51,344 bases of DNA from Lachnospiraceae bacterium (GTDB lineage Bacteria > Bacillota > Clostridia > Lachnospirales > Lachnospiraceae): the NCBI GenBank assembly GCA_016290905.1, contig JAEEVO010000011.1:1-51344 (forward strand), written 5' to 3'. The position numbers were made by a program, and so were the translations under genes. Below the pieces are notes generated by a model that worked only from the letters and a program-made list of their open reading frames with translations, did not search any database and was not told where the DNA came from. Positions 1 through 51,344 of the stretch are shown piece after piece (within the stretch, counting starts at the first letter, position 1; every line of letters starts with the position of its first letter).

Positions 1-1
1 T

Positions 2-199
2 GAAGCGACTAATATTTCTTTTGAGTATAAGGTTTTCTGGACAGGTTCACAGGATTCATTTGAGCTATGTATTGACGGGCTTGTAACCAACATCGAGTAT
101 GTAAAGGACCTTCCCGAAGCAGGGACTATAAAGTGGGAGCTTCCGGAAGGGAAAAAGGATATAATAATTTATCTGCCGGCAGATGCTACTATTTACTGA
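2..199 (+). CDS. C-terminal piece of a possible SGNH-hydrolase N-terminal beta domain (5' partial)
   Basis: An open frame enters from the left edge and stops at TGA 197-199, giving about 65 visible residues. The end reads as beta strands, with LPEGKKDIIIYLPADATIY just before the stop. This resembles the small jelly-roll domain that precedes the catalytic domain in many Lachnospiraceae SGNH/GDSL carbohydrate esterases, where a line such as 'K-x-V-x-I-Y-L-P' is common. In that family the catalytic domain should follow, but here a stop comes instead, so the gene may be truncated or the resemblance may be superficial. It is upstream of a secreted beta-helix protein and a sugar importer, which fits a carbohydrate locus. 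Family assignment is tentative. Confidence 0.45.
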   Translation, partial: EATNISFEYKVFWTGSQDSFELCIDGLVTNIEYVKDLPEAGTIKWELPEGKKDIIIYLPADATIY

Positions 200-201
200 C
201 G

Positions 202-285
202 CTTGATCCTCTCATACAGAAAAGGAATGGGATTATTCATGCAAATCTGATAAGTTTTATAAAGGAAAATAAAAGGTTTAAATAA
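202..285 (+). pseudogene. Possible leftover 3' end of a broken gene
   Basis: Directly after the stop at 199, a different frame reads LDPLIQKRNGIIHANLISFI and ends at TAA 283-285 with no start codon of its own. SGNH hydrolases often end in D-x-I/V-H-x-N followed by a helix ending FIKEN, and this fragment has a similar look. One explanation is an internal deletion that removed the catalytic core and joined the two ends out of frame. The match is short and could be chance. Confidence 0.2.
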
Positions 286-368
286 GACACTCCGATTAGG
301 GCATTCTAAATAGTGGTATTTTATGAAGAATATAAAATATGACCCCGGAGACGATTAGGAGGTATTGT

Positions 369-2708
369 ATGAAAAAGAAAATGTTTGCTCTTTTGCTCGT
401 TTTGGCCTTGCTTATTCCTAATATGCGCATTCAGGATGCAGCAGCTGCCTCTATTCAACTGGATGATGAGCTTGTACGAATAAAATCATACAAACTTTTC
501 TCTAATTCCGTTTTTAAAAATATGGATGAGTCCGTGACGGACAAAGTATTTTATGCGGCGATCAAAAATTATATAAAGCCGTATGGTGAAGAATCACAAA
601 AGCGATTTGACCGTGAAGTAAGCTCAAATTTAAATGATGGAAACGTATTGACCTACAGGGATGTGTTTTATTTAACTTTCCTTACGGCATTTGCAACTGA
701 TACCAATCATCTGACCCAAAGTTACAATGCCCCTTATTATTATCGATTTGTGGATGATAGATATTGGGAACAGAACAAATGTAACGAGGTTTATAAAGAT
801 CAAAAAAATGGATATTATTATTTTTATGAGCCGTGGGGCGAAAAGACCCGTTGTGGAGATCGATTAGATGCATTAAGTGTCTTTTTTGCATTGCTTCAGA
901 CTTCACAGGTTTCCGGTGCAACTCTGTATGATATTAAAACTAACCCGGATCTGACAATCATATCATCCAATTGTCCGTTGGATGTGGCAGTCAGGATGCT
1001 GGGAAGGCTTTACGAAGCCAGTCAACCGGTTAAATGGAAAGAAAAAGGTGTTTTTAAGGGGGTAACAAAAGAGGCAGAAAATAGAAAAAATGCCATTTTA
1101 AAAAGTGAGTCAGACTATCCTTCGGGTAAAAAGACGTATTATGTGTCTACGGATGGAGATGACAATAATGACGGACTATCAGAGACAACACCGTGGAAAA
1201 GCCTTGAATATGCATCGTGGAATGCGGAAAAGGGAAGTGTTGTTCTTTTAAAAAGAGGAGATTGTTGGTGGGGAGAATCTCTTGCCTGCCAGTCTGACAT
1301 TACATATTCAGCTTACGGAACCGGTCCTAAACCGATTATATGTGAAGATACCGAGGATGCGAACGATCCTGAAAAATGGGTGCTGTGCGATGATTTTAGC
1401 ATAGACGGTAAAAAGATTTGGAGGTACTCGAAGGAACTCTATGATGTTGGCGGAATAATTTTCGATGACGGTAAATCATATGCTGTCAGAAAATTCGGAT
1501 GGTGGAGGGATTCAAAGTGGGTAGATATCGATGATGTATCCAAGAAACTGACTCCATCCTATGCTTTGACGGAAGATCTTACCTTTATAAGCCTGCCCGA
1601 TCTTGCAGGACTTGATTATCCAATCCTCTATAACGACAAAGAGTTCAGAACGGGTCCGCTTTATTTGCGCTGTGACAAAGGAAATCCGGCAACGATTTAC
1701 AAAGAAATACATTTTGAACAAGACTGCCCGGATACACATCCGATTCTTTGCTTTGAAAATACAACCGTTGACAATATATGTGTTAAATACTTTGGTATGG
1801 CGGGAATCACTACGGGTCCTTCAGGTGATGAAGTCGGGGGTATGAGCACAAGAAACATAACTGTTTCAAATTGCGAGGTTGCATTCGGAGGAAACGTGTG
1901 TCTGAATTTTCTTTCTTCCGAGCCTGATAAATTTGCATATACTACAGGTGATGGCATCTATGGGATATGTAATGGGGCAACAATAAAAGACAACTATATT
2001 CACGATGTTGACTGTATTGCTATACGATCTGAAAATTTTGGTGATATCGATCGCAATATTGACAGCCCTATGCTTGTGGAAGGTAACTTATGTGAGAGAA
2101 ACGGCGCGGGGATATGGTTGGAATCCTTAAGTGGGGATATCACGTATAAGAAGATTACAATATGTGATAACATAGTCATGGACAACGGTTACGGCTGGGT
2201 ACATGGTGGTGGTTGTGGTTTTGTTGGTATTGCAACGGATATTTTGTTAGAGGAGAAATGCAAGGAATTAGTTATAAAAGATAATGTCGTTTATAACACT
2301 CCTTATGCAGTATATGATGTTGCCGGTAAAAATCATAAGGAAAGTGGAAACAGATTCTATATCGGATCGTATTCCGGTAATACTGTTATAAAGAACGGAC
2401 TGATATATTCGATTGATCGCAATGATAAAACCGCTACGGTCATTGGATTGTCAAAAATCGGCGTATCTAAAGTAATCATTCCGAAGAAGATTAAGAACGG
2501 TAAGATGACATACACTGTTACCGGTATTGCACCGTATGCGTTTTATGATGAAAACGAGCTTAAGACTATAACTATAAAGTCAACAAAACTTACCGGTATT
2601 GGAGCATGTTCATTCAAAGGCCTTTCATGTGGTGTAAAAATATATATGCCTAATAGTTGTAAAAATAAATACTCTAAATTGCTTAGCAATGCCGGATACA
2701 TATATTAA
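369..2708 (+). CDS. Secreted right-handed parallel beta-helix protein with BspA-like leucine-rich C-terminus
   Basis: The start at 369 is preferred over an upstream ATG at 339 because AGGAGG lies just before it and it begins a clear signal peptide (MKKK, hydrophobic core, AAAA near residue 25). The mature protein has three parts. Residues about 27-250 are an unassigned, mainly helical region. From residue 257 the motif YYVSTDGDDNNDGLS followed by TPWKSL opens a pectate-lyase-like parallel beta-helix with recurrent N-x-I/V ladders to about residue 680. Residues 690-779 look like a BspA/LRR_5 repeat (VTGIAPYAF, then L-K-T-I-T-I). Such proteins bind or cleave polysaccharides at the cell surface; no catalytic residues can be assigned. 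The importer gene follows after 10 bases. Confidence 0.75.
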   Translation: MKKKMFALLLVLALLIPNMRIQDAAAASIQLDDELVRIKSYKLFSNSVFKNMDESVTDKVFYAAIKNYIKPYGEESQKRFDREVSSNLNDGNVLTYRDVFYLTFLTAFATDTNHLTQSYNAPYYYRFVDDRYWEQNKCNEVYKDQKNGYYYFYEPWGEKTRCGDRLDALSVFFALLQTSQVSGATLYDIKTNPDLTIISSNCPLDVAVRMLGRLYEASQPVKWKEKGVFKGVTKEAENRKNAILKSESDYPSGKKTYYVSTDGDDNNDGLSETTPWKSLEYASWNAEKGSVVLLKRGDCWWGESLACQSDITYSAYGTGPKPIICEDTEDANDPEKWVLCDDFSIDGKKIWRYSKELYDVGGIIFDDGKSYAVRKFGWWRDSKWVDIDDVSKKLTPSYALTEDLTFISLPDLAGLDYPILYNDKEFRTGPLYLRCDKGNPATIYKEIHFEQDCPDTHPILCFENTTVDNICVKYFGMAGITTGPSGDEVGGMSTRNITVSNCEVAFGGNVCLNFLSSEPDKFAYTTGDGIYGICNGATIKDNYIHDVDCIAIRSENFGDIDRNIDSPMLVEGNLCERNGAGIWLESLSGDITYKKITICDNIVMDNGYGWVHGGGCGFVGIATDILLEEKCKELVIKDNVVYNTPYAVYDVAGKNHKESGNRFYIGSYSGNTVIKNGLIYSIDRNDKTATVIGLSKIGVSKVIIPKKIKNGKMTYTVTGIAPYAFYDENELKTITIKSTKLTGIGACSFKGLSCGVKIYMPNSCKNKYSKLLSNAGYIY

Positions 2709-2718
2709 GGAGCACATA

Positions 2719-3996
2719 ATGAATCATGTTAAAGTAAGAATTATATGTATATTACTGATTCTGTCAACACTAATTCTGACAGCATGTTCCGGTTCTGATA
2801 AAGGCAGCGTATACTGGCTGAATTTTAAGCCAGAGTCGGATGAGGTGCTTCACGATGTGGCAAAGCTTTATAAGGAAAAAACCGGCGTTGAGGTAAAAAT
2901 CGTTACAGCGGCTTCGGGTACATATGGACAGCTTCTCAACTCTGAACTGGATAAATCTCACCCACCGACAATCATAGTCCTCGGTAACAACGGAAGTGTT
3001 GCGAAATGGGCCGATTGCTGTATAGACCTTAGAGGTACGGCTATAGAAAAGGAGCTAAGTACTGACAGCTACAATTTCTATGACAGTGAGGGCAGACTGG
3101 TGTCCATAGGGTACTGCTATGAATGTTACGGTATAATAGTCAATAAAGACCTGATAGAAAAATCGGGGCATTCGATGGATGAACTGATCAACTTTGAAGG
3201 ATTAAAAAGAGTGGCGGAGGATATCCATTCAAGAGCTTCACAGCTGGGGTTTGACGCTTTTACGTCCTCTGATATGGATGGCTCTTCGTCCTGGCGTTTT
3301 ACGGGTCATATGGCAAACCTCGAGTACTTTTACGAGGAAAGAGATGCAGGAGGCTGGTCTGAATGCCCGAAGTCTCTGAAGGGCACATATATGGAGAATT
3401 TCAGGAACTTATATGACCTGTGTATAAACAACAGTACGGTAAAGCCGGAGACTCTCGCTACCGGCGGACATGACGCCGAAAATGAGTTTAAGACCGGTAA
3501 AGCTGCATTCTTCATAAACGGCTCATGGGAATATGACGCAATATCCGCCGATGTTCCTTCGGCTACCATGATCCCTTACTACTGTGGAGTAGAAGGAGAG
3601 GAAAAAGCGGGGCTTAACTGCGGTACCGAAAACTGCTGGGCCATCCCTTCGCTTTGTTCGGAAGCAGACATTCAGGCTACCATGGACTTTCTGGTTTGGT
3701 GCGTTACCGATGAAGAAGCGTCAAGGATGCTGGTTGACACCTTCGGCGTCATGCCTTACAAAAAGGCAGCAAAGTCCCGGAACGGTTTCCTGGCAGCGTC
3801 CGATAAATATATAGAAGATGGCTGCTATGTTATGGACTGGGCCACAAACTATCAGCCAAATGTAGATGATTACCGTGCCGGACTCGTATCCGCATTAAAC
3901 GAGTATAATGCGGACAGGAGCGATGCAAACTGGGAAAAAGTAGAGAGAGCCTTTGTCGATGGCTGGGCTTCGAATTATAAGGCGGCAAACGAATGA
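2719..3996 (+). CDS. ABC transporter extracellular solute-binding lipoprotein (sugar type, family 1)
   Basis: Predicted 425-residue lipoprotein. AAGGAG precedes the ATG at 2719; an in-frame start at 2689 would lie inside the previous gene. Residues 1-23 are a lipoprotein signal ending LILTAC, so C23 should be lipidated and anchor the protein outside the membrane. The body has family-1 solute-binding hallmarks: an early SDEVLHDVAKLYKEKTGVEV segment, and later FKTGKAAFFINGSWE and a NCWAIPSLCS stretch. These proteins capture oligosaccharides and deliver them to the paired permeases. The next gene starts inside its stop codon (ATGA), so the two are translationally coupled. The ligand cannot be told from sequence; the neighbouring beta-helix protein suggests a plant or glycan polysaccharide fragment. 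Confidence 0.88.
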   Translation: MNHVKVRIICILLILSTLILTACSGSDKGSVYWLNFKPESDEVLHDVAKLYKEKTGVEVKIVTAASGTYGQLLNSELDKSHPPTIIVLGNNGSVAKWADCCIDLRGTAIEKELSTDSYNFYDSEGRLVSIGYCYECYGIIVNKDLIEKSGHSMDELINFEGLKRVAEDIHSRASQLGFDAFTSSDMDGSSSWRFTGHMANLEYFYEERDAGGWSECPKSLKGTYMENFRNLYDLCINNSTVKPETLATGGHDAENEFKTGKAAFFINGSWEYDAISADVPSATMIPYYCGVEGEEKAGLNCGTENCWAIPSLCSEADIQATMDFLVWCVTDEEASRMLVDTFGVMPYKKAAKSRNGFLAASDKYIEDGCYVMDWATNYQPNVDDYRAGLVSALNEYNADRSDANWEKVERAFVDGWASNYKAANE

Positions 3997-4898
3997 AGAA
4001 CAAAAAAGATCTGACAATATATCAAAAATCGATACGTAAATGGGGCTGGCTTTTCTTGGGACCCATAATGATAGCTTTTGCCATAGGCTTTTTATGGCCG
4101 TTTATACACGGTCTGTACCTGGCTTTTTGTGATTTCCGTCTGGTATCGGAAGCAAAGTTTACCGGCCTGGCTAACTTCGGGAAAGCATTGTCGGATGAAG
4201 GCTTTCTGCATTCATTTGTGTTTTCTGCGATATTTACCGTTGTCAGCATGATACTTATAAATGTGCTTTCGTTTGCCGTTGCATATTATCTGGCAAAAGA
4301 GATAAAAGGCACAAAGGTATTCAGGACGGTGTTTTTCATGCCGAACCTCATAGGCGGGATTGTACTCGGATATCTGTGGTCCATGATATTTGACGGCTTT
4401 CTGTCGATGTTCGAGACATCCGTGCTTATGGATAGTAAATTTGGCTTCTGGGGAATGATCATCATGGTATGCTGGCAGCAGATAGGATACATGATGATCA
4501 TCTATATAGCGGGATTCAAAACCATAGATGAGTCTATGCTGGAGGCAGCTAACATAGATGGGGCAAATGGCAGGCAGACCTTGTTCAAGGTCATGATCCC
4601 CAATATGCTTCCTGCCATATCCATATGTTTGTTTTTGTCCATAGCAAACGGGTTTAAGCTCTTTGACCAGAACCTGGCGCTTACTGCCGGAATGCCTATC
4701 ACGACCGCTGCTGACGGAACAATGATAAAAGGTACGGAGATGATGGCGCTGAATATTTATAACACATTTTACGGACAGAGCAGCTTCGGACATGGTGTGG
4801 CACAAGCCAAAGCCGTAATCTTCTTTGTGATCGTAGCAGCTATTGGGATCATCCAGCTGATGGTCACAGGAAGGAGGAAAAATGAAAACAAAGCATAG
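3993..4898 (+). CDS. Sugar ABC transporter permease, MalF/UgpA type
   Basis: 301 residues with about six membrane segments: a first helix near residues 15-37, then a central membrane block. The EAA loop that docks the ATPase begins at E184 (EAANIDGANGRQTLFKVMIP), the signature of binding-protein-dependent sugar permeases. It overlaps the binding-protein gene by 4 bases and the next permease by 17 bases. Partner of the permease that follows. No ATPase gene is in the locus; Firmicutes importers of this class usually borrow a shared MsmK/MsmX-type ATPase encoded elsewhere, which is the likely situation here. Confidence 0.9.
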   Translation: MKNKKDLTIYQKSIRKWGWLFLGPIMIAFAIGFLWPFIHGLYLAFCDFRLVSEAKFTGLANFGKALSDEGFLHSFVFSAIFTVVSMILINVLSFAVAYYLAKEIKGTKVFRTVFFMPNLIGGIVLGYLWSMIFDGFLSMFETSVLMDSKFGFWGMIIMVCWQQIGYMMIIYIAGFKTIDESMLEAANIDGANGRQTLFKVMIPNMLPAISICLFLSIANGFKLFDQNLALTAGMPITTAADGTMIKGTEMMALNIYNTFYGQSSFGHGVAQAKAVIFFVIVAAIGIIQLMVTGRRKNENKA

Positions 4899-5715
4899 AG
4901 CGGTTATCACAGTACTGACTGTTGTCAGTCTCGTGTATGTTTTGCCGGTTGTTGCTGTGGCTATAAATTCTTTTAAGAAAAACACATTTGTAAAATCCGA
5001 AACATTTGCACTCCCGGATGCCGAGTCATTTGTCGGTGTGGATAATTTTGTAAAAGGAATGACGTTCGGAAACTATCCTTTTGCAAAAAGTGTTTTGTAC
5101 AGCATCTTTATCACCGTTGCGTCAACCGCCTTGATACTTCTTTTTGCATCGATGGCGGCGTGGTTCATAGTGAGAGTCAACAACCTGATATCGAAAATAT
5201 TTTATTACTTATGTGTATTTTCCATGGTTGTACCATTCCAGATGATAATGTATACACTGGCACGGACTGCCGATAAGCTGAGCCTTAATACACCGTTCAC
5301 AATACCTGTCATATATCTCGGTGTGGGTGCCGGTATGGCCGTGTTCATGTTTTCGGGATTTGTCAAGGCTATCCCGATAGAGATAGAAGAAGCTGCTTCG
5401 ATAGACGGGTGCGGACCGGTTAAAACATTTTTTAAGATAGTGATACCCCTGATGACGCCCACATTAATATCGGTCGGCATACTTGAGATCATGTGGATAT
5501 GGAATGATTACCTGCTTCCTATGCTCGTTCTTGACATCACAAAGTACAGGACGATCCCCATCCACATCCAGTATCTTAAAGGAAGCTACGGAACCGTTGA
5601 TCTGGGCGCAACTATGGCATTGATACTCTTGAGCATCATTCCTGTAATAATATTCTACGTATCGTGCCAGAAGCACATAGTGGACGGAATCGCCGCCGGA
5701 GCCGTGAAAGGGTGA
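4882..5715 (+). CDS. Sugar ABC transporter permease, MalG/UgpE type
   Basis: 277 residues. The ATG at 4882 follows AGGAGG inside the end of the upstream permease. N-terminal membrane helix at residues about 8-30, then a periplasmic-side loop and five further helices. The EAA loop begins at E169 (EEAASIDGCGPVKTFFKIVI). It should form the heterodimeric channel with the preceding gene. The C-terminus IVDGIAAGAVKG is the usual ending of MalG-like permeases, so the gene looks intact. Confidence 0.9.
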   Translation: MKTKHRAVITVLTVVSLVYVLPVVAVAINSFKKNTFVKSETFALPDAESFVGVDNFVKGMTFGNYPFAKSVLYSIFITVASTALILLFASMAAWFIVRVNNLISKIFYYLCVFSMVVPFQMIMYTLARTADKLSLNTPFTIPVIYLGVGAGMAVFMFSGFVKAIPIEIEEAASIDGCGPVKTFFKIVIPLMTPTLISVGILEIMWIWNDYLLPMLVLDITKYRTIPIHIQYLKGSYGTVDLGATMALILLSIIPVIIFYVSCQKHIVDGIAAGAVKG

Positions 5716-5733
5716 CATTGGAGAGGAAATAAA

Positions 5734-6342
5734 ATGCTTAATCGTGAAGATATGATGGAACTTACGAGGCGTATGAATCTGGACAGGAACTGTTTCTTCA
5801 GAATTGCCGGAAGCTACAGGGATAAAGAAGGGTGTGAGGACGGCAGCTTCAATACTTCGTTCTTAAAACTTGACCGTAAGGATAAAGTGAAAAACCTTGA
5901 GATAGCAAAGGCTGTGGTGTTTGCCGACACGAATGAAGAATTGAAGGAGTACCCGATTACCGGAAAAGATCCCCGGATGGCGGAACTGCGTAGTATGCTT
6001 GAAGCATTGAGGGAATGCGGGCTGAAGAATGATGCCTTGCTTGATGTACTCTATGATGTCTTGAGCGAACGATATGTAAAGACCTTCAAACCGGATAATG
6101 ATTTCGGAATATTCGTGTACTATGGTTCCTACGATATTAAGCTGAAAGGAACCGATAAATCATATATGGAGGATTCTGAGGAAGTATACAGTTTTCTGAT
6201 ATGCGCCATTTGTCCGGTTTATGAGGACTACGATCCGGGCTTCCCGGAATGTGGTTTCCTGTACCCGTCTTTTAAGGACAGAAGTATCGATTTTGAGCAT
6301 ATCGCGGTTATGGGTAATGCCGGGATCATAAAGGATTTTTAG
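5734..6342 (+). CDS. DUF4317-family protein, half length
   Basis: 202 residues starting MLNREDMMELTRRMNLDRNC, with the family features I recognise: an opening K/R-E-D-x-x-E-L-x-R-R helix, FFRIAGSY, a middle YYGSYDI segment, EVYSFLICAICPV and GFLYPSFKDRSIDFEHI. Family members in Clostridia are usually close to twice this length. Here the protein stops soon after GFLYPSFKDRS, so the C-terminal half is missing. A 166-bp repeat and terminator hairpin begin 19 bases after the stop, so a rearrangement may have cut the gene. The function of DUF4317 is unknown. It lies 18 bases after the sugar permease and is probably cotranscribed with it. Confidence 0.7.
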   Translation: MLNREDMMELTRRMNLDRNCFFRIAGSYRDKEGCEDGSFNTSFLKLDRKDKVKNLEIAKAVVFADTNEELKEYPITGKDPRMAELRSMLEALRECGLKNDALLDVLYDVLSERYVKTFKPDNDFGIFVYYGSYDIKLKGTDKSYMEDSEEVYSFLICAICPVYEDYDPGFPECGFLYPSFKDRSIDFEHIAVMGNAGIIKDF

Positions 6343-6360
6343 AGACGGATAGATCAGAAC

Positions 6361-6399
6361 AGGGCACCGGATGTCTTTCAATATCCGATGCCCTATTTT
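6361..6399 (+). terminator. Hairpin terminator after the DUF4317 gene
   Basis: Twelve-base stem with one mismatch, AGGGCACCGGAT against ATCCGATGCCCT, loop of about 10 bases, then TATTTTA. The T tract is short, so termination may be partial. It is the first element of repeat copy 1. Confidence 0.55.
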
Positions 6400-6526
6400 A
6401 CTGTCTCACTAAACATTATTAAAAAATTAACCTCTTTTCTTTTAGAATATCTATATAAATATCTATATTCAATGCGGCTGATCGCAACTTTGAAAAAGAT
6501 TCCCGGATAAATATCATCAGTTTCAG
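6361..6526 (+). repeat. 166-bp dispersed repeat, copy 1
   Basis: A stretch nearly identical to 8328-8494. It opens with a hairpin (AGGGCACCGGAT pairing with ATCCGATGCCCT), continues through an A/T-rich block and ends at CCCGGATAAATATCATCAG/TTTCAG. I count roughly 15-16 differences over the length. Both copies directly follow the stop codon of a + strand gene, and weak similarity begins a few bases earlier (ACGGAT, then ATCAGAA). In the second copy this sequence forms the 3' part of a predicted minus-strand RNA. Confidence 0.85.
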
Positions 6527-6559
6527 ATGTGACAATGGGGACGGTTCTTTTTGTCACAT
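6527..6559. repeat. REP-like palindrome with GGGGACGG core
   Basis: A perfect 9-base inverted repeat, ATGTGACAA and TTGTCACAT, encloses TGGGGACGGTTCTTT. Palindromes with a GGGGACGGTTC core and GTGAC/GTCAC arms recur in many bacterial genomes and are linked to RAYT-type (Y1) transposases; this link is from memory. No such transposase gene is in the window. A further partial copy of the arm (TTTTGTCACC) follows at about 6567-6577. Confidence 0.6.
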
Positions 6560-6634
6560 TTTTTTATTTTGTCACCTTTTTTAAAACAGGTGTTTTTTTA
6601 AAGCAAATTTTCCATATATGGTGAAAAAACTTAA

Positions 6635-6673
6635 AAATCCCTCACCTCTTAGCGTAGCGGAGGTGGGGGATTT
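6635..6673 (+). mobile_element. IS200/IS605-end-like hairpin, copy A
   Basis: A 14-bp stem, AAATCCCTCACCTC against GAGGTGGGGGATTT with one T-G pair, encloses TTAGCGTAGCG. The following bases, TTCGATTCAGGCG and so on, align with copy B but no longer fold cleanly. Such CACCTC-TTAGCG-GAGGTGG hairpins are familiar from the right ends and omega-RNA regions of tnpB elements in Firmicutes (from memory, not checked). There is no tnpA or tnpB here, so at most it is a non-autonomous remnant. Confidence 0.45.
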
Positions 6674-6764
6674 CTTCGATTCAGGCGTAGTGCAACCGCT
6701 CAGACTGACCTGGATCGGATCAGAAAATATTTATAAAAAAATCCGGAAAATATTAAAAAAAAAC

Positions 6765-6793
6765 TTGACAAATGTATCGCACTGCGATATTAT
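6765..6793 (+). promoter_or_regulatory. Sigma-A promoter of the PadR-DUF2812 operon
   Basis: Perfect -35 TTGACA (6765-6770), 17-base spacer, -10 TATTAT (6788-6793). The spacer holds a perfect dyad. The only + strand genes downstream are padR and the DUF2812 gene, about 230 bases away, so the leader is long and contains hairpin cluster B. Confidence 0.75.
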
Positions 6794-6818
6794 ATACATC
6801 GAAGTACGATATATCGCA
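6775..6818. promoter_or_regulatory. Paired PadR-type operator
   Basis: Four copies of the half-site TATCGCA form two dyads. The first is perfect, TATCGCA-C-TGCGATA at 6775-6789, between and touching the promoter elements. The second is TACGATA-TATCGCA at 6805-6818, across the expected start of transcription. Centres are about 30 bp apart, close to three helical turns. PadR proteins commonly repress their own promoters through such dyads, and a padR gene is the first gene downstream, so autoregulation is the natural reading. Confidence 0.65.
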
Positions 6819-6842
6819 GTGAAATATAACAAAACAGAAGAT

Positions 6843-6933
6843 ATCCCCCACCTCTTAGCGTAGCGAAGGTGGGGGGGGGATCTTCGTTTCAGGCGGGGGT
6901 CAAGCCCCGACTGAAATGAGATGCGGAGCATCG
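6843..6933 (+). mobile_element. IS200/IS605-end-like hairpin cluster, copy B
   Basis: Three consecutive hairpins: CCCCCACCT/AGGTGGGGG (6845-6875) around the same TTAGCGTAGCG loop as copy A; TTCAGGCGGGG/CCCCGACTGAA (6888-6915); and GATGC-GGA-GCATC (6920-6932). The layout resembles the structured end of tnpB-type elements, without any transposase or nuclease gene. It lies in the leader of the padR transcript, so it may also affect expression of that operon. Confidence 0.5.
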
Positions 6934-6942
6934 TTTTGTTAC

Positions 6943-7016
6943 CGAGGAAACGCTGAAGTCGTTTTCGAGGTGACTTTAACGAGGAAACGCTGAAGTCGTT
7001 TTCAAAGTGACATTGA
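6943..7016 (+). repeat. Two tandem copies of a 37-bp unit before padR
   Basis: Units at 6943-6979 and 6980-7016 share CGAGGAAACGCTGAAGTCG followed by TTTTC and GTGAC, with four differences or so. The second copy ends a few bases before the padR ribosome site. A recent local duplication is likely; the first copy duplicates nothing coding. Confidence 0.8.
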
Positions 7017-7028
7017 CAGGAGGATAAA

Positions 7029-7343
7029 ATGGATGCGCATATAAAGAAAGTTTATGTCCCTATGACAGAAACGGGTTTCTATATTTTGCTGTGCCTTAAA
7101 GAACCTAATCACGGATACGGAATAGTCCAGATGGTCAAAGAGATGACAGAAGGGGATATTGTTCTTGCACCGGGAACTATGTACGGAAGCCTGTCAAAGA
7201 TGGAAAAAGACGGGCTGATCAGATTTGTACGTGAAGAGGAGAAAAGAAAGATCTATTCGATCACGGAGCTGGGAAGTGAAGTCTTAAATCTGGAAATGAA
7301 AAGGATAGAACGGCTATATAGGAACATGAAGGAGATGAGATGA
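7029..7343 (+). CDS. PadR-family winged-helix transcriptional regulator
   Basis: 104 residues, the normal length for short (subfamily 2) PadR proteins. AGGAGG stands 5 bases before the ATG. The winged-helix core is clear: ETGFYILLCLKEPNHGYGIV, then the recognition-helix region LAPGTMYGSLSKMEKDGLI, then the wing EKRKIYSITELG, and a C-terminal dimerisation helix. PadR proteins repress genes, often transporters or membrane proteins, and release DNA on ligand binding. The stop codon overlaps the ATG of the DUF2812 gene, a pairing common in Clostridia, so the two proteins are likely produced together and functionally linked. Probably represses its own promoter through the dyads at 6775-6818. Confidence 0.9.
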   Translation: MDAHIKKVYVPMTETGFYILLCLKEPNHGYGIVQMVKEMTEGDIVLAPGTMYGSLSKMEKDGLIRFVREEEKRKIYSITELGSEVLNLEMKRIERLYRNMKEMR

Positions 7344-8302
7344 TGGGAAACGGTAAGACAGTTTTTAAATTTTTTACGATTCCTCAGTATCGGCAGGAAG
7401 AGGATTATCTGAGCGCCATGAATGAAAAGGGGTGGCGTTTTACGGGTGTGACATTTCCCGGCTTTTATCACTTTGAGAAAAGCGAACCTGAACAGGCTGC
7501 CTACAGACTGGATTATAACCGGGAAGGGATCAGGGACAAGGATGAATATGTCCAGATGTTTACTGATTGCGGCTGGGAATATATATGTGATTTCGTAGGA
7601 TACAGCTATTTCCGAAAACAAGGAGCTGTGGGAGAAGAAAGAGAAGAAATCTTCTGTGATGATGCTTCAAGACTTGATATGATGAAGCGTGTTTTCAGAG
7701 GAAAAATCATCCCGCTGATCATACTTTTTGTATCGGTGATAATCCCACAGATGTTTATGAATACTGTAGGAAATTCGGTAGGAATTAAAGGCTGGGGTAT
7801 CGTCCGGGATATTTTGTCGTTCACTTTTCTTGGACTTGCGATCCTGTATCTCGTGATATTTTCTGTAACGGCAGTACAGTTCTATAAATACGAAAAACTG
7901 GTGTCGGGAGACAGTTCTGGAATTCGATTAAAATATGTGAGTGTCTTTGCACTTATCGGTGTGATGATCGCAGGAATCGGACTGTTCTTCTGGCTGTCAT
8001 ACAGATCGTCTTATGAGGTCACGGAAAATGCTGCCGGTTATGTTGTGAAGATAGAAAAGCTGAACACCTCTATAGTTAAAGAATACGATCTGAAAAAGGG
8101 AGATGCCGTAAGGTTTCATATTGCTGAGTTTGAGCGGGGACATCTTTATTTAAGTGTTACGGAAATCGGAAAAGAACCGGTATTTTACAGCGATTCTTGT
8201 AATTTCGGATATTATACGTACGAGATACAAAATGACGGTCGTTTCAGGATCGAAATATCCGGGAAAAAGGCAACGGGAATAGTAGAAGTAACTATAGAAT
8301 GA
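7340..8302 (+). CDS. DUF2812 membrane protein, PadR partner
   Basis: 320 residues. The N-terminal domain (residues about 8-95) has the DUF2812 pattern: KFFTIPQYRQEEDYLSAMNE, GWRFTG, YRLDYN, W-E-Y-I-C and Y-F-R-K. Three hydrophobic segments follow at about 129-150, 155-182 and 198-220, then an extracytoplasmic-looking tail of about 95 residues rich in beta strands. DUF2812 proteins of this type are typically encoded right after a PadR gene and are thought to sense or relay a membrane signal; the actual role is unknown. The ATG overlaps the padR stop. The next sequence, 25 bases later, is repeat copy 2. Confidence 0.85.
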   Translation: MMGNGKTVFKFFTIPQYRQEEDYLSAMNEKGWRFTGVTFPGFYHFEKSEPEQAAYRLDYNREGIRDKDEYVQMFTDCGWEYICDFVGYSYFRKQGAVGEEREEIFCDDASRLDMMKRVFRGKIIPLIILFVSVIIPQMFMNTVGNSVGIKGWGIVRDILSFTFLGLAILYLVIFSVTAVQFYKYEKLVSGDSSGIRLKYVSVFALIGVMIAGIGLFFWLSYRSSYEVTENAAGYVVKIEKLNTSIVKEYDLKKGDAVRFHIAEFERGHLYLSVTEIGKEPVFYSDSCNFGYYTYEIQNDGRFRIEISGKKATGIVEVTIE

Positions 8303-8321
8303 ACGGATCATTTTTTATCAG

Positions 8322-8361
8322 AAAAATAGGGCACCGGATGTCTTTCAATATCCGATGCCCT
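8322..8361 (-). terminator. Bidirectional hairpin terminator
   Basis: Stem AGGGCACCGGAT/ATCCGATGCCCT at 8328-8361. Read on the minus strand the stem is followed by ATTTTTCTG, a reasonable rho-independent terminator for the array RNA; read on the + strand it is followed by TATTTTA and ends the DUF2812 transcript. Confidence 0.55.
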
Positions 8362-8494
8362 ATTTTACTGTCTCACTAAACATTTTTAAAAAATTAACCT
8401 CTTTTCTTTTAGGATATCTATATAAAAATCTATAATCAACGCGGCTGTTCCGCTACTTTGAAAAAGATTCCCGGATAAATATCATCCGTTTCAG
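8328..8494 (+). repeat. 166-bp dispersed repeat, copy 2
   Basis: About 167 bases matching 6361-6526 at roughly 90 percent by eye. It starts with the same hairpin, which here is followed on the + strand by TATTTTA and on the minus strand by ATTTTTC. It therefore can terminate both the DUF2812 transcript and the predicted minus-strand RNA. An internal hairpin CGGAT/ATCCG lies at 8472-8488. Confidence 0.85.
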
Positions 8495-8530
8495 AACCGA
8501 CTCCCGTGCCGGTTACCTGTAAAAAACTAC

Positions 8531-8946
8531 GTTCCCATTGGAATACACCTCCGTTTATTTATTTTACCGATCAAAACTTAAGTTCCCATTGGTCCGTACC
8601 TCATTTCTTTAAAAGTCTTTTTGAATTAAGTTATTGTGTCCTTTGGACCGTACCTCGTTTCTTTAAGATTTGGTTTTGAAATTAAGCTTATGTCTCCTTT
8701 GGACCGTACCTCGTTTCTTTAAAATTTGGTTTTGAAATTAAGCTTATGTCTCCTTTGGACCGTACCTCATTTCTTTAAGATTTGTTTTTTGAAGTTAAGC
8801 TACTGTTTCCTTTGGACTGTACCTCATTTCTTTAAGATTCTTTTTTTTGATTTAAGCTACTGTTTCCTTTGGACCGTACCTCGTTTCTTTAAGATTTTCA
8901 GCCGGATAAAAACTTAAGTTTTCATTGGACCGTACCTCTCTTTCAT
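8531..8946 (-). repeat. Eight-unit tandem array, period 51-57 bp
   Basis: The core on the minus strand is GAGGTACGGTCCAA, preceded by TTAAAGAAAYG. The core tetramer (+ strand ACCT) occurs at 8547, 8598, 8652, 8708, 8764, 8821, 8878 and 8934, so spacing is 51, 54, 56, 56, 57, 57 and 56. The segments between cores are related to each other, not unique. The outer units are most diverged, as expected for an array that grows from the middle. Each unit has a Shine-Dalgarno-like GAGGT and a TAA/TAG about 20 bases after it. Confidence 0.85.
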
Positions 8947-9029
8947 AAATTTGCCGTTATTGGTAAACTCATCAAATTTGCAAAAAGGAAATTATATGTT
9001 AATTGTCCTTGCTTTTTGTTTATGTCTGA

Positions 9030-9058
9030 ATTATACACCATAAAAATAATAATGTCAA
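9030..9058 (-). promoter_or_regulatory. Perfect minus-strand sigma-A promoter
   Basis: On the minus strand: TTGACA (9058-9053), 17-base spacer, TATAAT (9035-9030). Both hexamers are exact consensus with ideal spacing. Transcription would start near 9023 and run into the tandem array. There is no minus-strand protein gene for it to serve. Confidence 0.75.
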
Positions 9059-9163
9059 GCAGAAAATTATAAAAAATCTATAAATTATTTGAAAAAGATT
9101 TTTTAATTGTTTTTGTTGTATGACAATTATAAATTATTCAATCAAAAAACAAAAAAGTAGTTG

Positions 9164-9192
9164 TTGACCTATGGGGATTTTTTGTGTATTAT
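9164..9192 (+). promoter_or_regulatory. Promoter of the GH25 gene
   Basis: TTGACC, 17-base spacer, TATTAT, ending 54 bases before the ATG. It diverges from the minus-strand promoter at 9030-9058; the A/T-rich stretch between them (9059-9163) holds no other signal I can name. Confidence 0.6.
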
Positions 9193-9246
9193 AATAATGT
9201 AGTGTTTAACAGAGCATATGAGACAGAACCTTTTTGCGGAGGAAAC

Positions 9247-11388
9247 ATGAGCGATAAAAAGGATACGACAATTGACGAGCTGCGCGAGGCATACGAGGCT
9301 GACAAGGAGCGGAGAAACGTCCGGGAGGACGAGCTTCAGGCAGCCAAGGACTACCTTGGTGTTCTCCTTAAGGAAATAGAAGAAAAAAACAAAGAGCTTG
9401 AAGCAAAAAAGGCGGAGTCTGCCGGACTTGCGGATGCTTTGAGAAAAAGTGAGAATGAAAAAGAGGTTGAGGTCAAGGCTACAAAAGAGGCTAGGGAGTC
9501 GGGACGATATAAGAGCATATGGATCGGCATATCGATAATAGAGTTCCTTACGATACTTGCCTTGCTTGTTTCATTTTTCATTGTTTGCGGGAAACTAAAA
9601 GCTGATGCCGAGAAAAAGCAGGAGAACATAGACGATGTCATTTCTTCTTATAAGGAAGGGCAGATCGTGACTGACGAAAAGGTGAGGGGCTTCAAGAATC
9701 CTGAACTTGACGGTACTTACGATAAGATAAGAGCGGATTACGAACTGTTGCTGGAAGCATTGAGGACTGGAAATCTTGACCTGCTGCCGAAGGAGGATGA
9801 AAAGGTTGTTGAAGAGCCCCTTACGGCAAAGATAACGGATGACCTTGCGGGCTTCGCGGAGGGCATTCTCTTAAGGGACGGGTTTACCTACAGATCTGAG
9901 AAAATAGACGGACTGGAATACCTTGTATTTTTAAAGGATGATCTGAAGGTCTGCTATAAAAACGAGTATTTCCTTGATGACAGGCAGTATAAGTATTCCA
10001 TGATAGTTCAAAAAGGCGACAAGAGGATATACGAGCACATCAACTATGATTTCAGCAAGAATCCTTCGCTTTTATGCCCGATGATAGTCAAGCTAAACGG
10101 AAGTGAGATGGTGCTCATTACCGACTATGCCGGATACGGGAGCATGCCGGAACTTTTCAGGATGTTTGATGTAAGAGATCTTACCGAGTATAACGGCGAC
10201 GATATGCACGGCAGGATAAACAAGCTTATAAACACGTCCTTCTCTGAGGATCCTTCGGGACTTGCCGAAGCGCCGTTCGTTTTAAACCTTTCGACTACAA
10301 AGGCTTCTTATAAGTACGGATTCAACGAGACGGGCTTTAATGAAATAGGTTACAGCGGAAATGAAGCTACGGAAAACGAGCTTATCGATATCGTGAGCGA
10401 ATTCAGGCTTGAGTTTTCAGAGGAAGGTATCTCCTGGCTTACGGAGGTTAAGATCGGAAGCGGATATTACCTGGGTGAGCTTAGAGGTGAGCTGACACTT
10501 GGTTACGGAACCGTGCTGATCAATAATGCCAAGTTCGGTGCATTCGTTCCTTATAATGTTGAGGATCCCGAGCTTCTGGGTATCATTATCCCGGCCGAGT
10601 CGGTACCCGAGAACTATCTGACGATAGGCGGACGACAGTCTGAAACATATTATGTTGCAGTGAACGAAAACATTACAAAGAGCACCTACGACGTGACGAA
10701 GCTCGATGTGACGGATCGGGACAACTGGGTATATTATGATGAGAACGGAAAGCAGGTATCCATACGTGGTATTGATGTTTCCAGATATCAGGAAGAGATT
10801 GACTGGAAGCAGGTGGCAAAAGCCGGAGTGAAATTTGCCATGATCCGTGCGGGCTTCAGAGGCATAAACGAAGGAACTTTGGAAACCGATCCTTATTTTG
10901 AGGCAAACATGAAGGGAGCGGCCGAAGCAGGCATTCAGATAGGAGTATACTTCTTCTCACAGGCGGTAAATAAAACCGAAGCGGTAGAGGAAGCCGACTA
11001 TGTCGCAAATCTTCTGACCGGCTATGAGATAAGTTATCCCGTTGTCTTCGATACGGAGCGTTATGCAAAAGAAGCAAGGGCAAACGACTTAAGCGTTAAG
11101 GACAGGACTGATATATGCATAGCTTTCTGTGACAGGATAACCGAGCTGGGATATACACCGATGATCTATGCGAACACCAAATATATGGTTATGGGACTTG
11201 ATCTTGAAAGGCTGGAAAAATACGATAAGTGGTTTGCATGCTATACAAATCATATAACCATGCCGTATGACTTTAAGATGCTTCAGTACTCCGATACCGG
11301 TGTGGTACCCGGCATAAAGGGAAATGTCGACCTGGACATCTCGTTTGTGGATTACTCAAAGAACGTCGTGAAAAAGGCAGAGGGCTGA
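9247..11388 (+). CDS. Membrane-anchored GH25 muramidase (lysozyme family)
   Basis: 713 residues from the ATG at 9247, chosen because GCGGAGG precedes it; a frame opening at 9184 has no ribosome site and overlaps the -10 box. Residues 1-88 are a charged coiled coil (repeated E-K-N-K-E-L-E type heptads), likely cytoplasmic. One membrane helix spans about 91-115, giving a type II topology. Residues 120-500 are an extracellular region without recognised domains. Residues 505-713 are a GH25 domain: GIDVSRYQ with D510, IRAGFRG, GVYFFSQA and the catalytic strand VVFDTE with D602 and E604. GH25 enzymes cleave the MurNAc-GlcNAc bond of peptidoglycan. Probably a wall-remodelling enzyme. It stands as its own unit before hemW. 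Confidence 0.85.
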   Translation: MSDKKDTTIDELREAYEADKERRNVREDELQAAKDYLGVLLKEIEEKNKELEAKKAESAGLADALRKSENEKEVEVKATKEARESGRYKSIWIGISIIEFLTILALLVSFFIVCGKLKADAEKKQENIDDVISSYKEGQIVTDEKVRGFKNPELDGTYDKIRADYELLLEALRTGNLDLLPKEDEKVVEEPLTAKITDDLAGFAEGILLRDGFTYRSEKIDGLEYLVFLKDDLKVCYKNEYFLDDRQYKYSMIVQKGDKRIYEHINYDFSKNPSLLCPMIVKLNGSEMVLITDYAGYGSMPELFRMFDVRDLTEYNGDDMHGRINKLINTSFSEDPSGLAEAPFVLNLSTTKASYKYGFNETGFNEIGYSGNEATENELIDIVSEFRLEFSEEGISWLTEVKIGSGYYLGELRGELTLGYGTVLINNAKFGAFVPYNVEDPELLGIIIPAESVPENYLTIGGRQSETYYVAVNENITKSTYDVTKLDVTDRDNWVYYDENGKQVSIRGIDVSRYQEEIDWKQVAKAGVKFAMIRAGFRGINEGTLETDPYFEANMKGAAEAGIQIGVYFFSQAVNKTEAVEEADYVANLLTGYEISYPVVFDTERYAKEARANDLSVKDRTDICIAFCDRITELGYTPMIYANTKYMVMGLDLERLEKYDKWFACYTNHITMPYDFKMLQYSDTGVVPGIKGNVDLDISFVDYSKNVVKKAEG

Positions 11389-11426
11389 TGCCGGGGTTCT
11401 AAAGTATATGAAAGGTTACGGATATC

Positions 11427-12689
11427 ATGGAATTATATGTTCATATTCCGTTCTGCGTAAAAAAATGCAATTATTGTGATTTCTTATCTTTTGCAGGATA
11501 TGGCTGTGATGCGGATGAAACGCATCGCAGCCTTTCACGTGCTTATACGGAAGTTTTATGCGAAAGCTTGAGGAAAACAGAAGATAAGCTGTCGGAAAAG
11601 GCAAGGCAGAGTGCAGGGCCGGTTATCGACACGGTTTTCATCGGAGGCGGGACGCCGTCTTCACTTGATCCGGATATCATGGAACCGCTCTTAAAAAGTA
11701 TACGCGGTATCCTTAGACTGAACCCTTCGGAGGTAAGCCCTGAGTTTACCGTTGAATGTAATCCCGGTACGCTGACAAAGGAAAAACTTCTTCTTTACAG
11801 GAAATACGGGATAAACAGGCTGAGCATCGGGCTTCAGGCAGCCGATAACAGGCTCTTGAAAAAACTGGGCAGGATACATACCTTTGAGGAGTTTCAAGAA
11901 AACTTCGGGATTGCAAGGAAGCTCGGCTTTAACAATATAAATATCGATCTCATCTCGGCGGTCCCCGGACAAACGCTTGGGGATTGGAGGGATACCCTGG
12001 AAAAGACCGCTGAACTGAAGCCGGAGCACATATCGGCCTATAGCCTTATACTTGAAGAAGGTACGCCGCTGTATGATATGTATATGAAGGATCCGGGGAG
12101 TCTCAGGCTTCCCGATGAGGATACGGAGAGAAGCATGTATCACGAAACAGAGAGGCTGCTTGAAGGATACGGCTATAAAAGATATGAGATATCTAACTAT
12201 GCGCAAGCAGGGTTTGAATGCCGGCACAATACCGGATACTGGACCGGTGAAGAATATATCGGTCTCGGACTCGGGGCAAGCTCTTATCTTTCGGAGGACA
12301 GTCTTGAAATCTTTGATATAGATCCTTCATTATATATAGATAAGAAAGAAACCTGTCGTTTACAAAAAATGTTCCGGATAAAGAATACTACCGATCTTAG
12401 TGAGTATATCCAAAGAGGAAAGGATAGGGACAGCTCAGGACATATAATAGAAGAAGTTCTCGATGATGCGGCGCAGATTTCCGAGTTCTGCATTCTTAGG
12501 CTCAGGCTGTGTAGAGGTTTTGACCGTGAGGATTTCAGGAAGAGATTCGGGACCGACGTTCACGGGGTATTCGGAGAAAAGCTGGAAAAGCTAAAGGCCG
12601 CAGAGCTGCTCTCGGAGGCGAAAGGCAGGATATGTCTCACGCCTAAAGGATTCGATCTTGCCAACACTGTTTTTTGCGAATTTATGTAG
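11427..12689 (+). CDS. hemW: Radical SAM heme chaperone HemW
   Basis: 420 residues. The N-terminus MELYVHIPFCVKKCNYCDF carries the radical-SAM cluster cysteines C10, C14 and C17 and the HemW-type CDF ending. GGGTPSSL and the later VECNPGTL, LSIGLQA and SAYSLILEEGTPL segments, and a C-terminal HemW domain (EEYIGLGLGASSY) follow. HemW binds heme and a 4Fe-4S cluster and inserts heme into target proteins; it was long misnamed coproporphyrinogen III oxidase. In Firmicutes it commonly stands just upstream of hrcA, exactly as here. A terminator separates the two. Confidence 0.92.
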   Translation: MELYVHIPFCVKKCNYCDFLSFAGYGCDADETHRSLSRAYTEVLCESLRKTEDKLSEKARQSAGPVIDTVFIGGGTPSSLDPDIMEPLLKSIRGILRLNPSEVSPEFTVECNPGTLTKEKLLLYRKYGINRLSIGLQAADNRLLKKLGRIHTFEEFQENFGIARKLGFNNINIDLISAVPGQTLGDWRDTLEKTAELKPEHISAYSLILEEGTPLYDMYMKDPGSLRLPDEDTERSMYHETERLLEGYGYKRYEISNYAQAGFECRHNTGYWTGEEYIGLGLGASSYLSEDSLEIFDIDPSLYIDKKETCRLQKMFRIKNTTDLSEYIQRGKDRDSSGHIIEEVLDDAAQISEFCILRLRLCRGFDREDFRKRFGTDVHGVFGEKLEKLKAAELLSEAKGRICLTPKGFDLANTVFCEFM

Positions 12690-12692
12690 TTT

Positions 12693-12728
12693 AAACCCTG
12701 TCTTAAAAAAAGATGGGGTTTTTTTTAA
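12693..12728 (+). terminator. Terminator of hemW
   Basis: Stem AACCCTGTCTT with AAGATGGGGTT (two G-T pairs), loop of A residues, then eight T residues. Confidence 0.85.
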
Positions 12729-12736
12729 AAAAAGTG

Positions 12737-12765
12737 TTGACAAAGGAAACAAATGGTGTTATCTT
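12737..12765 (+). promoter_or_regulatory. Promoter of the hrcA heat-shock operon
   Basis: TTGACA at 12737-12742, 17-base spacer, TATCTT at 12760-12765. The CIRCE operator begins 14 bases after the -10 box. Confidence 0.75.
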
Positions 12766-12779
12766 ATAGCAAGAGAGTG

Positions 12780-12806
12780 TTAGCACTCTATTTTGACGAG
12801 TGCTAA
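12780..12806. promoter_or_regulatory. CIRCE operator (HrcA binding site)
   Basis: Exact consensus TTAGCACTC, nine-base spacer, GAGTGCTAA. HrcA binds this inverted repeat and represses the operon until heat stress. It lies in the transcribed leader just after the promoter, 35 bases before the hrcA start. Confidence 0.97.
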
Positions 12807-12841
12807 CAAAACCAAAAAACCGAGTCTTGAGGGAGAAGGGT

Positions 12842-13885
12842 ATGGAGCTTGATGACAGAAAACTGAAAATTCTTCAGGCGATTATAAAGAATTACCTGGA
12901 GACCGGAGAGCCGGTTGGTTCCAGGACGATTTCAAAATATACGGATCTTAACCTAAGCTCTGCTACGATAAGAAATGAAATGGCGGACCTTGAGGAGCTT
13001 GGATACATTGTACAGCCGCATACTTCCGCGGGACGTATTCCTACCGATAAAGGCTACAGGCTTTATGTGGATACGATGATGCAGGAAAAAGTAGATGAGG
13101 TCAACACCATGCGTGACGATCTTCTCGAGAAGGCTGACAGAATGGAGAACCTGCTTCAGCAAGTGGCTAAGATGCTTGCGGCAAACACAAACTACGCTAC
13201 CATGGTTACCACTCCGAAGTACAGGAGCCGTAAGATCAAGTTTCTTCAGCTTACCGATGTTGACGAGTATCAGGTACTTGCGGTCATAGTTCTTGAAGGC
13301 AATATCGTAAAGAACAGAATGTTAAAATCCGACGTCGCATTGGTAAAAGAAGATGTGCTGAAGTTAAACCTTGCGCTTAACACCTTCCTTCAGGGGCTTG
13401 ATATCGAAGAGATAAACATAGGTCTCATACAGAAGCTGAAAAGTCAGGTCGGAGCATATCAGGAACTTGTTTCGGAGATACTTGATGCAATAGCTACGGC
13501 AATCCAGGAAGAAGGCGACATCAGGGTATATACGAGCGGTGCGACAAATATTCTCAAGTATCCGGAACTCAGCGATATGAACAAGGCGAGGGACATCCTT
13601 TCAACCCTGGAAAACAAGGAAGAACTTACACAGTTCGTTGACAATCAGGATCTGGACATCAGGTCGGATGAGAAGAGGGGCATTCAGGTATATATAGGAG
13701 ACGAGAACAAGGTTGATTCCATGAAGGATTGTTCGGTTGTAACGGCTACCTATGAGATAGAAGAGGGTATATACGGAAAGGTCGGCATCATCGGACCGAA
13801 ACGTATGGACTATGAAAGAGTTGTAGGAACCCTTCAGAATATGATGGGCCAGCTTGATGACATATTTAAAAACAAGAAGTCATAG
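12842..13885 (+). CDS. hrcA: Heat-inducible transcription repressor HrcA
   Basis: 347 residues, typical length. The start at 12842 follows GGGAGAAGG; an in-frame ATG at 12800 overlaps the CIRCE element and is unlikely. An N-terminal winged helix (LDDRKLKILQAIIKNYLETG, then SSATIRNEMADLEELGYI and HTSAGRIPTDKGYRLYVD) is followed by the GAF-like dimerisation domain. HrcA represses its own operon through CIRCE and is folded by GroEL. First gene of hrcA-grpE-dnaK-dnaJ. Confidence 0.97.
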   Translation: MELDDRKLKILQAIIKNYLETGEPVGSRTISKYTDLNLSSATIRNEMADLEELGYIVQPHTSAGRIPTDKGYRLYVDTMMQEKVDEVNTMRDDLLEKADRMENLLQQVAKMLAANTNYATMVTTPKYRSRKIKFLQLTDVDEYQVLAVIVLEGNIVKNRMLKSDVALVKEDVLKLNLALNTFLQGLDIEEINIGLIQKLKSQVGAYQELVSEILDAIATAIQEEGDIRVYTSGATNILKYPELSDMNKARDILSTLENKEELTQFVDNQDLDIRSDEKRGIQVYIGDENKVDSMKDCSVVTATYEIEEGIYGKVGIIGPKRMDYERVVGTLQNMMGQLDDIFKNKKS

Positions 13886-13996
13886 CAGCGGATATGTGAG
13901 ACCGGAAACAGTATCATAAACCCGAAAGATAATGAAAGGCTGTGAACATATATGAAAAAGAAGAAAAAGCACGATGGTGCAAAAAAGGAGAACGGA

Positions 13997-14689
13997 ATGG
14001 CTGATTTAAGGGAAAGGCTTTTAAAGGAATCCGTGGAAGCCACCAAAAAGAAAGCCGAAGCGGAAGCTGCAAAGGCAGAGGAGAAAAAGGCCGGCAAGGC
14101 AGCTGAAGAACCGGAGAAAAAGGAAACGGATCCGGATAAGCCTGAGAACGTTTCGGAAGAAACCGAAAACACAGAGGCCGAGAGCAGTGAAACAGAGGCT
14201 GTTGAAGGCGAGGTTGTAGAGGAAGAAAAAACCGAAGGCTCTGAGAAAAAGGATAAGAAAGATGAGAAGATAGCCGAGCTGAACGACAGGCTGATCAGAA
14301 ATCTTGCAGAGTTTGACAATTTCAGGAAACGATCCGAAAAAGAAAAATCTCAGATGTTCGAGATAGGAGCCAAGAGCATCATAGAGAAGATACTTCCGGC
14401 GATTGACAGCTTTGAGCTCGGTATAGCCGGCATGAGTGAAGAGGACAGAGCCTCCGGCGTAGGTCAGGGTATGGAAAAGATCTACAAACAGCTCATGACA
14501 ATCTTGGAAGGCGTCGGGGTAAAACAGATAGAGGCGCTCGGTAAGGAATTTGATCCGAACTTCCACAATGCGGTAATGCATGAGGAGAATGAGGAGTTTG
14601 GTGAGAATACGGTTTCACAGGAGTTACAGAAAGGTTATATGTACAACGATACGGTGATAAGACACAGCATGGTTAAGGTAGCCAATTAG
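13997..14689 (+). CDS. grpE: Nucleotide exchange factor GrpE
   Basis: About 230 residues from ATG 13997, which has AGGAG six bases before it. An in-frame ATG at 13952 would add 15 residues (MKKKKKHDG) but has only a distant AAAGG; either is possible. Residues 1-95 are a very charged, low-complexity E/K/A tail. The conserved part starts at KIAELNDRLIRNLAEFDNFR (long dimer helix), then IIEKILPAIDSFE and a C-terminal beta domain (GVKQIEALGKEFDPNFHNAV, ending DTVIRHSMVKVAN). It opens the DnaK nucleotide cleft. The 142-bp gap to dnaK contains an 8-bp stem CCTTATCA/TGATAAGG at 14704-14745. Confidence 0.93.
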   Translation: MADLRERLLKESVEATKKKAEAEAAKAEEKKAGKAAEEPEKKETDPDKPENVSEETENTEAESSETEAVEGEVVEEEKTEGSEKKDKKDEKIAELNDRLIRNLAEFDNFRKRSEKEKSQMFEIGAKSIIEKILPAIDSFELGIAGMSEEDRASGVGQGMEKIYKQLMTILEGVGVKQIEALGKEFDPNFHNAVMHEENEEFGENTVSQELQKGYMYNDTVIRHSMVKVAN

Positions 14690-14780
14690 TGTTGCAGTAA
14701 ACACCTTATCAGTGAGCGGAAGCTGACAGTTTCATCTTGATAAGGAAGCATGATCCGCAGAAATAAACAAAAAAGAGTAA

Positions 14781-16760
<1,980 letters not shown>

Positions 16761-16858
16761 TGAGCTTGGATAAGCTTAGAAATTTCTAAGCACCGGAAAC
16801 ATTAGGCAGTATTGAAATACCAATATATTAAAAATCCCTTAAAAATACGGATTTTCAG

Positions 16859-16919
16859 TTGATTGATTTAAAGGATATTGTTATAATAGGGGGCGTGCGG
16901 CAGGAAACTGCCCCGCCCT
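16859..16919 (+). promoter_or_regulatory. Internal promoter and leader hairpin of dnaJ
   Basis: TTGATT at 16859-16864, 17-base spacer, TATAAT at 16882-16887, followed by a G/C-rich hairpin (GGCAG-GAAA-CTGCC, 16899-16912) enclosed by GGGCG and CGCCC. A palindrome GCTTAGAAATTTCTAAGC lies at 16775-16792 just after dnaK. DnaJ and the GTPase gene behind it can thus be transcribed apart from dnaK; no CIRCE copy is present here. Confidence 0.6.
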
Positions 16920-16947
16920 AGTTATAATTTAAAGAAGGATTACAGAT

Positions 16948-18087
16948 ATGGCAGACAAGAGAGATTATTACGAGGTGCTTGGTGTATCCAGGGATGCAGG
17001 TGCCGATGAGATAAAAAAGGCATACAGACAGCTCGGCAAGAAATATCATCCGGATGTAAACCCGGGGGACAAGGAAGCCGAAGAGAAGTTCAAGGAAGTC
17101 GGAGAAGCTTATGCGGTTTTAAGTGATCCAGATAAGCGCCGCCAGTACGACCAGTATGGACATGCAGCCTTTGAAAACGGCGGTTCGGGCGGAATGGACT
17201 TTAGTTCAATGGACTTTTCAAGCATGTTCGGAGATCTTTTCGGCGGCCTTGGAGGCATTTTCGGAGATCTTTTCGGTGGCGGAAGGTCGAGTGGCGGTAT
17301 CCAGCGCGGGAATAACACAAGAGTAAGAGTCCGCATCAGCTTTGATGAAGCCATGAAAGGTGTGGACAAGGAAATAGATGTAACGTTGAAAGAGCAGTGT
17401 GAGACCTGTAAGGGTACCGGAGCAAAGCCGGGTTCAAAGGTTGACACCTGTTCACAGTGCGGAGGAAAAGGTCAGGTTGCATATACACGCCAGTCACTTT
17501 TCGGCATGACACAGAGCATTCAGGCATGTCCTCAGTGCCGCGGCGCCGGAAAGATAATCAAGGATAAGTGCAGTGCGTGTCTTGGCAACGGTTATATTTC
17601 GAGAAAGAAAAAGCTTTCGGTATCGATACCTGCAGGTATTGATTCGGGTCAGTGCATAAGACTTGCGGGAAAGGGTGAGCCGGGTACTAACGGCGGCGGC
17701 TACGGCGACCTTCTGGTGGAGGTGGATGTCGGAGATCATCCCGTATTCCAGCGTGAAGGAATGAATATCTATTCCAACGCGTATATGAGCTTTGCACAGG
17801 CAGCTCTCGGAGGAGATGTGAGGATCCCCACCATTGACGGGGATGTACTTTACGAGGTAAAACCCGGAACGCAGACAGATACCAGGATAAGGCTGCGCGG
17901 CAAGGGAGTTCCTTCGGTAAGAGACAAGTCCTACAGGGGCGATCATTATGTAAACCTTGTCGTACAGGTTCCCACAAAGCTCAACTCGGAGCAGAAGGAG
18001 CTTCTCAAGAAATTTGACGAGGCATATTCCGGAAAGAAACCTGAGGACGGCACAGAAAAGAAAAAGAAGGGCTTTTTCGGTAAATGA
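16948..18087 (+). CDS. dnaJ: Chaperone protein DnaJ
   Basis: 379 residues. J domain residues 5-70 with HPD at 34-36; a G/F-rich linker ([19 protein letters not shown]); then four zinc-binding motifs [24 protein letters not shown] and CSACLGNG; then two beta-sandwich substrate domains and a C-terminal dimer region. It presents clients to DnaK and stimulates its ATPase. The stop codon overlaps the start of the following GTPase gene (ATGA), so the two are translationally coupled. Confidence 0.97.
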
Positions 18088-20804
18088 AAAGATTTGTAAT
18101 AGGGATACTGGCACATGTTGATGCCGGAAAGACGACTCTTTCCGATACTATCCTATATTTAAGCAAGAGCATACGAAGACCGGGAAGGGTTGATAAAAAG
18201 GACTCCTTCCTGGATAGTTATGCGCTTGAAAGAGAACGTGGCATTACCATATTTTCAAAACAGGCTGTTTTTGAATATGGTGATGCCTCTTTTACTTTGC
18301 TTGATACACCGGGGCATGTGGATTTTTCACCCGAGATGGAGAGAACACTTGCGGCACTTGACGCCGCAGTTCTTGTGATCAGCGGACCCGAGGGCATACA
18401 GGCTCATACAAGAACTCTCTGGAAGCTTCTTAAAAGCTACGACATCCCTGTTTTTATATTTATAAACAAGATGGACAGGGATGTGGCAAACAGGGATGAC
18501 CTGAAGAAAGAGCTTAAGGAAGGGCTTTCGGGCGTGTGTGTGGATGTCGGCGCCCTGTTTGACGACGGGAGCAGAAGGACCGAAAAAACAGAATGTATGG
18601 AAGAAATATCCCTTTGTGATGAAAGTGCTCTTGAGGAATACTTTGAAACAGGAGAAATAGGCACTGAGACCTTAAGCTTTTTGGTTACTGAGAGAAAGCT
18701 GTTCCCGGTCATATTCGGTTCCGCTCTTAAGCAGGAGGGAGTGCTCTCTCTGCTTAAAGCCATGACCGAGCTGCTTCCCGAGATAGAATACGGGGAGGAT
18801 TTCGCAGCAAGGATATATAAGATAGGCAGGGACAATAAGGATAACAGGGTAACCTTCATGAAGATAACCGGCGGTCTTTTAAGGACAAGGGACAGGATCG
18901 GATACAGCATAAAGGAAGAAGCTTTTAACGAAAAGATAAATGAGATAAGGATTTACAACGGTGACGGCTTTACAAACGTGGACTCGGCGGAAGCGGGGAT
19001 GGTTGTAGGCGTGACCGGACTTACCTCAGTTCTTTCGGGCGGAGTACTGGGAGCAGAGGATGAGCTTCCGGAAAAACAGCTTATGCCGGTACTGACATAC
19101 AGGGTTGCAAATGCCGATATGTCCAGGCTCAGGACGCTTCTGCCGAAATTCAGGGAGCTTGAGGACGAAGAGCCCCAGCTGCATGTCCTTTGGAATGACG
19201 AGCTGAAAGAGCTTCAGATCAGGATCATGGGAGAGATACAGCTGGAGATATTGAAGGAGAGATTTAGGGAACGCTTTAAAGAAGATGTTGATTTTGACAG
19301 GGGCAGCATCATATACAGGGAAACTGTGACAGGGCCGGTGCTCGGCATAGGACATTATGAGCCGTTGAGACATTACGCCGAGGTTCAGCTTGTGATAGAA
19401 CCGGGCGAGAAGGGCAGCGGCATAGTTTTCAAATCGGAAGTGTCCACTGATGAGCTGGACCTTAACTGGCAGAGACTGATCATGACGCATGTTTACGAAA
19501 AGGAGCATCGTGGATGTCTTATAGGAGCGCCGGTGGACGATATATGCATAACCCTTGTCGGAGGGAGGGCACATCTGAAGCATACTGAGGGCGGCGATTT
19601 CAGGCAGGCATCCTACAGAGCGGTCAGACAGGGTCTGATGCGTGCCGTGAGTCTTGGAAAATGCAGGCTGCTTGAGCCTTATTATGATTTTGTGCTTGAG
19701 ATACCCAAGGAGACCGTCGGAAGGGCTTTAAATGACATTGACAGGAAATCGGGAAGGATAAAGGAGCATTTTGAGTCGGCAGAAACCGGGATGACCGTGC
19801 TTTCGGGAACCGCGCCCGTGGCGGAGCTGATGGGCTATACCGCCGAGGTAACTGCCTATACAAAGGGACTCGGCTCGCTTTATTACAGCTTTTCGGGCTT
19901 TGATTCCTGTCACAATGAGGAAGAGGTCATAAAAAACGCGGGATACGATCCGGAGACCGATAAATATAATCCCTCCTATTCCGTATTCTGTGCGCACGGA
20001 GCGGGCTTCCCCGTCCCGTGGGATGAGGTTGACGATTATAAGCATATCGCACTTAAGCTGACCTTGGACGAACATAACGGGAAACTTTGGCAGACCGAGA
20101 ATATGAGCGAAAAAGATACACCGGCTGTAAGAAATGAAGGAAGCTTCGGTACGGATCCGGTCATTTCGCGTGAGGAAATAGACGCTATCCTCGGAAAGGC
20201 TCATTACGCAAACAGAAAAGAAGGCTACAAGAACCCTTTCAGGAAAAAACGTTCATATGTTGCAGATATTGCTCAGGTAAATACAAAAAAGATCAAGGCT
20301 GAGCCGGATATGCCGAAATACCTGCTGGTTGACGGCTATAACATCATCTTTACATGGCCGGAACTTAGGGAAATGGCTGATATAAATATGGATGCCGCAC
20401 GGGAGCAGCTGAACGACATACTCTGTAACTACAGGGCGATGCATGACAGTGAGATAATCGTGGTATATGACGCCTACAGGGTAAAGGGGCATCAGGTGGA
20501 GTACACTGCGTATAACAACATAAACATTGTCTTTACAAAGGAAGCGGAGACAGCGGACCGGTTTATAGAGCGGTTTGCCCACGATAATGTTTCGAGATAC
20601 AGGGTTACGGTAGCGACAAGCGACGGCCTTGAACAGATAATAATCAGAGGACAGGGGGCGGCCCTCCTTACCGCGATGGATTTCTATGATGAGATAAAAA
20701 GAACCGGCAACAGAATCTCGGAACGTCTGGCTTCACCGGAAAACAGTAAAAAAATCACATCGTCTTTAGCAATAATTGGGCATATAAAAGACACAATTGA
20801 ATAG
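18084..20804 (+). CDS. TetM/EF-G-like ribosomal GTPase fused to a C-terminal NYN (YacP/Rae1-type) nuclease domain
   Basis: 906 residues, far longer than the roughly 640 of Tet(M). G motifs: AHVDAGKTT (10-18), DTPGHVDF from D74, NKMDR from N128. EF-G-type domains II to V run to about residue 640, ending [20 protein letters not shown] linker of about 100 residues follows. Residues 745-880 form a NYN/YacP domain: [11 protein letters not shown] with D750, [12 protein letters not shown] with D796, [11 protein letters not shown] with D847, and [10 protein letters not shown]. In Bacillus, Rae1 (YacP) is a ribosome-associated endonuclease cutting mRNA in the A site; Tet(M)-type GTPases act at the same site. 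The fusion suggests a ribosome-rescue or ribosome-linked mRNA cleavage factor. Coupled to dnaJ. Tetracycline resistance should not be assumed. Confidence 0.85.
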
Positions 20805-20906
20805 CGTAGAGAAAATGTTTGTGATAGTATATTAACGTTGCGGGCTGTATATACGGCTCAGGCAACGGATTTCTGATGGTTTTAAAAGGTAAAAACGGAG
20901 AATAAG

Positions 20907-21986
20907 ATGATTAGAAACAGTTCTGGTAAGTTAATAAAATTCGCCTCGGTTCTCTGCGCAACGGCGCTGGTCTTCGGAGGCTGCGGCCTGTTCGCTGAGG
21001 AGGAAGAAGCGAAGAGCATTGCGATCGTTCGGGAAAATATGGAGGATGAATACGATATTATCCATTGTGAGAAGCACGATATAAAGAAGACTGCCGTTAT
21101 TTCCTGCTCGTATAAGCAGCTGATGGAGGAAAACCTTTCTTTCCCCGTCGGTGATAAAAGCGTTGCGTTTGTTTATGTAAATGAGGGAGACGAGGTTAAG
21201 GCCGGCGATCTTGTGGCAAAGCTTGATGTCGGACAGCTTGAAACAGATAACATAAACATGCGTGAACAGGTGGAGAGAAACGAGTTCCTTATAAAACAGG
21301 TTGACGAAAAGATCGAATATTATGAGAAAAAGATCGAGTCTCCCGGTATAAGCCTTTCAACAAAGGAAAGTTATCTTTCAAAGCTGCAGAGCCTTCGTGA
21401 AAAGAGAAGAAGCTACAGTGACGAGAATGAGTTTAACCTTATAAAGATATCGGCTAACGAGCAGCAGATATCAAACGGATGTCTGTATGCCGGGATGGAT
21501 GGGAATATTTCATATATAAAGGATAATCTTGTCGGAAGCAATGTGAATGCCGGTGAAAAGGTAATCACGGTATTGAGCGCGGGCGCAACGGGATTCCAGG
21601 CTCAGGACAGAGGAATACAGAGTTATGTAAATGTCGGAGATATCATGGTGGTTGAATGTCCGGTACTTAACCAGTCGTTTGACGTAAAGCTTACATCGGC
21701 AGATCCCGATAACGGCAAGATGGTTTTTGAGCTTTTAGAGCCCGATTTTTCTATTACCGTAGGAACCAGAGGAAAGATAACGGTGGTACAGGGTGAGGCA
21801 AACGGAGCGTTTTCACTGCCCAACACCTGTGTGTTTGAGACTGATGAATTTTCTTACACTTACATCCTTAATGCCGATGGCGTCAGGGAGATGAGAAAAG
21901 TTGAGGTAGGACTCAAGGGCGATGATTTTGTTGAAATAACGGGCGGTATCACAGAAGCGGATTCCGTTATTCTTCGAAGAAGCTGA
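20907..21986 (+). CDS. HlyD/MacA-like efflux adaptor 1
   Basis: 359 residues. A hydrophobic N-terminus ends VFGGC at C26, a possible lipidation site, though FGGC is not a strong lipobox. A biotinyl-lipoyl half-motif (VYVNEGDEVKAGDLVAKLDV) is followed by a coiled-coil hairpin (residues about 115-185), the second lipoyl half (GMDGNISYIKDNLVGSNVNAGEKV) and beta-barrel and membrane-proximal domains. Such adaptors link ABC exporters to outward delivery. First gene of a six-gene operon. The 102-base gap before it contains a stem CGTTGC/GCAACG at 20836-20867. Paralogous to the next two genes. Confidence 0.8.
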   Translation: MIRNSSGKLIKFASVLCATALVFGGCGLFAEEEEAKSIAIVRENMEDEYDIIHCEKHDIKKTAVISCSYKQLMEENLSFPVGDKSVAFVYVNEGDEVKAGDLVAKLDVGQLETDNINMREQVERNEFLIKQVDEKIEYYEKKIESPGISLSTKESYLSKLQSLREKRRSYSDENEFNLIKISANEQQISNGCLYAGMDGNISYIKDNLVGSNVNAGEKVITVLSAGATGFQAQDRGIQSYVNVGDIMVVECPVLNQSFDVKLTSADPDNGKMVFELLEPDFSITVGTRGKITVVQGEANGAFSLPNTCVFETDEFSYTYILNADGVREMRKVEVGLKGDDFVEITGGITEADSVILRRS

Positions 21987-21998
21987 TCTGGAGGTATT

Positions 21999-23051
21999 AT
22001 GGGTAAAAGGTTTTTGACATTTCTGCTGCTCGCCGTATTTACGGCAGGGTTAACATCATGCAGTGAGAAAAAGACTGAAGTTGCAAACGAAATAGAATTA
22101 CTTGAACCGATGAATGCCAAGCTTGAAACAGCTTATGTAACAAGGTCGGAAATAAGCCAGATAGAGCTTCATAACGGTGCGGTCATTCCTTCCGTTGAAG
22201 AGTTTTCATTTAAAGAAAACGGATATCTTTACGGAGTGTTCGTAAATCCGGGTGAGAAGGTTTACAAGGGCGATGTCCTTGCGGGTATCGTCGGTCCCAA
22301 CCATGATGCGATCCTCTCCCTCGAGGATGATATAAAGGACATTGAGGATTCAAGGGAAAAGACCTACGAGAGCTACGATACGGAGCTTAAGATAGCTAAG
22401 CTCAGCGGTGGCGACACTTCGGAGAAAGAACTTGATATCAGGCAGAAAAAAGAACTGTTCGAGTTTGAGCTTGCACAGAAAAAGAAAAGGCTTGAAGAGC
22501 TTAAGAACAACGATATCGGATATATTTACATTACGGCACCCTATGATGCCGTAGTCGCAGCAGTTTCGTCCGCCGGAGCAAACAGTTACATTTCCAAGGG
22601 AACTGCCGTAGTTGCTCTTGAAGACGGCGGAGACCCGATGATCACATGCGATTATATTTCCGAGGTAAATTATAACAAGAGCTACTCCTGTTATGCGGAC
22701 GTGCGCGGTCAGAGACTTGAGCTTGAGTATATCCCGTATACAAAGAACGAGCTAAAGGTTGTTGTAAATAACGGCTCGACACCCGTATCAAGGTTCAGGA
22801 TAAAGAACGTTGAGGACAAACTGCTCTATGTCGGCGATTATGCCGCTGTAATCGAAATAAAAAGCTTCAAGGGAGACGTGCTTGTCATTCCGCAGAACGC
22901 GGTTTACTCCGATTCCACGGGATCGTTTGTTTACGAGATAAAGGACGGCGAAAGAATAAGACGTCATGTACTCCTCGGCTTAAAAGACAATGCTAATGTT
23001 GAAATAGTCGAAGGAATAGAGGAAGGGGCGTGCGTATATGTTAAGAGTTAA
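21999..23051 (+). CDS. HlyD/MacA-like efflux adaptor 2 (lipoprotein)
   Basis: 350 residues with a clear lipobox LTSC, so C21 is likely lipidated. Same domain plan as its neighbours: first lipoyl half (YLYGVFVNPGEKVYKGDVLA), coiled coil about residues 105-170, second lipoyl half (YITAPYDAVVAAV), then a beta-barrel and a final ladder (VYEIKDGERIRRHVLLGLKD). 12 bases after adaptor 1 and overlapping adaptor 3 by 14 bases. Confidence 0.8.
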   Translation: MGKRFLTFLLLAVFTAGLTSCSEKKTEVANEIELLEPMNAKLETAYVTRSEISQIELHNGAVIPSVEEFSFKENGYLYGVFVNPGEKVYKGDVLAGIVGPNHDAILSLEDDIKDIEDSREKTYESYDTELKIAKLSGGDTSEKELDIRQKKELFEFELAQKKKRLEELKNNDIGYIYITAPYDAVVAAVSSAGANSYISKGTAVVALEDGGDPMITCDYISEVNYNKSYSCYADVRGQRLELEYIPYTKNELKVVVNNGSTPVSRFRIKNVEDKLLYVGDYAAVIEIKSFKGDVLVIPQNAVYSDSTGSFVYEIKDGERIRRHVLLGLKDNANVEIVEGIEEGACVYVKS

Positions 23052-24156
23052 AACTTCTTTGATAAAAAAGACAGTCTGCGCTCTTATGGTCATGCTGTTA
23101 TGCGTCCCGATGGTCGTTTCGGGACATGCCGCAGACGATGATGTGCTGTACTTCGGTGCGCTGGAGGAATCAATCGCACAGAATGTAAAAACTACGACAG
23201 CAGAGAAAGGCATTTTCTTTACTTCCGGACTTGTTCAGGGAAGTCTTGAATTCCTAAGTAACCAGTGGGTTTTCAGCGATATATCGGAAGGAACCGTGAC
23301 CTTCCAGAATTTCGTCGTAAACCAGGGAGATGTTGTAAAAAAAGGCGATCCGGTAGTAGAAGTGAAGGTTGCCGTTGATGAGGTCGAGAAGGAAGAGGTT
23401 GAGCTCAACCTGTCAGCAGCAAAACGGAATCTTGAAGAATATGTTGCGGATACAAAACTGCTTCTCGATCAGTACAAAGCGGCTTCGGAGACGGGAAGCG
23501 AAGCCGACAGACAGCTGGCGGCTCTTTCTTATACAAAACTCCTTAAGACGTTCAACAGCGAAGTTGAGAACAGAGAAGCAAGAATAGATGAGTATACTTT
23601 AAGGCTTGATGAGATAGAAGACCTTGAAAACACGAAGTATATAAATGCTACAACCGACGGTATCGTAGGATATCTTGCAAGATTACGTAAGGGTGAGGTC
23701 ATAACGGGCTGGTCTTTCCTGTGTGTCATCAACGATCCTGAAAAGGTAAGGGTTGTAGTGGAAGGCGGCTCGGATACCCTTCGTTACAATATGCCGGTAA
23801 AGATCATCCAGAGGACGGGAAATAGGAACGTGGAGCTTACCGGGCGTGTGCTTACCATGAAGAGCACGGCGTCATCGGTCAATCTGATAGCAAGGAATGA
23901 TATCATAGAGATATACGGTGATAAATCAAAACTGATGCCCGGCAGTCAGGTAACCATCAAGTTTGACAAGACATATGTTGAAGATGCCGTTATGGTTAAG
24001 AAGAGCGCCATAAAGACGGATAAAAAGGGAAGCTATGTCAATGTATTCGTAAACGGCTTTTCAACCAAGAGATACGTTATCATCGGCGGTTCCGATGCCG
24101 ACAGGAGCTGGATAGTTTCAGGTGTTAACGAAGGCGATATCGTTATTCTCGAATAA
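23038..24156 (+). CDS. HlyD/MacA-like efflux adaptor 3
   Basis: 372 residues with a signal peptide or anchor (residues 1-32, ending VSGHAA) and no lipobox, unlike adaptor 2. The lipoyl half TVTFQNFVVNQGDVVKKGD, a coiled coil near 110-195, ATTDGIVGYLARLRKGE, and the C-terminal domain (KGSYVNVFVNGFSTKRYVII) are visible. Starts inside adaptor 2 in another frame, so translation is coupled. Three diverged adaptors for one permease suggests a mixed adaptor ring or distinct roles. Confidence 0.78.
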   Translation: MLRVKTSLIKKTVCALMVMLLCVPMVVSGHAADDDVLYFGALEESIAQNVKTTTAEKGIFFTSGLVQGSLEFLSNQWVFSDISEGTVTFQNFVVNQGDVVKKGDPVVEVKVAVDEVEKEEVELNLSAAKRNLEEYVADTKLLLDQYKAASETGSEADRQLAALSYTKLLKTFNSEVENREARIDEYTLRLDEIEDLENTKYINATTDGIVGYLARLRKGEVITGWSFLCVINDPEKVRVVVEGGSDTLRYNMPVKIIQRTGNRNVELTGRVLTMKSTASSVNLIARNDIIEIYGDKSKLMPGSQVTIKFDKTYVEDAVMVKKSAIKTDKKGSYVNVFVNGFSTKRYVIIGGSDADRSWIVSGVNEGDIVILE

Positions 24157-24168
24157 AAGGGGATTGTT

Positions 24169-27000
24169 ATGTTTCATTTAATGCTTCAAAAGATTTTGCA
24201 TAAAAAATGGATGGTTGCCAGTCTTCTCATAGGCAATATCCTGCTGATCGCCATTGCGGTCAGTCATCCGATGTACCAGGAAGCATCCAAGAAGAAGATG
24301 CTTACGGATGAGTTTACAAACTATATGCATGATAATAACGCCTATCCGATGCTGATAGACATTAAAGGCCTTACGAGAAAGTTCGACGGAAGAGAAGACA
24401 CGAAGCGTATAAGAGAGTTCGCAAACAGCGTGGCCTCACAGTTCGGCATATCGGAGACCGAAAAGATATGTGTGAAGGATCTGGTTTCATCATCCGCAAC
24501 GCCCACGACACTGTATAACAGGGCAAGCAGCGAGATAAAGCTGATAGTGGGCTGTATATCCGATTTTGAGAACCATACAAGCATAGTATCGGGCAGGATG
24601 TACTCGAATACTATTACGGAAGACGGATATATTGAGGCGGTAATAAGCCAGAGCGCGATGATAGAGTATAACCTTCTTGTTGGTGCGGAGCTTGATTTTA
24701 AGAGCCTGAAATTCGCCGAGAAGGATATGGTCAAGATAAGGATCGTAGGTGTTTATACCAATTCGGAAGACAACGACAATTACTGGGTGGAATCACCTTC
24801 TTATTACAAGGATTATCTTATGATCGACAGCGGTCTGTTCGATCAGGGCTTTGTCGCAAATGATACCAAGAAGTATAATGTAAATGAACATTGGTATACA
24901 CTTCTCGATTACACCGAGCTTGTTCCCGAACAGATAGACAATATCATAGCCATCACGGAAAAAGCTGTGGAAGAGAATAATAACGTATACTGTACGATGG
25001 AGACACCGGCGTATATAGATCTCTTAAAGGATTATGCCATAAAAGAAAAGCAGATCATGGTTACGCTTTCCATCCTTCAGGTTCCCGTGATCGTTCTGTT
25101 GTGTGCATTCCTGTTCATGATCTCAAGGCAGATGCTTGAAATGGAGGAAAACGAGATAGCGATCCTGAAATCAAGAGGAGCCGGTCGTCTTCAGATAATC
25201 TGGCTGTATTTCCTGCAGTCAATGTTCCTGAGTGTGATAAGCGTGTTCGCGGGGCTTCCGCTCGGAAAGCTGATATGTAAGATACTCGGAGCGTCCAGTG
25301 CATTCCTGGAGTTTAGCGCAAAGAGAAGCCTTGCGGTAGAGTATACGGGTGAGGTATTTAAATACTGTATAATTGCGGTTTTCGTGTCAATGTTCATGAC
25401 GCTGCTTCCGGTACTCAGCAAATCAACTTCATCGATTGTGTCGGTTAAGAGAAGAAGGTCAAGAAAGGTTAAGCCTCTGTGGCAGAAACTCTTCCTTGAT
25501 GTTGTGATACTTGGCGTTGCCGTATACGGTTATTATTCCTTCAACTCACGTAAGGATGAACTTCTGATGACCGTGCTTAGCGGTGAATCGCTCGATCCGC
25601 TGATATTCTTAAGTTCATCGCTGTTCATACTTGGTGCGGGACTTGTTTCGCTGAGAATACATTCACTTCTGATTTTCCTTCTCTTCAAACTCGGGAAACG
25701 CGCATGGAGACCGGCAAGCTATACATCATTCCTGCAGCTGATCCGTTCGAGCAGCAAACAGGCATTCATCATGGTATTCCTTGTTCTTACCGTTGCATTC
25801 GGTATGTTCAATACCACAGTCGCAAGGACGATACTTGCAAATGCCGAAAAGAACAGCGACTACAACATAGGTGCGGATGTTGTATTAAAGGAAGTCTGGA
25901 AGAACAATGCGGCATACGCAAACACTCCCGAAGCGGCAGCCAGTGACGCCAAGTTTGAGATTTCGTATACAGAGCCCGACAGCGGAAGATTCAACGATAT
26001 AAACGGCATGGTATCAATGGCCAAGGTATTCAGATCGGAAACAACCACGATCAAGACGGGTAAGGATGAAAAGCAGGCAACCCTGCTTGGTATAAATACC
26101 AAGACCTTCGGTGAAACGACAAAGCTTGACAGAAGTCTTTTAAAGTATGATTACAGGGAATACCTGAATGTTATGTCAAAGAATTCGGATGCGGTACTGG
26201 TATCCATGAATTTCAGGGATAAATACGGTATAAAGCTTGGAGATCAGATAACCTATAATGTTACTGATGACATAATAAGCGGTTCCGGTACGGGGATTGT
26301 TTACGGATTCTTCGAGTATTGGCCCGGATATCAGAAGACAAAGGTTGTCATAGGCGCCGACGGTTCAACTTCAAGAGAAGAGCAGTATATGGTTGTTGCA
26401 CATCTTTCTGCAATCCAGGAAAAGGTCGGAGTACTGCCTTATGAGCTCTGGTTTAATATGGGCGGAAATACAGAAGGCGTTTACAGCTTTGTAAAAGATA
26501 ACGAGATACAGCTTACGGAATTCATTGATGCTACGGAAAAGAGAGAAGCAATAAGCAGGGAGGCATTATTCCAGGGAACCAACGGTATCCTTACAATGAG
26601 CTTCATAACCATACTGCTTATCTGCGGCATCGGATATCTTATCTATTGGACGCTTTCAATCAGATCGAGAGAACTTCTGTTCGGTATATTCAGGGCTATG
26701 GGTATGGGAAAGAACGAAGTGATCCATATGCTTGTAAACGAACAGGTATTTACCGGCGTGGTGGCAATTGTCTTCGGACTGGTAATCGGGTGGATTTCAT
26801 CAAGGATGTTCGTACCGATCATACAGATTGCATATTCGGCTAATGACAGGTCTCTTCCGCTTGAACTCATAACGAGGGATTCGGATATGGCAAGGCTGCT
26901 TATCATAATAGGCATAGTATTTGTGGCATGCCTTGCGGTACTCATCAGACAGGTATACAGCATGAAGATCTCACAGGCATTGAAGCTTGGTGAAGATTGA
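24169..27000 (+). CDS. FtsX/MacB-like ABC permease, large, about ten membrane helices
   Basis: 943 residues. The first helix lies at residues about 14-34, followed by a large extracytoplasmic domain to about 295. Three helices follow (near 298-322, 340-370, 400-420) as an FtsX-like unit (MLEMEENEIAILKSRGAGRLQI). Two to three more helices (about 440-520) and another at 533-553 precede a second extracytoplasmic domain to about 800. The last three helices form the second FtsX unit (ELLFGIFRAMGMGKNEVIHM). This duplicated layout is that of long lipoprotein or peptide exporters rather than four-helix MacB. It sits between the adaptors and two ATPases. Confidence 0.85.
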   Translation: MFHLMLQKILHKKWMVASLLIGNILLIAIAVSHPMYQEASKKKMLTDEFTNYMHDNNAYPMLIDIKGLTRKFDGREDTKRIREFANSVASQFGISETEKICVKDLVSSSATPTTLYNRASSEIKLIVGCISDFENHTSIVSGRMYSNTITEDGYIEAVISQSAMIEYNLLVGAELDFKSLKFAEKDMVKIRIVGVYTNSEDNDNYWVESPSYYKDYLMIDSGLFDQGFVANDTKKYNVNEHWYTLLDYTELVPEQIDNIIAITEKAVEENNNVYCTMETPAYIDLLKDYAIKEKQIMVTLSILQVPVIVLLCAFLFMISRQMLEMEENEIAILKSRGAGRLQIIWLYFLQSMFLSVISVFAGLPLGKLICKILGASSAFLEFSAKRSLAVEYTGEVFKYCIIAVFVSMFMTLLPVLSKSTSSIVSVKRRRSRKVKPLWQKLFLDVVILGVAVYGYYSFNSRKDELLMTVLSGESLDPLIFLSSSLFILGAGLVSLRIHSLLIFLLFKLGKRAWRPASYTSFLQLIRSSSKQAFIMVFLVLTVAFGMFNTTVARTILANAEKNSDYNIGADVVLKEVWKNNAAYANTPEAAASDAKFEISYTEPDSGRFNDINGMVSMAKVFRSETTTIKTGKDEKQATLLGINTKTFGETTKLDRSLLKYDYREYLNVMSKNSDAVLVSMNFRDKYGIKLGDQITYNVTDDIISGSGTGIVYGFFEYWPGYQKTKVVIGADGSTSREEQYMVVAHLSAIQEKVGVLPYELWFNMGGNTEGVYSFVKDNEIQLTEFIDATEKREAISREALFQGTNGILTMSFITILLICGIGYLIYWTLSIRSRELLFGIFRAMGMGKNEVIHMLVNEQVFTGVVAIVFGLVIGWISSRMFVPIIQIAYSANDRSLPLELITRDSDMARLLIIIGIVFVACLAVLIRQVYSMKISQALKLGED

Positions 27001-27054
27001 TAAAGAATATGATAAAACATGTGATTATCATACGGTTTTCTTCGGAGTGAAAAT

Positions 27055-27756
27055 ATGCAGAAATATATAATCAAAACAGAAAATGTTGACAGGAACTTCC
27101 CAATAGCCGGACGTGAGCCGGTCAAGGTCTTAAAGCAGGTTTCTGTGGAAATACCGGAAAGGAGCCTCACAATCTTAAGAGGCCCCTCGGGTTCCGGAAA
27201 AACAACTCTCATGAACATCATCGGCGCGCTTGATACCCCTACGGCGGGCAAGGTTTTTTTTGACGGCAGTGAGATATCTTCGATGTCGGATGCAGCCAAG
27301 GAGAAATTAAGGCGAAAGAATGTCGGATTTGTATTCCAGTCGGTTTCGCTTATACCGATCATGACGGTATATGAGAATGTGGAATTCAGCCTGAGGCTTT
27401 CCAATTACAAGGGCGACAAGAAACAGAGAGTTAATCAGTGTCTTAAGATGGTCGGACTTCAGAACCGTGCCGGACATATGCCGCAGGAGCTTTCCGGCGG
27501 TGAGCAGCAGCGTGTGGCCATCGCACGTGCGATAGCGCATAAACCCAGAGTGGTATTTGCCGATGAGCCTACAGCCGAACTTGACAGCCAGACCGCTATC
27601 ACGGTTGTAAACATATTTAAGAAGCTGGTTGCCGAAGAAGGCGTAACGATAGTAATGACAACACACGACACCGGACTTATGGATGCGGGGGATACTGTTT
27701 ATACCATAGAGGACGGCTGTGTTGCAAACTGCGTGGTTAACAGGGAAATAGTCTGA
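27055..27756 (+). CDS. ABC transporter ATPase, MacB/LolD type
   Basis: 233 residues. Walker A GPSGSGKTT from residue 43, Q loop GFVFQSVSLIP, signature LSGGEQQR at about 146, Walker B VVFADEPT, D loop AELDSQT and the H loop TTHD. It has the short form typical of ATPases paired with FtsX-type permeases. A 54-base gap separates it from the permease. Confidence 0.92.
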   Translation: MQKYIIKTENVDRNFPIAGREPVKVLKQVSVEIPERSLTILRGPSGSGKTTLMNIIGALDTPTAGKVFFDGSEISSMSDAAKEKLRRKNVGFVFQSVSLIPIMTVYENVEFSLRLSNYKGDKKQRVNQCLKMVGLQNRAGHMPQELSGGEQQRVAIARAIAHKPRVVFADEPTAELDSQTAITVVNIFKKLVAEEGVTIVMTTHDTGLMDAGDTVYTIEDGCVANCVVNREIV

Positions 27757-27775
27757 TCACGGTATGGAGGATAGG

Positions 27776-28882
27776 ATGGGAAAGCCCAATAACAAAAATA
27801 AAAAGAACAATACGGAAAAACAGGAAAAGCTTACCGGAGATGAGCTTAAGGAAAAGCTAAAGGAGTCTGAAGGAGCCGGGACCGACGCTGAAAAGACAGA
27901 TGATTCCGCGGAAAGCATGTCGGCGATCACATCTGACATGGCAAATGAAGCTACCGATGACGACCTTGTATCGGGAGAGAATTCTCCCATGGTACTGGCC
28001 GAAAACCTGGTTAAAATCTATAAGACTCTCGAACTTGAAGTCCTGGCACTTCAAGGCCTTGACTTAAGGGTAGAGAGAGGAGAGCTTACGGCAATAATCG
28101 GTAACAGCGGATCCGGTAAATCCACGTTCCTTAACATGCTGGGCGGACTTGATGAACCAAGCGCCGGAAAGCTGTTTGTTGACGGTAAGAATCTTTTCAA
28201 GCTGTCGCAGAGTGAGAAAGTCATATACAAGAGGAATACAGTCGGCTTCGTATGGCAGAACAACGGAAGAAACCTGCTTCCTTTTATGAATGCAATGGAA
28301 AACATAATGGTACCCATGCATCTGACAAGCGAGAAGCATAAAAAGGAAAGAGCTCTCGAACTCCTTGATCTTGTAGGAATGTCCCACAGAAAATACAGCA
28401 GGATGAACCAGCTTTCCGGTGGTGAACAGCAGAGAATAGCCATAGCGATAGCACTTGCAAACAAACCTAAGCTGCTTCTTGCGGATGAGCCTACCGGTTC
28501 GGTTGACAGAAAGACGGCGGATTACATATTCGATCTTTTCAGGCGTCTGAACAAGGAATACGGTCAGACAATAATCATAGTTACCCATGATGTCGAGCTT
28601 TCAAAGAAGGTTGCAAGAGTTGTGGCGATCAGGGACGGCAAGATAAGCAGTGAACGTATACTTAAGGAACACTACGCAAATCTCGGTACCGGAGAGATCA
28701 ACTGGATGGAAGAGGATACACAGGATGAGTTCACTATCGTGGACAGGGCCGGACGTATCCAGATACCCAAAAAGATGCTCGATTCGCTTGAACTTAAGGA
28801 TAATAAGATCAAGGTAACTTACGAAGAACCTGTGATAAAGCTTGAGAACCCTTCAAAAAACACGGTTTCAAAAGAAAAATAA
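27776..28882 (+). CDS. ABC transporter ATPase with acidic N-terminal extension and AbrB-like C-terminal tail
   Basis: 368 residues from ATG 27776, with GGAGG at 27766-27770 before it; an ATG at 27764 contains that ribosome site and is less likely. Residues 1-68 are a charged extension of K/N then E/D/S. The ATPase core has Walker A GNSGSGKST at 109, signature LSGGEQQR at 213, Walker B LLLADEPT and H loop VTHD. After the core, residues about 318-350 read VDRAGRIQIPKKMLDSLELK, the pattern of an AbrB/MazE swapped-hairpin domain. The second ATPase suggests a heterodimeric motor with the preceding gene. The tail could aid dimerisation or bind something regulatory; no role is proven. Confidence 0.88.
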   Translation: MGKPNNKNKKNNTEKQEKLTGDELKEKLKESEGAGTDAEKTDDSAESMSAITSDMANEATDDDLVSGENSPMVLAENLVKIYKTLELEVLALQGLDLRVERGELTAIIGNSGSGKSTFLNMLGGLDEPSAGKLFVDGKNLFKLSQSEKVIYKRNTVGFVWQNNGRNLLPFMNAMENIMVPMHLTSEKHKKERALELLDLVGMSHRKYSRMNQLSGGEQQRIAIAIALANKPKLLLADEPTGSVDRKTADYIFDLFRRLNKEYGQTIIIVTHDVELSKKVARVVAIRDGKISSERILKEHYANLGTGEINWMEEDTQDEFTIVDRAGRIQIPKKMLDSLELKDNKIKVTYEEPVIKLENPSKNTVSKEK

Positions 28883-28889
28883 AAAATAT

Positions 28890-28917
28890 TTGACAATTTC
28901 GTTTTATGTGGTATAAT
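28890..28917 (+). promoter_or_regulatory. Promoter of rpmF
   Basis: TTGACA at 28890-28895, 16-base spacer, TATAAT at 28912-28917. Both hexamers are consensus, as expected for a ribosomal protein gene. Confidence 0.8.
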
Positions 28918-28978
28918 AGCCTATGTGTGATTTTTGAACGAAAGGTTATTATTCTATTTTCGTAAGGAGGTGTGGACA

Positions 28979-29164
28979 ATGGGAGCTATTTGCCCGAAAA
29001 ACAGAACTTCTAAGGCAAGAAGAGACAGCCGTCGTGCCAATTGGAAAATGACTGCTCCGAATCTTGTAAAGTGCTCAAAGTGCGGTGCGCTGATGATGCC
29101 TCACAGAGTATGCAAGGCTTGTGGATCATATAACAAGAAGGAGATCATCTCTCAGGAAGCATAA
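28979..29164 (+). CDS. rpmF: 50S ribosomal protein L32
   Basis: 61 residues from ATG 28979, preceded by AAGGAGGTG. MGAICPKNRTSKARRDSRR is the normal L32 start, and the zinc ribbon has four cysteines (CSKCG and CKACG). L32 in Firmicutes is often behind a DUF177/YceD gene; that gene is absent here and rpmF has its own promoter. It is a four-cysteine, zinc-dependent type. Confidence 0.96.
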   Translation: MGAICPKNRTSKARRDSRRANWKMTAPNLVKCSKCGALMMPHRVCKACGSYNKKEIISQEA

Positions 29165-29182
29165 GAGGATACTAAAAGCATA

Positions 29183-29206
29183 TGCCGGGTATTGCCCGGC
29201 ACTTTT
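29183..29206 (+). terminator. Terminator of rpmF
   Basis: Stem TGCCGGG/CCCGGCA with a five-base loop, then CTTTTG. The T tract is short, so some readthrough into the tRNA is possible. Confidence 0.65.
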
Positions 29207-29219
29207 GCTATTAGACCAT

Positions 29220-29291
29220 GCACCTATAGTGGAATGGATACCACGCAAGCTTCCGAAGCTTGTACTATGGGTTCGAATCCCATTAGGTGCG
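29220..29291 (+). tRNA. tRNA-Arg (anticodon CCG)
   Basis: A full cloverleaf of 72 bases. Acceptor GCACCTA pairs with TAGGTGC, discriminator G at 29291. D arm GTGG/CCAC; anticodon stem CAAGC/GCTTG with loop TTCCGAA giving CCG at positions 34-36; T arm ATGGG-TTCGAAT-CCCAT. The 3' CCA is not encoded. It would read the rare Arg codon CGG. Transcribed on the + strand just behind rpmF. Confidence 0.96.
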
Positions 29292-29326
29292 GAAATAGTT
29301 ACTATCCACGGCTAATCCGATAACGA

Positions 29327-29365
29327 GTACAAATCTCAAGCTTGCTTGAAGATTTGTACTTGTTT
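29327..29365 (+). terminator. Hairpin after tRNA-Arg
   Basis: AGTACAAATCT-CAAGC pairs with GCTTGAAGATTTGTACT (one bulged base), followed by TGTTTGG. Outer bases TAATCC/GGATTA extend it. Likely the 3' end of the tRNA transcript, though the T tract is poor. Confidence 0.5.
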
Positions 29366-29380
29366 GGATTAAGCCATGGA

Positions 29381-29469
29381 GGCTGGACAAAACACACGAA
29401 TAAACGAAAGCAGCGTCAGCTGCGACTCACGGCGAAGCCGGGAGGTTTATGAGTGCGTTTTGCCCTGCC
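29381..29469 (+). ncRNA. Structured element A (three-way-junction fold)
   Basis: The outer helix pairs GGCTGGACAAAAC (29381-29393) with GTTTTGCCCTGCC (29457-29469) with two mismatches. It continues through CAC/GTG, then tandem G-A pairs (29398-29399 with 29451-29452), then ATAAAC/GTTTAT. Inside lie two small hairpins, GCAGC-GTCA-GCTGC and CGGC-GAA-GCCG. Element B at 29552-29637 keeps this fold with different bases, so the pairing is conserved. No family name comes to mind. Confidence 0.55.
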
Positions 29470-29491
29470 GTGGATAGTAACGTATAGGAAA

Positions 29492-29543
29492 AACAGAAAT
29501 GCAAGATGCAAACTTGTTTGTAATCTTGCATTTCTGTTTTTTT
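29492..29543 (+). terminator. Strong terminator after element A
   Basis: A 16-bp perfect stem, AACAGAAATGCAAGAT with ATCTTGCATTTCTGTT, and seven T residues (29537-29543). Its presence right after element A supports transcription of A as a + strand RNA. Confidence 0.85.
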
Positions 29544-29551
29544 GCGGGGAG

Positions 29552-29637
29552 GTTGGATAAAACACACGAGCAGTCAAAGCAGCGTCAGCTGCGGCTTACG
29601 GCGAAGCCGGAAGGACTGTGAGTGCGGATTATCCAAC
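29552..29637 (+). ncRNA. Structured element B (second copy of the fold)
   Basis: Outer helix GTTGGATAA (29552-29560) with TTATCCAAC (29629-29637), nine perfect pairs. Then CAC/GTG, tandem G-A pairs (29568-29569 with 29620-29621), and GCAGTC/GACTGT including one G-T pair. The two inner hairpins are identical to those in A. Stem bases differ from A while pairing is kept, which is covariation. Confidence 0.55.
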
Positions 29638-29665
29638 GGCGAATAGCGACGTAGTTACGCAACAT

Positions 29666-29691
29666 GGAGGTTGGCCCTCCCCTCTTTTTTT
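29666..29691 (+). terminator. Terminator after element B
   Basis: GGAGG-TTGGC-CCTCC stem, then CTC and eight T residues. As with element A, a terminator directly follows the structured element. Confidence 0.7.
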
Positions 29692-29695
29692 GTTC

Positions 29696-29724
29696 TTGCG
29701 CACTTCCCCTAATTGTGGTACAAT
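29696..29724 (+). promoter_or_regulatory. Promoter of the diguanylate cyclase gene
   Basis: TTGCGC at 29696-29701, 17-base spacer, TACAAT at 29719-29724. A hairpin AAAAGCCTTTTAAG/CTTAAAAAGGCTTTT (29747-29779) follows in the leader, with a short T run that makes it a weak terminator or attenuator. Confidence 0.55.
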
Positions 29725-29829
29725 ATGATGATAAGGTCGAAAGTATAAAAGCCTTTTAAGCTTGCTTAAAAAGGCTTTTGAGACTTGCAATCCGTTATCA
29801 TCATAAAAAAATTCACACAGGAGAGCCAT

Positions 29830-31257
29830 ATGAGACTACTGCAATTGGCGGAGACCGCTGCGTCGGATTCCCTTCCGAAACCGATAATTGTAACAATATC
29901 ATTAAGTGTTATTGCCGTTCTTTTACTGGCGCTTTTTGTATATAAGATGTGGCGTGACCAGGAAAGATCGGCCGAGATAGCAAGGGAAGTACAGCATATC
30001 ACAAATGAGATAGGAGCAGGTATCGTTGACTTCATTGCCGGCGGAGACGGCTACATTACATACGCAAGTAAGGGCTTCTATTCTCTGATAGGCTTTACAC
30101 GGGAGGAGCTTAAAGAAAAGTATGACAACTGCTTCTTTAACCTTCTTGAAGAAAGCTATGCGGAAAAATTGAAAAATGCCGAGATCGGTACTGATTTTCA
30201 GCTGAAGGACGAGACGAAGGTAAAGACAAAGTGGGGAAATAAGTGGATGCTCATTTCCGGAAACGCCGTTCAGAGAAAGAAAATCTATACCATATCAGTT
30301 GTTCTGGTGGACATCACGAATGAAAAGCTGCTGAACGAACAGATAGTCCTTCAGGAAGAACGATACAGGCTTGTAACCGAGCTTTCAAACGACGTTATCC
30401 TTGATTATATCATAGAAGACGATGTTCTGTGTCTTTCCGACAACTATAACAGCTTCTATTCGGGAAACAATATAATAACCGAATTCCTGTCAAACGGCGA
30501 GATAAATGCTCCGTTTGTCGCACCTGAAGACATTGAGAAGTTTTCAGAGCTGTTCAGAATCCTTATATTAAAGGGAGAAAACGTAGACGAGCAGCTCAGG
30601 ATCAGCAATAAAAGCGGAAATTTTGTATGGTGCAGGATGATAGCAATGCCCGTAAGGGATAAAAACGGTGAAGTAAAAGAAGTCATCGGAAAGATAATCA
30701 ACATCGATCTGCATAAGAAAGAACTTGCACGTCTTGAAACCAAGGCGATGCGAGATCCTCTTACCGGAGCATATAACAAGGAATATACCAAGGTATTCAT
30801 TGAAAAATATATGGAAGAGAACCCTGACAAGAACGGTATGCTGTTTGTTGTGGATATAGACAAGTTCAAGGACATCAATGATAATTACGGACATATCGCC
30901 GGAGATAACATCATCATAGAGGTTGTAAGGGCGATTACCAAGTCTTTCCGTTCGAGTGACATTGTCGGACGTATCGGTGGTGACGAGTTTGTCGTATTCG
31001 CATGTAATGTCCAGAGACAGGAGGACCAGATCAAACAGGCACAGAAACTTCAGGCGGTATTGCGTCAGCCCGTTGAGTTTAACGGTAAGATGATAAACAA
31101 ATCCGCAAGTATCGGCGTAGCCTTGTTCCCCGATCACGGACAGTCTTACGAAAAGCTTGTGGAATGTGCCGATAAGGCTCTCTACGCCGTAAAGGGAAGC
31201 GGAAGGGATGCCTTCATAATGTATAATGAGTCTTTTGAAAGAGTTAAGTCATCTTAA
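29830..31257 (+). CDS. Membrane-bound PAS-GGDEF diguanylate cyclase
   Basis: 475 residues from ATG 29830, preceded by AGGAGAG; a TTG at 29785 lies within the leader hairpin region and is not convincing. A membrane helix lies at about residues 19-40. Two PAS-like domains follow (about 52-165, with FVGYITYASKGFYSLIG-like spacing, and about 175-295). A GGDEF domain covers 305-470. The active site is GGDEF at 383-387 and the inhibitory I site RSSD at 374-377 is intact, five residues upstream, so the enzyme should make c-di-GMP with product feedback. The gene end lies just before the cysteine desulfurase gene. Confidence 0.9.
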   Translation: MRLLQLAETAASDSLPKPIIVTISLSVIAVLLLALFVYKMWRDQERSAEIAREVQHITNEIGAGIVDFIAGGDGYITYASKGFYSLIGFTREELKEKYDNCFFNLLEESYAEKLKNAEIGTDFQLKDETKVKTKWGNKWMLISGNAVQRKKIYTISVVLVDITNEKLLNEQIVLQEERYRLVTELSNDVILDYIIEDDVLCLSDNYNSFYSGNNIITEFLSNGEINAPFVAPEDIEKFSELFRILILKGENVDEQLRISNKSGNFVWCRMIAMPVRDKNGEVKEVIGKIINIDLHKKELARLETKAMRDPLTGAYNKEYTKVFIEKYMEENPDKNGMLFVVDIDKFKDINDNYGHIAGDNIIIEVVRAITKSFRSSDIVGRIGGDEFVVFACNVQRQEDQIKQAQKLQAVLRQPVEFNGKMINKSASIGVALFPDHGQSYEKLVECADKALYAVKGSGRDAFIMYNESFERVKSS

Positions 31258-31285
31258 AGGCAGACAGACTTTCGGGAAAAAACAA

Positions 31286-32461
31286 ATGTTTGATAAGACG
31301 GTATATTTTGATAATGCGGCAACCACAAAGACGGATCCGAGGGTTATGGAAGCGATGCTTCCGTACTTTGGCGAGCTTTTCGGGAACGCTTCCGGGAAGT
31401 ATTCCATAGGGTTTGCAGCGAGAAAAGCGGTTGAGGATGCGAGAAAAAAGGCAGCCGGACTGATAAACGCCGAGCCTGACGAGATAATTTTTACCTCGGG
31501 CGGTACCGAAAGCAACAACATGGTGCTGGGATACGGCAGATGGAAAACGATCATAACCTCCAAAACGGAGCATGAGTCTGTGCTGAACCCTGTTAAGGCA
31601 TGTATTAAAAACGGAACCGCGGTAAGAATTGCAGAGCCGGATGAAAAAGGGTCTATCATACCGGATTCGCTGTTATTAAACGGCGAGGCAATCGAAAGGC
31701 GGGAATTAACAAGAGCGGCCGACACTTTAAATGATTCCCCGGGGCTGGTCTCTGTCATGTATGTAAATAACGAGACCGGGACTATGCAGGATATTGAGGC
31801 TCTTGCAGCTTTAGCGCACGAGAGGGGATTTCTTTTCCATACCGACGCGGTTCAGGCTGTCGGACACGAAAAAATGGATGTAAAAAAGATGGGCATAGAC
31901 CTTCTGAGTGCTTCGGGACACAAGTTTTACGGACCTAAGGGCATAGGCTTCCTGTATATCAGGAGGGGGCTAAAGCTCTCTCCCCTGCTTTTGGGCGGCG
32001 GTCAGGAACGGAACTTAAGATCTGGAACAGAAAACGTTCCGGCTATTGTGGGACTTGGAGAAGCCTGCAGGATAGCGGGAGAGGAAGCTGCAGAAAACAG
32101 AGAGAGAGAAAGGGACATAGGAAGATTTCTGCTTGACAGGCTTATGAACATACCGGGAGCAACACATAACGGTACGGGTGAGAGGATACTTAACCTGTCA
32201 TTTAAGGGCATAAACGGGCAGTCGCTGGCAATCAGGCTTGATATTGAGGGCATATGCGTATCCACCGGTTCGGCCTGCAGCAGCGGAAAAGACGAGCGTT
32301 CCCATGTTCTTACCGCGATGGGACTTACACCGGAAGCCGCGGACGCATCGGTGAGGCTCAGCATCGGGCACTATAACACCATGGAGGAAGCGGAATACGC
32401 GGCAGGCAGGATCGAAGCGCTTGTCAGGGAGCTTAGGGAGCTCGGAGGGGCAGTATACTGA
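31286..32461 (+). CDS. Cysteine desulfurase (NifS/IscS family)
   Basis: 391 residues from ATG 31286 (MFDKTVYFDNAATTKTDPRV, the usual family start). An ATG at 31226 would overlap the previous gene by 32 bases; no strong ribosome site distinguishes them. PLP lysine K213 lies in SASGHKFYGPKG; the catalytic cysteine C331 in STGSACSSGK; the N-terminal GGTESNNM and HTDAVQAVGH motifs are intact. The enzyme removes sulfur from cysteine for Fe-S clusters or tRNA thiolation. No iscU or mnmA/thiI gene is adjacent, so its partner is unclear. Confidence 0.9.
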   Translation: MFDKTVYFDNAATTKTDPRVMEAMLPYFGELFGNASGKYSIGFAARKAVEDARKKAAGLINAEPDEIIFTSGGTESNNMVLGYGRWKTIITSKTEHESVLNPVKACIKNGTAVRIAEPDEKGSIIPDSLLLNGEAIERRELTRAADTLNDSPGLVSVMYVNNETGTMQDIEALAALAHERGFLFHTDAVQAVGHEKMDVKKMGIDLLSASGHKFYGPKGIGFLYIRRGLKLSPLLLGGGQERNLRSGTENVPAIVGLGEACRIAGEEAAENRERERDIGRFLLDRLMNIPGATHNGTGERILNLSFKGINGQSLAIRLDIEGICVSTGSACSSGKDERSHVLTAMGLTPEAADASVRLSIGHYNTMEEAEYAAGRIEALVRELRELGGAVY

Positions 32462-32518
32462 ATGCACTTTCGGTAAATGCTTAATGAAATTTTAAGATAA
32501 TTTTAGGGGAAAAATGGT

Positions 32519-33442
32519 ATGATAGAATACGATGTTCATCTGCACTCGGATTACTCGACCGACTCTGAAGAGAAAATGGAAAATACGGTTGAGAAGGCGG
32601 TAAGCCTCGGACTTAAAGGATTGTGCTTTACCGATCATATGGACCTTTATTTCCCGCAGGAATGCGCAAAGAAATCGGGCGGAGATTTTACATTTGATCC
32701 CGATGCGTATTTTGACGAACTTGAATATCTTAAAAGCAAATACAGGAACAGGATAGAAATCCTCTTCGGCATTGAAACGGGACTGAGGAACGAATCCGAA
32801 CTGAAGGATAAATGTATTGATGAATATCGAAGGATGATAGGGGACTATCCCTTTGATTTTGTGATAGGCTCCACGCATTGTCTGGAAAATATTGACCCTT
32901 ACTGGGAGGAGTACTGGTATGGACGAACGGCAGAAGAAGGTCTTGACAGATATTTTGACGCGATTGATCAAAACTGTAATGATTATGATTTTTTTGATTC
33001 CCTGGGCCATCTTGACTACCTTGTGCGTTATGTCTCGAAAGACGCGGCGATAAGAAGCTTTAAGGAAAGATTTAAAGACCTGCCGGAAGAAAGTTCGGGA
33101 TTTGACTGGGAAGAACAGAGGGTTTACGGCAGAAGGCTGTACAGACCTTCGGATTTTAAGGAAATAACCGAACAGATATTGAAAAGGATAATTGACCGTG
33201 GGACAGCCCTTGAGATAAATACTGCGGGACTGAAATACGGTCTTGGCTTTGCGCATCCTCATGAAGAGATACTTAAGCTGTACAAAGAACTCGGCGGAGA
33301 GCTTCTGACCGTGGGCTCTGATGCACACATGGCAGAACATCTGGCATATGATTTCAGGGATATTCCGGGATATCTTAAAAACCTTGGCTTTAAGTATTAT
33401 TTTGTATATAAGCGTAGAAAGCCGGAGGGATATCTGTTATAA
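32519..33442 (+). CDS. PHP-domain phosphoesterase, HisJ (histidinol-phosphatase) family
   Basis: 307 residues. The metal-binding motifs of a PHP domain are visible: DVHLHSDYS (H7, H9) at the start, CFTDHMD near residue 38, FGIETGL, VIGSTHC, and the late GSDAHMAEH. This family includes HisJ (HisK) histidinol-phosphate phosphatase and less characterised homologues. No other his genes are nearby, so histidine synthesis is not certain. A 57-base gap with no strong signal precedes it. Confidence 0.82.
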   Translation: MIEYDVHLHSDYSTDSEEKMENTVEKAVSLGLKGLCFTDHMDLYFPQECAKKSGGDFTFDPDAYFDELEYLKSKYRNRIEILFGIETGLRNESELKDKCIDEYRRMIGDYPFDFVIGSTHCLENIDPYWEEYWYGRTAEEGLDRYFDAIDQNCNDYDFFDSLGHLDYLVRYVSKDAAIRSFKERFKDLPEESSGFDWEEQRVYGRRLYRPSDFKEITEQILKRIIDRGTALEINTAGLKYGLGFAHPHEEILKLYKELGGELLTVGSDAHMAEHLAYDFRDIPGYLKNLGFKYYFVYKRRKPEGYLL

Positions 33443-33463
33443 CGGGGACTACAGGAAAAAGAA

Positions 33464-35341
33464 ATGGCATTTGACGGAATAGTAATAGCAAATATAGTAA
33501 AAGACCTTAAGGAAAAGCTTGTCGGCGGGAGGATCTTAAAGATCCAGCAGCCTGAAAAGGACGAGCTTATAATAACGATAAAAAACTACGATCAGTACAG
33601 GCTTTTCATTTCAGCGGACGCAAGCCTGCCGCTCATTTATTTGAGCTCGGGCAAGAAGGAGGCGCCGTTAAGCGCTCCCAATTTCTGCATGCTCTTGAGA
33701 AAATACATAGGCACCGCAAGGGTTGTAGATATATATCAGCCAAGGTTTGAGAGGGTTGTGGTATTTGAGCTTGAGCATCTTGATGAAATGGGAGATGTCT
33801 GCAGAAAGAAGCTTGTTGTTGAGATAATGGGCAAGCACAGCAATATCATATTCTGTGAGGATATGAAAACGGACGAAACGGCCGGTGAAGAATCGGAAGA
33901 CTTAAGTAACGGCGGCATAGGTTCATGGTGCATAATAGACAGTATAAAACATGTATCGGCTGCCGTAAGCTCCGTAAGGGAGGTACTGCCGGGCAGGAAA
34001 TATTTCATACCCGGGCAGGAAGGAAAGACCGATCCCACTAAGATCGGCGAAAAGGAATTTATCTCGAAGATAAAAGGTTATCCTGGGGCTCTTTCAAAAG
34101 CAGTATATATGACCCTTACCGGATTCAGTCCCGTAATGGCAAATGAGCTTTTACACAGAGCCGGGTTTGCGCCCGATATGAATGCCGCAGAGCTTACTAC
34201 CGATATGGCGGTACATCTTTACAGGCGTTTCAGGGACTTTATGGAAGGAATAGAGAACGGAGAGTTCTCACCCTGCATAGTATATACGGCGGACGGCGGA
34301 GAAAACGATGCATCAAAAGGAGCTCCGGTGGAATTTGCAGCCGTTGAGCTAACGTTGTATTCGGGAACGGCTGATAAAAAAACGGTATTTTATGACAGCA
34401 TAAGCGAGGTGCTTGAAACCTATTATGCCGGTAAGAACGCGGCAACTCGGATAAAGCAGAAATCGGTCGATTTAAGAAAGCTGGTAGCAAACGCCATTGA
34501 GAGGACCGTCAAGAAATACGAGATACAGAAGAAACAGCTCCTTGATACCGAGAAAAGGGAAAAGTACAAGCTTTACGGCGAGCTTCTCACCACCTACGGG
34601 TACGGTTTGGAAACGGGAGCAAAATCGGCAGAGCTGGATAATTACTATGACGGAAGCAGGATCACGGTACCTCTCGATCCCGATATTTCACCGCTTGATA
34701 ATGCCAAAAAGTATTACGAGAAATATTCAAAACTTAAGAGGACTTATGAGGCGGTCACGGTGCAGATAAAGCAGACCGAAGAGGAGCTTGAACATCTTGA
34801 GTCCGTAAATGTCGCGCTTAACATGGCGTCATGTGATGACGATCTCGATATAATAAAGAGTGAGATGGTCGAGTGCGGTTACATAAAAGGGCATTTCGGA
34901 AGAAAGACGAATGCTTTTGGAAAGGGCAAAGCCGTAAATCCCAGGAAAAATGCCGGAAGCCGCGAAAAGTCAAAACCTCTGCATTACGTAACCGAGGACG
35001 GATTCCACATATATGTCGGAAAGAACAATTATCAGAATGACGAGCTTACCTTTAAGCTGGCTAACGGCGGCGACTGGTGGTTCCATGCAAAGAAGAGTGC
35101 AGGAAGCCATGTGATAGTAAAGACCGAAGGGAAAGAACTTCCCGACAGGGTTTACGAACAGGCGGCAGCTTTGGCGGCATATTATTCAAAGGCTGCGGCA
35201 GGTACGAAGACGGATGTTGATTACCTGCAGCGCAGGGACGTAAAAAAGCCGAATGGCGCAAAGCCGGGATTCGTGGTTTATTATACAAATTATTCCATGA
35301 CCGTGACACCGGGTCTGGAGGGACTTAAACAGGTGGAATAG
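33464..35341 (+). CDS. rqcH: Rqc2 homologue RqcH (NFACT family), ribosome quality control
   Basis: 625 residues. The N-terminal NFACT-N domain starts MAFDGIVIANIVKDLKEKL; then helix-hairpin-helix and coiled-coil segments (about 300-450); the NFACT-R domain (HIYVGKNNYQNDELTFKLAN, DWWFHAKKSAGSHVIV) closes it. RqcH binds split 50S subunits carrying peptidyl-tRNA and adds alanine tails that mark stalled peptides for degradation. The key D-R pair of the NFACT-N domain here reads E96-R97 (QPRFERVVVF), a conservative change; this may be normal for the lineage. Confidence 0.9.
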   Translation: MAFDGIVIANIVKDLKEKLVGGRILKIQQPEKDELIITIKNYDQYRLFISADASLPLIYLSSGKKEAPLSAPNFCMLLRKYIGTARVVDIYQPRFERVVVFELEHLDEMGDVCRKKLVVEIMGKHSNIIFCEDMKTDETAGEESEDLSNGGIGSWCIIDSIKHVSAAVSSVREVLPGRKYFIPGQEGKTDPTKIGEKEFISKIKGYPGALSKAVYMTLTGFSPVMANELLHRAGFAPDMNAAELTTDMAVHLYRRFRDFMEGIENGEFSPCIVYTADGGENDASKGAPVEFAAVELTLYSGTADKKTVFYDSISEVLETYYAGKNAATRIKQKSVDLRKLVANAIERTVKKYEIQKKQLLDTEKREKYKLYGELLTTYGYGLETGAKSAELDNYYDGSRITVPLDPDISPLDNAKKYYEKYSKLKRTYEAVTVQIKQTEEELEHLESVNVALNMASCDDDLDIIKSEMVECGYIKGHFGRKTNAFGKGKAVNPRKNAGSREKSKPLHYVTEDGFHIYVGKNNYQNDELTFKLANGGDWWFHAKKSAGSHVIVKTEGKELPDRVYEQAAALAAYYSKAAAGTKTDVDYLQRRDVKKPNGAKPGFVVYYTNYSMTVTPGLEGLKQVE

Positions 35342-35365
35342 ATTTAGATAATCGGAGACAAGATA

Positions 35366-36454
35366 ATGATAGACAAGCTTGAAAAGAAATTCGGAAAGTT
35401 CGCGATACGGGGATTGATGAAGTATGTAATAATCCTTTATGTGGCAGGGTTCATCATGAATATGATAAATCCGTACCTTTACTACGAATGGCTGATGCTT
35501 GACGTGGACAAGCTGCTTAAAGGACAGGTATGGCGTCTTATAACATTCATCATCCAGCCTGTTAATACGAATAATATTTTCAGTGTATTCCTTTCACTCT
35601 ATATCAGCTTTTTGTTCGGAAGCATGCTGGAAGGGATCTGGGGATCCTTCAGGTTCAATCTGTACTATTTTTCCGGAATACTGTTCAACGCTCTTGCGGT
35701 AATAGTGATCTATATCGTAACAAGGATTGCATTCGGAGTCGGGCTCAATTTCCCCGTAGAACTGACCTATCTGAATGATACCCTTTTCCTGGCGTTTGCG
35801 GTTACATTTCCCGATACCAGATTCGGTTTTAACAGAGGAAACGGCATCAGTATGTTTACCGTGGTTTACCTGATGGCTGTAACGGTAAATGTTTTTCAGG
35901 CATTTCAGTCAAGTACGTATGACGGTATGATCACTCTTGCGATAAACCTTGTATGGATCTTCGTATTATGTATGGGACCTAAGGGAAAGCATTTGGCGCT
36001 GGCATTTCTTGTGATCATGGGCATAGAACTGGTACAGGCATTTTTCAGCGGTGGAATTGTGTCGAGCGACGGAGTCTTTTATATCATTACAGGGTGGCAT
36101 TACGGTGTCATTGTATTGATAGCCATGTTCTTCGCGCTGCTCAACTTCCTGATACTTTTCATTTCCTTGAAAAAGAAGGGTATCGGTTACAAGAATCCTT
36201 ACAGAAAGCAGTTTATGGAAAGTATTAAAAGAGCCAACGCAGCACGTCAGAGCGGTGAGCCTGAAAGACATGGCAGGACAAACGGAAAGATCATTGTGCT
36301 CAGGCCGCAGAATACGGAAGCACGGCATAAATGTGCAATATGCGGAAGAACGGAAAAGGATGACGATTCGCTGGAGTTCAGATTCTGCAGCAAATGTAAC
36401 GGAAACTATGAATATTGCAGCGATCATCTGTATACACATACCCATGTTGAATGA
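35366..36454 (+). CDS. Rhomboid-like (derlin-type) membrane protein with C-terminal zinc ribbon
   Basis: 362 residues. About six membrane helices; the part LLKGQVWRLITFIIQPVN resembles the rhomboid L1 region. The usual catalytic G-x-S-G serine motif is not seen (GSMLEGIWGSF is at its place), so this is likely a non-catalytic pseudoprotease. A cytoplasmic tail from residue about 275 ends in two cysteine pairs, CAICG (from C323) and CSKCN, plus HLYTHTH, a compact zinc-binding module. Starts 25 bases after rqcH and may be in the same operon. Function unknown. Confidence 0.65.
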   Translation: MIDKLEKKFGKFAIRGLMKYVIILYVAGFIMNMINPYLYYEWLMLDVDKLLKGQVWRLITFIIQPVNTNNIFSVFLSLYISFLFGSMLEGIWGSFRFNLYYFSGILFNALAVIVIYIVTRIAFGVGLNFPVELTYLNDTLFLAFAVTFPDTRFGFNRGNGISMFTVVYLMAVTVNVFQAFQSSTYDGMITLAINLVWIFVLCMGPKGKHLALAFLVIMGIELVQAFFSGGIVSSDGVFYIITGWHYGVIVLIAMFFALLNFLILFISLKKKGIGYKNPYRKQFMESIKRANAARQSGEPERHGRTNGKIIVLRPQNTEARHKCAICGRTEKDDDSLEFRFCSKCNGNYEYCSDHLYTHTHVE

Positions 36455-36485
36455 GCTTTAAAGCTTTTCTTTGCGGAGGCTTAAT

Positions 36486-37535
36486 ATGTTTGTAAAGGAC
36501 TTAAAACTGATCTTCAGCGACAGGAAGATGCTGATCCTTCTTGCACTGCTTGTTATCATAAGTGTTGCGGGAGTCATCTTCTGTATAAAGGAAACAAGAG
36601 GGCCGGCTGTCAGGTTCGGTATAGCCGATGAGGATCAGACGGAAGATTCCTATCTTCTTGTCATATATTTCGACGAAAACGAGGGTTTTAACGAGTACTT
36701 CAAGGTTGTAAGAGGTACGAAGAAAGAACTTGAGGAAGCCTTTGACAGGGGCGAGCTCGACATGTACATGGTCATACCCGAGGGTTTCACAAGGAATCTC
36801 AAGAGCTATGTGAACATGCCGATAGAAACGATCATAAACAATTCGGACAAAACGAAGCTTGAACTAATGTCAATCCTGGCGGATACATATTCCGAGTATA
36901 TAACGGCCGTTCAGATAAACTGCAAGGGCCTGACGGATATGGTGGGCAGGGAGGATTTTGACAGTGCGCTTGTTCAGCGGGAGCTGGTACTTACCGCTCT
37001 CGGAAAAGATTCCTTCTTCAGACGAAAGACCATCGACAGGTTTGAAGGGATCTCGCTGGTAAATTACTATATTTATTCCGGGATTATCCTGATAATACTG
37101 TACGCCGGCCTGTTTGCCGGACTTAAATCCCTAAAGGAAAGACTCGGGAAAGCGGGTGAGAGGCTTGTATCTGTCGGAGTCGGGCGCGGAAAGATATTTT
37201 TCTCGAGCCTTTCGGCGTTTGTACTTGTTTATACGGTGATAATGGGTATAGCCCTCGGCCTTATAGCGGGTCTCGGGGAACTTACGGTTCCTCCTGTAGC
37301 CATATTTTTTGTCTTCCTTGCCATAGTGGTCGTATGCAGCCTGTTCATGCTGATCTCAAAATTCGTAAAGTCGGTGCCTGCATATATGATACTCGGAAAT
37401 ATGCTGATATTGTTTACCACGATAGCCGGAGGCGGTATAATACCGATCATGTACCTGCCTGAGGGCTGCATAGCCGTAGCGAGGTTCACACCGACCTACT
37501 GGTTTATCAAGCTGATACTGCAGACAGGCTTTTAG
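36486..37535 (+). CDS. ABC-2-type membrane permease subunit
   Basis: 349 residues from ATG 36486, which has GGAGG seven bases upstream. An N-terminal helix (residues 17-36), a large extracytoplasmic loop (40-190), then about five helices with the closing pattern AGGGIIPIMYLPEGCIAVARFTPTYW known from ABC-2 and YhgE-type exporters. The next gene is a paralogue with the same topology, so they probably form a heterodimer. No ATPase is encoded nearby. Confidence 0.78.
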   Translation: MFVKDLKLIFSDRKMLILLALLVIISVAGVIFCIKETRGPAVRFGIADEDQTEDSYLLVIYFDENEGFNEYFKVVRGTKKELEEAFDRGELDMYMVIPEGFTRNLKSYVNMPIETIINNSDKTKLELMSILADTYSEYITAVQINCKGLTDMVGREDFDSALVQRELVLTALGKDSFFRRKTIDRFEGISLVNYYIYSGIILIILYAGLFAGLKSLKERLGKAGERLVSVGVGRGKIFFSSLSAFVLVYTVIMGIALGLIAGLGELTVPPVAIFFVFLAIVVVCSLFMLISKFVKSVPAYMILGNMLILFTTIAGGGIIPIMYLPEGCIAVARFTPTYWFIKLILQTGF

Positions 37536-37553
37536 GAAGGATCTAAGAATTAT

Positions 37554-38594
37554 ATGAACCGTTTTATACTAAGACTGAAATTATTGCTCAGGGATCGCAC
37601 GGCGTGCATATGCTACGCGATTTCCGTGATAGTGATGTTCTGCCTTCTGCTGGGACTTAGCAGTGTAAGCGAGGAACAGAGCGCCATACCGGTAGGTCTT
37701 GTCATAAGAGATGACAGCAGGGAAACGGAGGAGCTGGCGGAGAACATCAGGAAAACGAAAGCCATAAAGGTAATCGAGGGTAAAGAGGCCGAGCTGAAGG
37801 ATCAGCTGTTTAACGGTTACTTAAACTGCATCTTCATCATAGATGACGGGTACGGCGACAAGGTTCGCGCCGGAGAGACGGAAGATCTTATAACCGTCAT
37901 TTCGGGAAAAGACGACAGAATGTCGGTTGTAATAAGTGACATCATAGCCGGGAGCATGGTCTACGACATATGCCTGAACAAAGCATACAGGTCCTACCGT
38001 TCGCTCATATCCACGGAACCGGTTCCGCTTAACGCATATAATACGTATGTCTTAAGCCTGAAGGAAGATCCCTCTTATGATTTTTCGTTTGATAAGAAAT
38101 ATATGGATCCCGAAAAAAAGACAATAGATGAGAGTGAAGTCACAAACGGCATGATCTACAGGCAGATGATAGCCGGTATGTTGTGCATGCTGCTCTGCCT
38201 TATGGCATTTGTTTCGTGTAACTGTTTCTGCCTTGAATATGAGAACGGGGTGGCTTACAGGTTAAAGGAACTTCCCGGAAGCAGGATACCAACATTTCTT
38301 ATGGACTTTTTCGGAGTTTTCGTGTATACTATACCTTTGAGTGTAGCGGCAGGTTTTTTATCGAAAAGTGTGATGGGCGTAGTTTACAGTCTCACTTATC
38401 TCATACTGATGTGCCTGATATGTACGGTATTGTCCAAAAGCGTTAAGAAAACGGAGGCATATCAGCTTGTTGGAGCCGTACTGGTTGTCGGACTCGGCAT
38501 ATTAGGTTTCGTAAGCGTGTTTGCGGAGCTGATCGGCGGGCCTGCCTTTCTTAAGTTTACACCGAACGCTATATATATCAGTCTCTTGTTATGA
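37554..38594 (+). CDS. ABC-2-type membrane permease subunit, partner
   Basis: 346 residues. Same plan as the preceding gene: a helix at residues about 14-34, an extracytoplasmic domain (35-200), then a run of helices. It ends FLKFTPNAIYISLLL, somewhat short of the usual last helix end, though not clearly truncated. 18 bases separate the two genes. Substrate unknown. Confidence 0.72.
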   Translation: MNRFILRLKLLLRDRTACICYAISVIVMFCLLLGLSSVSEEQSAIPVGLVIRDDSRETEELAENIRKTKAIKVIEGKEAELKDQLFNGYLNCIFIIDDGYGDKVRAGETEDLITVISGKDDRMSVVISDIIAGSMVYDICLNKAYRSYRSLISTEPVPLNAYNTYVLSLKEDPSYDFSFDKKYMDPEKKTIDESEVTNGMIYRQMIAGMLCMLLCLMAFVSCNCFCLEYENGVAYRLKELPGSRIPTFLMDFFGVFVYTIPLSVAAGFLSKSVMGVVYSLTYLILMCLICTVLSKSVKKTEAYQLVGAVLVVGLGILGFVSVFAELIGGPAFLKFTPNAIYISLLL

Positions 38595-38634
38595 TATATA
38601 TCCGATAACACTATTATATCTGGAGGATAAGGCG

Positions 38635-39879
38635 TTGAAAGGAAAGATCGACACCTCGTTTTTTGAAAAGCTTGAAAGGACATATTTCGAACTGGCGTTT
38701 ACCGAGCTTGCCATGGATTACTACTGTTTAAGGGAAAAAGACATGGAAAACGCAGCGGAAAAGGGCAGCTCCGGTATCGATGAATACAGAGAACGTACGG
38801 AAAAACTCATAAAAAGCTGTTTTACGGAATATGACAGGCTTGAGGAAACGGGAAAAGCAGCGGAAGAGATCAGGAAGGAGCTTAAAGCCAAGGTTGAAAT
38901 CTTTGTTAAGAAGATTGACCGTTTGGAGCTTGACAGCTATGTCCTTCAAAGAGAAGAGAATCCTGATGAGAAATATGATTATCCCGATGACGACGAGGCT
39001 GCCAAAGTAGTGCTCAGAAGTATTTTTTCGGTAAATGACAATGCAGTGATAAATGAGCGGATCAGGTCTGCGATATATGAACTTCCCGTAAGGATGACAA
39101 AGATCAGGTTCTTTGATATAATGAAGAACGGCTTAAAGCTGTATATAGGCGCCGGACGGGACATACTTGAAAGAGCGGTATACATGCTTGAAAGCACTTC
39201 GGGGCTTGCAGGCGACGAGATTGACGAACAAAGCCTTGTATCCGGCGAGAGGGCGGACATCCAAAAGGAATACGAATATCTGAATGAACTTGCCGGGATA
39301 TGCAATTATATATGTGTTATCGGCAAATGTGATGTTGACATCAGAAGCAAGGAAAAGGAAAATATAGACAGGCTGCTCGAGCTTATAAAGGTTTCTTCCG
39401 AGCTTGACGAGGAGAAAAGCCATGACGCCGAGCAGATACTTTCAAAATTAGAGGGTAAGCTTGAAGAACTGGCCGGAAAGCTTGCTGTTTACGAGGCAAA
39501 GCTTGCGGGATACCTGGAATCGGTCGAAGAGCCCGATGAAAAAGCAATCGATCTTGAAATGATGAGAAGGCTGATGTCATCATCCGTTTATGCGGATCTG
39601 GAACAGATCGAGCCCGATGAGGCCGATGCGGAGGATGTTGAAAAAGCCTTTGAGAAGCTTTCGCAGAAGCTTTCGGAAAGCTTTAAAAACGGAGACAGGA
39701 AGCTCAACAGGGCAAGGATGGCGGCATGTCTTTCCGCACTTCCGGTATTCTTTAATTCAAGGACGGATGTTATGAACTACGTAAGGGAGTCCTTATCATC
39801 CTGCAGCAATATCCATGAGAAGAACATAGCAATCTCAAATATCGTAGATTCAGGTTACAGTGAGGAATTTGAAGACTAA
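38635..39879 (+). CDS. Conserved acidic helical protein, function unknown
   Basis: 414 residues, predicted to start at TTG 38635 with GGAGG nine bases upstream. No family recognised. The sequence is nearly all charged helix, with E/K-rich heptads (LEGKLEELAGKLAVYEAKLA at about 275-295), no signal peptide and no membrane segment, so it is a soluble coiled-coil protein. It lies 40 bases after the permease pair and 14 bases before the next small gene, hence likely one operon. Confidence 0.6.
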   Translation: MKGKIDTSFFEKLERTYFELAFTELAMDYYCLREKDMENAAEKGSSGIDEYRERTEKLIKSCFTEYDRLEETGKAAEEIRKELKAKVEIFVKKIDRLELDSYVLQREENPDEKYDYPDDDEAAKVVLRSIFSVNDNAVINERIRSAIYELPVRMTKIRFFDIMKNGLKLYIGAGRDILERAVYMLESTSGLAGDEIDEQSLVSGERADIQKEYEYLNELAGICNYICVIGKCDVDIRSKEKENIDRLLELIKVSSELDEEKSHDAEQILSKLEGKLEELAGKLAVYEAKLAGYLESVEEPDEKAIDLEMMRRLMSSSVYADLEQIEPDEADAEDVEKAFEKLSQKLSESFKNGDRKLNRARMAACLSALPVFFNSRTDVMNYVRESLSSCSNIHEKNIAISNIVDSGYSEEFED

Positions 39880-39893
39880 GTGGAGGGAAAAAG

Positions 39894-40235
39894 GTGATCG
39901 AGTGGAGTAAAAAGCTTTTTCTTTCGGACAGTATAAAGGAAAAACCGAAAAGGCTGCGAAAGATACGAAAAAAGCTTGAAAAGCCCGACAAGCTCAGGTT
40001 CGGTGCATTTCTCATAACGCTTAACTCAAATGGGTCGGATCTCTTTGATATTTACAATATCCTGATGTTTCCGGCAAAGCATTTTAAAAAGGAAAACGCA
40101 GATGTAAAGATAATAGGCGTTGCGAAGAATGCGGATGACGCAAAGGAACTCACCGGCGGTATTGTACTTAAGCTGATGAAAGAAGGCGTAAGTCTTACAC
40201 CGGACGGATTAAAAGGCTTTTTTAAAGATACATGA
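39894..40235 (+). CDS. Small conserved protein, function unknown
   Basis: 113 residues, GTG start at 39894 with AGGGAAAAAGG before it. A very basic N-terminus (KKLFLSDSIKEKPKRLRKIR) leads to an alpha/beta domain with FGAFLITLNSNGSDLFDIYN and VKIIGVAKNADDAKELTGGI. The pattern looks like a small cytosolic binding domain but I cannot name it. Between the helical protein and the DUF2953 gene, same strand. Confidence 0.6.
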   Translation: MIEWSKKLFLSDSIKEKPKRLRKIRKKLEKPDKLRFGAFLITLNSNGSDLFDIYNILMFPAKHFKKENADVKIIGVAKNADDAKELTGGIVLKLMKEGVSLTPDGLKGFFKDT

Positions 40236-40280
40236 CGTTGCGGTCACGTTAGCTTAAACGGACCGGGTTAGGAGCAGACA

Positions 40281-41447
40281 GTGGGTGCGGTTATTCTGAC
40301 GATATTAAAGATAATTGGAATAACATTAGCGGTATTAGTCGGACTGATACTGCTTATTGTCTTGCTTGTAGGCTTTGTCCCGGTAAGATATAAGGCGTCT
40401 GCGGAGTATCCTGCGGAGGGTACGTTAAAGGACGATGTCATAAGCCTGAGAAAAAGAGAAGCCTTAAAGAACAAGGTCAAAGCAGTGGACCTTGAAGAAG
40501 GGGAGACTCCCCGGAAAGAAAAGAAACCACTTGAGATAAAGGCGGATGCCGTTGTATCGTGGCTTTTGCACATAGTGCATGTCAGGTATTCGCTTGACAG
40601 TACCGGAAGCATCATGACGGTCAGGCTGTTCGGACTCTTTAAGATTTATTCCAACGATCCCGAGTCCGTAAGGAAGAAGGAAGAGAAGAAGAGAAAGAAA
40701 GAAGAAAAGCAGCGGCGCAAAGAAGAGAAAAAGGCCGCTAAGGAAAAGTCCCGAAAAGACAGCTCCGAAGAAAACAAGCCGGCAGAGACGGAAGAGGTTA
40801 AAGCTTTGGAAGCTGAACCGGAGAAAGCAGAAAATCCGGAGACAGACGCTAAAGAGCATGAGCCCGAAGAAAAAAAGACCGATGAAGAAAAAACGGGATC
40901 TTTAGAAAGTAAGGACGGCGTAAAGGAAGAGGCTTCTGAAACAGATAAGGATAAAGCAGCTTCCGATGATTTTGACGCATTTGATGATGACGACGAGCTT
41001 GATGATGAAGAGCCGAAAGAAAAGAAGGGCATCGTCGGAAAGATAAAAGGCATATACGGAAAGATTTCTTCCATATTTAAAAAGATAAAATATGTCAAGG
41101 ATATGAAGGACGATGAACGTGTTCGGAGCGGTCTTTCATACGGAAAGAAAAAACTGTTTCTTATTATAAAGAGAGTACTTCCTAAGAAAGTAAAAGGAAG
41201 GGTAGCCTTCGGAATGGATGATCCGGCGACAACGGGTTATATCATGGGAGGCGCATGTCTGTTCTACAGACACTGGAGAGGACATTTCCTGCTGGAGCCC
41301 GATTTCGAAAAAAAGAGGCTTGAGGCGGATGTGAACCTCAAAGGAAGGATTGTTTTGGCAATGCTTGTTATACCGGCCGTGAAGGTATGGTTTAATAAGG
41401 ATATAAAGCATATTCGCAGGAGAGTGGGTAAGCTTAAAAAAATGTAA
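40281..41447 (+). CDS. DUF2953 membrane protein with long charged insert
   Basis: 388 residues, GTG start at 40281 with GGAGC upstream. One N-terminal helix (about 3-30). The conserved parts are FVPVRYKASAEYP, VRYSLDSTGSIMTVRLFGLFKI and the C-terminal block from about 290 (ATTGYIMGGACLFYRHW). Between about 131 and 250 is an extremely charged low-complexity segment, first K/E/R then E/D. In Bacillus the homologue YtfI is next to ytfJ; the gerW/ytfJ gene follows here too, which supports the call. Confidence 0.78.
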   Translation: MGAVILTILKIIGITLAVLVGLILLIVLLVGFVPVRYKASAEYPAEGTLKDDVISLRKREALKNKVKAVDLEEGETPRKEKKPLEIKADAVVSWLLHIVHVRYSLDSTGSIMTVRLFGLFKIYSNDPESVRKKEEKKRKKEEKQRRKEEKKAAKEKSRKDSSEENKPAETEEVKALEAEPEKAENPETDAKEHEPEEKKTDEEKTGSLESKDGVKEEASETDKDKAASDDFDAFDDDDELDDEEPKEKKGIVGKIKGIYGKISSIFKKIKYVKDMKDDERVRSGLSYGKKKLFLIIKRVLPKKVKGRVAFGMDDPATTGYIMGGACLFYRHWRGHFLLEPDFEKKRLEADVNLKGRIVLAMLVIPAVKVWFNKDIKHIRRRVGKLKKM

Positions 41448-41483
41448 AAGATTTACAAAGTATAAATGAAAAGGAGAAAAACT

Positions 41484-41897
41484 ATGGCAGACAACAATTT
41501 CAACGAGACAGTCAGCTCTTTATTCAAGGGGATGGATTCATTCATTTCATCCAAGACGGTTGTGGGTGAACCCATTAAGTTTGACGACGGAACAGTATTA
41601 CTTCCTCTGGTTGATGTAAGCTTCGGTGTGGCAGCAGGCGCCAGCAGCAAGAAGGAAAAGAATAATGACAGTGCAGGCGGCGGAATGGGCGGAAAGGTCA
41701 GCCCCAATTCTGTTCTCGTTGTCAAGGACGGACAGTGCAAGCTTGTCAGTGTAAAGAGTACCGATGTGGTATCAAAGGTTATTGACATGGTTCCGGGTGT
41801 TATAGATAAGTTCAAGAAGTCACCTAAGGATAAGGAAAAAGAGAAGGAAATGGTAAAAAAGGGTGAGGAATATCTGAACGGACAGGAGAAAGACTGA
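41484..41897 (+). CDS. ytfJ: GerW-family sporulation protein (YtfJ)
   Basis: 137 residues from ATG 41484, preceded by AAGGAG; an ATG at 41466 lacks a ribosome site. Core motifs: VVGEPIKFDDGTVLLPLVDVSFG, GGGMGGKVSPNSVLVV, then VDM-P. The family occurs with DUF2953 in sporeformers and also in non-sporulating Lachnospiraceae. The C-terminal tail is lysine-rich. Its biochemical role is not known. Confidence 0.88.
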   Translation: MADNNFNETVSSLFKGMDSFISSKTVVGEPIKFDDGTVLLPLVDVSFGVAAGASSKKEKNNDSAGGGMGGKVSPNSVLVVKDGQCKLVSVKSTDVVSKVIDMVPGVIDKFKKSPKDKEKEKEMVKKGEEYLNGQEKD

Positions 41898-41902
41898 GTA
41901 AA

Positions 41903-44101
41903 ATGAACAAGTTTTTTAGGAATATCGGAAGAGCAATGGCACTGATCCTGACATTGACCATGATCATGTGTTCATTCTCCGGTTGTGAGCTATTGCTGGA
42001 GGACAGTCCCTCAGACAGTTCCCAGACATCCGAGAATGGCACGGGAAGTCAGGGACAGAGTTCGGAGAACGGAAACAAGGACGCTACACAGGACATAATC
42101 GGAATGCTGTTTGATGCCTTTTTCGGAGGAAGTTCTTCGGATTACGGCTGGGAACAATCAAGCTATGAAGGTGAAACGGGAAACATTCCGAGTAATTTTC
42201 AATATGCAGATATAAGCAATATTCCTGCGGGAAACGGTACGGCGACCGTTATGGTTTATATAATAGGTTCAAACCTTGAAACCCAAAACGGATGCGCAAC
42301 CTTGGATCTTCAGGAAATGTGTGAAGCGGGGATCGGAAGCAATATTAATCTTATAGTTGAAGCCGGCGGTGCAAAAGAATGGCAGAACAGCGTTATGACT
42401 TCAGGCAAGACGGGAAGGTACAGGGTAACCGGCTCGGGAGTACAGCAGCTTGATACAGCTTCAACAAAGAGCATGGTAGAGCCTTCGGAAGTGAGCAGCT
42501 TTATCAACTTCTGTGTAAAGAACTATCCCGCCGACAGATATGGGTTAATATTCTGGGATCACGGCGGAGGAACCATCGCAGGATTCGGAACCGATGAGCT
42601 TTACTCGGAATCCCTTTCGTTGGACGAGATCTCGAGCGCGGTAAAAAATACAAACGTACATTTTGATTTTATAGGTTTTGATGCGTGTCTGATGGGAACC
42701 ATCGAAACTGCATACTCGTTAAGGAACAGTGCGGACTATCTTATTGCGTCTGAAGAAACGATGCCCGGACTTGGCTGGTCATATATCGGATGGCTTAAGG
42801 CTCTCAGTAAAAATCCTTCACTTGATATGGAAAAGCTCGGAAGTATCATCATTGATGACTTTACAGCTTCCAACGGGACAAGTGACATAACTTTGAGTCT
42901 TATAGATCTCAGTAAGATAGAAAGCGTATATGCAAAGCTGGCGGAGCTTTGTGCCAAAGGTAGTGAGGCACTTTACGCCGGACAGTATAATACACTGTCT
43001 TCAGCTAGAAAGAAGTGTAAAGCCTTCGGTAACGGAGAATATGAACAGATCGATATAGTCGATTTCTGTAACAGGTGTGAGCTTAGTGGAGCTTCCGATA
43101 TGATCGCAGCGGTTAACGACTGTGTAAAATATCATAAAACCAATATTAAGGGTACAAACGGTCTTGCAATGTATTTCCCGTTTGATTATCCGAGCTATTA
43201 TAATCAGATCAGACAAATGCTGAAGGGCTTTGGAATGGACAACAGTTCTTGTACCGGTTTCTTTAACAATCTGCTTTCCGGAAGATCCGGCGGACATACT
43301 TCGAAAGCAAAGTCGGCGATAGAGGTAAAGACCGGTTACGATTCCGGTACCGAGGAGACGGATTATACGCAGGAAGACTGGTATAACAATGAGATATCAT
43401 CCGCGGCCGGTATCGTTGAATTCCCTCTGACGGAAGACGGACTTTTGCCGTTGACAGAGTCGGAAGACAACTATGTGGTTGAGCTTACTCCGGAACAGTG
43501 GAATGCCATAGTCTTAACCGATATCGGAGTGTTTGTGGATACTGAGGACGGTCTGGTAGATATTGGTTCGGACAGTTTATACGGTGTTGACAAAAACGGA
43601 AACCTGGTCGTTGATTTTGACAATATATGGGTTACCATAAACGGTCAGTATGTTCAATATGTTTCCGAAGGGACTTATACATACGATGACGGCACCTGGG
43701 TTAAAATCGGGTATGTGCCCGCTGTGTATACAAGCGCCAGGACGGGGGAGACAAAACTGATCGAGATCATGCTTTACTGGGATCAGGATCATCCCGACGG
43801 ATTGGTAAGAGGTTACAGAGCCGCCATGGATACGAGTGAGGGACCTTCGCAGGCTGAAAGAAGCATCAATTCGTTTGTTAAGGGTGATAAGATATTGTTC
43901 TACTTTGATTTTTACACCTATGACGGCGAACTGATCGATCAGTATCCCATAGATGAAGAAATAGTAATTGACGGAAAACTCAAGGTAGCCTACGAGGATA
44001 TCGGAGAAAGCAATCTGCTTATTTATGCTCATATGCAGGATATTTACGACAACGATTACTATTCGGAATTCCTGATTTTAAATGCCAATGCGGAAGAATG
44101 A
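41903..44101 (+). CDS. Clostripain-related (C11) cysteine protease lipoprotein
   Basis: 732 residues with a lipoprotein signal ending SFSGC, so C28 would be lipidated. A Ser/Gly-rich linker (30-110) leads to a C11 peptidase domain: VMVYIIGSNLE, catalytic H220 in YGLIFWDHGGG, and catalytic C262 in FDFIGFDACLMGTIETAY. The region from about 440 to 732 is a beta-rich extension of unknown function. C11 proteases are caspase-like, cleave after basic residues and often self-activate. Expected on the outer face of the membrane. It starts 5 bases after gerW. Confidence 0.88.
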   Translation: MNKFFRNIGRAMALILTLTMIMCSFSGCELLLEDSPSDSSQTSENGTGSQGQSSENGNKDATQDIIGMLFDAFFGGSSSDYGWEQSSYEGETGNIPSNFQYADISNIPAGNGTATVMVYIIGSNLETQNGCATLDLQEMCEAGIGSNINLIVEAGGAKEWQNSVMTSGKTGRYRVTGSGVQQLDTASTKSMVEPSEVSSFINFCVKNYPADRYGLIFWDHGGGTIAGFGTDELYSESLSLDEISSAVKNTNVHFDFIGFDACLMGTIETAYSLRNSADYLIASEETMPGLGWSYIGWLKALSKNPSLDMEKLGSIIIDDFTASNGTSDITLSLIDLSKIESVYAKLAELCAKGSEALYAGQYNTLSSARKKCKAFGNGEYEQIDIVDFCNRCELSGASDMIAAVNDCVKYHKTNIKGTNGLAMYFPFDYPSYYNQIRQMLKGFGMDNSSCTGFFNNLLSGRSGGHTSKAKSAIEVKTGYDSGTEETDYTQEDWYNNEISSAAGIVEFPLTEDGLLPLTESEDNYVVELTPEQWNAIVLTDIGVFVDTEDGLVDIGSDSLYGVDKNGNLVVDFDNIWVTINGQYVQYVSEGTYTYDDGTWVKIGYVPAVYTSARTGETKLIEIMLYWDQDHPDGLVRGYRAAMDTSEGPSQAERSINSFVKGDKILFYFDFYTYDGELIDQYPIDEEIVIDGKLKVAYEDIGESNLLIYAHMQDIYDNDYYSEFLILNANAEE

Positions 44102-44133
44102 TCTAAAAAAATCTTCTGTTTATGAAAAAATAC

Positions 44134-44162
44134 TTGCAATATTTTTTCTCTTGTGATAGAAT
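44134..44162 (+). promoter_or_regulatory. Promoter of rpmB
   Basis: TTGCAA, 17-base spacer, TAGAAT; 52 bases before the rpmB start. Confidence 0.65.
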
Positions 44163-44214
44163 ACGAATGTTTGAGGCATAAAGAGCCTAAAAGAAGTGTT
44201 AAGGAGGTGTGAAT

Positions 44215-44412
44215 ATGGCTAAGTGTGCTATTTGTGAGAAAGAAAATAGATTCGGACATCAGCTGAGCTATTCAAGAAGCCACGTTTCAAGACGTGCAAA
44301 CAGGATGTGGAAGACCAACGTTAAGTCTGTAAAAGTTAAGACTGCAGGCGGAACTCAGAAGATGTATGTATGCACTTCCTGTCTCAGATCAGGCAAGGTT
44401 GAGCGTGCGTAA
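44215..44412 (+). CDS. rpmB: 50S ribosomal protein L28
   Basis: 65 residues beginning MAKCAICEKENRFGHQLSYS. The four cysteines of the zinc-binding type are present (CAIC at the start, CTSC near the end). AAGGAGGTG lies 6 bases before the ATG. Own promoter and terminator. Confidence 0.96.
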   Translation: MAKCAICEKENRFGHQLSYSRSHVSRRANRMWKTNVKSVKVKTAGGTQKMYVCTSCLRSGKVERA

Positions 44413-44430
44413 TCGGAACCTATGAATTAT

Positions 44431-44468
44431 AAGACATGTGACTGTTTAAGCGGTTGCATGTCTTTTTT
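44431..44468 (+). terminator. Terminator of rpmB
   Basis: Stem AAGACATG/CATGTCTT with a long inner loop that can pair further, followed by six T residues. Confidence 0.8.
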
Positions 44469-44487
44469 CTATATAAAGGAGGATGCG

Positions 44488-45165
44488 ATGGCTTCGATAG
44501 CAAACGACTGGAGGGAAAAACTGCTTCCGGAGTATAATAAGCCTTATTATCGTGAACTGTATAAATTTATAAAGGATGAATATTCAAAACATGTAATATA
44601 CCCACCGTCTGAGGATATTTTTAACGCTCTGCATTATACGCCGTTAAATAATGTAAAGGTTGTCATACTCGGGCAGGATCCTTATCATGAGCCGAACCAG
44701 GCTCACGGACTGTGCTTTTCGGTTCTTCCCGGAAATCCCGCTCCGCCCTCGCTTGTAAATATATATAAGGAATTAAATACGGATCTCGGCTGTTTCATTC
44801 CCGACAACGGATATCTTAAGAAATGGGCGGATCAGGGAGTACTTCTGCTGAATACGGTGCTGACGGTACGTGCGCATATTGCCAATTCCCATGCGGGACA
44901 CGGATGGGAATTGTTTACCGACGCAATAATCAAAACCGTAAATGAGACAGATCGCCCGATAGTATTCATGCTCTGGGGATCGCCGGCACAGAAGAAGGCA
45001 GCACTGCTTGATAATCCGAAACACCTGGTGCTTACAGCTCCGCATCCGAGTCCGTTATCGGCTCACAGAGGATTTTTCGGATGTCACCATTTCAGTACGG
45101 CAAACGAATTCCTTAAGAAAAACGGGATTGAACCTATCGACTGGCAGATAGAAAACCTGAGTTAA
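44488..45165 (+). CDS. ung: Uracil-DNA glycosylase, family 1
   Basis: 225 residues from ATG 44488, preceded by AAAGGAGG. An ATG at 44422 would run through the rpmB terminator and is rejected. Catalytic motif GQDPYH with D64; the second motif [13 protein letters not shown] with the leucine-loop region near the end. It removes uracil from DNA as the first step of base excision repair. Stands alone between rpmB and the SCP2 gene. Confidence 0.95.
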
Positions 45166-45198
45166 AACGGGCTTTAAGACGCCGCGCAAAAAAATTGT

Positions 45199-45259
45199 TT
45201 GACATATAAATAAAATCTGTTTATAATCACAATAAATAATAAATGGTTTATTTATTGTG
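45199..45259 (+). promoter_or_regulatory. Consensus promoter and operator-like palindrome before the SCP2 gene
   Basis: Exact TTGACA (45199-45204), 17-base spacer, exact TATAAT (45222-45227). Immediately after, a perfect 12-bp inverted repeat CACAATAAATAA / TTATTTATTGTG (45228-45259) covers the expected transcription start. It could be a repressor site or a leader hairpin. The leader to the ATG is about 145 bases. Confidence 0.7.
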
Positions 45260-45379
45260 CACTATTGCAAAAAAAAGTTAAATTCCATAATAAATTTTAG
45301 TAATCTCGTATATTTACATCGGAATTAATTAGTGTTATTATAAACCAAGTATGATTTTTAATTTTATACGGAGGGCGTT

Positions 45380-45988
45380 ATGACGTACGAAGAAATTGTT
45401 GCAAAAGTTAAAAAGGCTTATGCAAAGGCCGACACAGCACTTGTTGATGAACATCTTGCAGTTCAGGTCGATATTACCGGCGAAGGCGAAGGCGCCTTCT
45501 ATATCGAAGTAGCAGATGGAAAGATCACAGTTGAACCTTTTGAGTATTATGATCATGATTTCAAGGTTCTCTGCACCGCAGAAGAGATCATAGCTATCGC
45601 TGAAGGTAAGAAGAAGCTCAGTGAAGAGGTTGAAGCAGGCAATGCTTATGTATCACGTAATGTTGATAAGGTAGCTGTTTTTGATCTCATCGTTGCTAAG
45701 AAGAGCGCAGGCGGAAGAAAGAAAGCTGACGCTGCAAAGGCTGAGAAGAAGCCCGCTAAGAAGGCTGCGAAGAAAGACGAGGCAGTAAAGGCAGAGAAGG
45801 CAGAGAAGAAGCCCGCTAAGAAAGCTGCTAAGAAGGACGAAGCAGTAAAGGCAGAAAAGAAGCCTGCCAAGAAAGCTGCTAAGAAGGAAGAGGCAGTTGA
45901 GACAGCTGTTGCTGCAGTTGCAGAGACAGTAAAGGAAGAAGTTAAGGCTGCTAAGAAGCCCGGCAGAAAGCCCAAGAAAGAAGCTTGA
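45380..45988 (+). CDS. SCP2-like domain protein with histone-H1-like lysine/alanine tail
   Basis: 202 residues, CGGAGG six bases before the ATG. Residues 1-110 match the SCP2 sterol-carrier fold in pattern: LAVQVDITGEGEGAFYIEVA, DGKITVEPFEYYDHDFKV, then an AEEIIAIAEGKKKLSEEVE helix. Residues 115-202 repeat K-K-P-A-K-K-A-A-K-K with spacers DEAVKAEK, ending KKPGRKPKKEA, an AT-hook-like R-K-P ending. The tail resembles bacterial histone-H1-like DNA-binding tails. SCP2 domains bind hydrophobic ligands, so a lipid-linked nucleoid or RNA-binding protein is possible. Strong promoter and biased codons point to abundant expression. Confidence 0.75.
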   Translation: MTYEEIVAKVKKAYAKADTALVDEHLAVQVDITGEGEGAFYIEVADGKITVEPFEYYDHDFKVLCTAEEIIAIAEGKKKLSEEVEAGNAYVSRNVDKVAVFDLIVAKKSAGGRKKADAAKAEKKPAKKAAKKDEAVKAEKAEKKPAKKAAKKDEAVKAEKKPAKKAAKKEEAVETAVAAVAETVKEEVKAAKKPGRKPKKEA

Positions 45989-46008
45989 CAGCAAGTAAGT
46001 TTTAATTG

Positions 46009-46040
46009 CCCGTATGTCTGACATACGGGTTTTATTTTTT
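46009..46040 (+). terminator. Terminator of the SCP2 gene
   Basis: Stem CCCGTATGTC/GACATACGGG with a minimal loop, then TTTTATTTTTT. Confidence 0.88.
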
Positions 46041-46051
46041 ATACTTGTTAC

Positions 46052-46080
46052 TTGATATTTATTTTACGTTATGCTATGAT
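46052..46080 (+). promoter_or_regulatory. Promoter of the XRE-cupin regulator
   Basis: TTGATA, 17-base spacer, TATGAT, 38 bases before the ATG. Confidence 0.55.
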
Positions 46081-46118
46081 GTATCATAACGAACTTTAGA
46101 TACGGCGGAGGTTTTCAG

Positions 46119-46673
46119 ATGGAAGAAGAGATCAGGGAGATAGCCGAAAGGATTTCGGGACTCAGGGATGCCTGCGGATATACACAGGAAGAATTTGCGA
46201 AGGAGCTCGGCGTAGATTTGGATACATATAAAGAATATGAATCTACGGGAAAGAATGTTCCGATAAGCACTATATACCAGATTTCAAAGCTATGCAAGGT
46301 TGATTTCGCAGAGATACTTACGGGAGAGTCTGCCAAGCTTGACACTTACCATGTGGTAAGGAAGGGCAAGGGACAGGTAATAGACCGTATTCCCGGTTAC
46401 TATTTTAAGGATCTGGCATACAGATTCACGAAAAAGATAATGCAGCCTCTGCTTGTTACGATCGATCCGTCCGATAAGCCGGTCGATCTTGTAACACATA
46501 AAGGAGAAGAATTCAATCTCTGTCTTTCGGGAAAGGTTATTGTTGTGATCGGCACAAAGACCATCGTTCTCGAAGAGGGAGACAGCATATATTTCAATCC
46601 CAATATCCCGCACGGACAGAGGTGCGGTGGGGATGAGCCTGCCACATTCCTTACGGTGATAACAGAAGTGTGA
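46119..46673 (+). CDS. XRE-family regulator with C-terminal cupin domain
   Basis: 184 residues. Residues about 8-62 are an HTH_3 domain (RISGLRDACGYTQEEFAKEL, then YESTGKNVPISTIYQISKLC). Residues about 115-182 are a small cupin (EEFNLCLSGKVIVVIGTKTI, EEGDSIYFNPNIPHGQRC). This class senses a small ligand with the cupin and regulates nearby genes. The gene behind it is an acyl-CoA synthetase, a pairing seen in other Lachnospiraceae, so control of that gene is likely. Confidence 0.88.
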   Translation: MEEEIREIAERISGLRDACGYTQEEFAKELGVDLDTYKEYESTGKNVPISTIYQISKLCKVDFAEILTGESAKLDTYHVVRKGKGQVIDRIPGYYFKDLAYRFTKKIMQPLLVTIDPSDKPVDLVTHKGEEFNLCLSGKVIVVIGTKTIVLEEGDSIYFNPNIPHGQRCGGDEPATFLTVITEV

Positions 46674-46824
46674 CAGCCCTGAGAGCGGTCATATCCGGGC
46701 TGATATGCAAGAACGGTCTTAGGGCTTATCTCCGGCACGGAGAGGGAAGGAAAATCCGGACAGGGGGGTTTTATGTCCGGATGTGGATGTTATCATATTA
46801 AAAGGAATGTTAGGAGGACATATT
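46674..46824 (+). promoter_or_regulatory. Structured leader of the acyl-CoA synthetase gene
   Basis: 151 bases rich in stems: CAGCCC/GGGCTG (46674-46702), CTCCGGCACGGAG around 46730, and a perfect ATCCGGACA/TGTCCGGAT (46754-46782). The first CAGCCCT can also pair with AGGGCT at 46721-46726, so two exclusive folds exist. No T tract follows. Known riboswitch classes are not recognised. Confidence 0.4.
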
Positions 46825-48504
46825 ATGTTAGAGAAGTTTCTGCCTCGTATAGAATTTGATTCATACGAGGATTTCAAGACAAATTATAAGGTAAATGTAC
46901 CGGAGGATTTTAACTTCGGATTTGATATTGTAGACGGATGGGCAAAGGAAAAGCCCGAAAACAGAGCTCTCGTATGGTGCGATGACGACGGCGAAGAAAG
47001 AACTTTCACTTTTGCCGAAATGAGCAGGTTATCAAATAAGGCAGCAAACTACTTTAAGTCCCTGGGACTTCATAAGGGTTCGGTTGTAATGATGATCTTA
47101 AGACGCCGTTATGAATACTGGATCTGTGCTACTGCGCTCATAAAGATGGGAGTTACCATCATTCCCGGAACTCTCCAGCTTACAACACACGATCTTGTTT
47201 ATCGTGCAAAAGCCGCTAATATCGAGATGTTCATTGCGCTTGATGATGATTTTGTTGTTGAACAGATAGAGAACACCTTAAAGGAAGTTCCCGAGATAAA
47301 ATATACCATTCTTGCAAACGGTCACAGGGACGGCTGGATAAATCTTCACGACGGCATGGAAAACATGAGCGAAGTATTTGAGAGGCCTTCAGCATCGGAT
47401 CCCGAAAGAACACATAATACCGACATAATGCAGATCTATTTTACCTCGGGTACGACCGGTATGCCTAAGATGGTATGCCATAATTATATGCATCCCTTGG
47501 GACATATCGTTACCGCAAAGTACTGGCAGTGTGTTGAAGAAAATAAACTGCACATGAGCGTATCGGATTCAGGCTGGGCAAAGTTCGGCTGGGGCAAGAT
47601 ATACGGACAGTGGATCTGCGGCGCGACAATCTTTTGTTATGATATGAAGAAATTCTATCCGCAGAAGCTTCTTGCAGTTATAGAAAAGTATAAGCTTACC
47701 ACCTTCTGTGCACCGCCCACCATGTACCGTTTCATGCTGCAGGAGGATGTTGCATCCTACGACCTGTCAAGCGTTAAGCGCTGGTGTACCGCAGGCGAGC
47801 CTCTTAATCCCGAGGTTGTAAACAAGTGGAGAGGCTTTACCGGAAAGACCATAGCGGAAGGCTTCGGACAGACTGAGAGTACGGTACTTCTTGCAAACTT
47901 CCCCTGGTTTGAGCCGAAGGCAGGCTCAATGGGCAAGCCTTCACCCATTTATAATATAAAGCTCATCAATTCCAACGGCGAGGAAGCCGAGGACGGTGAG
48001 GAAGGCGAGATAACTGTAGCCGATCTTGATAAGGCTTATCCTATAGGACTTTTCGTTGGTTATTACAAGGACGAAAAGCAGACAAAAGAAGCTGTCGGCT
48101 GCGGTTCATATAACCTTAAGGACGTAGCATGGCGTGACAGTGACGGACATTACTGGTTTGTAGGACGTCATGACGACGTTATAAAGTGCAGCGGATACCG
48201 TATCGGACCGTTCGAGGTTGAGAGCGCACTGATCACACATCCCGCAGTTGTCGAATGTGCGATAACCGCGGCCCCCGATCCCGTTAGAGGACAGGTTGTT
48301 AAGGCGACTGTCGTACTCGCAAAGGGATATACCCCCTCGGAAGAGCTTACAAAGGAGCTTCAGAATCATGTTAAGCATAACACGGCTCCGTACAAGTATC
48401 CGAGAATCGTAGAATATGTAGCGGAACTCCCCAAGACCCTGGGAGGAAAGATAAAGAGAGGGCAGATTAGACGAGAGGATGCTGAGAATGCAGCAAAGAA
48501 ATGA
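46825..48504 (+). CDS. AMP-forming acyl-CoA synthetase (medium-chain type)
   Basis: 559 residues from ATG 46825, preceded by TAGGAGG. The phosphate loop YFTSGTTGMPKM starts at residue 205; A5 EGFGQTES, A7 WRDSDGHYWFVGRHDDVIK and A10 LPKTLGGKIKRGQIR are all present, with the usual C-terminal lysine. The enzyme activates a carboxylate to acyl-AMP and then acyl-CoA. General layout is that of the ACSM/medium-chain group; substrate unknown. Overlaps the next gene by 17 bases. Confidence 0.9.
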   Translation: MLEKFLPRIEFDSYEDFKTNYKVNVPEDFNFGFDIVDGWAKEKPENRALVWCDDDGEERTFTFAEMSRLSNKAANYFKSLGLHKGSVVMMILRRRYEYWICATALIKMGVTIIPGTLQLTTHDLVYRAKAANIEMFIALDDDFVVEQIENTLKEVPEIKYTILANGHRDGWINLHDGMENMSEVFERPSASDPERTHNTDIMQIYFTSGTTGMPKMVCHNYMHPLGHIVTAKYWQCVEENKLHMSVSDSGWAKFGWGKIYGQWICGATIFCYDMKKFYPQKLLAVIEKYKLTTFCAPPTMYRFMLQEDVASYDLSSVKRWCTAGEPLNPEVVNKWRGFTGKTIAEGFGQTESTVLLANFPWFEPKAGSMGKPSPIYNIKLINSNGEEAEDGEEGEITVADLDKAYPIGLFVGYYKDEKQTKEAVGCGSYNLKDVAWRDSDGHYWFVGRHDDVIKCSGYRIGPFEVESALITHPAVVECAITAAPDPVRGQVVKATVVLAKGYTPSEELTKELQNHVKHNTAPYKYPRIVEYVAELPKTLGGKIKRGQIRREDAENAAKK

Positions 48505-49609
48505 AAGACGACCGGAACGCAGGATATGCGCTTGCATATGTCTGGTTCTTGTATTCGTATTTTCCTTATGCTTAACAGGTTGTGCATCTGAAAACATTTA
48601 TCTGAATGACGCCGCACATTATTATAAGGAAGGAAAATACGCCGACGCGGAAACATCTTTCCTTAAAGCCATACGTAACGGCGAGACATCTCTTACCGTA
48701 TATTCCGGTTATGCCTTTAATCAGTTAAAGGCAGGAGATACGGAAGGCGCAAAGGCTCTGTTTGAACTGATGATAAATCAGAACAACACCTACGGCGATT
48801 ATTTTGACCGTGAACCTGAGACCGGAGAAGCGGTAAGAAAAGGACTTCTTCAGATATATATGTCCCAAAACGATCTTGAAAATGCCGTCGTTATGTATAA
48901 AGAGCTGGGAGACGCAGCTCCCGATAAGCAGAAGAGCGCAGAGTATAAGAAGGCTGCGGCACTGCTTGCGTGGAAGATAAGCGGTTATAACGAAAAGGCA
49001 AAGGATGACGGGTCAGATGTCAAGCCCGTGTATGATACCGGGAAAATGCTCGCTTTTATTACTGCAGCAATAGAAGCGGGTAACGAAGATGAACAGCTGT
49101 ACCGCATGAGTGCCGACCTGCACTGGATGAACAGGGAATGGGATCTCTGGGAAGCTGACATGAGGAAGATCATAGACCTGAAGGAATATGCCATAGATGA
49201 GTATAACTGCATATACGGCATGAGACTTGAGGAAAAGACCCCGGCAGAGGTTCTGGCGCTGGTGGACGAGGCTGTTGTTTATCTTAACGGCCATTCCGCA
49301 TACATAGACGATTACAGCGACATCATCCCCATGGTCCTTAAGGCTGCGGAGTTTGCGGAACGGGTTGAATGGGAAAAGAAAAGCTCGGATTATTTTGATA
49401 CTGCCGAAAAATATATAACCGACGCCGAGAATAACGGCTATTCGGACAATGAGATACTGAAATTCAAGATCATCGTAGCCGAGAAGAAGGGCAAGATGAA
49501 TCTGGCATATAAGCTGCTGGGGGTATATCTTGAGCACTGTCCCGACGACAGGATGGCGTATAAAGAGCAGAAATACCTTGAGAACAGGATAGGTATCACG
49601 GCAGAATAA
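48488..49609 (+). CDS. TPR-containing lipoprotein
   Basis: About 373 residues. Three in-phase ATGs are possible; 48488 has GAGG nine bases upstream, 48479 sits right against it. A lipobox LTGC places the lipid on C32. TPR units begin at about residue 38 (LNDAAHYYKEGKYADAETSFLKAI and the following Y-A-F-N-Q-L-K-A-G repeat). Such proteins act as scaffolds at the membrane outer face. It overlaps the acyl-CoA synthetase gene in a different frame; no functional link is known. Confidence 0.75.
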   Translation: MQQRNERRPERRICACICLVLVFVFSLCLTGCASENIYLNDAAHYYKEGKYADAETSFLKAIRNGETSLTVYSGYAFNQLKAGDTEGAKALFELMINQNNTYGDYFDREPETGEAVRKGLLQIYMSQNDLENAVVMYKELGDAAPDKQKSAEYKKAAALLAWKISGYNEKAKDDGSDVKPVYDTGKMLAFITAAIEAGNEDEQLYRMSADLHWMNREWDLWEADMRKIIDLKEYAIDEYNCIYGMRLEEKTPAEVLALVDEAVVYLNGHSAYIDDYSDIIPMVLKAAEFAERVEWEKKSSDYFDTAEKYITDAENNGYSDNEILKFKIIVAEKKGKMNLAYKLLGVYLEHCPDDRMAYKEQKYLENRIGITAE

Positions 49610-49634
49610 GGGTTTTGGCTTGAAAAAAGGGCAA

Positions 49635-49681
49635 ACACAACATATTGTGTTTGCCCTTAAAAAAAATCTCTTTATATTGTA
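49635..49681. promoter_or_regulatory. Paired NrdR boxes of nrdD
   Basis: Box 1 at 49635-49650 is ACACAACATATTGTGT, matching the NrdR consensus ACACWAYATATWGTGT in all but one place by my reading. Box 2 at 49666-49681 (TCTCTTTATATTGTAT) matches 12 of 16 and starts exactly 31 bp later, three helical turns, the known spacing for NrdR box pairs. Both lie just upstream of the promoter of a ribonucleotide reductase gene, the standard NrdR target. Confidence 0.82.
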
Positions 49682-49690
49682 TTTTTGGTG

Positions 49691-49719
49691 TTGACTTCTT
49701 TAATGTATTCTGCTAAAAT
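49691..49719 (+). promoter_or_regulatory. Promoter of nrdD
   Basis: TTGACT at 49691-49696, 17-base spacer, TAAAAT at 49714-49719, ten bases after NrdR box 2. Confidence 0.7.
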
Positions 49720-49788
49720 AATTTACGTCGGCGCGAAGAGGAGCCGAAAGCAATAATTTTAACGAGGATTTTACCGGAGGAGAAGGAA

Positions 49789-51344
49789 ATGACCAATTTC
49801 AGCGTTACAAAAAGAGACGGCGAGATAGCTGAATTCAACCTGTCAAAGATTTCAAATGCCATAAAGAAAGCATTTAATGCAACCGAGCAGTTATATAATG
49901 ACGACATAATCAATCTGCTTGCATTGAGAGTTACATCCGCTTTCCAGACAAAGATCAAGGATGGCTGCGTAAACGTTGAGGATATCCAGGACTGTGTTGA
50001 GGAGGTTCTTAACCAGACCGGATACAATGAAGTAGCAAAAGCTTACATCTTATACAGAAAGAACCGTGAGAAGATCAGAAACATGAAGTCTACCATCCTT
50101 GATTACAAGGAACTGGTAAACAGCTATGTAAAGGAAGAGGACTGGCGTGTAAAGGAGAATTCCACCGTTACATATTCGGTAGGTGGTCTCATCCTTCACA
50201 ATTCAGGTTCCATAACAGCCAACTACTGGCTTTCGGAGATCTACGATCAGGAGATAGCAAACGCACATCGTAATGCGGACATCCATATCCACGATCTTTC
50301 CATGCTTACAGGTTACTGTGCGGGCTGGTCGTTAAAGCAGCTCATCAAGGAAGGTCTCGGCGGCATACCCGGCAAGATTACTTCGTCTCCCGCAAAGCAC
50401 TTAAGCACCCTTTGCAACCAGATGGTCAACTTCCTCGGCATCATGCAGAATGAATGGGCAGGCGCTCAGGCATTCTCCTCATTTGATACATATCTTGCAC
50501 CCTTCGTAAAGAAGGACAATATGTCATACCATGACGTAAAGCAGTGCATCCAGTGCTTCGTTTACGGTGTAAATACACCCAGCCGCTGGGGCACACAGGC
50601 ACCTTTCTCCAACATAACACTTGACTGGACCGTACCGAACGATCTTGCTGAGCTTCCCTGTATCATAGGCGGAAAAGAGATGGATTTCTGCTACAAGGAC
50701 TGCAAGAAAGAAATGGATATGGTTAACAAGGCATTCCTTGAGATCATGATCGAGGGCGATGCCAACGGCCGCGGTTTCCAGTATCCCATACCCACATATT
50801 CGATAACCAGGGATTTCGACTGGTCTGACACTGAGAACAACAGGCTCCTTTTCGAAATGACAGCAAAATATGGTACACCTTATTTCTCGAACTATATTAA
50901 TTCCGACATGGAGCCGTCGGATGTTCGTTCCATGTGCTGCAGACTCCGTCTTGATCTTCGTGAGCTCAGAAAGAAGTCGGGTGGCTTCTTCGGTTCCGGA
51001 GAATCAACAGGTTCTGTAGGCGTTGTTACTATAAATATGCCGAGAATAGCATATCTTTCGGCAACTCCCGAGGAGTTCTACAAGAGACTTGACCGTATGA
51101 TGGATCTTTCGGCTCGTTCGCTCAAGGTTAAGAGAGAGATCATCACAAAGCTTCTTGACGAGGGACTTTATCCTTATACCAAGAGATATCTCGGAACCTT
51201 CGCAAACCATTTCTCAACGATCGGCCTTGTAGGCATGAACGAAGTCGGACTTAACGCAAAGTGGCTCGGAAAAGACCTTACCGACAAGAAGACACAGGAC
51301 TTCACAGAGGAAGTTCTTAACCATATGAGAGAAAGGCTTTCGGA
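49789..51344 (+). CDS. nrdD: Anaerobic ribonucleoside-triphosphate reductase (3' partial)
   Basis: At least 518 residues; the gene runs off the right edge. The ATG at 49789 has GGAGGAGAAGG upstream. Residues about 3-90 are an ATP-cone (VTKRDGEIAEFNLSKISNAI), the allosteric site that senses ATP/dATP. The catalytic part includes DIHIHDLSMLTGYCAGW, NTPSRWGTQAPFSNITLDW, EGDANGRGFQYPIPTYSI and GSGESTGSVGVVTINMPR. Class III reductases make dNTPs without oxygen using a glycyl radical installed by NrdG; the glycine loop and any nrdG lie beyond the window. Codon bias suggests high expression. Confidence 0.96.
   Translation, partial: MTNFSVTKRDGEIAEFNLSKISNAIKKAFNATEQLYNDDIINLLALRVTSAFQTKIKDGCVNVEDIQDCVEEVLNQTGYNEVAKAYILYRKNREKIRNMKSTILDYKELVNSYVKEEDWRVKENSTVTYSVGGLILHNSGSITANYWLSEIYDQEIANAHRNADIHIHDLSMLTGYCAGWSLKQLIKEGLGGIPGKITSSPAKHLSTLCNQMVNFLGIMQNEWAGAQAFSSFDTYLAPFVKKDNMSYHDVKQCIQCFVYGVNTPSRWGTQAPFSNITLDWTVPNDLAELPCIIGGKEMDFCYKDCKKEMDMVNKAFLEIMIEGDANGRGFQYPIPTYSITRDFDWSDTENNRLLFEMTAKYGTPYFSNYINSDMEPSDVRSMCCRLRLDLRELRKKSGGFFGSGESTGSVGVVTINMPRIAYLSATPEEFYKRLDRMMDLSARSLKVKREIITKLLDEGLYPYTKRYLGTFANHFSTIGLVGMNEVGLNAKWLGKDLTDKKTQDFTEEVLNHMRERLS

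Follow-up and report, generated by a model that had tools for sequence, protein, structure and literature searches.

A stand-alone RNA gene of Lachnospiraceae with tandem Shine–Dalgarno-like units that may hold ribosomes

Introduction

CsrB and RsmZ are RNAs that titrate a translation-related factor through multiple sites, and they are expressed from their own promoter and end at their own terminator. The bar gene of phage lambda represents another type of small element, the minigene or start-stop mini-ORF. Protein hibernation factors and protein-titrating RNAs are also known, and to our knowledge no natural RNA that titrates the small ribosomal subunit has been reported before. Two more systems are relevant here: the axe-txe minigene (PMC8708949) and the RoxS sponge of Bacillus subtilis, an RNA sponge of a small RNA (PMC8216469). 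Within the scope of our literature search, which most subscription journals fall outside, no tandem Shine–Dalgarno (SD) or ribosome-titrating RNA gene is described.

In this work, we have analysed a minus-strand locus in a stretch of 51,344 nucleotides (the window) from contig JAEEVO010000011.1 of the Lachnospiraceae bacterium draft genome GCA_016290905.1. Like CsrB and RsmZ, its array RNA has multiple sites and its own promoter and terminator, and it would titrate a translation-related factor; in contrast to them, its target would be the ribosome, it shows no positive association with CsrA, and instead of GGA hairpin loops its units appear to present a mostly unstructured extended SD followed by a start-stop. 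It resembles the lambda bar and axe-txe minigenes in that, in most units with ATG, an SD precedes an ORF of a few codons that would occupy ribosomes, but here many such units form an array, nearly half of them lack a usual start codon, and the whole is a conserved RNA gene that stands alone. With 6S RNA it shares a closely similar promoter, found in the same genus, and the nature of a stand-alone RNA that would act on the core machinery, although it has no match in Rfam 15 to 6S or to any other family. The decoy logic by base pairing also recalls the RoxS sponge (PMC8216469), whereas the complement of the array RNA is the 16S tail.

Results

The promoter, array and terminator described earlier were confirmed and exceed chance expectation by a wide margin. 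The promoter of the locus is a sigma-70-type TTGACA-17-TATAAT on the minus strand (9030-9058, with TTGACA at 9058-9053 and TATAAT at 9035-9030) that agrees with the consensus at 12 of 12 positions, as the preliminary description of this DNA had recognised, and transcription of the array RNA would likely start near 9023. A promoter scan returned 9 promoter-like sites in 8250-9260, against a shuffle mean of 3.5. The plus-strand site at 9164-9192, which had been taken as one of two convergent promoters, lies ahead of the right-hand GH25 gene, in divergent orientation to the array; convergence comes from the left, where the DUF2812 gene (7340-8302) is transcribed toward the array and meets the same inverted repeat that forms the terminator. 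A PadR-type regulator followed by the DUF2812 protein (7029-8302) is encoded convergently with the array.

Eight units follow one another in register on the minus strand, with spacings of 51, 54, 56, 56, 57, 57 and 56 nt, within the range of 51-57 nt given earlier. At up to one mismatch the core GAGGTACGGTCCAA has 7 sites in the draft genome, all 7 inside the array, and the version of the eighth unit is GAGGTGTATTCCAA. Unit 1 (8914-8950) is composed of an extended SD, the GAGGTACGGTCCAA core and ATG AAA ACT TAA. The core is followed by AAG GAA ACA GTA GCT TAA in units 2 (8852-8894) and 3 (8795-8837), by AAG GAG ACA TAA in units 4 (8744-8780) and 5 (8688-8724), and by AAG GAC ACA ATA ACT TAA in unit 6 (8626-8668), none of these five having a start codon. 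Unit 7 (8578-8614) carries the core and ATG GGA ACT TAA, and in unit 8 (8527-8563) the diverged core GGAGGTGTATTCCAA precedes ATG GGA ACG TAG. The start-like triplet is AAG in 5 of the 8 units and ATG in 3, and all 8 have a stop in its frame. As stated earlier, the locus holds no long ORF, yet this in-frame stop recurs in every unit and an ORF of 7 codons lies at the terminator.

A 3΄ part of ~150 nt lies between the array and the terminator. The alignment of RNAs with the architecture of the window (type A, see below), read by eye, reveals a 3΄ hairpin (8496-8513, minus strand) with an invariant ACGGGA loop and a varying stem, whose changes look by eye like covariation. The terminal mini-ORF, MFSETVK, occupies 8360-8401 on the same strand (SD GAGGT at 8401-8397, ATG at 8383, TAG at 8360), and its stop is inside the base of the terminator stem. 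The intrinsic terminator (8319-8370, minus strand) has 21-nt arms (8319-8339 and 8350-8370) that are 90% complementary and a T-run, TTTTT, at 8326-8322; a simple terminator scan missed it and gave 1 other site. In the genus, GGGCATCGG is present at 16/16 loci and CCGRTGCCC in 15/16. The 166 bp that had been described as a separate repeat belong to the array RNA and form its 3΄ end; a shortened and decayed second copy of this end (94% identity, without array and with the T-run lost) lies at 6358-6527, minus strand. Beside this copy (window 6358-6560), a GTGACAAAAAGAACCGTCCCCATTGTCAC stretch resembles repeats found near REP-associated transposases and may reveal how the 3΄ fragment moved. Rfam 15 returned no family at gathering score at the locus and only chance-level matches at E ≤ 10, in line with the earlier view that it belongs to no known family.

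The unit core, derived from 73 fetched loci with 209 distinct units, comprises an A-rich lead, (G)GAGGU and AC[AG]G[UA]CC, with GGUACRGWCC near-invariant. Essentially no variation is seen at the final G of GAGG or at either C of CC; the other SD purines drift, and some units have weak SDs such as GGCGGU in locus L091 and GAAGGU in L116. Start and stop codons were counted in 202 units picked with a matrix that ends at +12 and ignores later positions, a repetition of the counts made because the matrix of the first unit collection reached +25 and favoured a stop at +9. The triplet at start-codon distance was ATG in 95 units, AAG in 36, CCN in 34, TTG in 13, ACA in 8, GTG in 1 and others in a few, and 93 of the 202 units had none of ATG, TTG and GTG. 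An in-frame stop within 6 codons was present in 89/95 ATG units (25 and 22 in the other frames) and in 79/93 units without ATG, TTG or GTG (27 and 31 in the other frames); when the matrix was built from the 74 genus units only, 79 of 85 ATG units had the in-frame stop, versus 21 and 20. Stops of ATG units are found at +6 (21) and +15 (18) and are rare at the neighbouring offsets +7 (1), +8 (2), +14 (9) and +16 (5), so they follow the frame, whereas a fixed stop at +9 alone could be part of the motif. The in-frame stop is thus nearly as frequent in units without a usual start codon, a pattern that simple start-stop translation does not predict. The CsrA-type sequence ANGGA occurs in 111/202 units. 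Almost no consensus structure was obtained for 61 aligned units (RNAalifold, -1.0 kcal/mol). A unit hairpin UCC-AAW-GGA was discarded, as by eye it is missing from first units and RNAalifold gives almost no common structure, and so was a long helix of the first and last units seen in a single-sequence fold, which by eye is not kept in relatives.

The 16S gene, read from four Lachnospiraceae genomes, ends in GGCTGGATCACCTCCTTTCT, and we take this to be the end of the mature 16S rRNA. In RNAduplex predictions with this tail, 182 distant units gave a mean of -17.8 kcal/mol and 74 genus units -18.3 kcal/mol, compared with -10.8 kcal/mol for shuffles and -10.7 kcal/mol for 66 gene-start regions, these being the first ATG of six-frame ORFs of at least 200 codons in the window and five genus loci, some of which are not real starts. 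When 90 of the 182 units were compared with 755 windows of one genome's 16S, ITS and partial 23S, the top three windows by mean energy and by gain over shuffles were those of the tail; the single best duplex window was in the tail for only 46/90 units, and three consensus-like strings had other 16S windows within about 1.3 kcal/mol of it. Shuffling the A-rich lead changed the mean from -17.7 to -15.5 kcal/mol, and shuffling the block downstream of GGU changed it from -17.7 to -17.0 kcal/mol, with 122/182 units better than their own shuffles. The CC is paired in 176/182 predicted duplexes, and its replacement by AA weakens the mean to -13.6 kcal/mol. The small cost of shuffling the downstream block goes against our pairing model, so 16S pairing by itself does not account for the invariance of CC. 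With these predicted energies, the interpretation of the unit as an extended SD is well supported.

Neighbouring units are kept apart. Among 96 distinct spacings shorter than 120 nt, the minimum is 46 nt and the mode 50-57 nt; the value 46 occurs five times, always in loci belonging to a single genus, and is followed by 49. A looser count contained a single 26, and an array outside the family (G821) has one spacing of 45. Given the footprint of a ribosome, this floor suits one ribosome per unit. The best upstream promoter of 69 arrays had a mean of 1.45 mismatches (0-1 in 42/69), versus 2.90 on the opposite strand (1/69), and a terminator was found in 54/70 arrays versus 32/70 on the reverse strand, a contrast that is weak given the symmetry of hairpins; in this promoter and terminator set, 21 of 71 'arrays' have only one recognised unit. 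In three genomes of the same genus, the first 53-56 nt of the query also matched the promoter of a different gene; there, GGTGTATAATTCAGACATA precedes an RNA that in one genome is 6S RNA by Rfam and in two is alike by eye. This 6S-like promoter suggests strong constitutive transcription of the array RNA.

An ATG ORF of 3-25 codons, usually 4-8, ends between -8 and +10 nt of the terminator stem in 55/75 arrays, a set that leaves out 14 of 89 arrays without a called terminator and counts one place twice (L024 and L077). The same rule was satisfied by 19% of random anchors and by 7/51 ordinary ORFs with a terminator near their stop, these being six-frame ORFs of at least 120 codons, some of which are not genes. 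Some of the misses (the window, L015, L018 and L021) are due to wrong terminator calls by the script. All eight aligned type A RNAs, translated by eye, have M-x-x-E-T-V-K-stop at the terminator, and within one genus the terminal peptides differ (MSYIV, MNVID, MNDI, MNYIG). Since the terminal peptides mostly vary between relatives, it seems to be the position and not the product that is conserved. In four loci of one genus (L103, L105, L113 and L114) the terminal ORFs are longer than 4-8 codons and have a YSV-like end, some of them starting from TTG. Those of L159 (G821) and L162 (G997), from two families, share LDIK by eye and enter the terminator stem (MTLDIKNEQK and MLDIKSVEK).

It had been proposed that absence of the promoter-array-terminator arrangement from other genomes would speak against a dedicated transcription unit; it is not absent. 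Judged by sequence, 16 of 24 genomes searched in this genus keep a locus with promoter, several units and terminator, with the promoter within 2 mismatches at 16/16 loci. The DNA search covered 61 genomes and matched 20, of which 17 were of the same genus (own genome included); in one of these (G007) the match is the 6S-like promoter only. The array match is absent from 8 of the 24, and 6 of those 8 are less than 90% complete. Two architectures were distinguished: type A, that of the window, with units ~56 nt apart, and type B, with units 67-79 nt apart and inverted repeats between them. Among 14 genus contexts, a divergent GH25 gene adjoins 8 (type A) and a YjfB-like gene is present in 6 (type B). 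A skipping-rope RNA (RF02924) lies just 3΄ of the array in a same-genus genome (L016, 2306-2375).

Beyond the genus, an exact pattern run over 84,980 species genomes returned 17 contigs, which all come from metagenome assemblies. The label is Lachnospiraceae or Clostridia for 15 of them and 'bacterium' and 'Eubacterium sp.' for the remaining two (L051 and L061), whose arrays have diverged strongly: they keep the core but differ in promoter spacer and terminator. At E ≤ 0.05, a sequence-only unit model matched 145/299 Lachnospiraceae genomes; in many of them the matches cluster in one place, while single weak ones may be due to chance. In an order-level draw, 48/392 genomes matched the model at E ≤ 0.01, 10 of them outside Lachnospiraceae, two of which (L098 and L121) read as small arrays. 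Since loci were picked by unit-model match, these counts refer to the arrays found and not to all genomes. The exact two-core pattern occurs in 9/391 Clostridia and 3/249 phylum genomes, own genome in both, and the reversed pattern also matches a handful. Read by eye, G821 and G997 are real arrays outside Lachnospiraceae; the former has three units (ATG TTC CGG followed by TAA, TAA and TAG) with spacings of 45 and 46 nt, and its terminal ORF enters the terminator. The two-core matches in G949, G841 and G898 look, from their motif, like FMN riboswitches, and that of G1215 lies in G+C-rich, coding-like sequence. Unit matches fall on two or more contigs in G205 (C29 and C112), G099, G150, G182, G196, G247 and G330, and in G205 both places were read (L078 and L126); paralogous arrays may be common, and contig breaks could fake some of them. 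A viral pattern scan gave 35 contigs, none of which by eye had an SD-like context, and a search of plasmids gave no match.

Two known classes of locus were considered and rejected. A type III toxin-antitoxin RNA (ToxI) would have an endoribonuclease toxin beside it, and none is present among the window neighbours (GH25, DUF2812 and PadR) or the YjfB-like genes at the 6 type B loci. A CRISPR array would have near-identical repeats, unique spacers and cas genes; here spacers are alike and cores diverge, and a scan of four neighbours in the window showed no cas-like family.

Discussion

Our results lead us to lean towards a stand-alone RNA gene that would engage one ribosome per unit without making protein, and so park or titrate free 30S subunits or initiation capacity. 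Each unit would present its extended SD (A-rich lead, GAGGU and GGUACRGWCC core) to the 3΄ tail of the 16S rRNA, and from this complementarity we infer that ribosomes bind. At start-codon distance they would meet either ATG, sometimes TTG, with an early stop, or a non-start triplet (AAG, CCN or ACA). With no start or an early stop, 30S subunits or initiating ribosomes would be recruited and at most very short peptides made; the array RNA probably holds ribosomes rather than making protein. The distance from one unit to the next, about 45 nt or more, could leave room for a ribosome on each of two neighbouring units. The strong 6S-like promoter and the intrinsic terminator would yield an abundant RNA, and its likeliest net effect, and thereby its putative physiological role, would be that of a ribosome buffer in which free 30S subunits or initiation capacity are held. 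Among the functions first guessed for the locus, the comparative data favour the SD-rich ribosome decoy; titration of CsrA, a mobile repeat and an origin from phages find no support. The broader proposal is that the array RNA represents a class of non-coding RNA found throughout Lachnospiraceae and in some other Clostridia, which would serve to hold ribosomes through tandem 16S-tail-complementary sites, start-less or start-stop, with one ribosome each and a 6S-like promoter; this is more tentative, and we rate it as somewhat less likely than not.

The tests of ALTERNATIVES covered CsrA, mRNA mimicry and phage or plasmid origin. The main rival to the ribosome reading is a protein sponge, a CsrB-like RNA for a putative RNA-binding protein (or a small RNA) that reads GGUACRGWCC, in which the SD and the in-frame stop would reflect a natural target that is itself a ribosome-binding site and a need to curb pointless translation. 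This we consider unlikely, even though it would account for a core, G..A....CC, that is near-invariant while the SD purines drift (GGCGGU, GAAGGU), for a CC block that 16S energy leaves unexplained, and for the ANGGA sequences in over half of the units. Copies of the motif resembling those of an mRNA target are absent: the exact core is almost confined to arrays, which contain 25 of 26 exact matches in 8 genomes (the other one is in G231) and 7 of 9 in this genome, and at up to one mismatch the motif and its reversed control have 129 versus 154 matches in the 8 genomes and 44 versus 29 in this genome. CsrA itself is no general partner and was rejected, as PF02599 is found in 19 of 48 strong-array genomes (best E ≤ 1e-4) versus 154 of 299 overall, with lists matched by hand, and an 11-unit array (L091) is present in a genome without a CsrA match (G091). 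Moreover, it is not obvious why a small RNA-binding protein should call for a floor of 45 nt or for ORFs that abut the terminator.

These terminal ORFs raise two further explanations. In one, the locus is a small-peptide gene, whose product is the terminal mini-ORF or the formyl di- or tripeptides of the ATG units, with the array feeding ribosomes to it. The frequency of the terminal ORF (55/75) and the recurrence of MxxETVK in the type A genus RNAs, of MKLLEIH-like peptides in several genera and of the LDIK pair in G821 and G997, seen by eye, speak for it, but the sequence varies freely among relatives, as in the MSYIV group, and 93 of the 202 units lack ATG, TTG and GTG; we find this improbable. 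In the other, to which we give equally little credence, ribosomes on the last mini-ORF would overlap the terminator stem and cause read-through into antisense or downstream RNA when initiation is plentiful, as a sensor of translation. A stop that is usually 0-5 nt from the base of the stem, nearer than for ordinary ORFs, speaks for such a sensor, yet no common downstream target exists, this being the convergent DUF2812 gene in the window, a YjfB-like gene in 6/6 type B loci and other sequence elsewhere. Much less probable still is a repeat that acts at the DNA level or is mobile (iterons, REP-like or CRISPR-like) and has no RNA function. The units are tandem repeats and the 3΄ fragment was duplicated at 6358-6527, but against this stand the fixed orientation to promoter and terminator, the in-frame stops and the conserved chromosomal context, with the GH25 neighbour in 8/14 contexts; the earlier suggestion of a mobile repeat also fits poorly with a single array locus in this 81%-complete draft genome and with the plasmid and phage searches, which found no copies.

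What would a ribosome-holding array mean for these bacteria? If the reading is correct, the array RNA would be a counterpart, made of RNA, of the proteins that put ribosomes into hibernation, and we know of no earlier example of a natural RNA that titrates the small subunit. The array would also offer a natural system for asking what effect an SD without a usable start codon has on free 30S subunits, and it might explain unannotated transcripts in Lachnospiraceae RNA-seq. A dominant bacterial family of the gut and rumen would then tune its translation capacity by means of an RNA that mimics many ribosome-binding sites.
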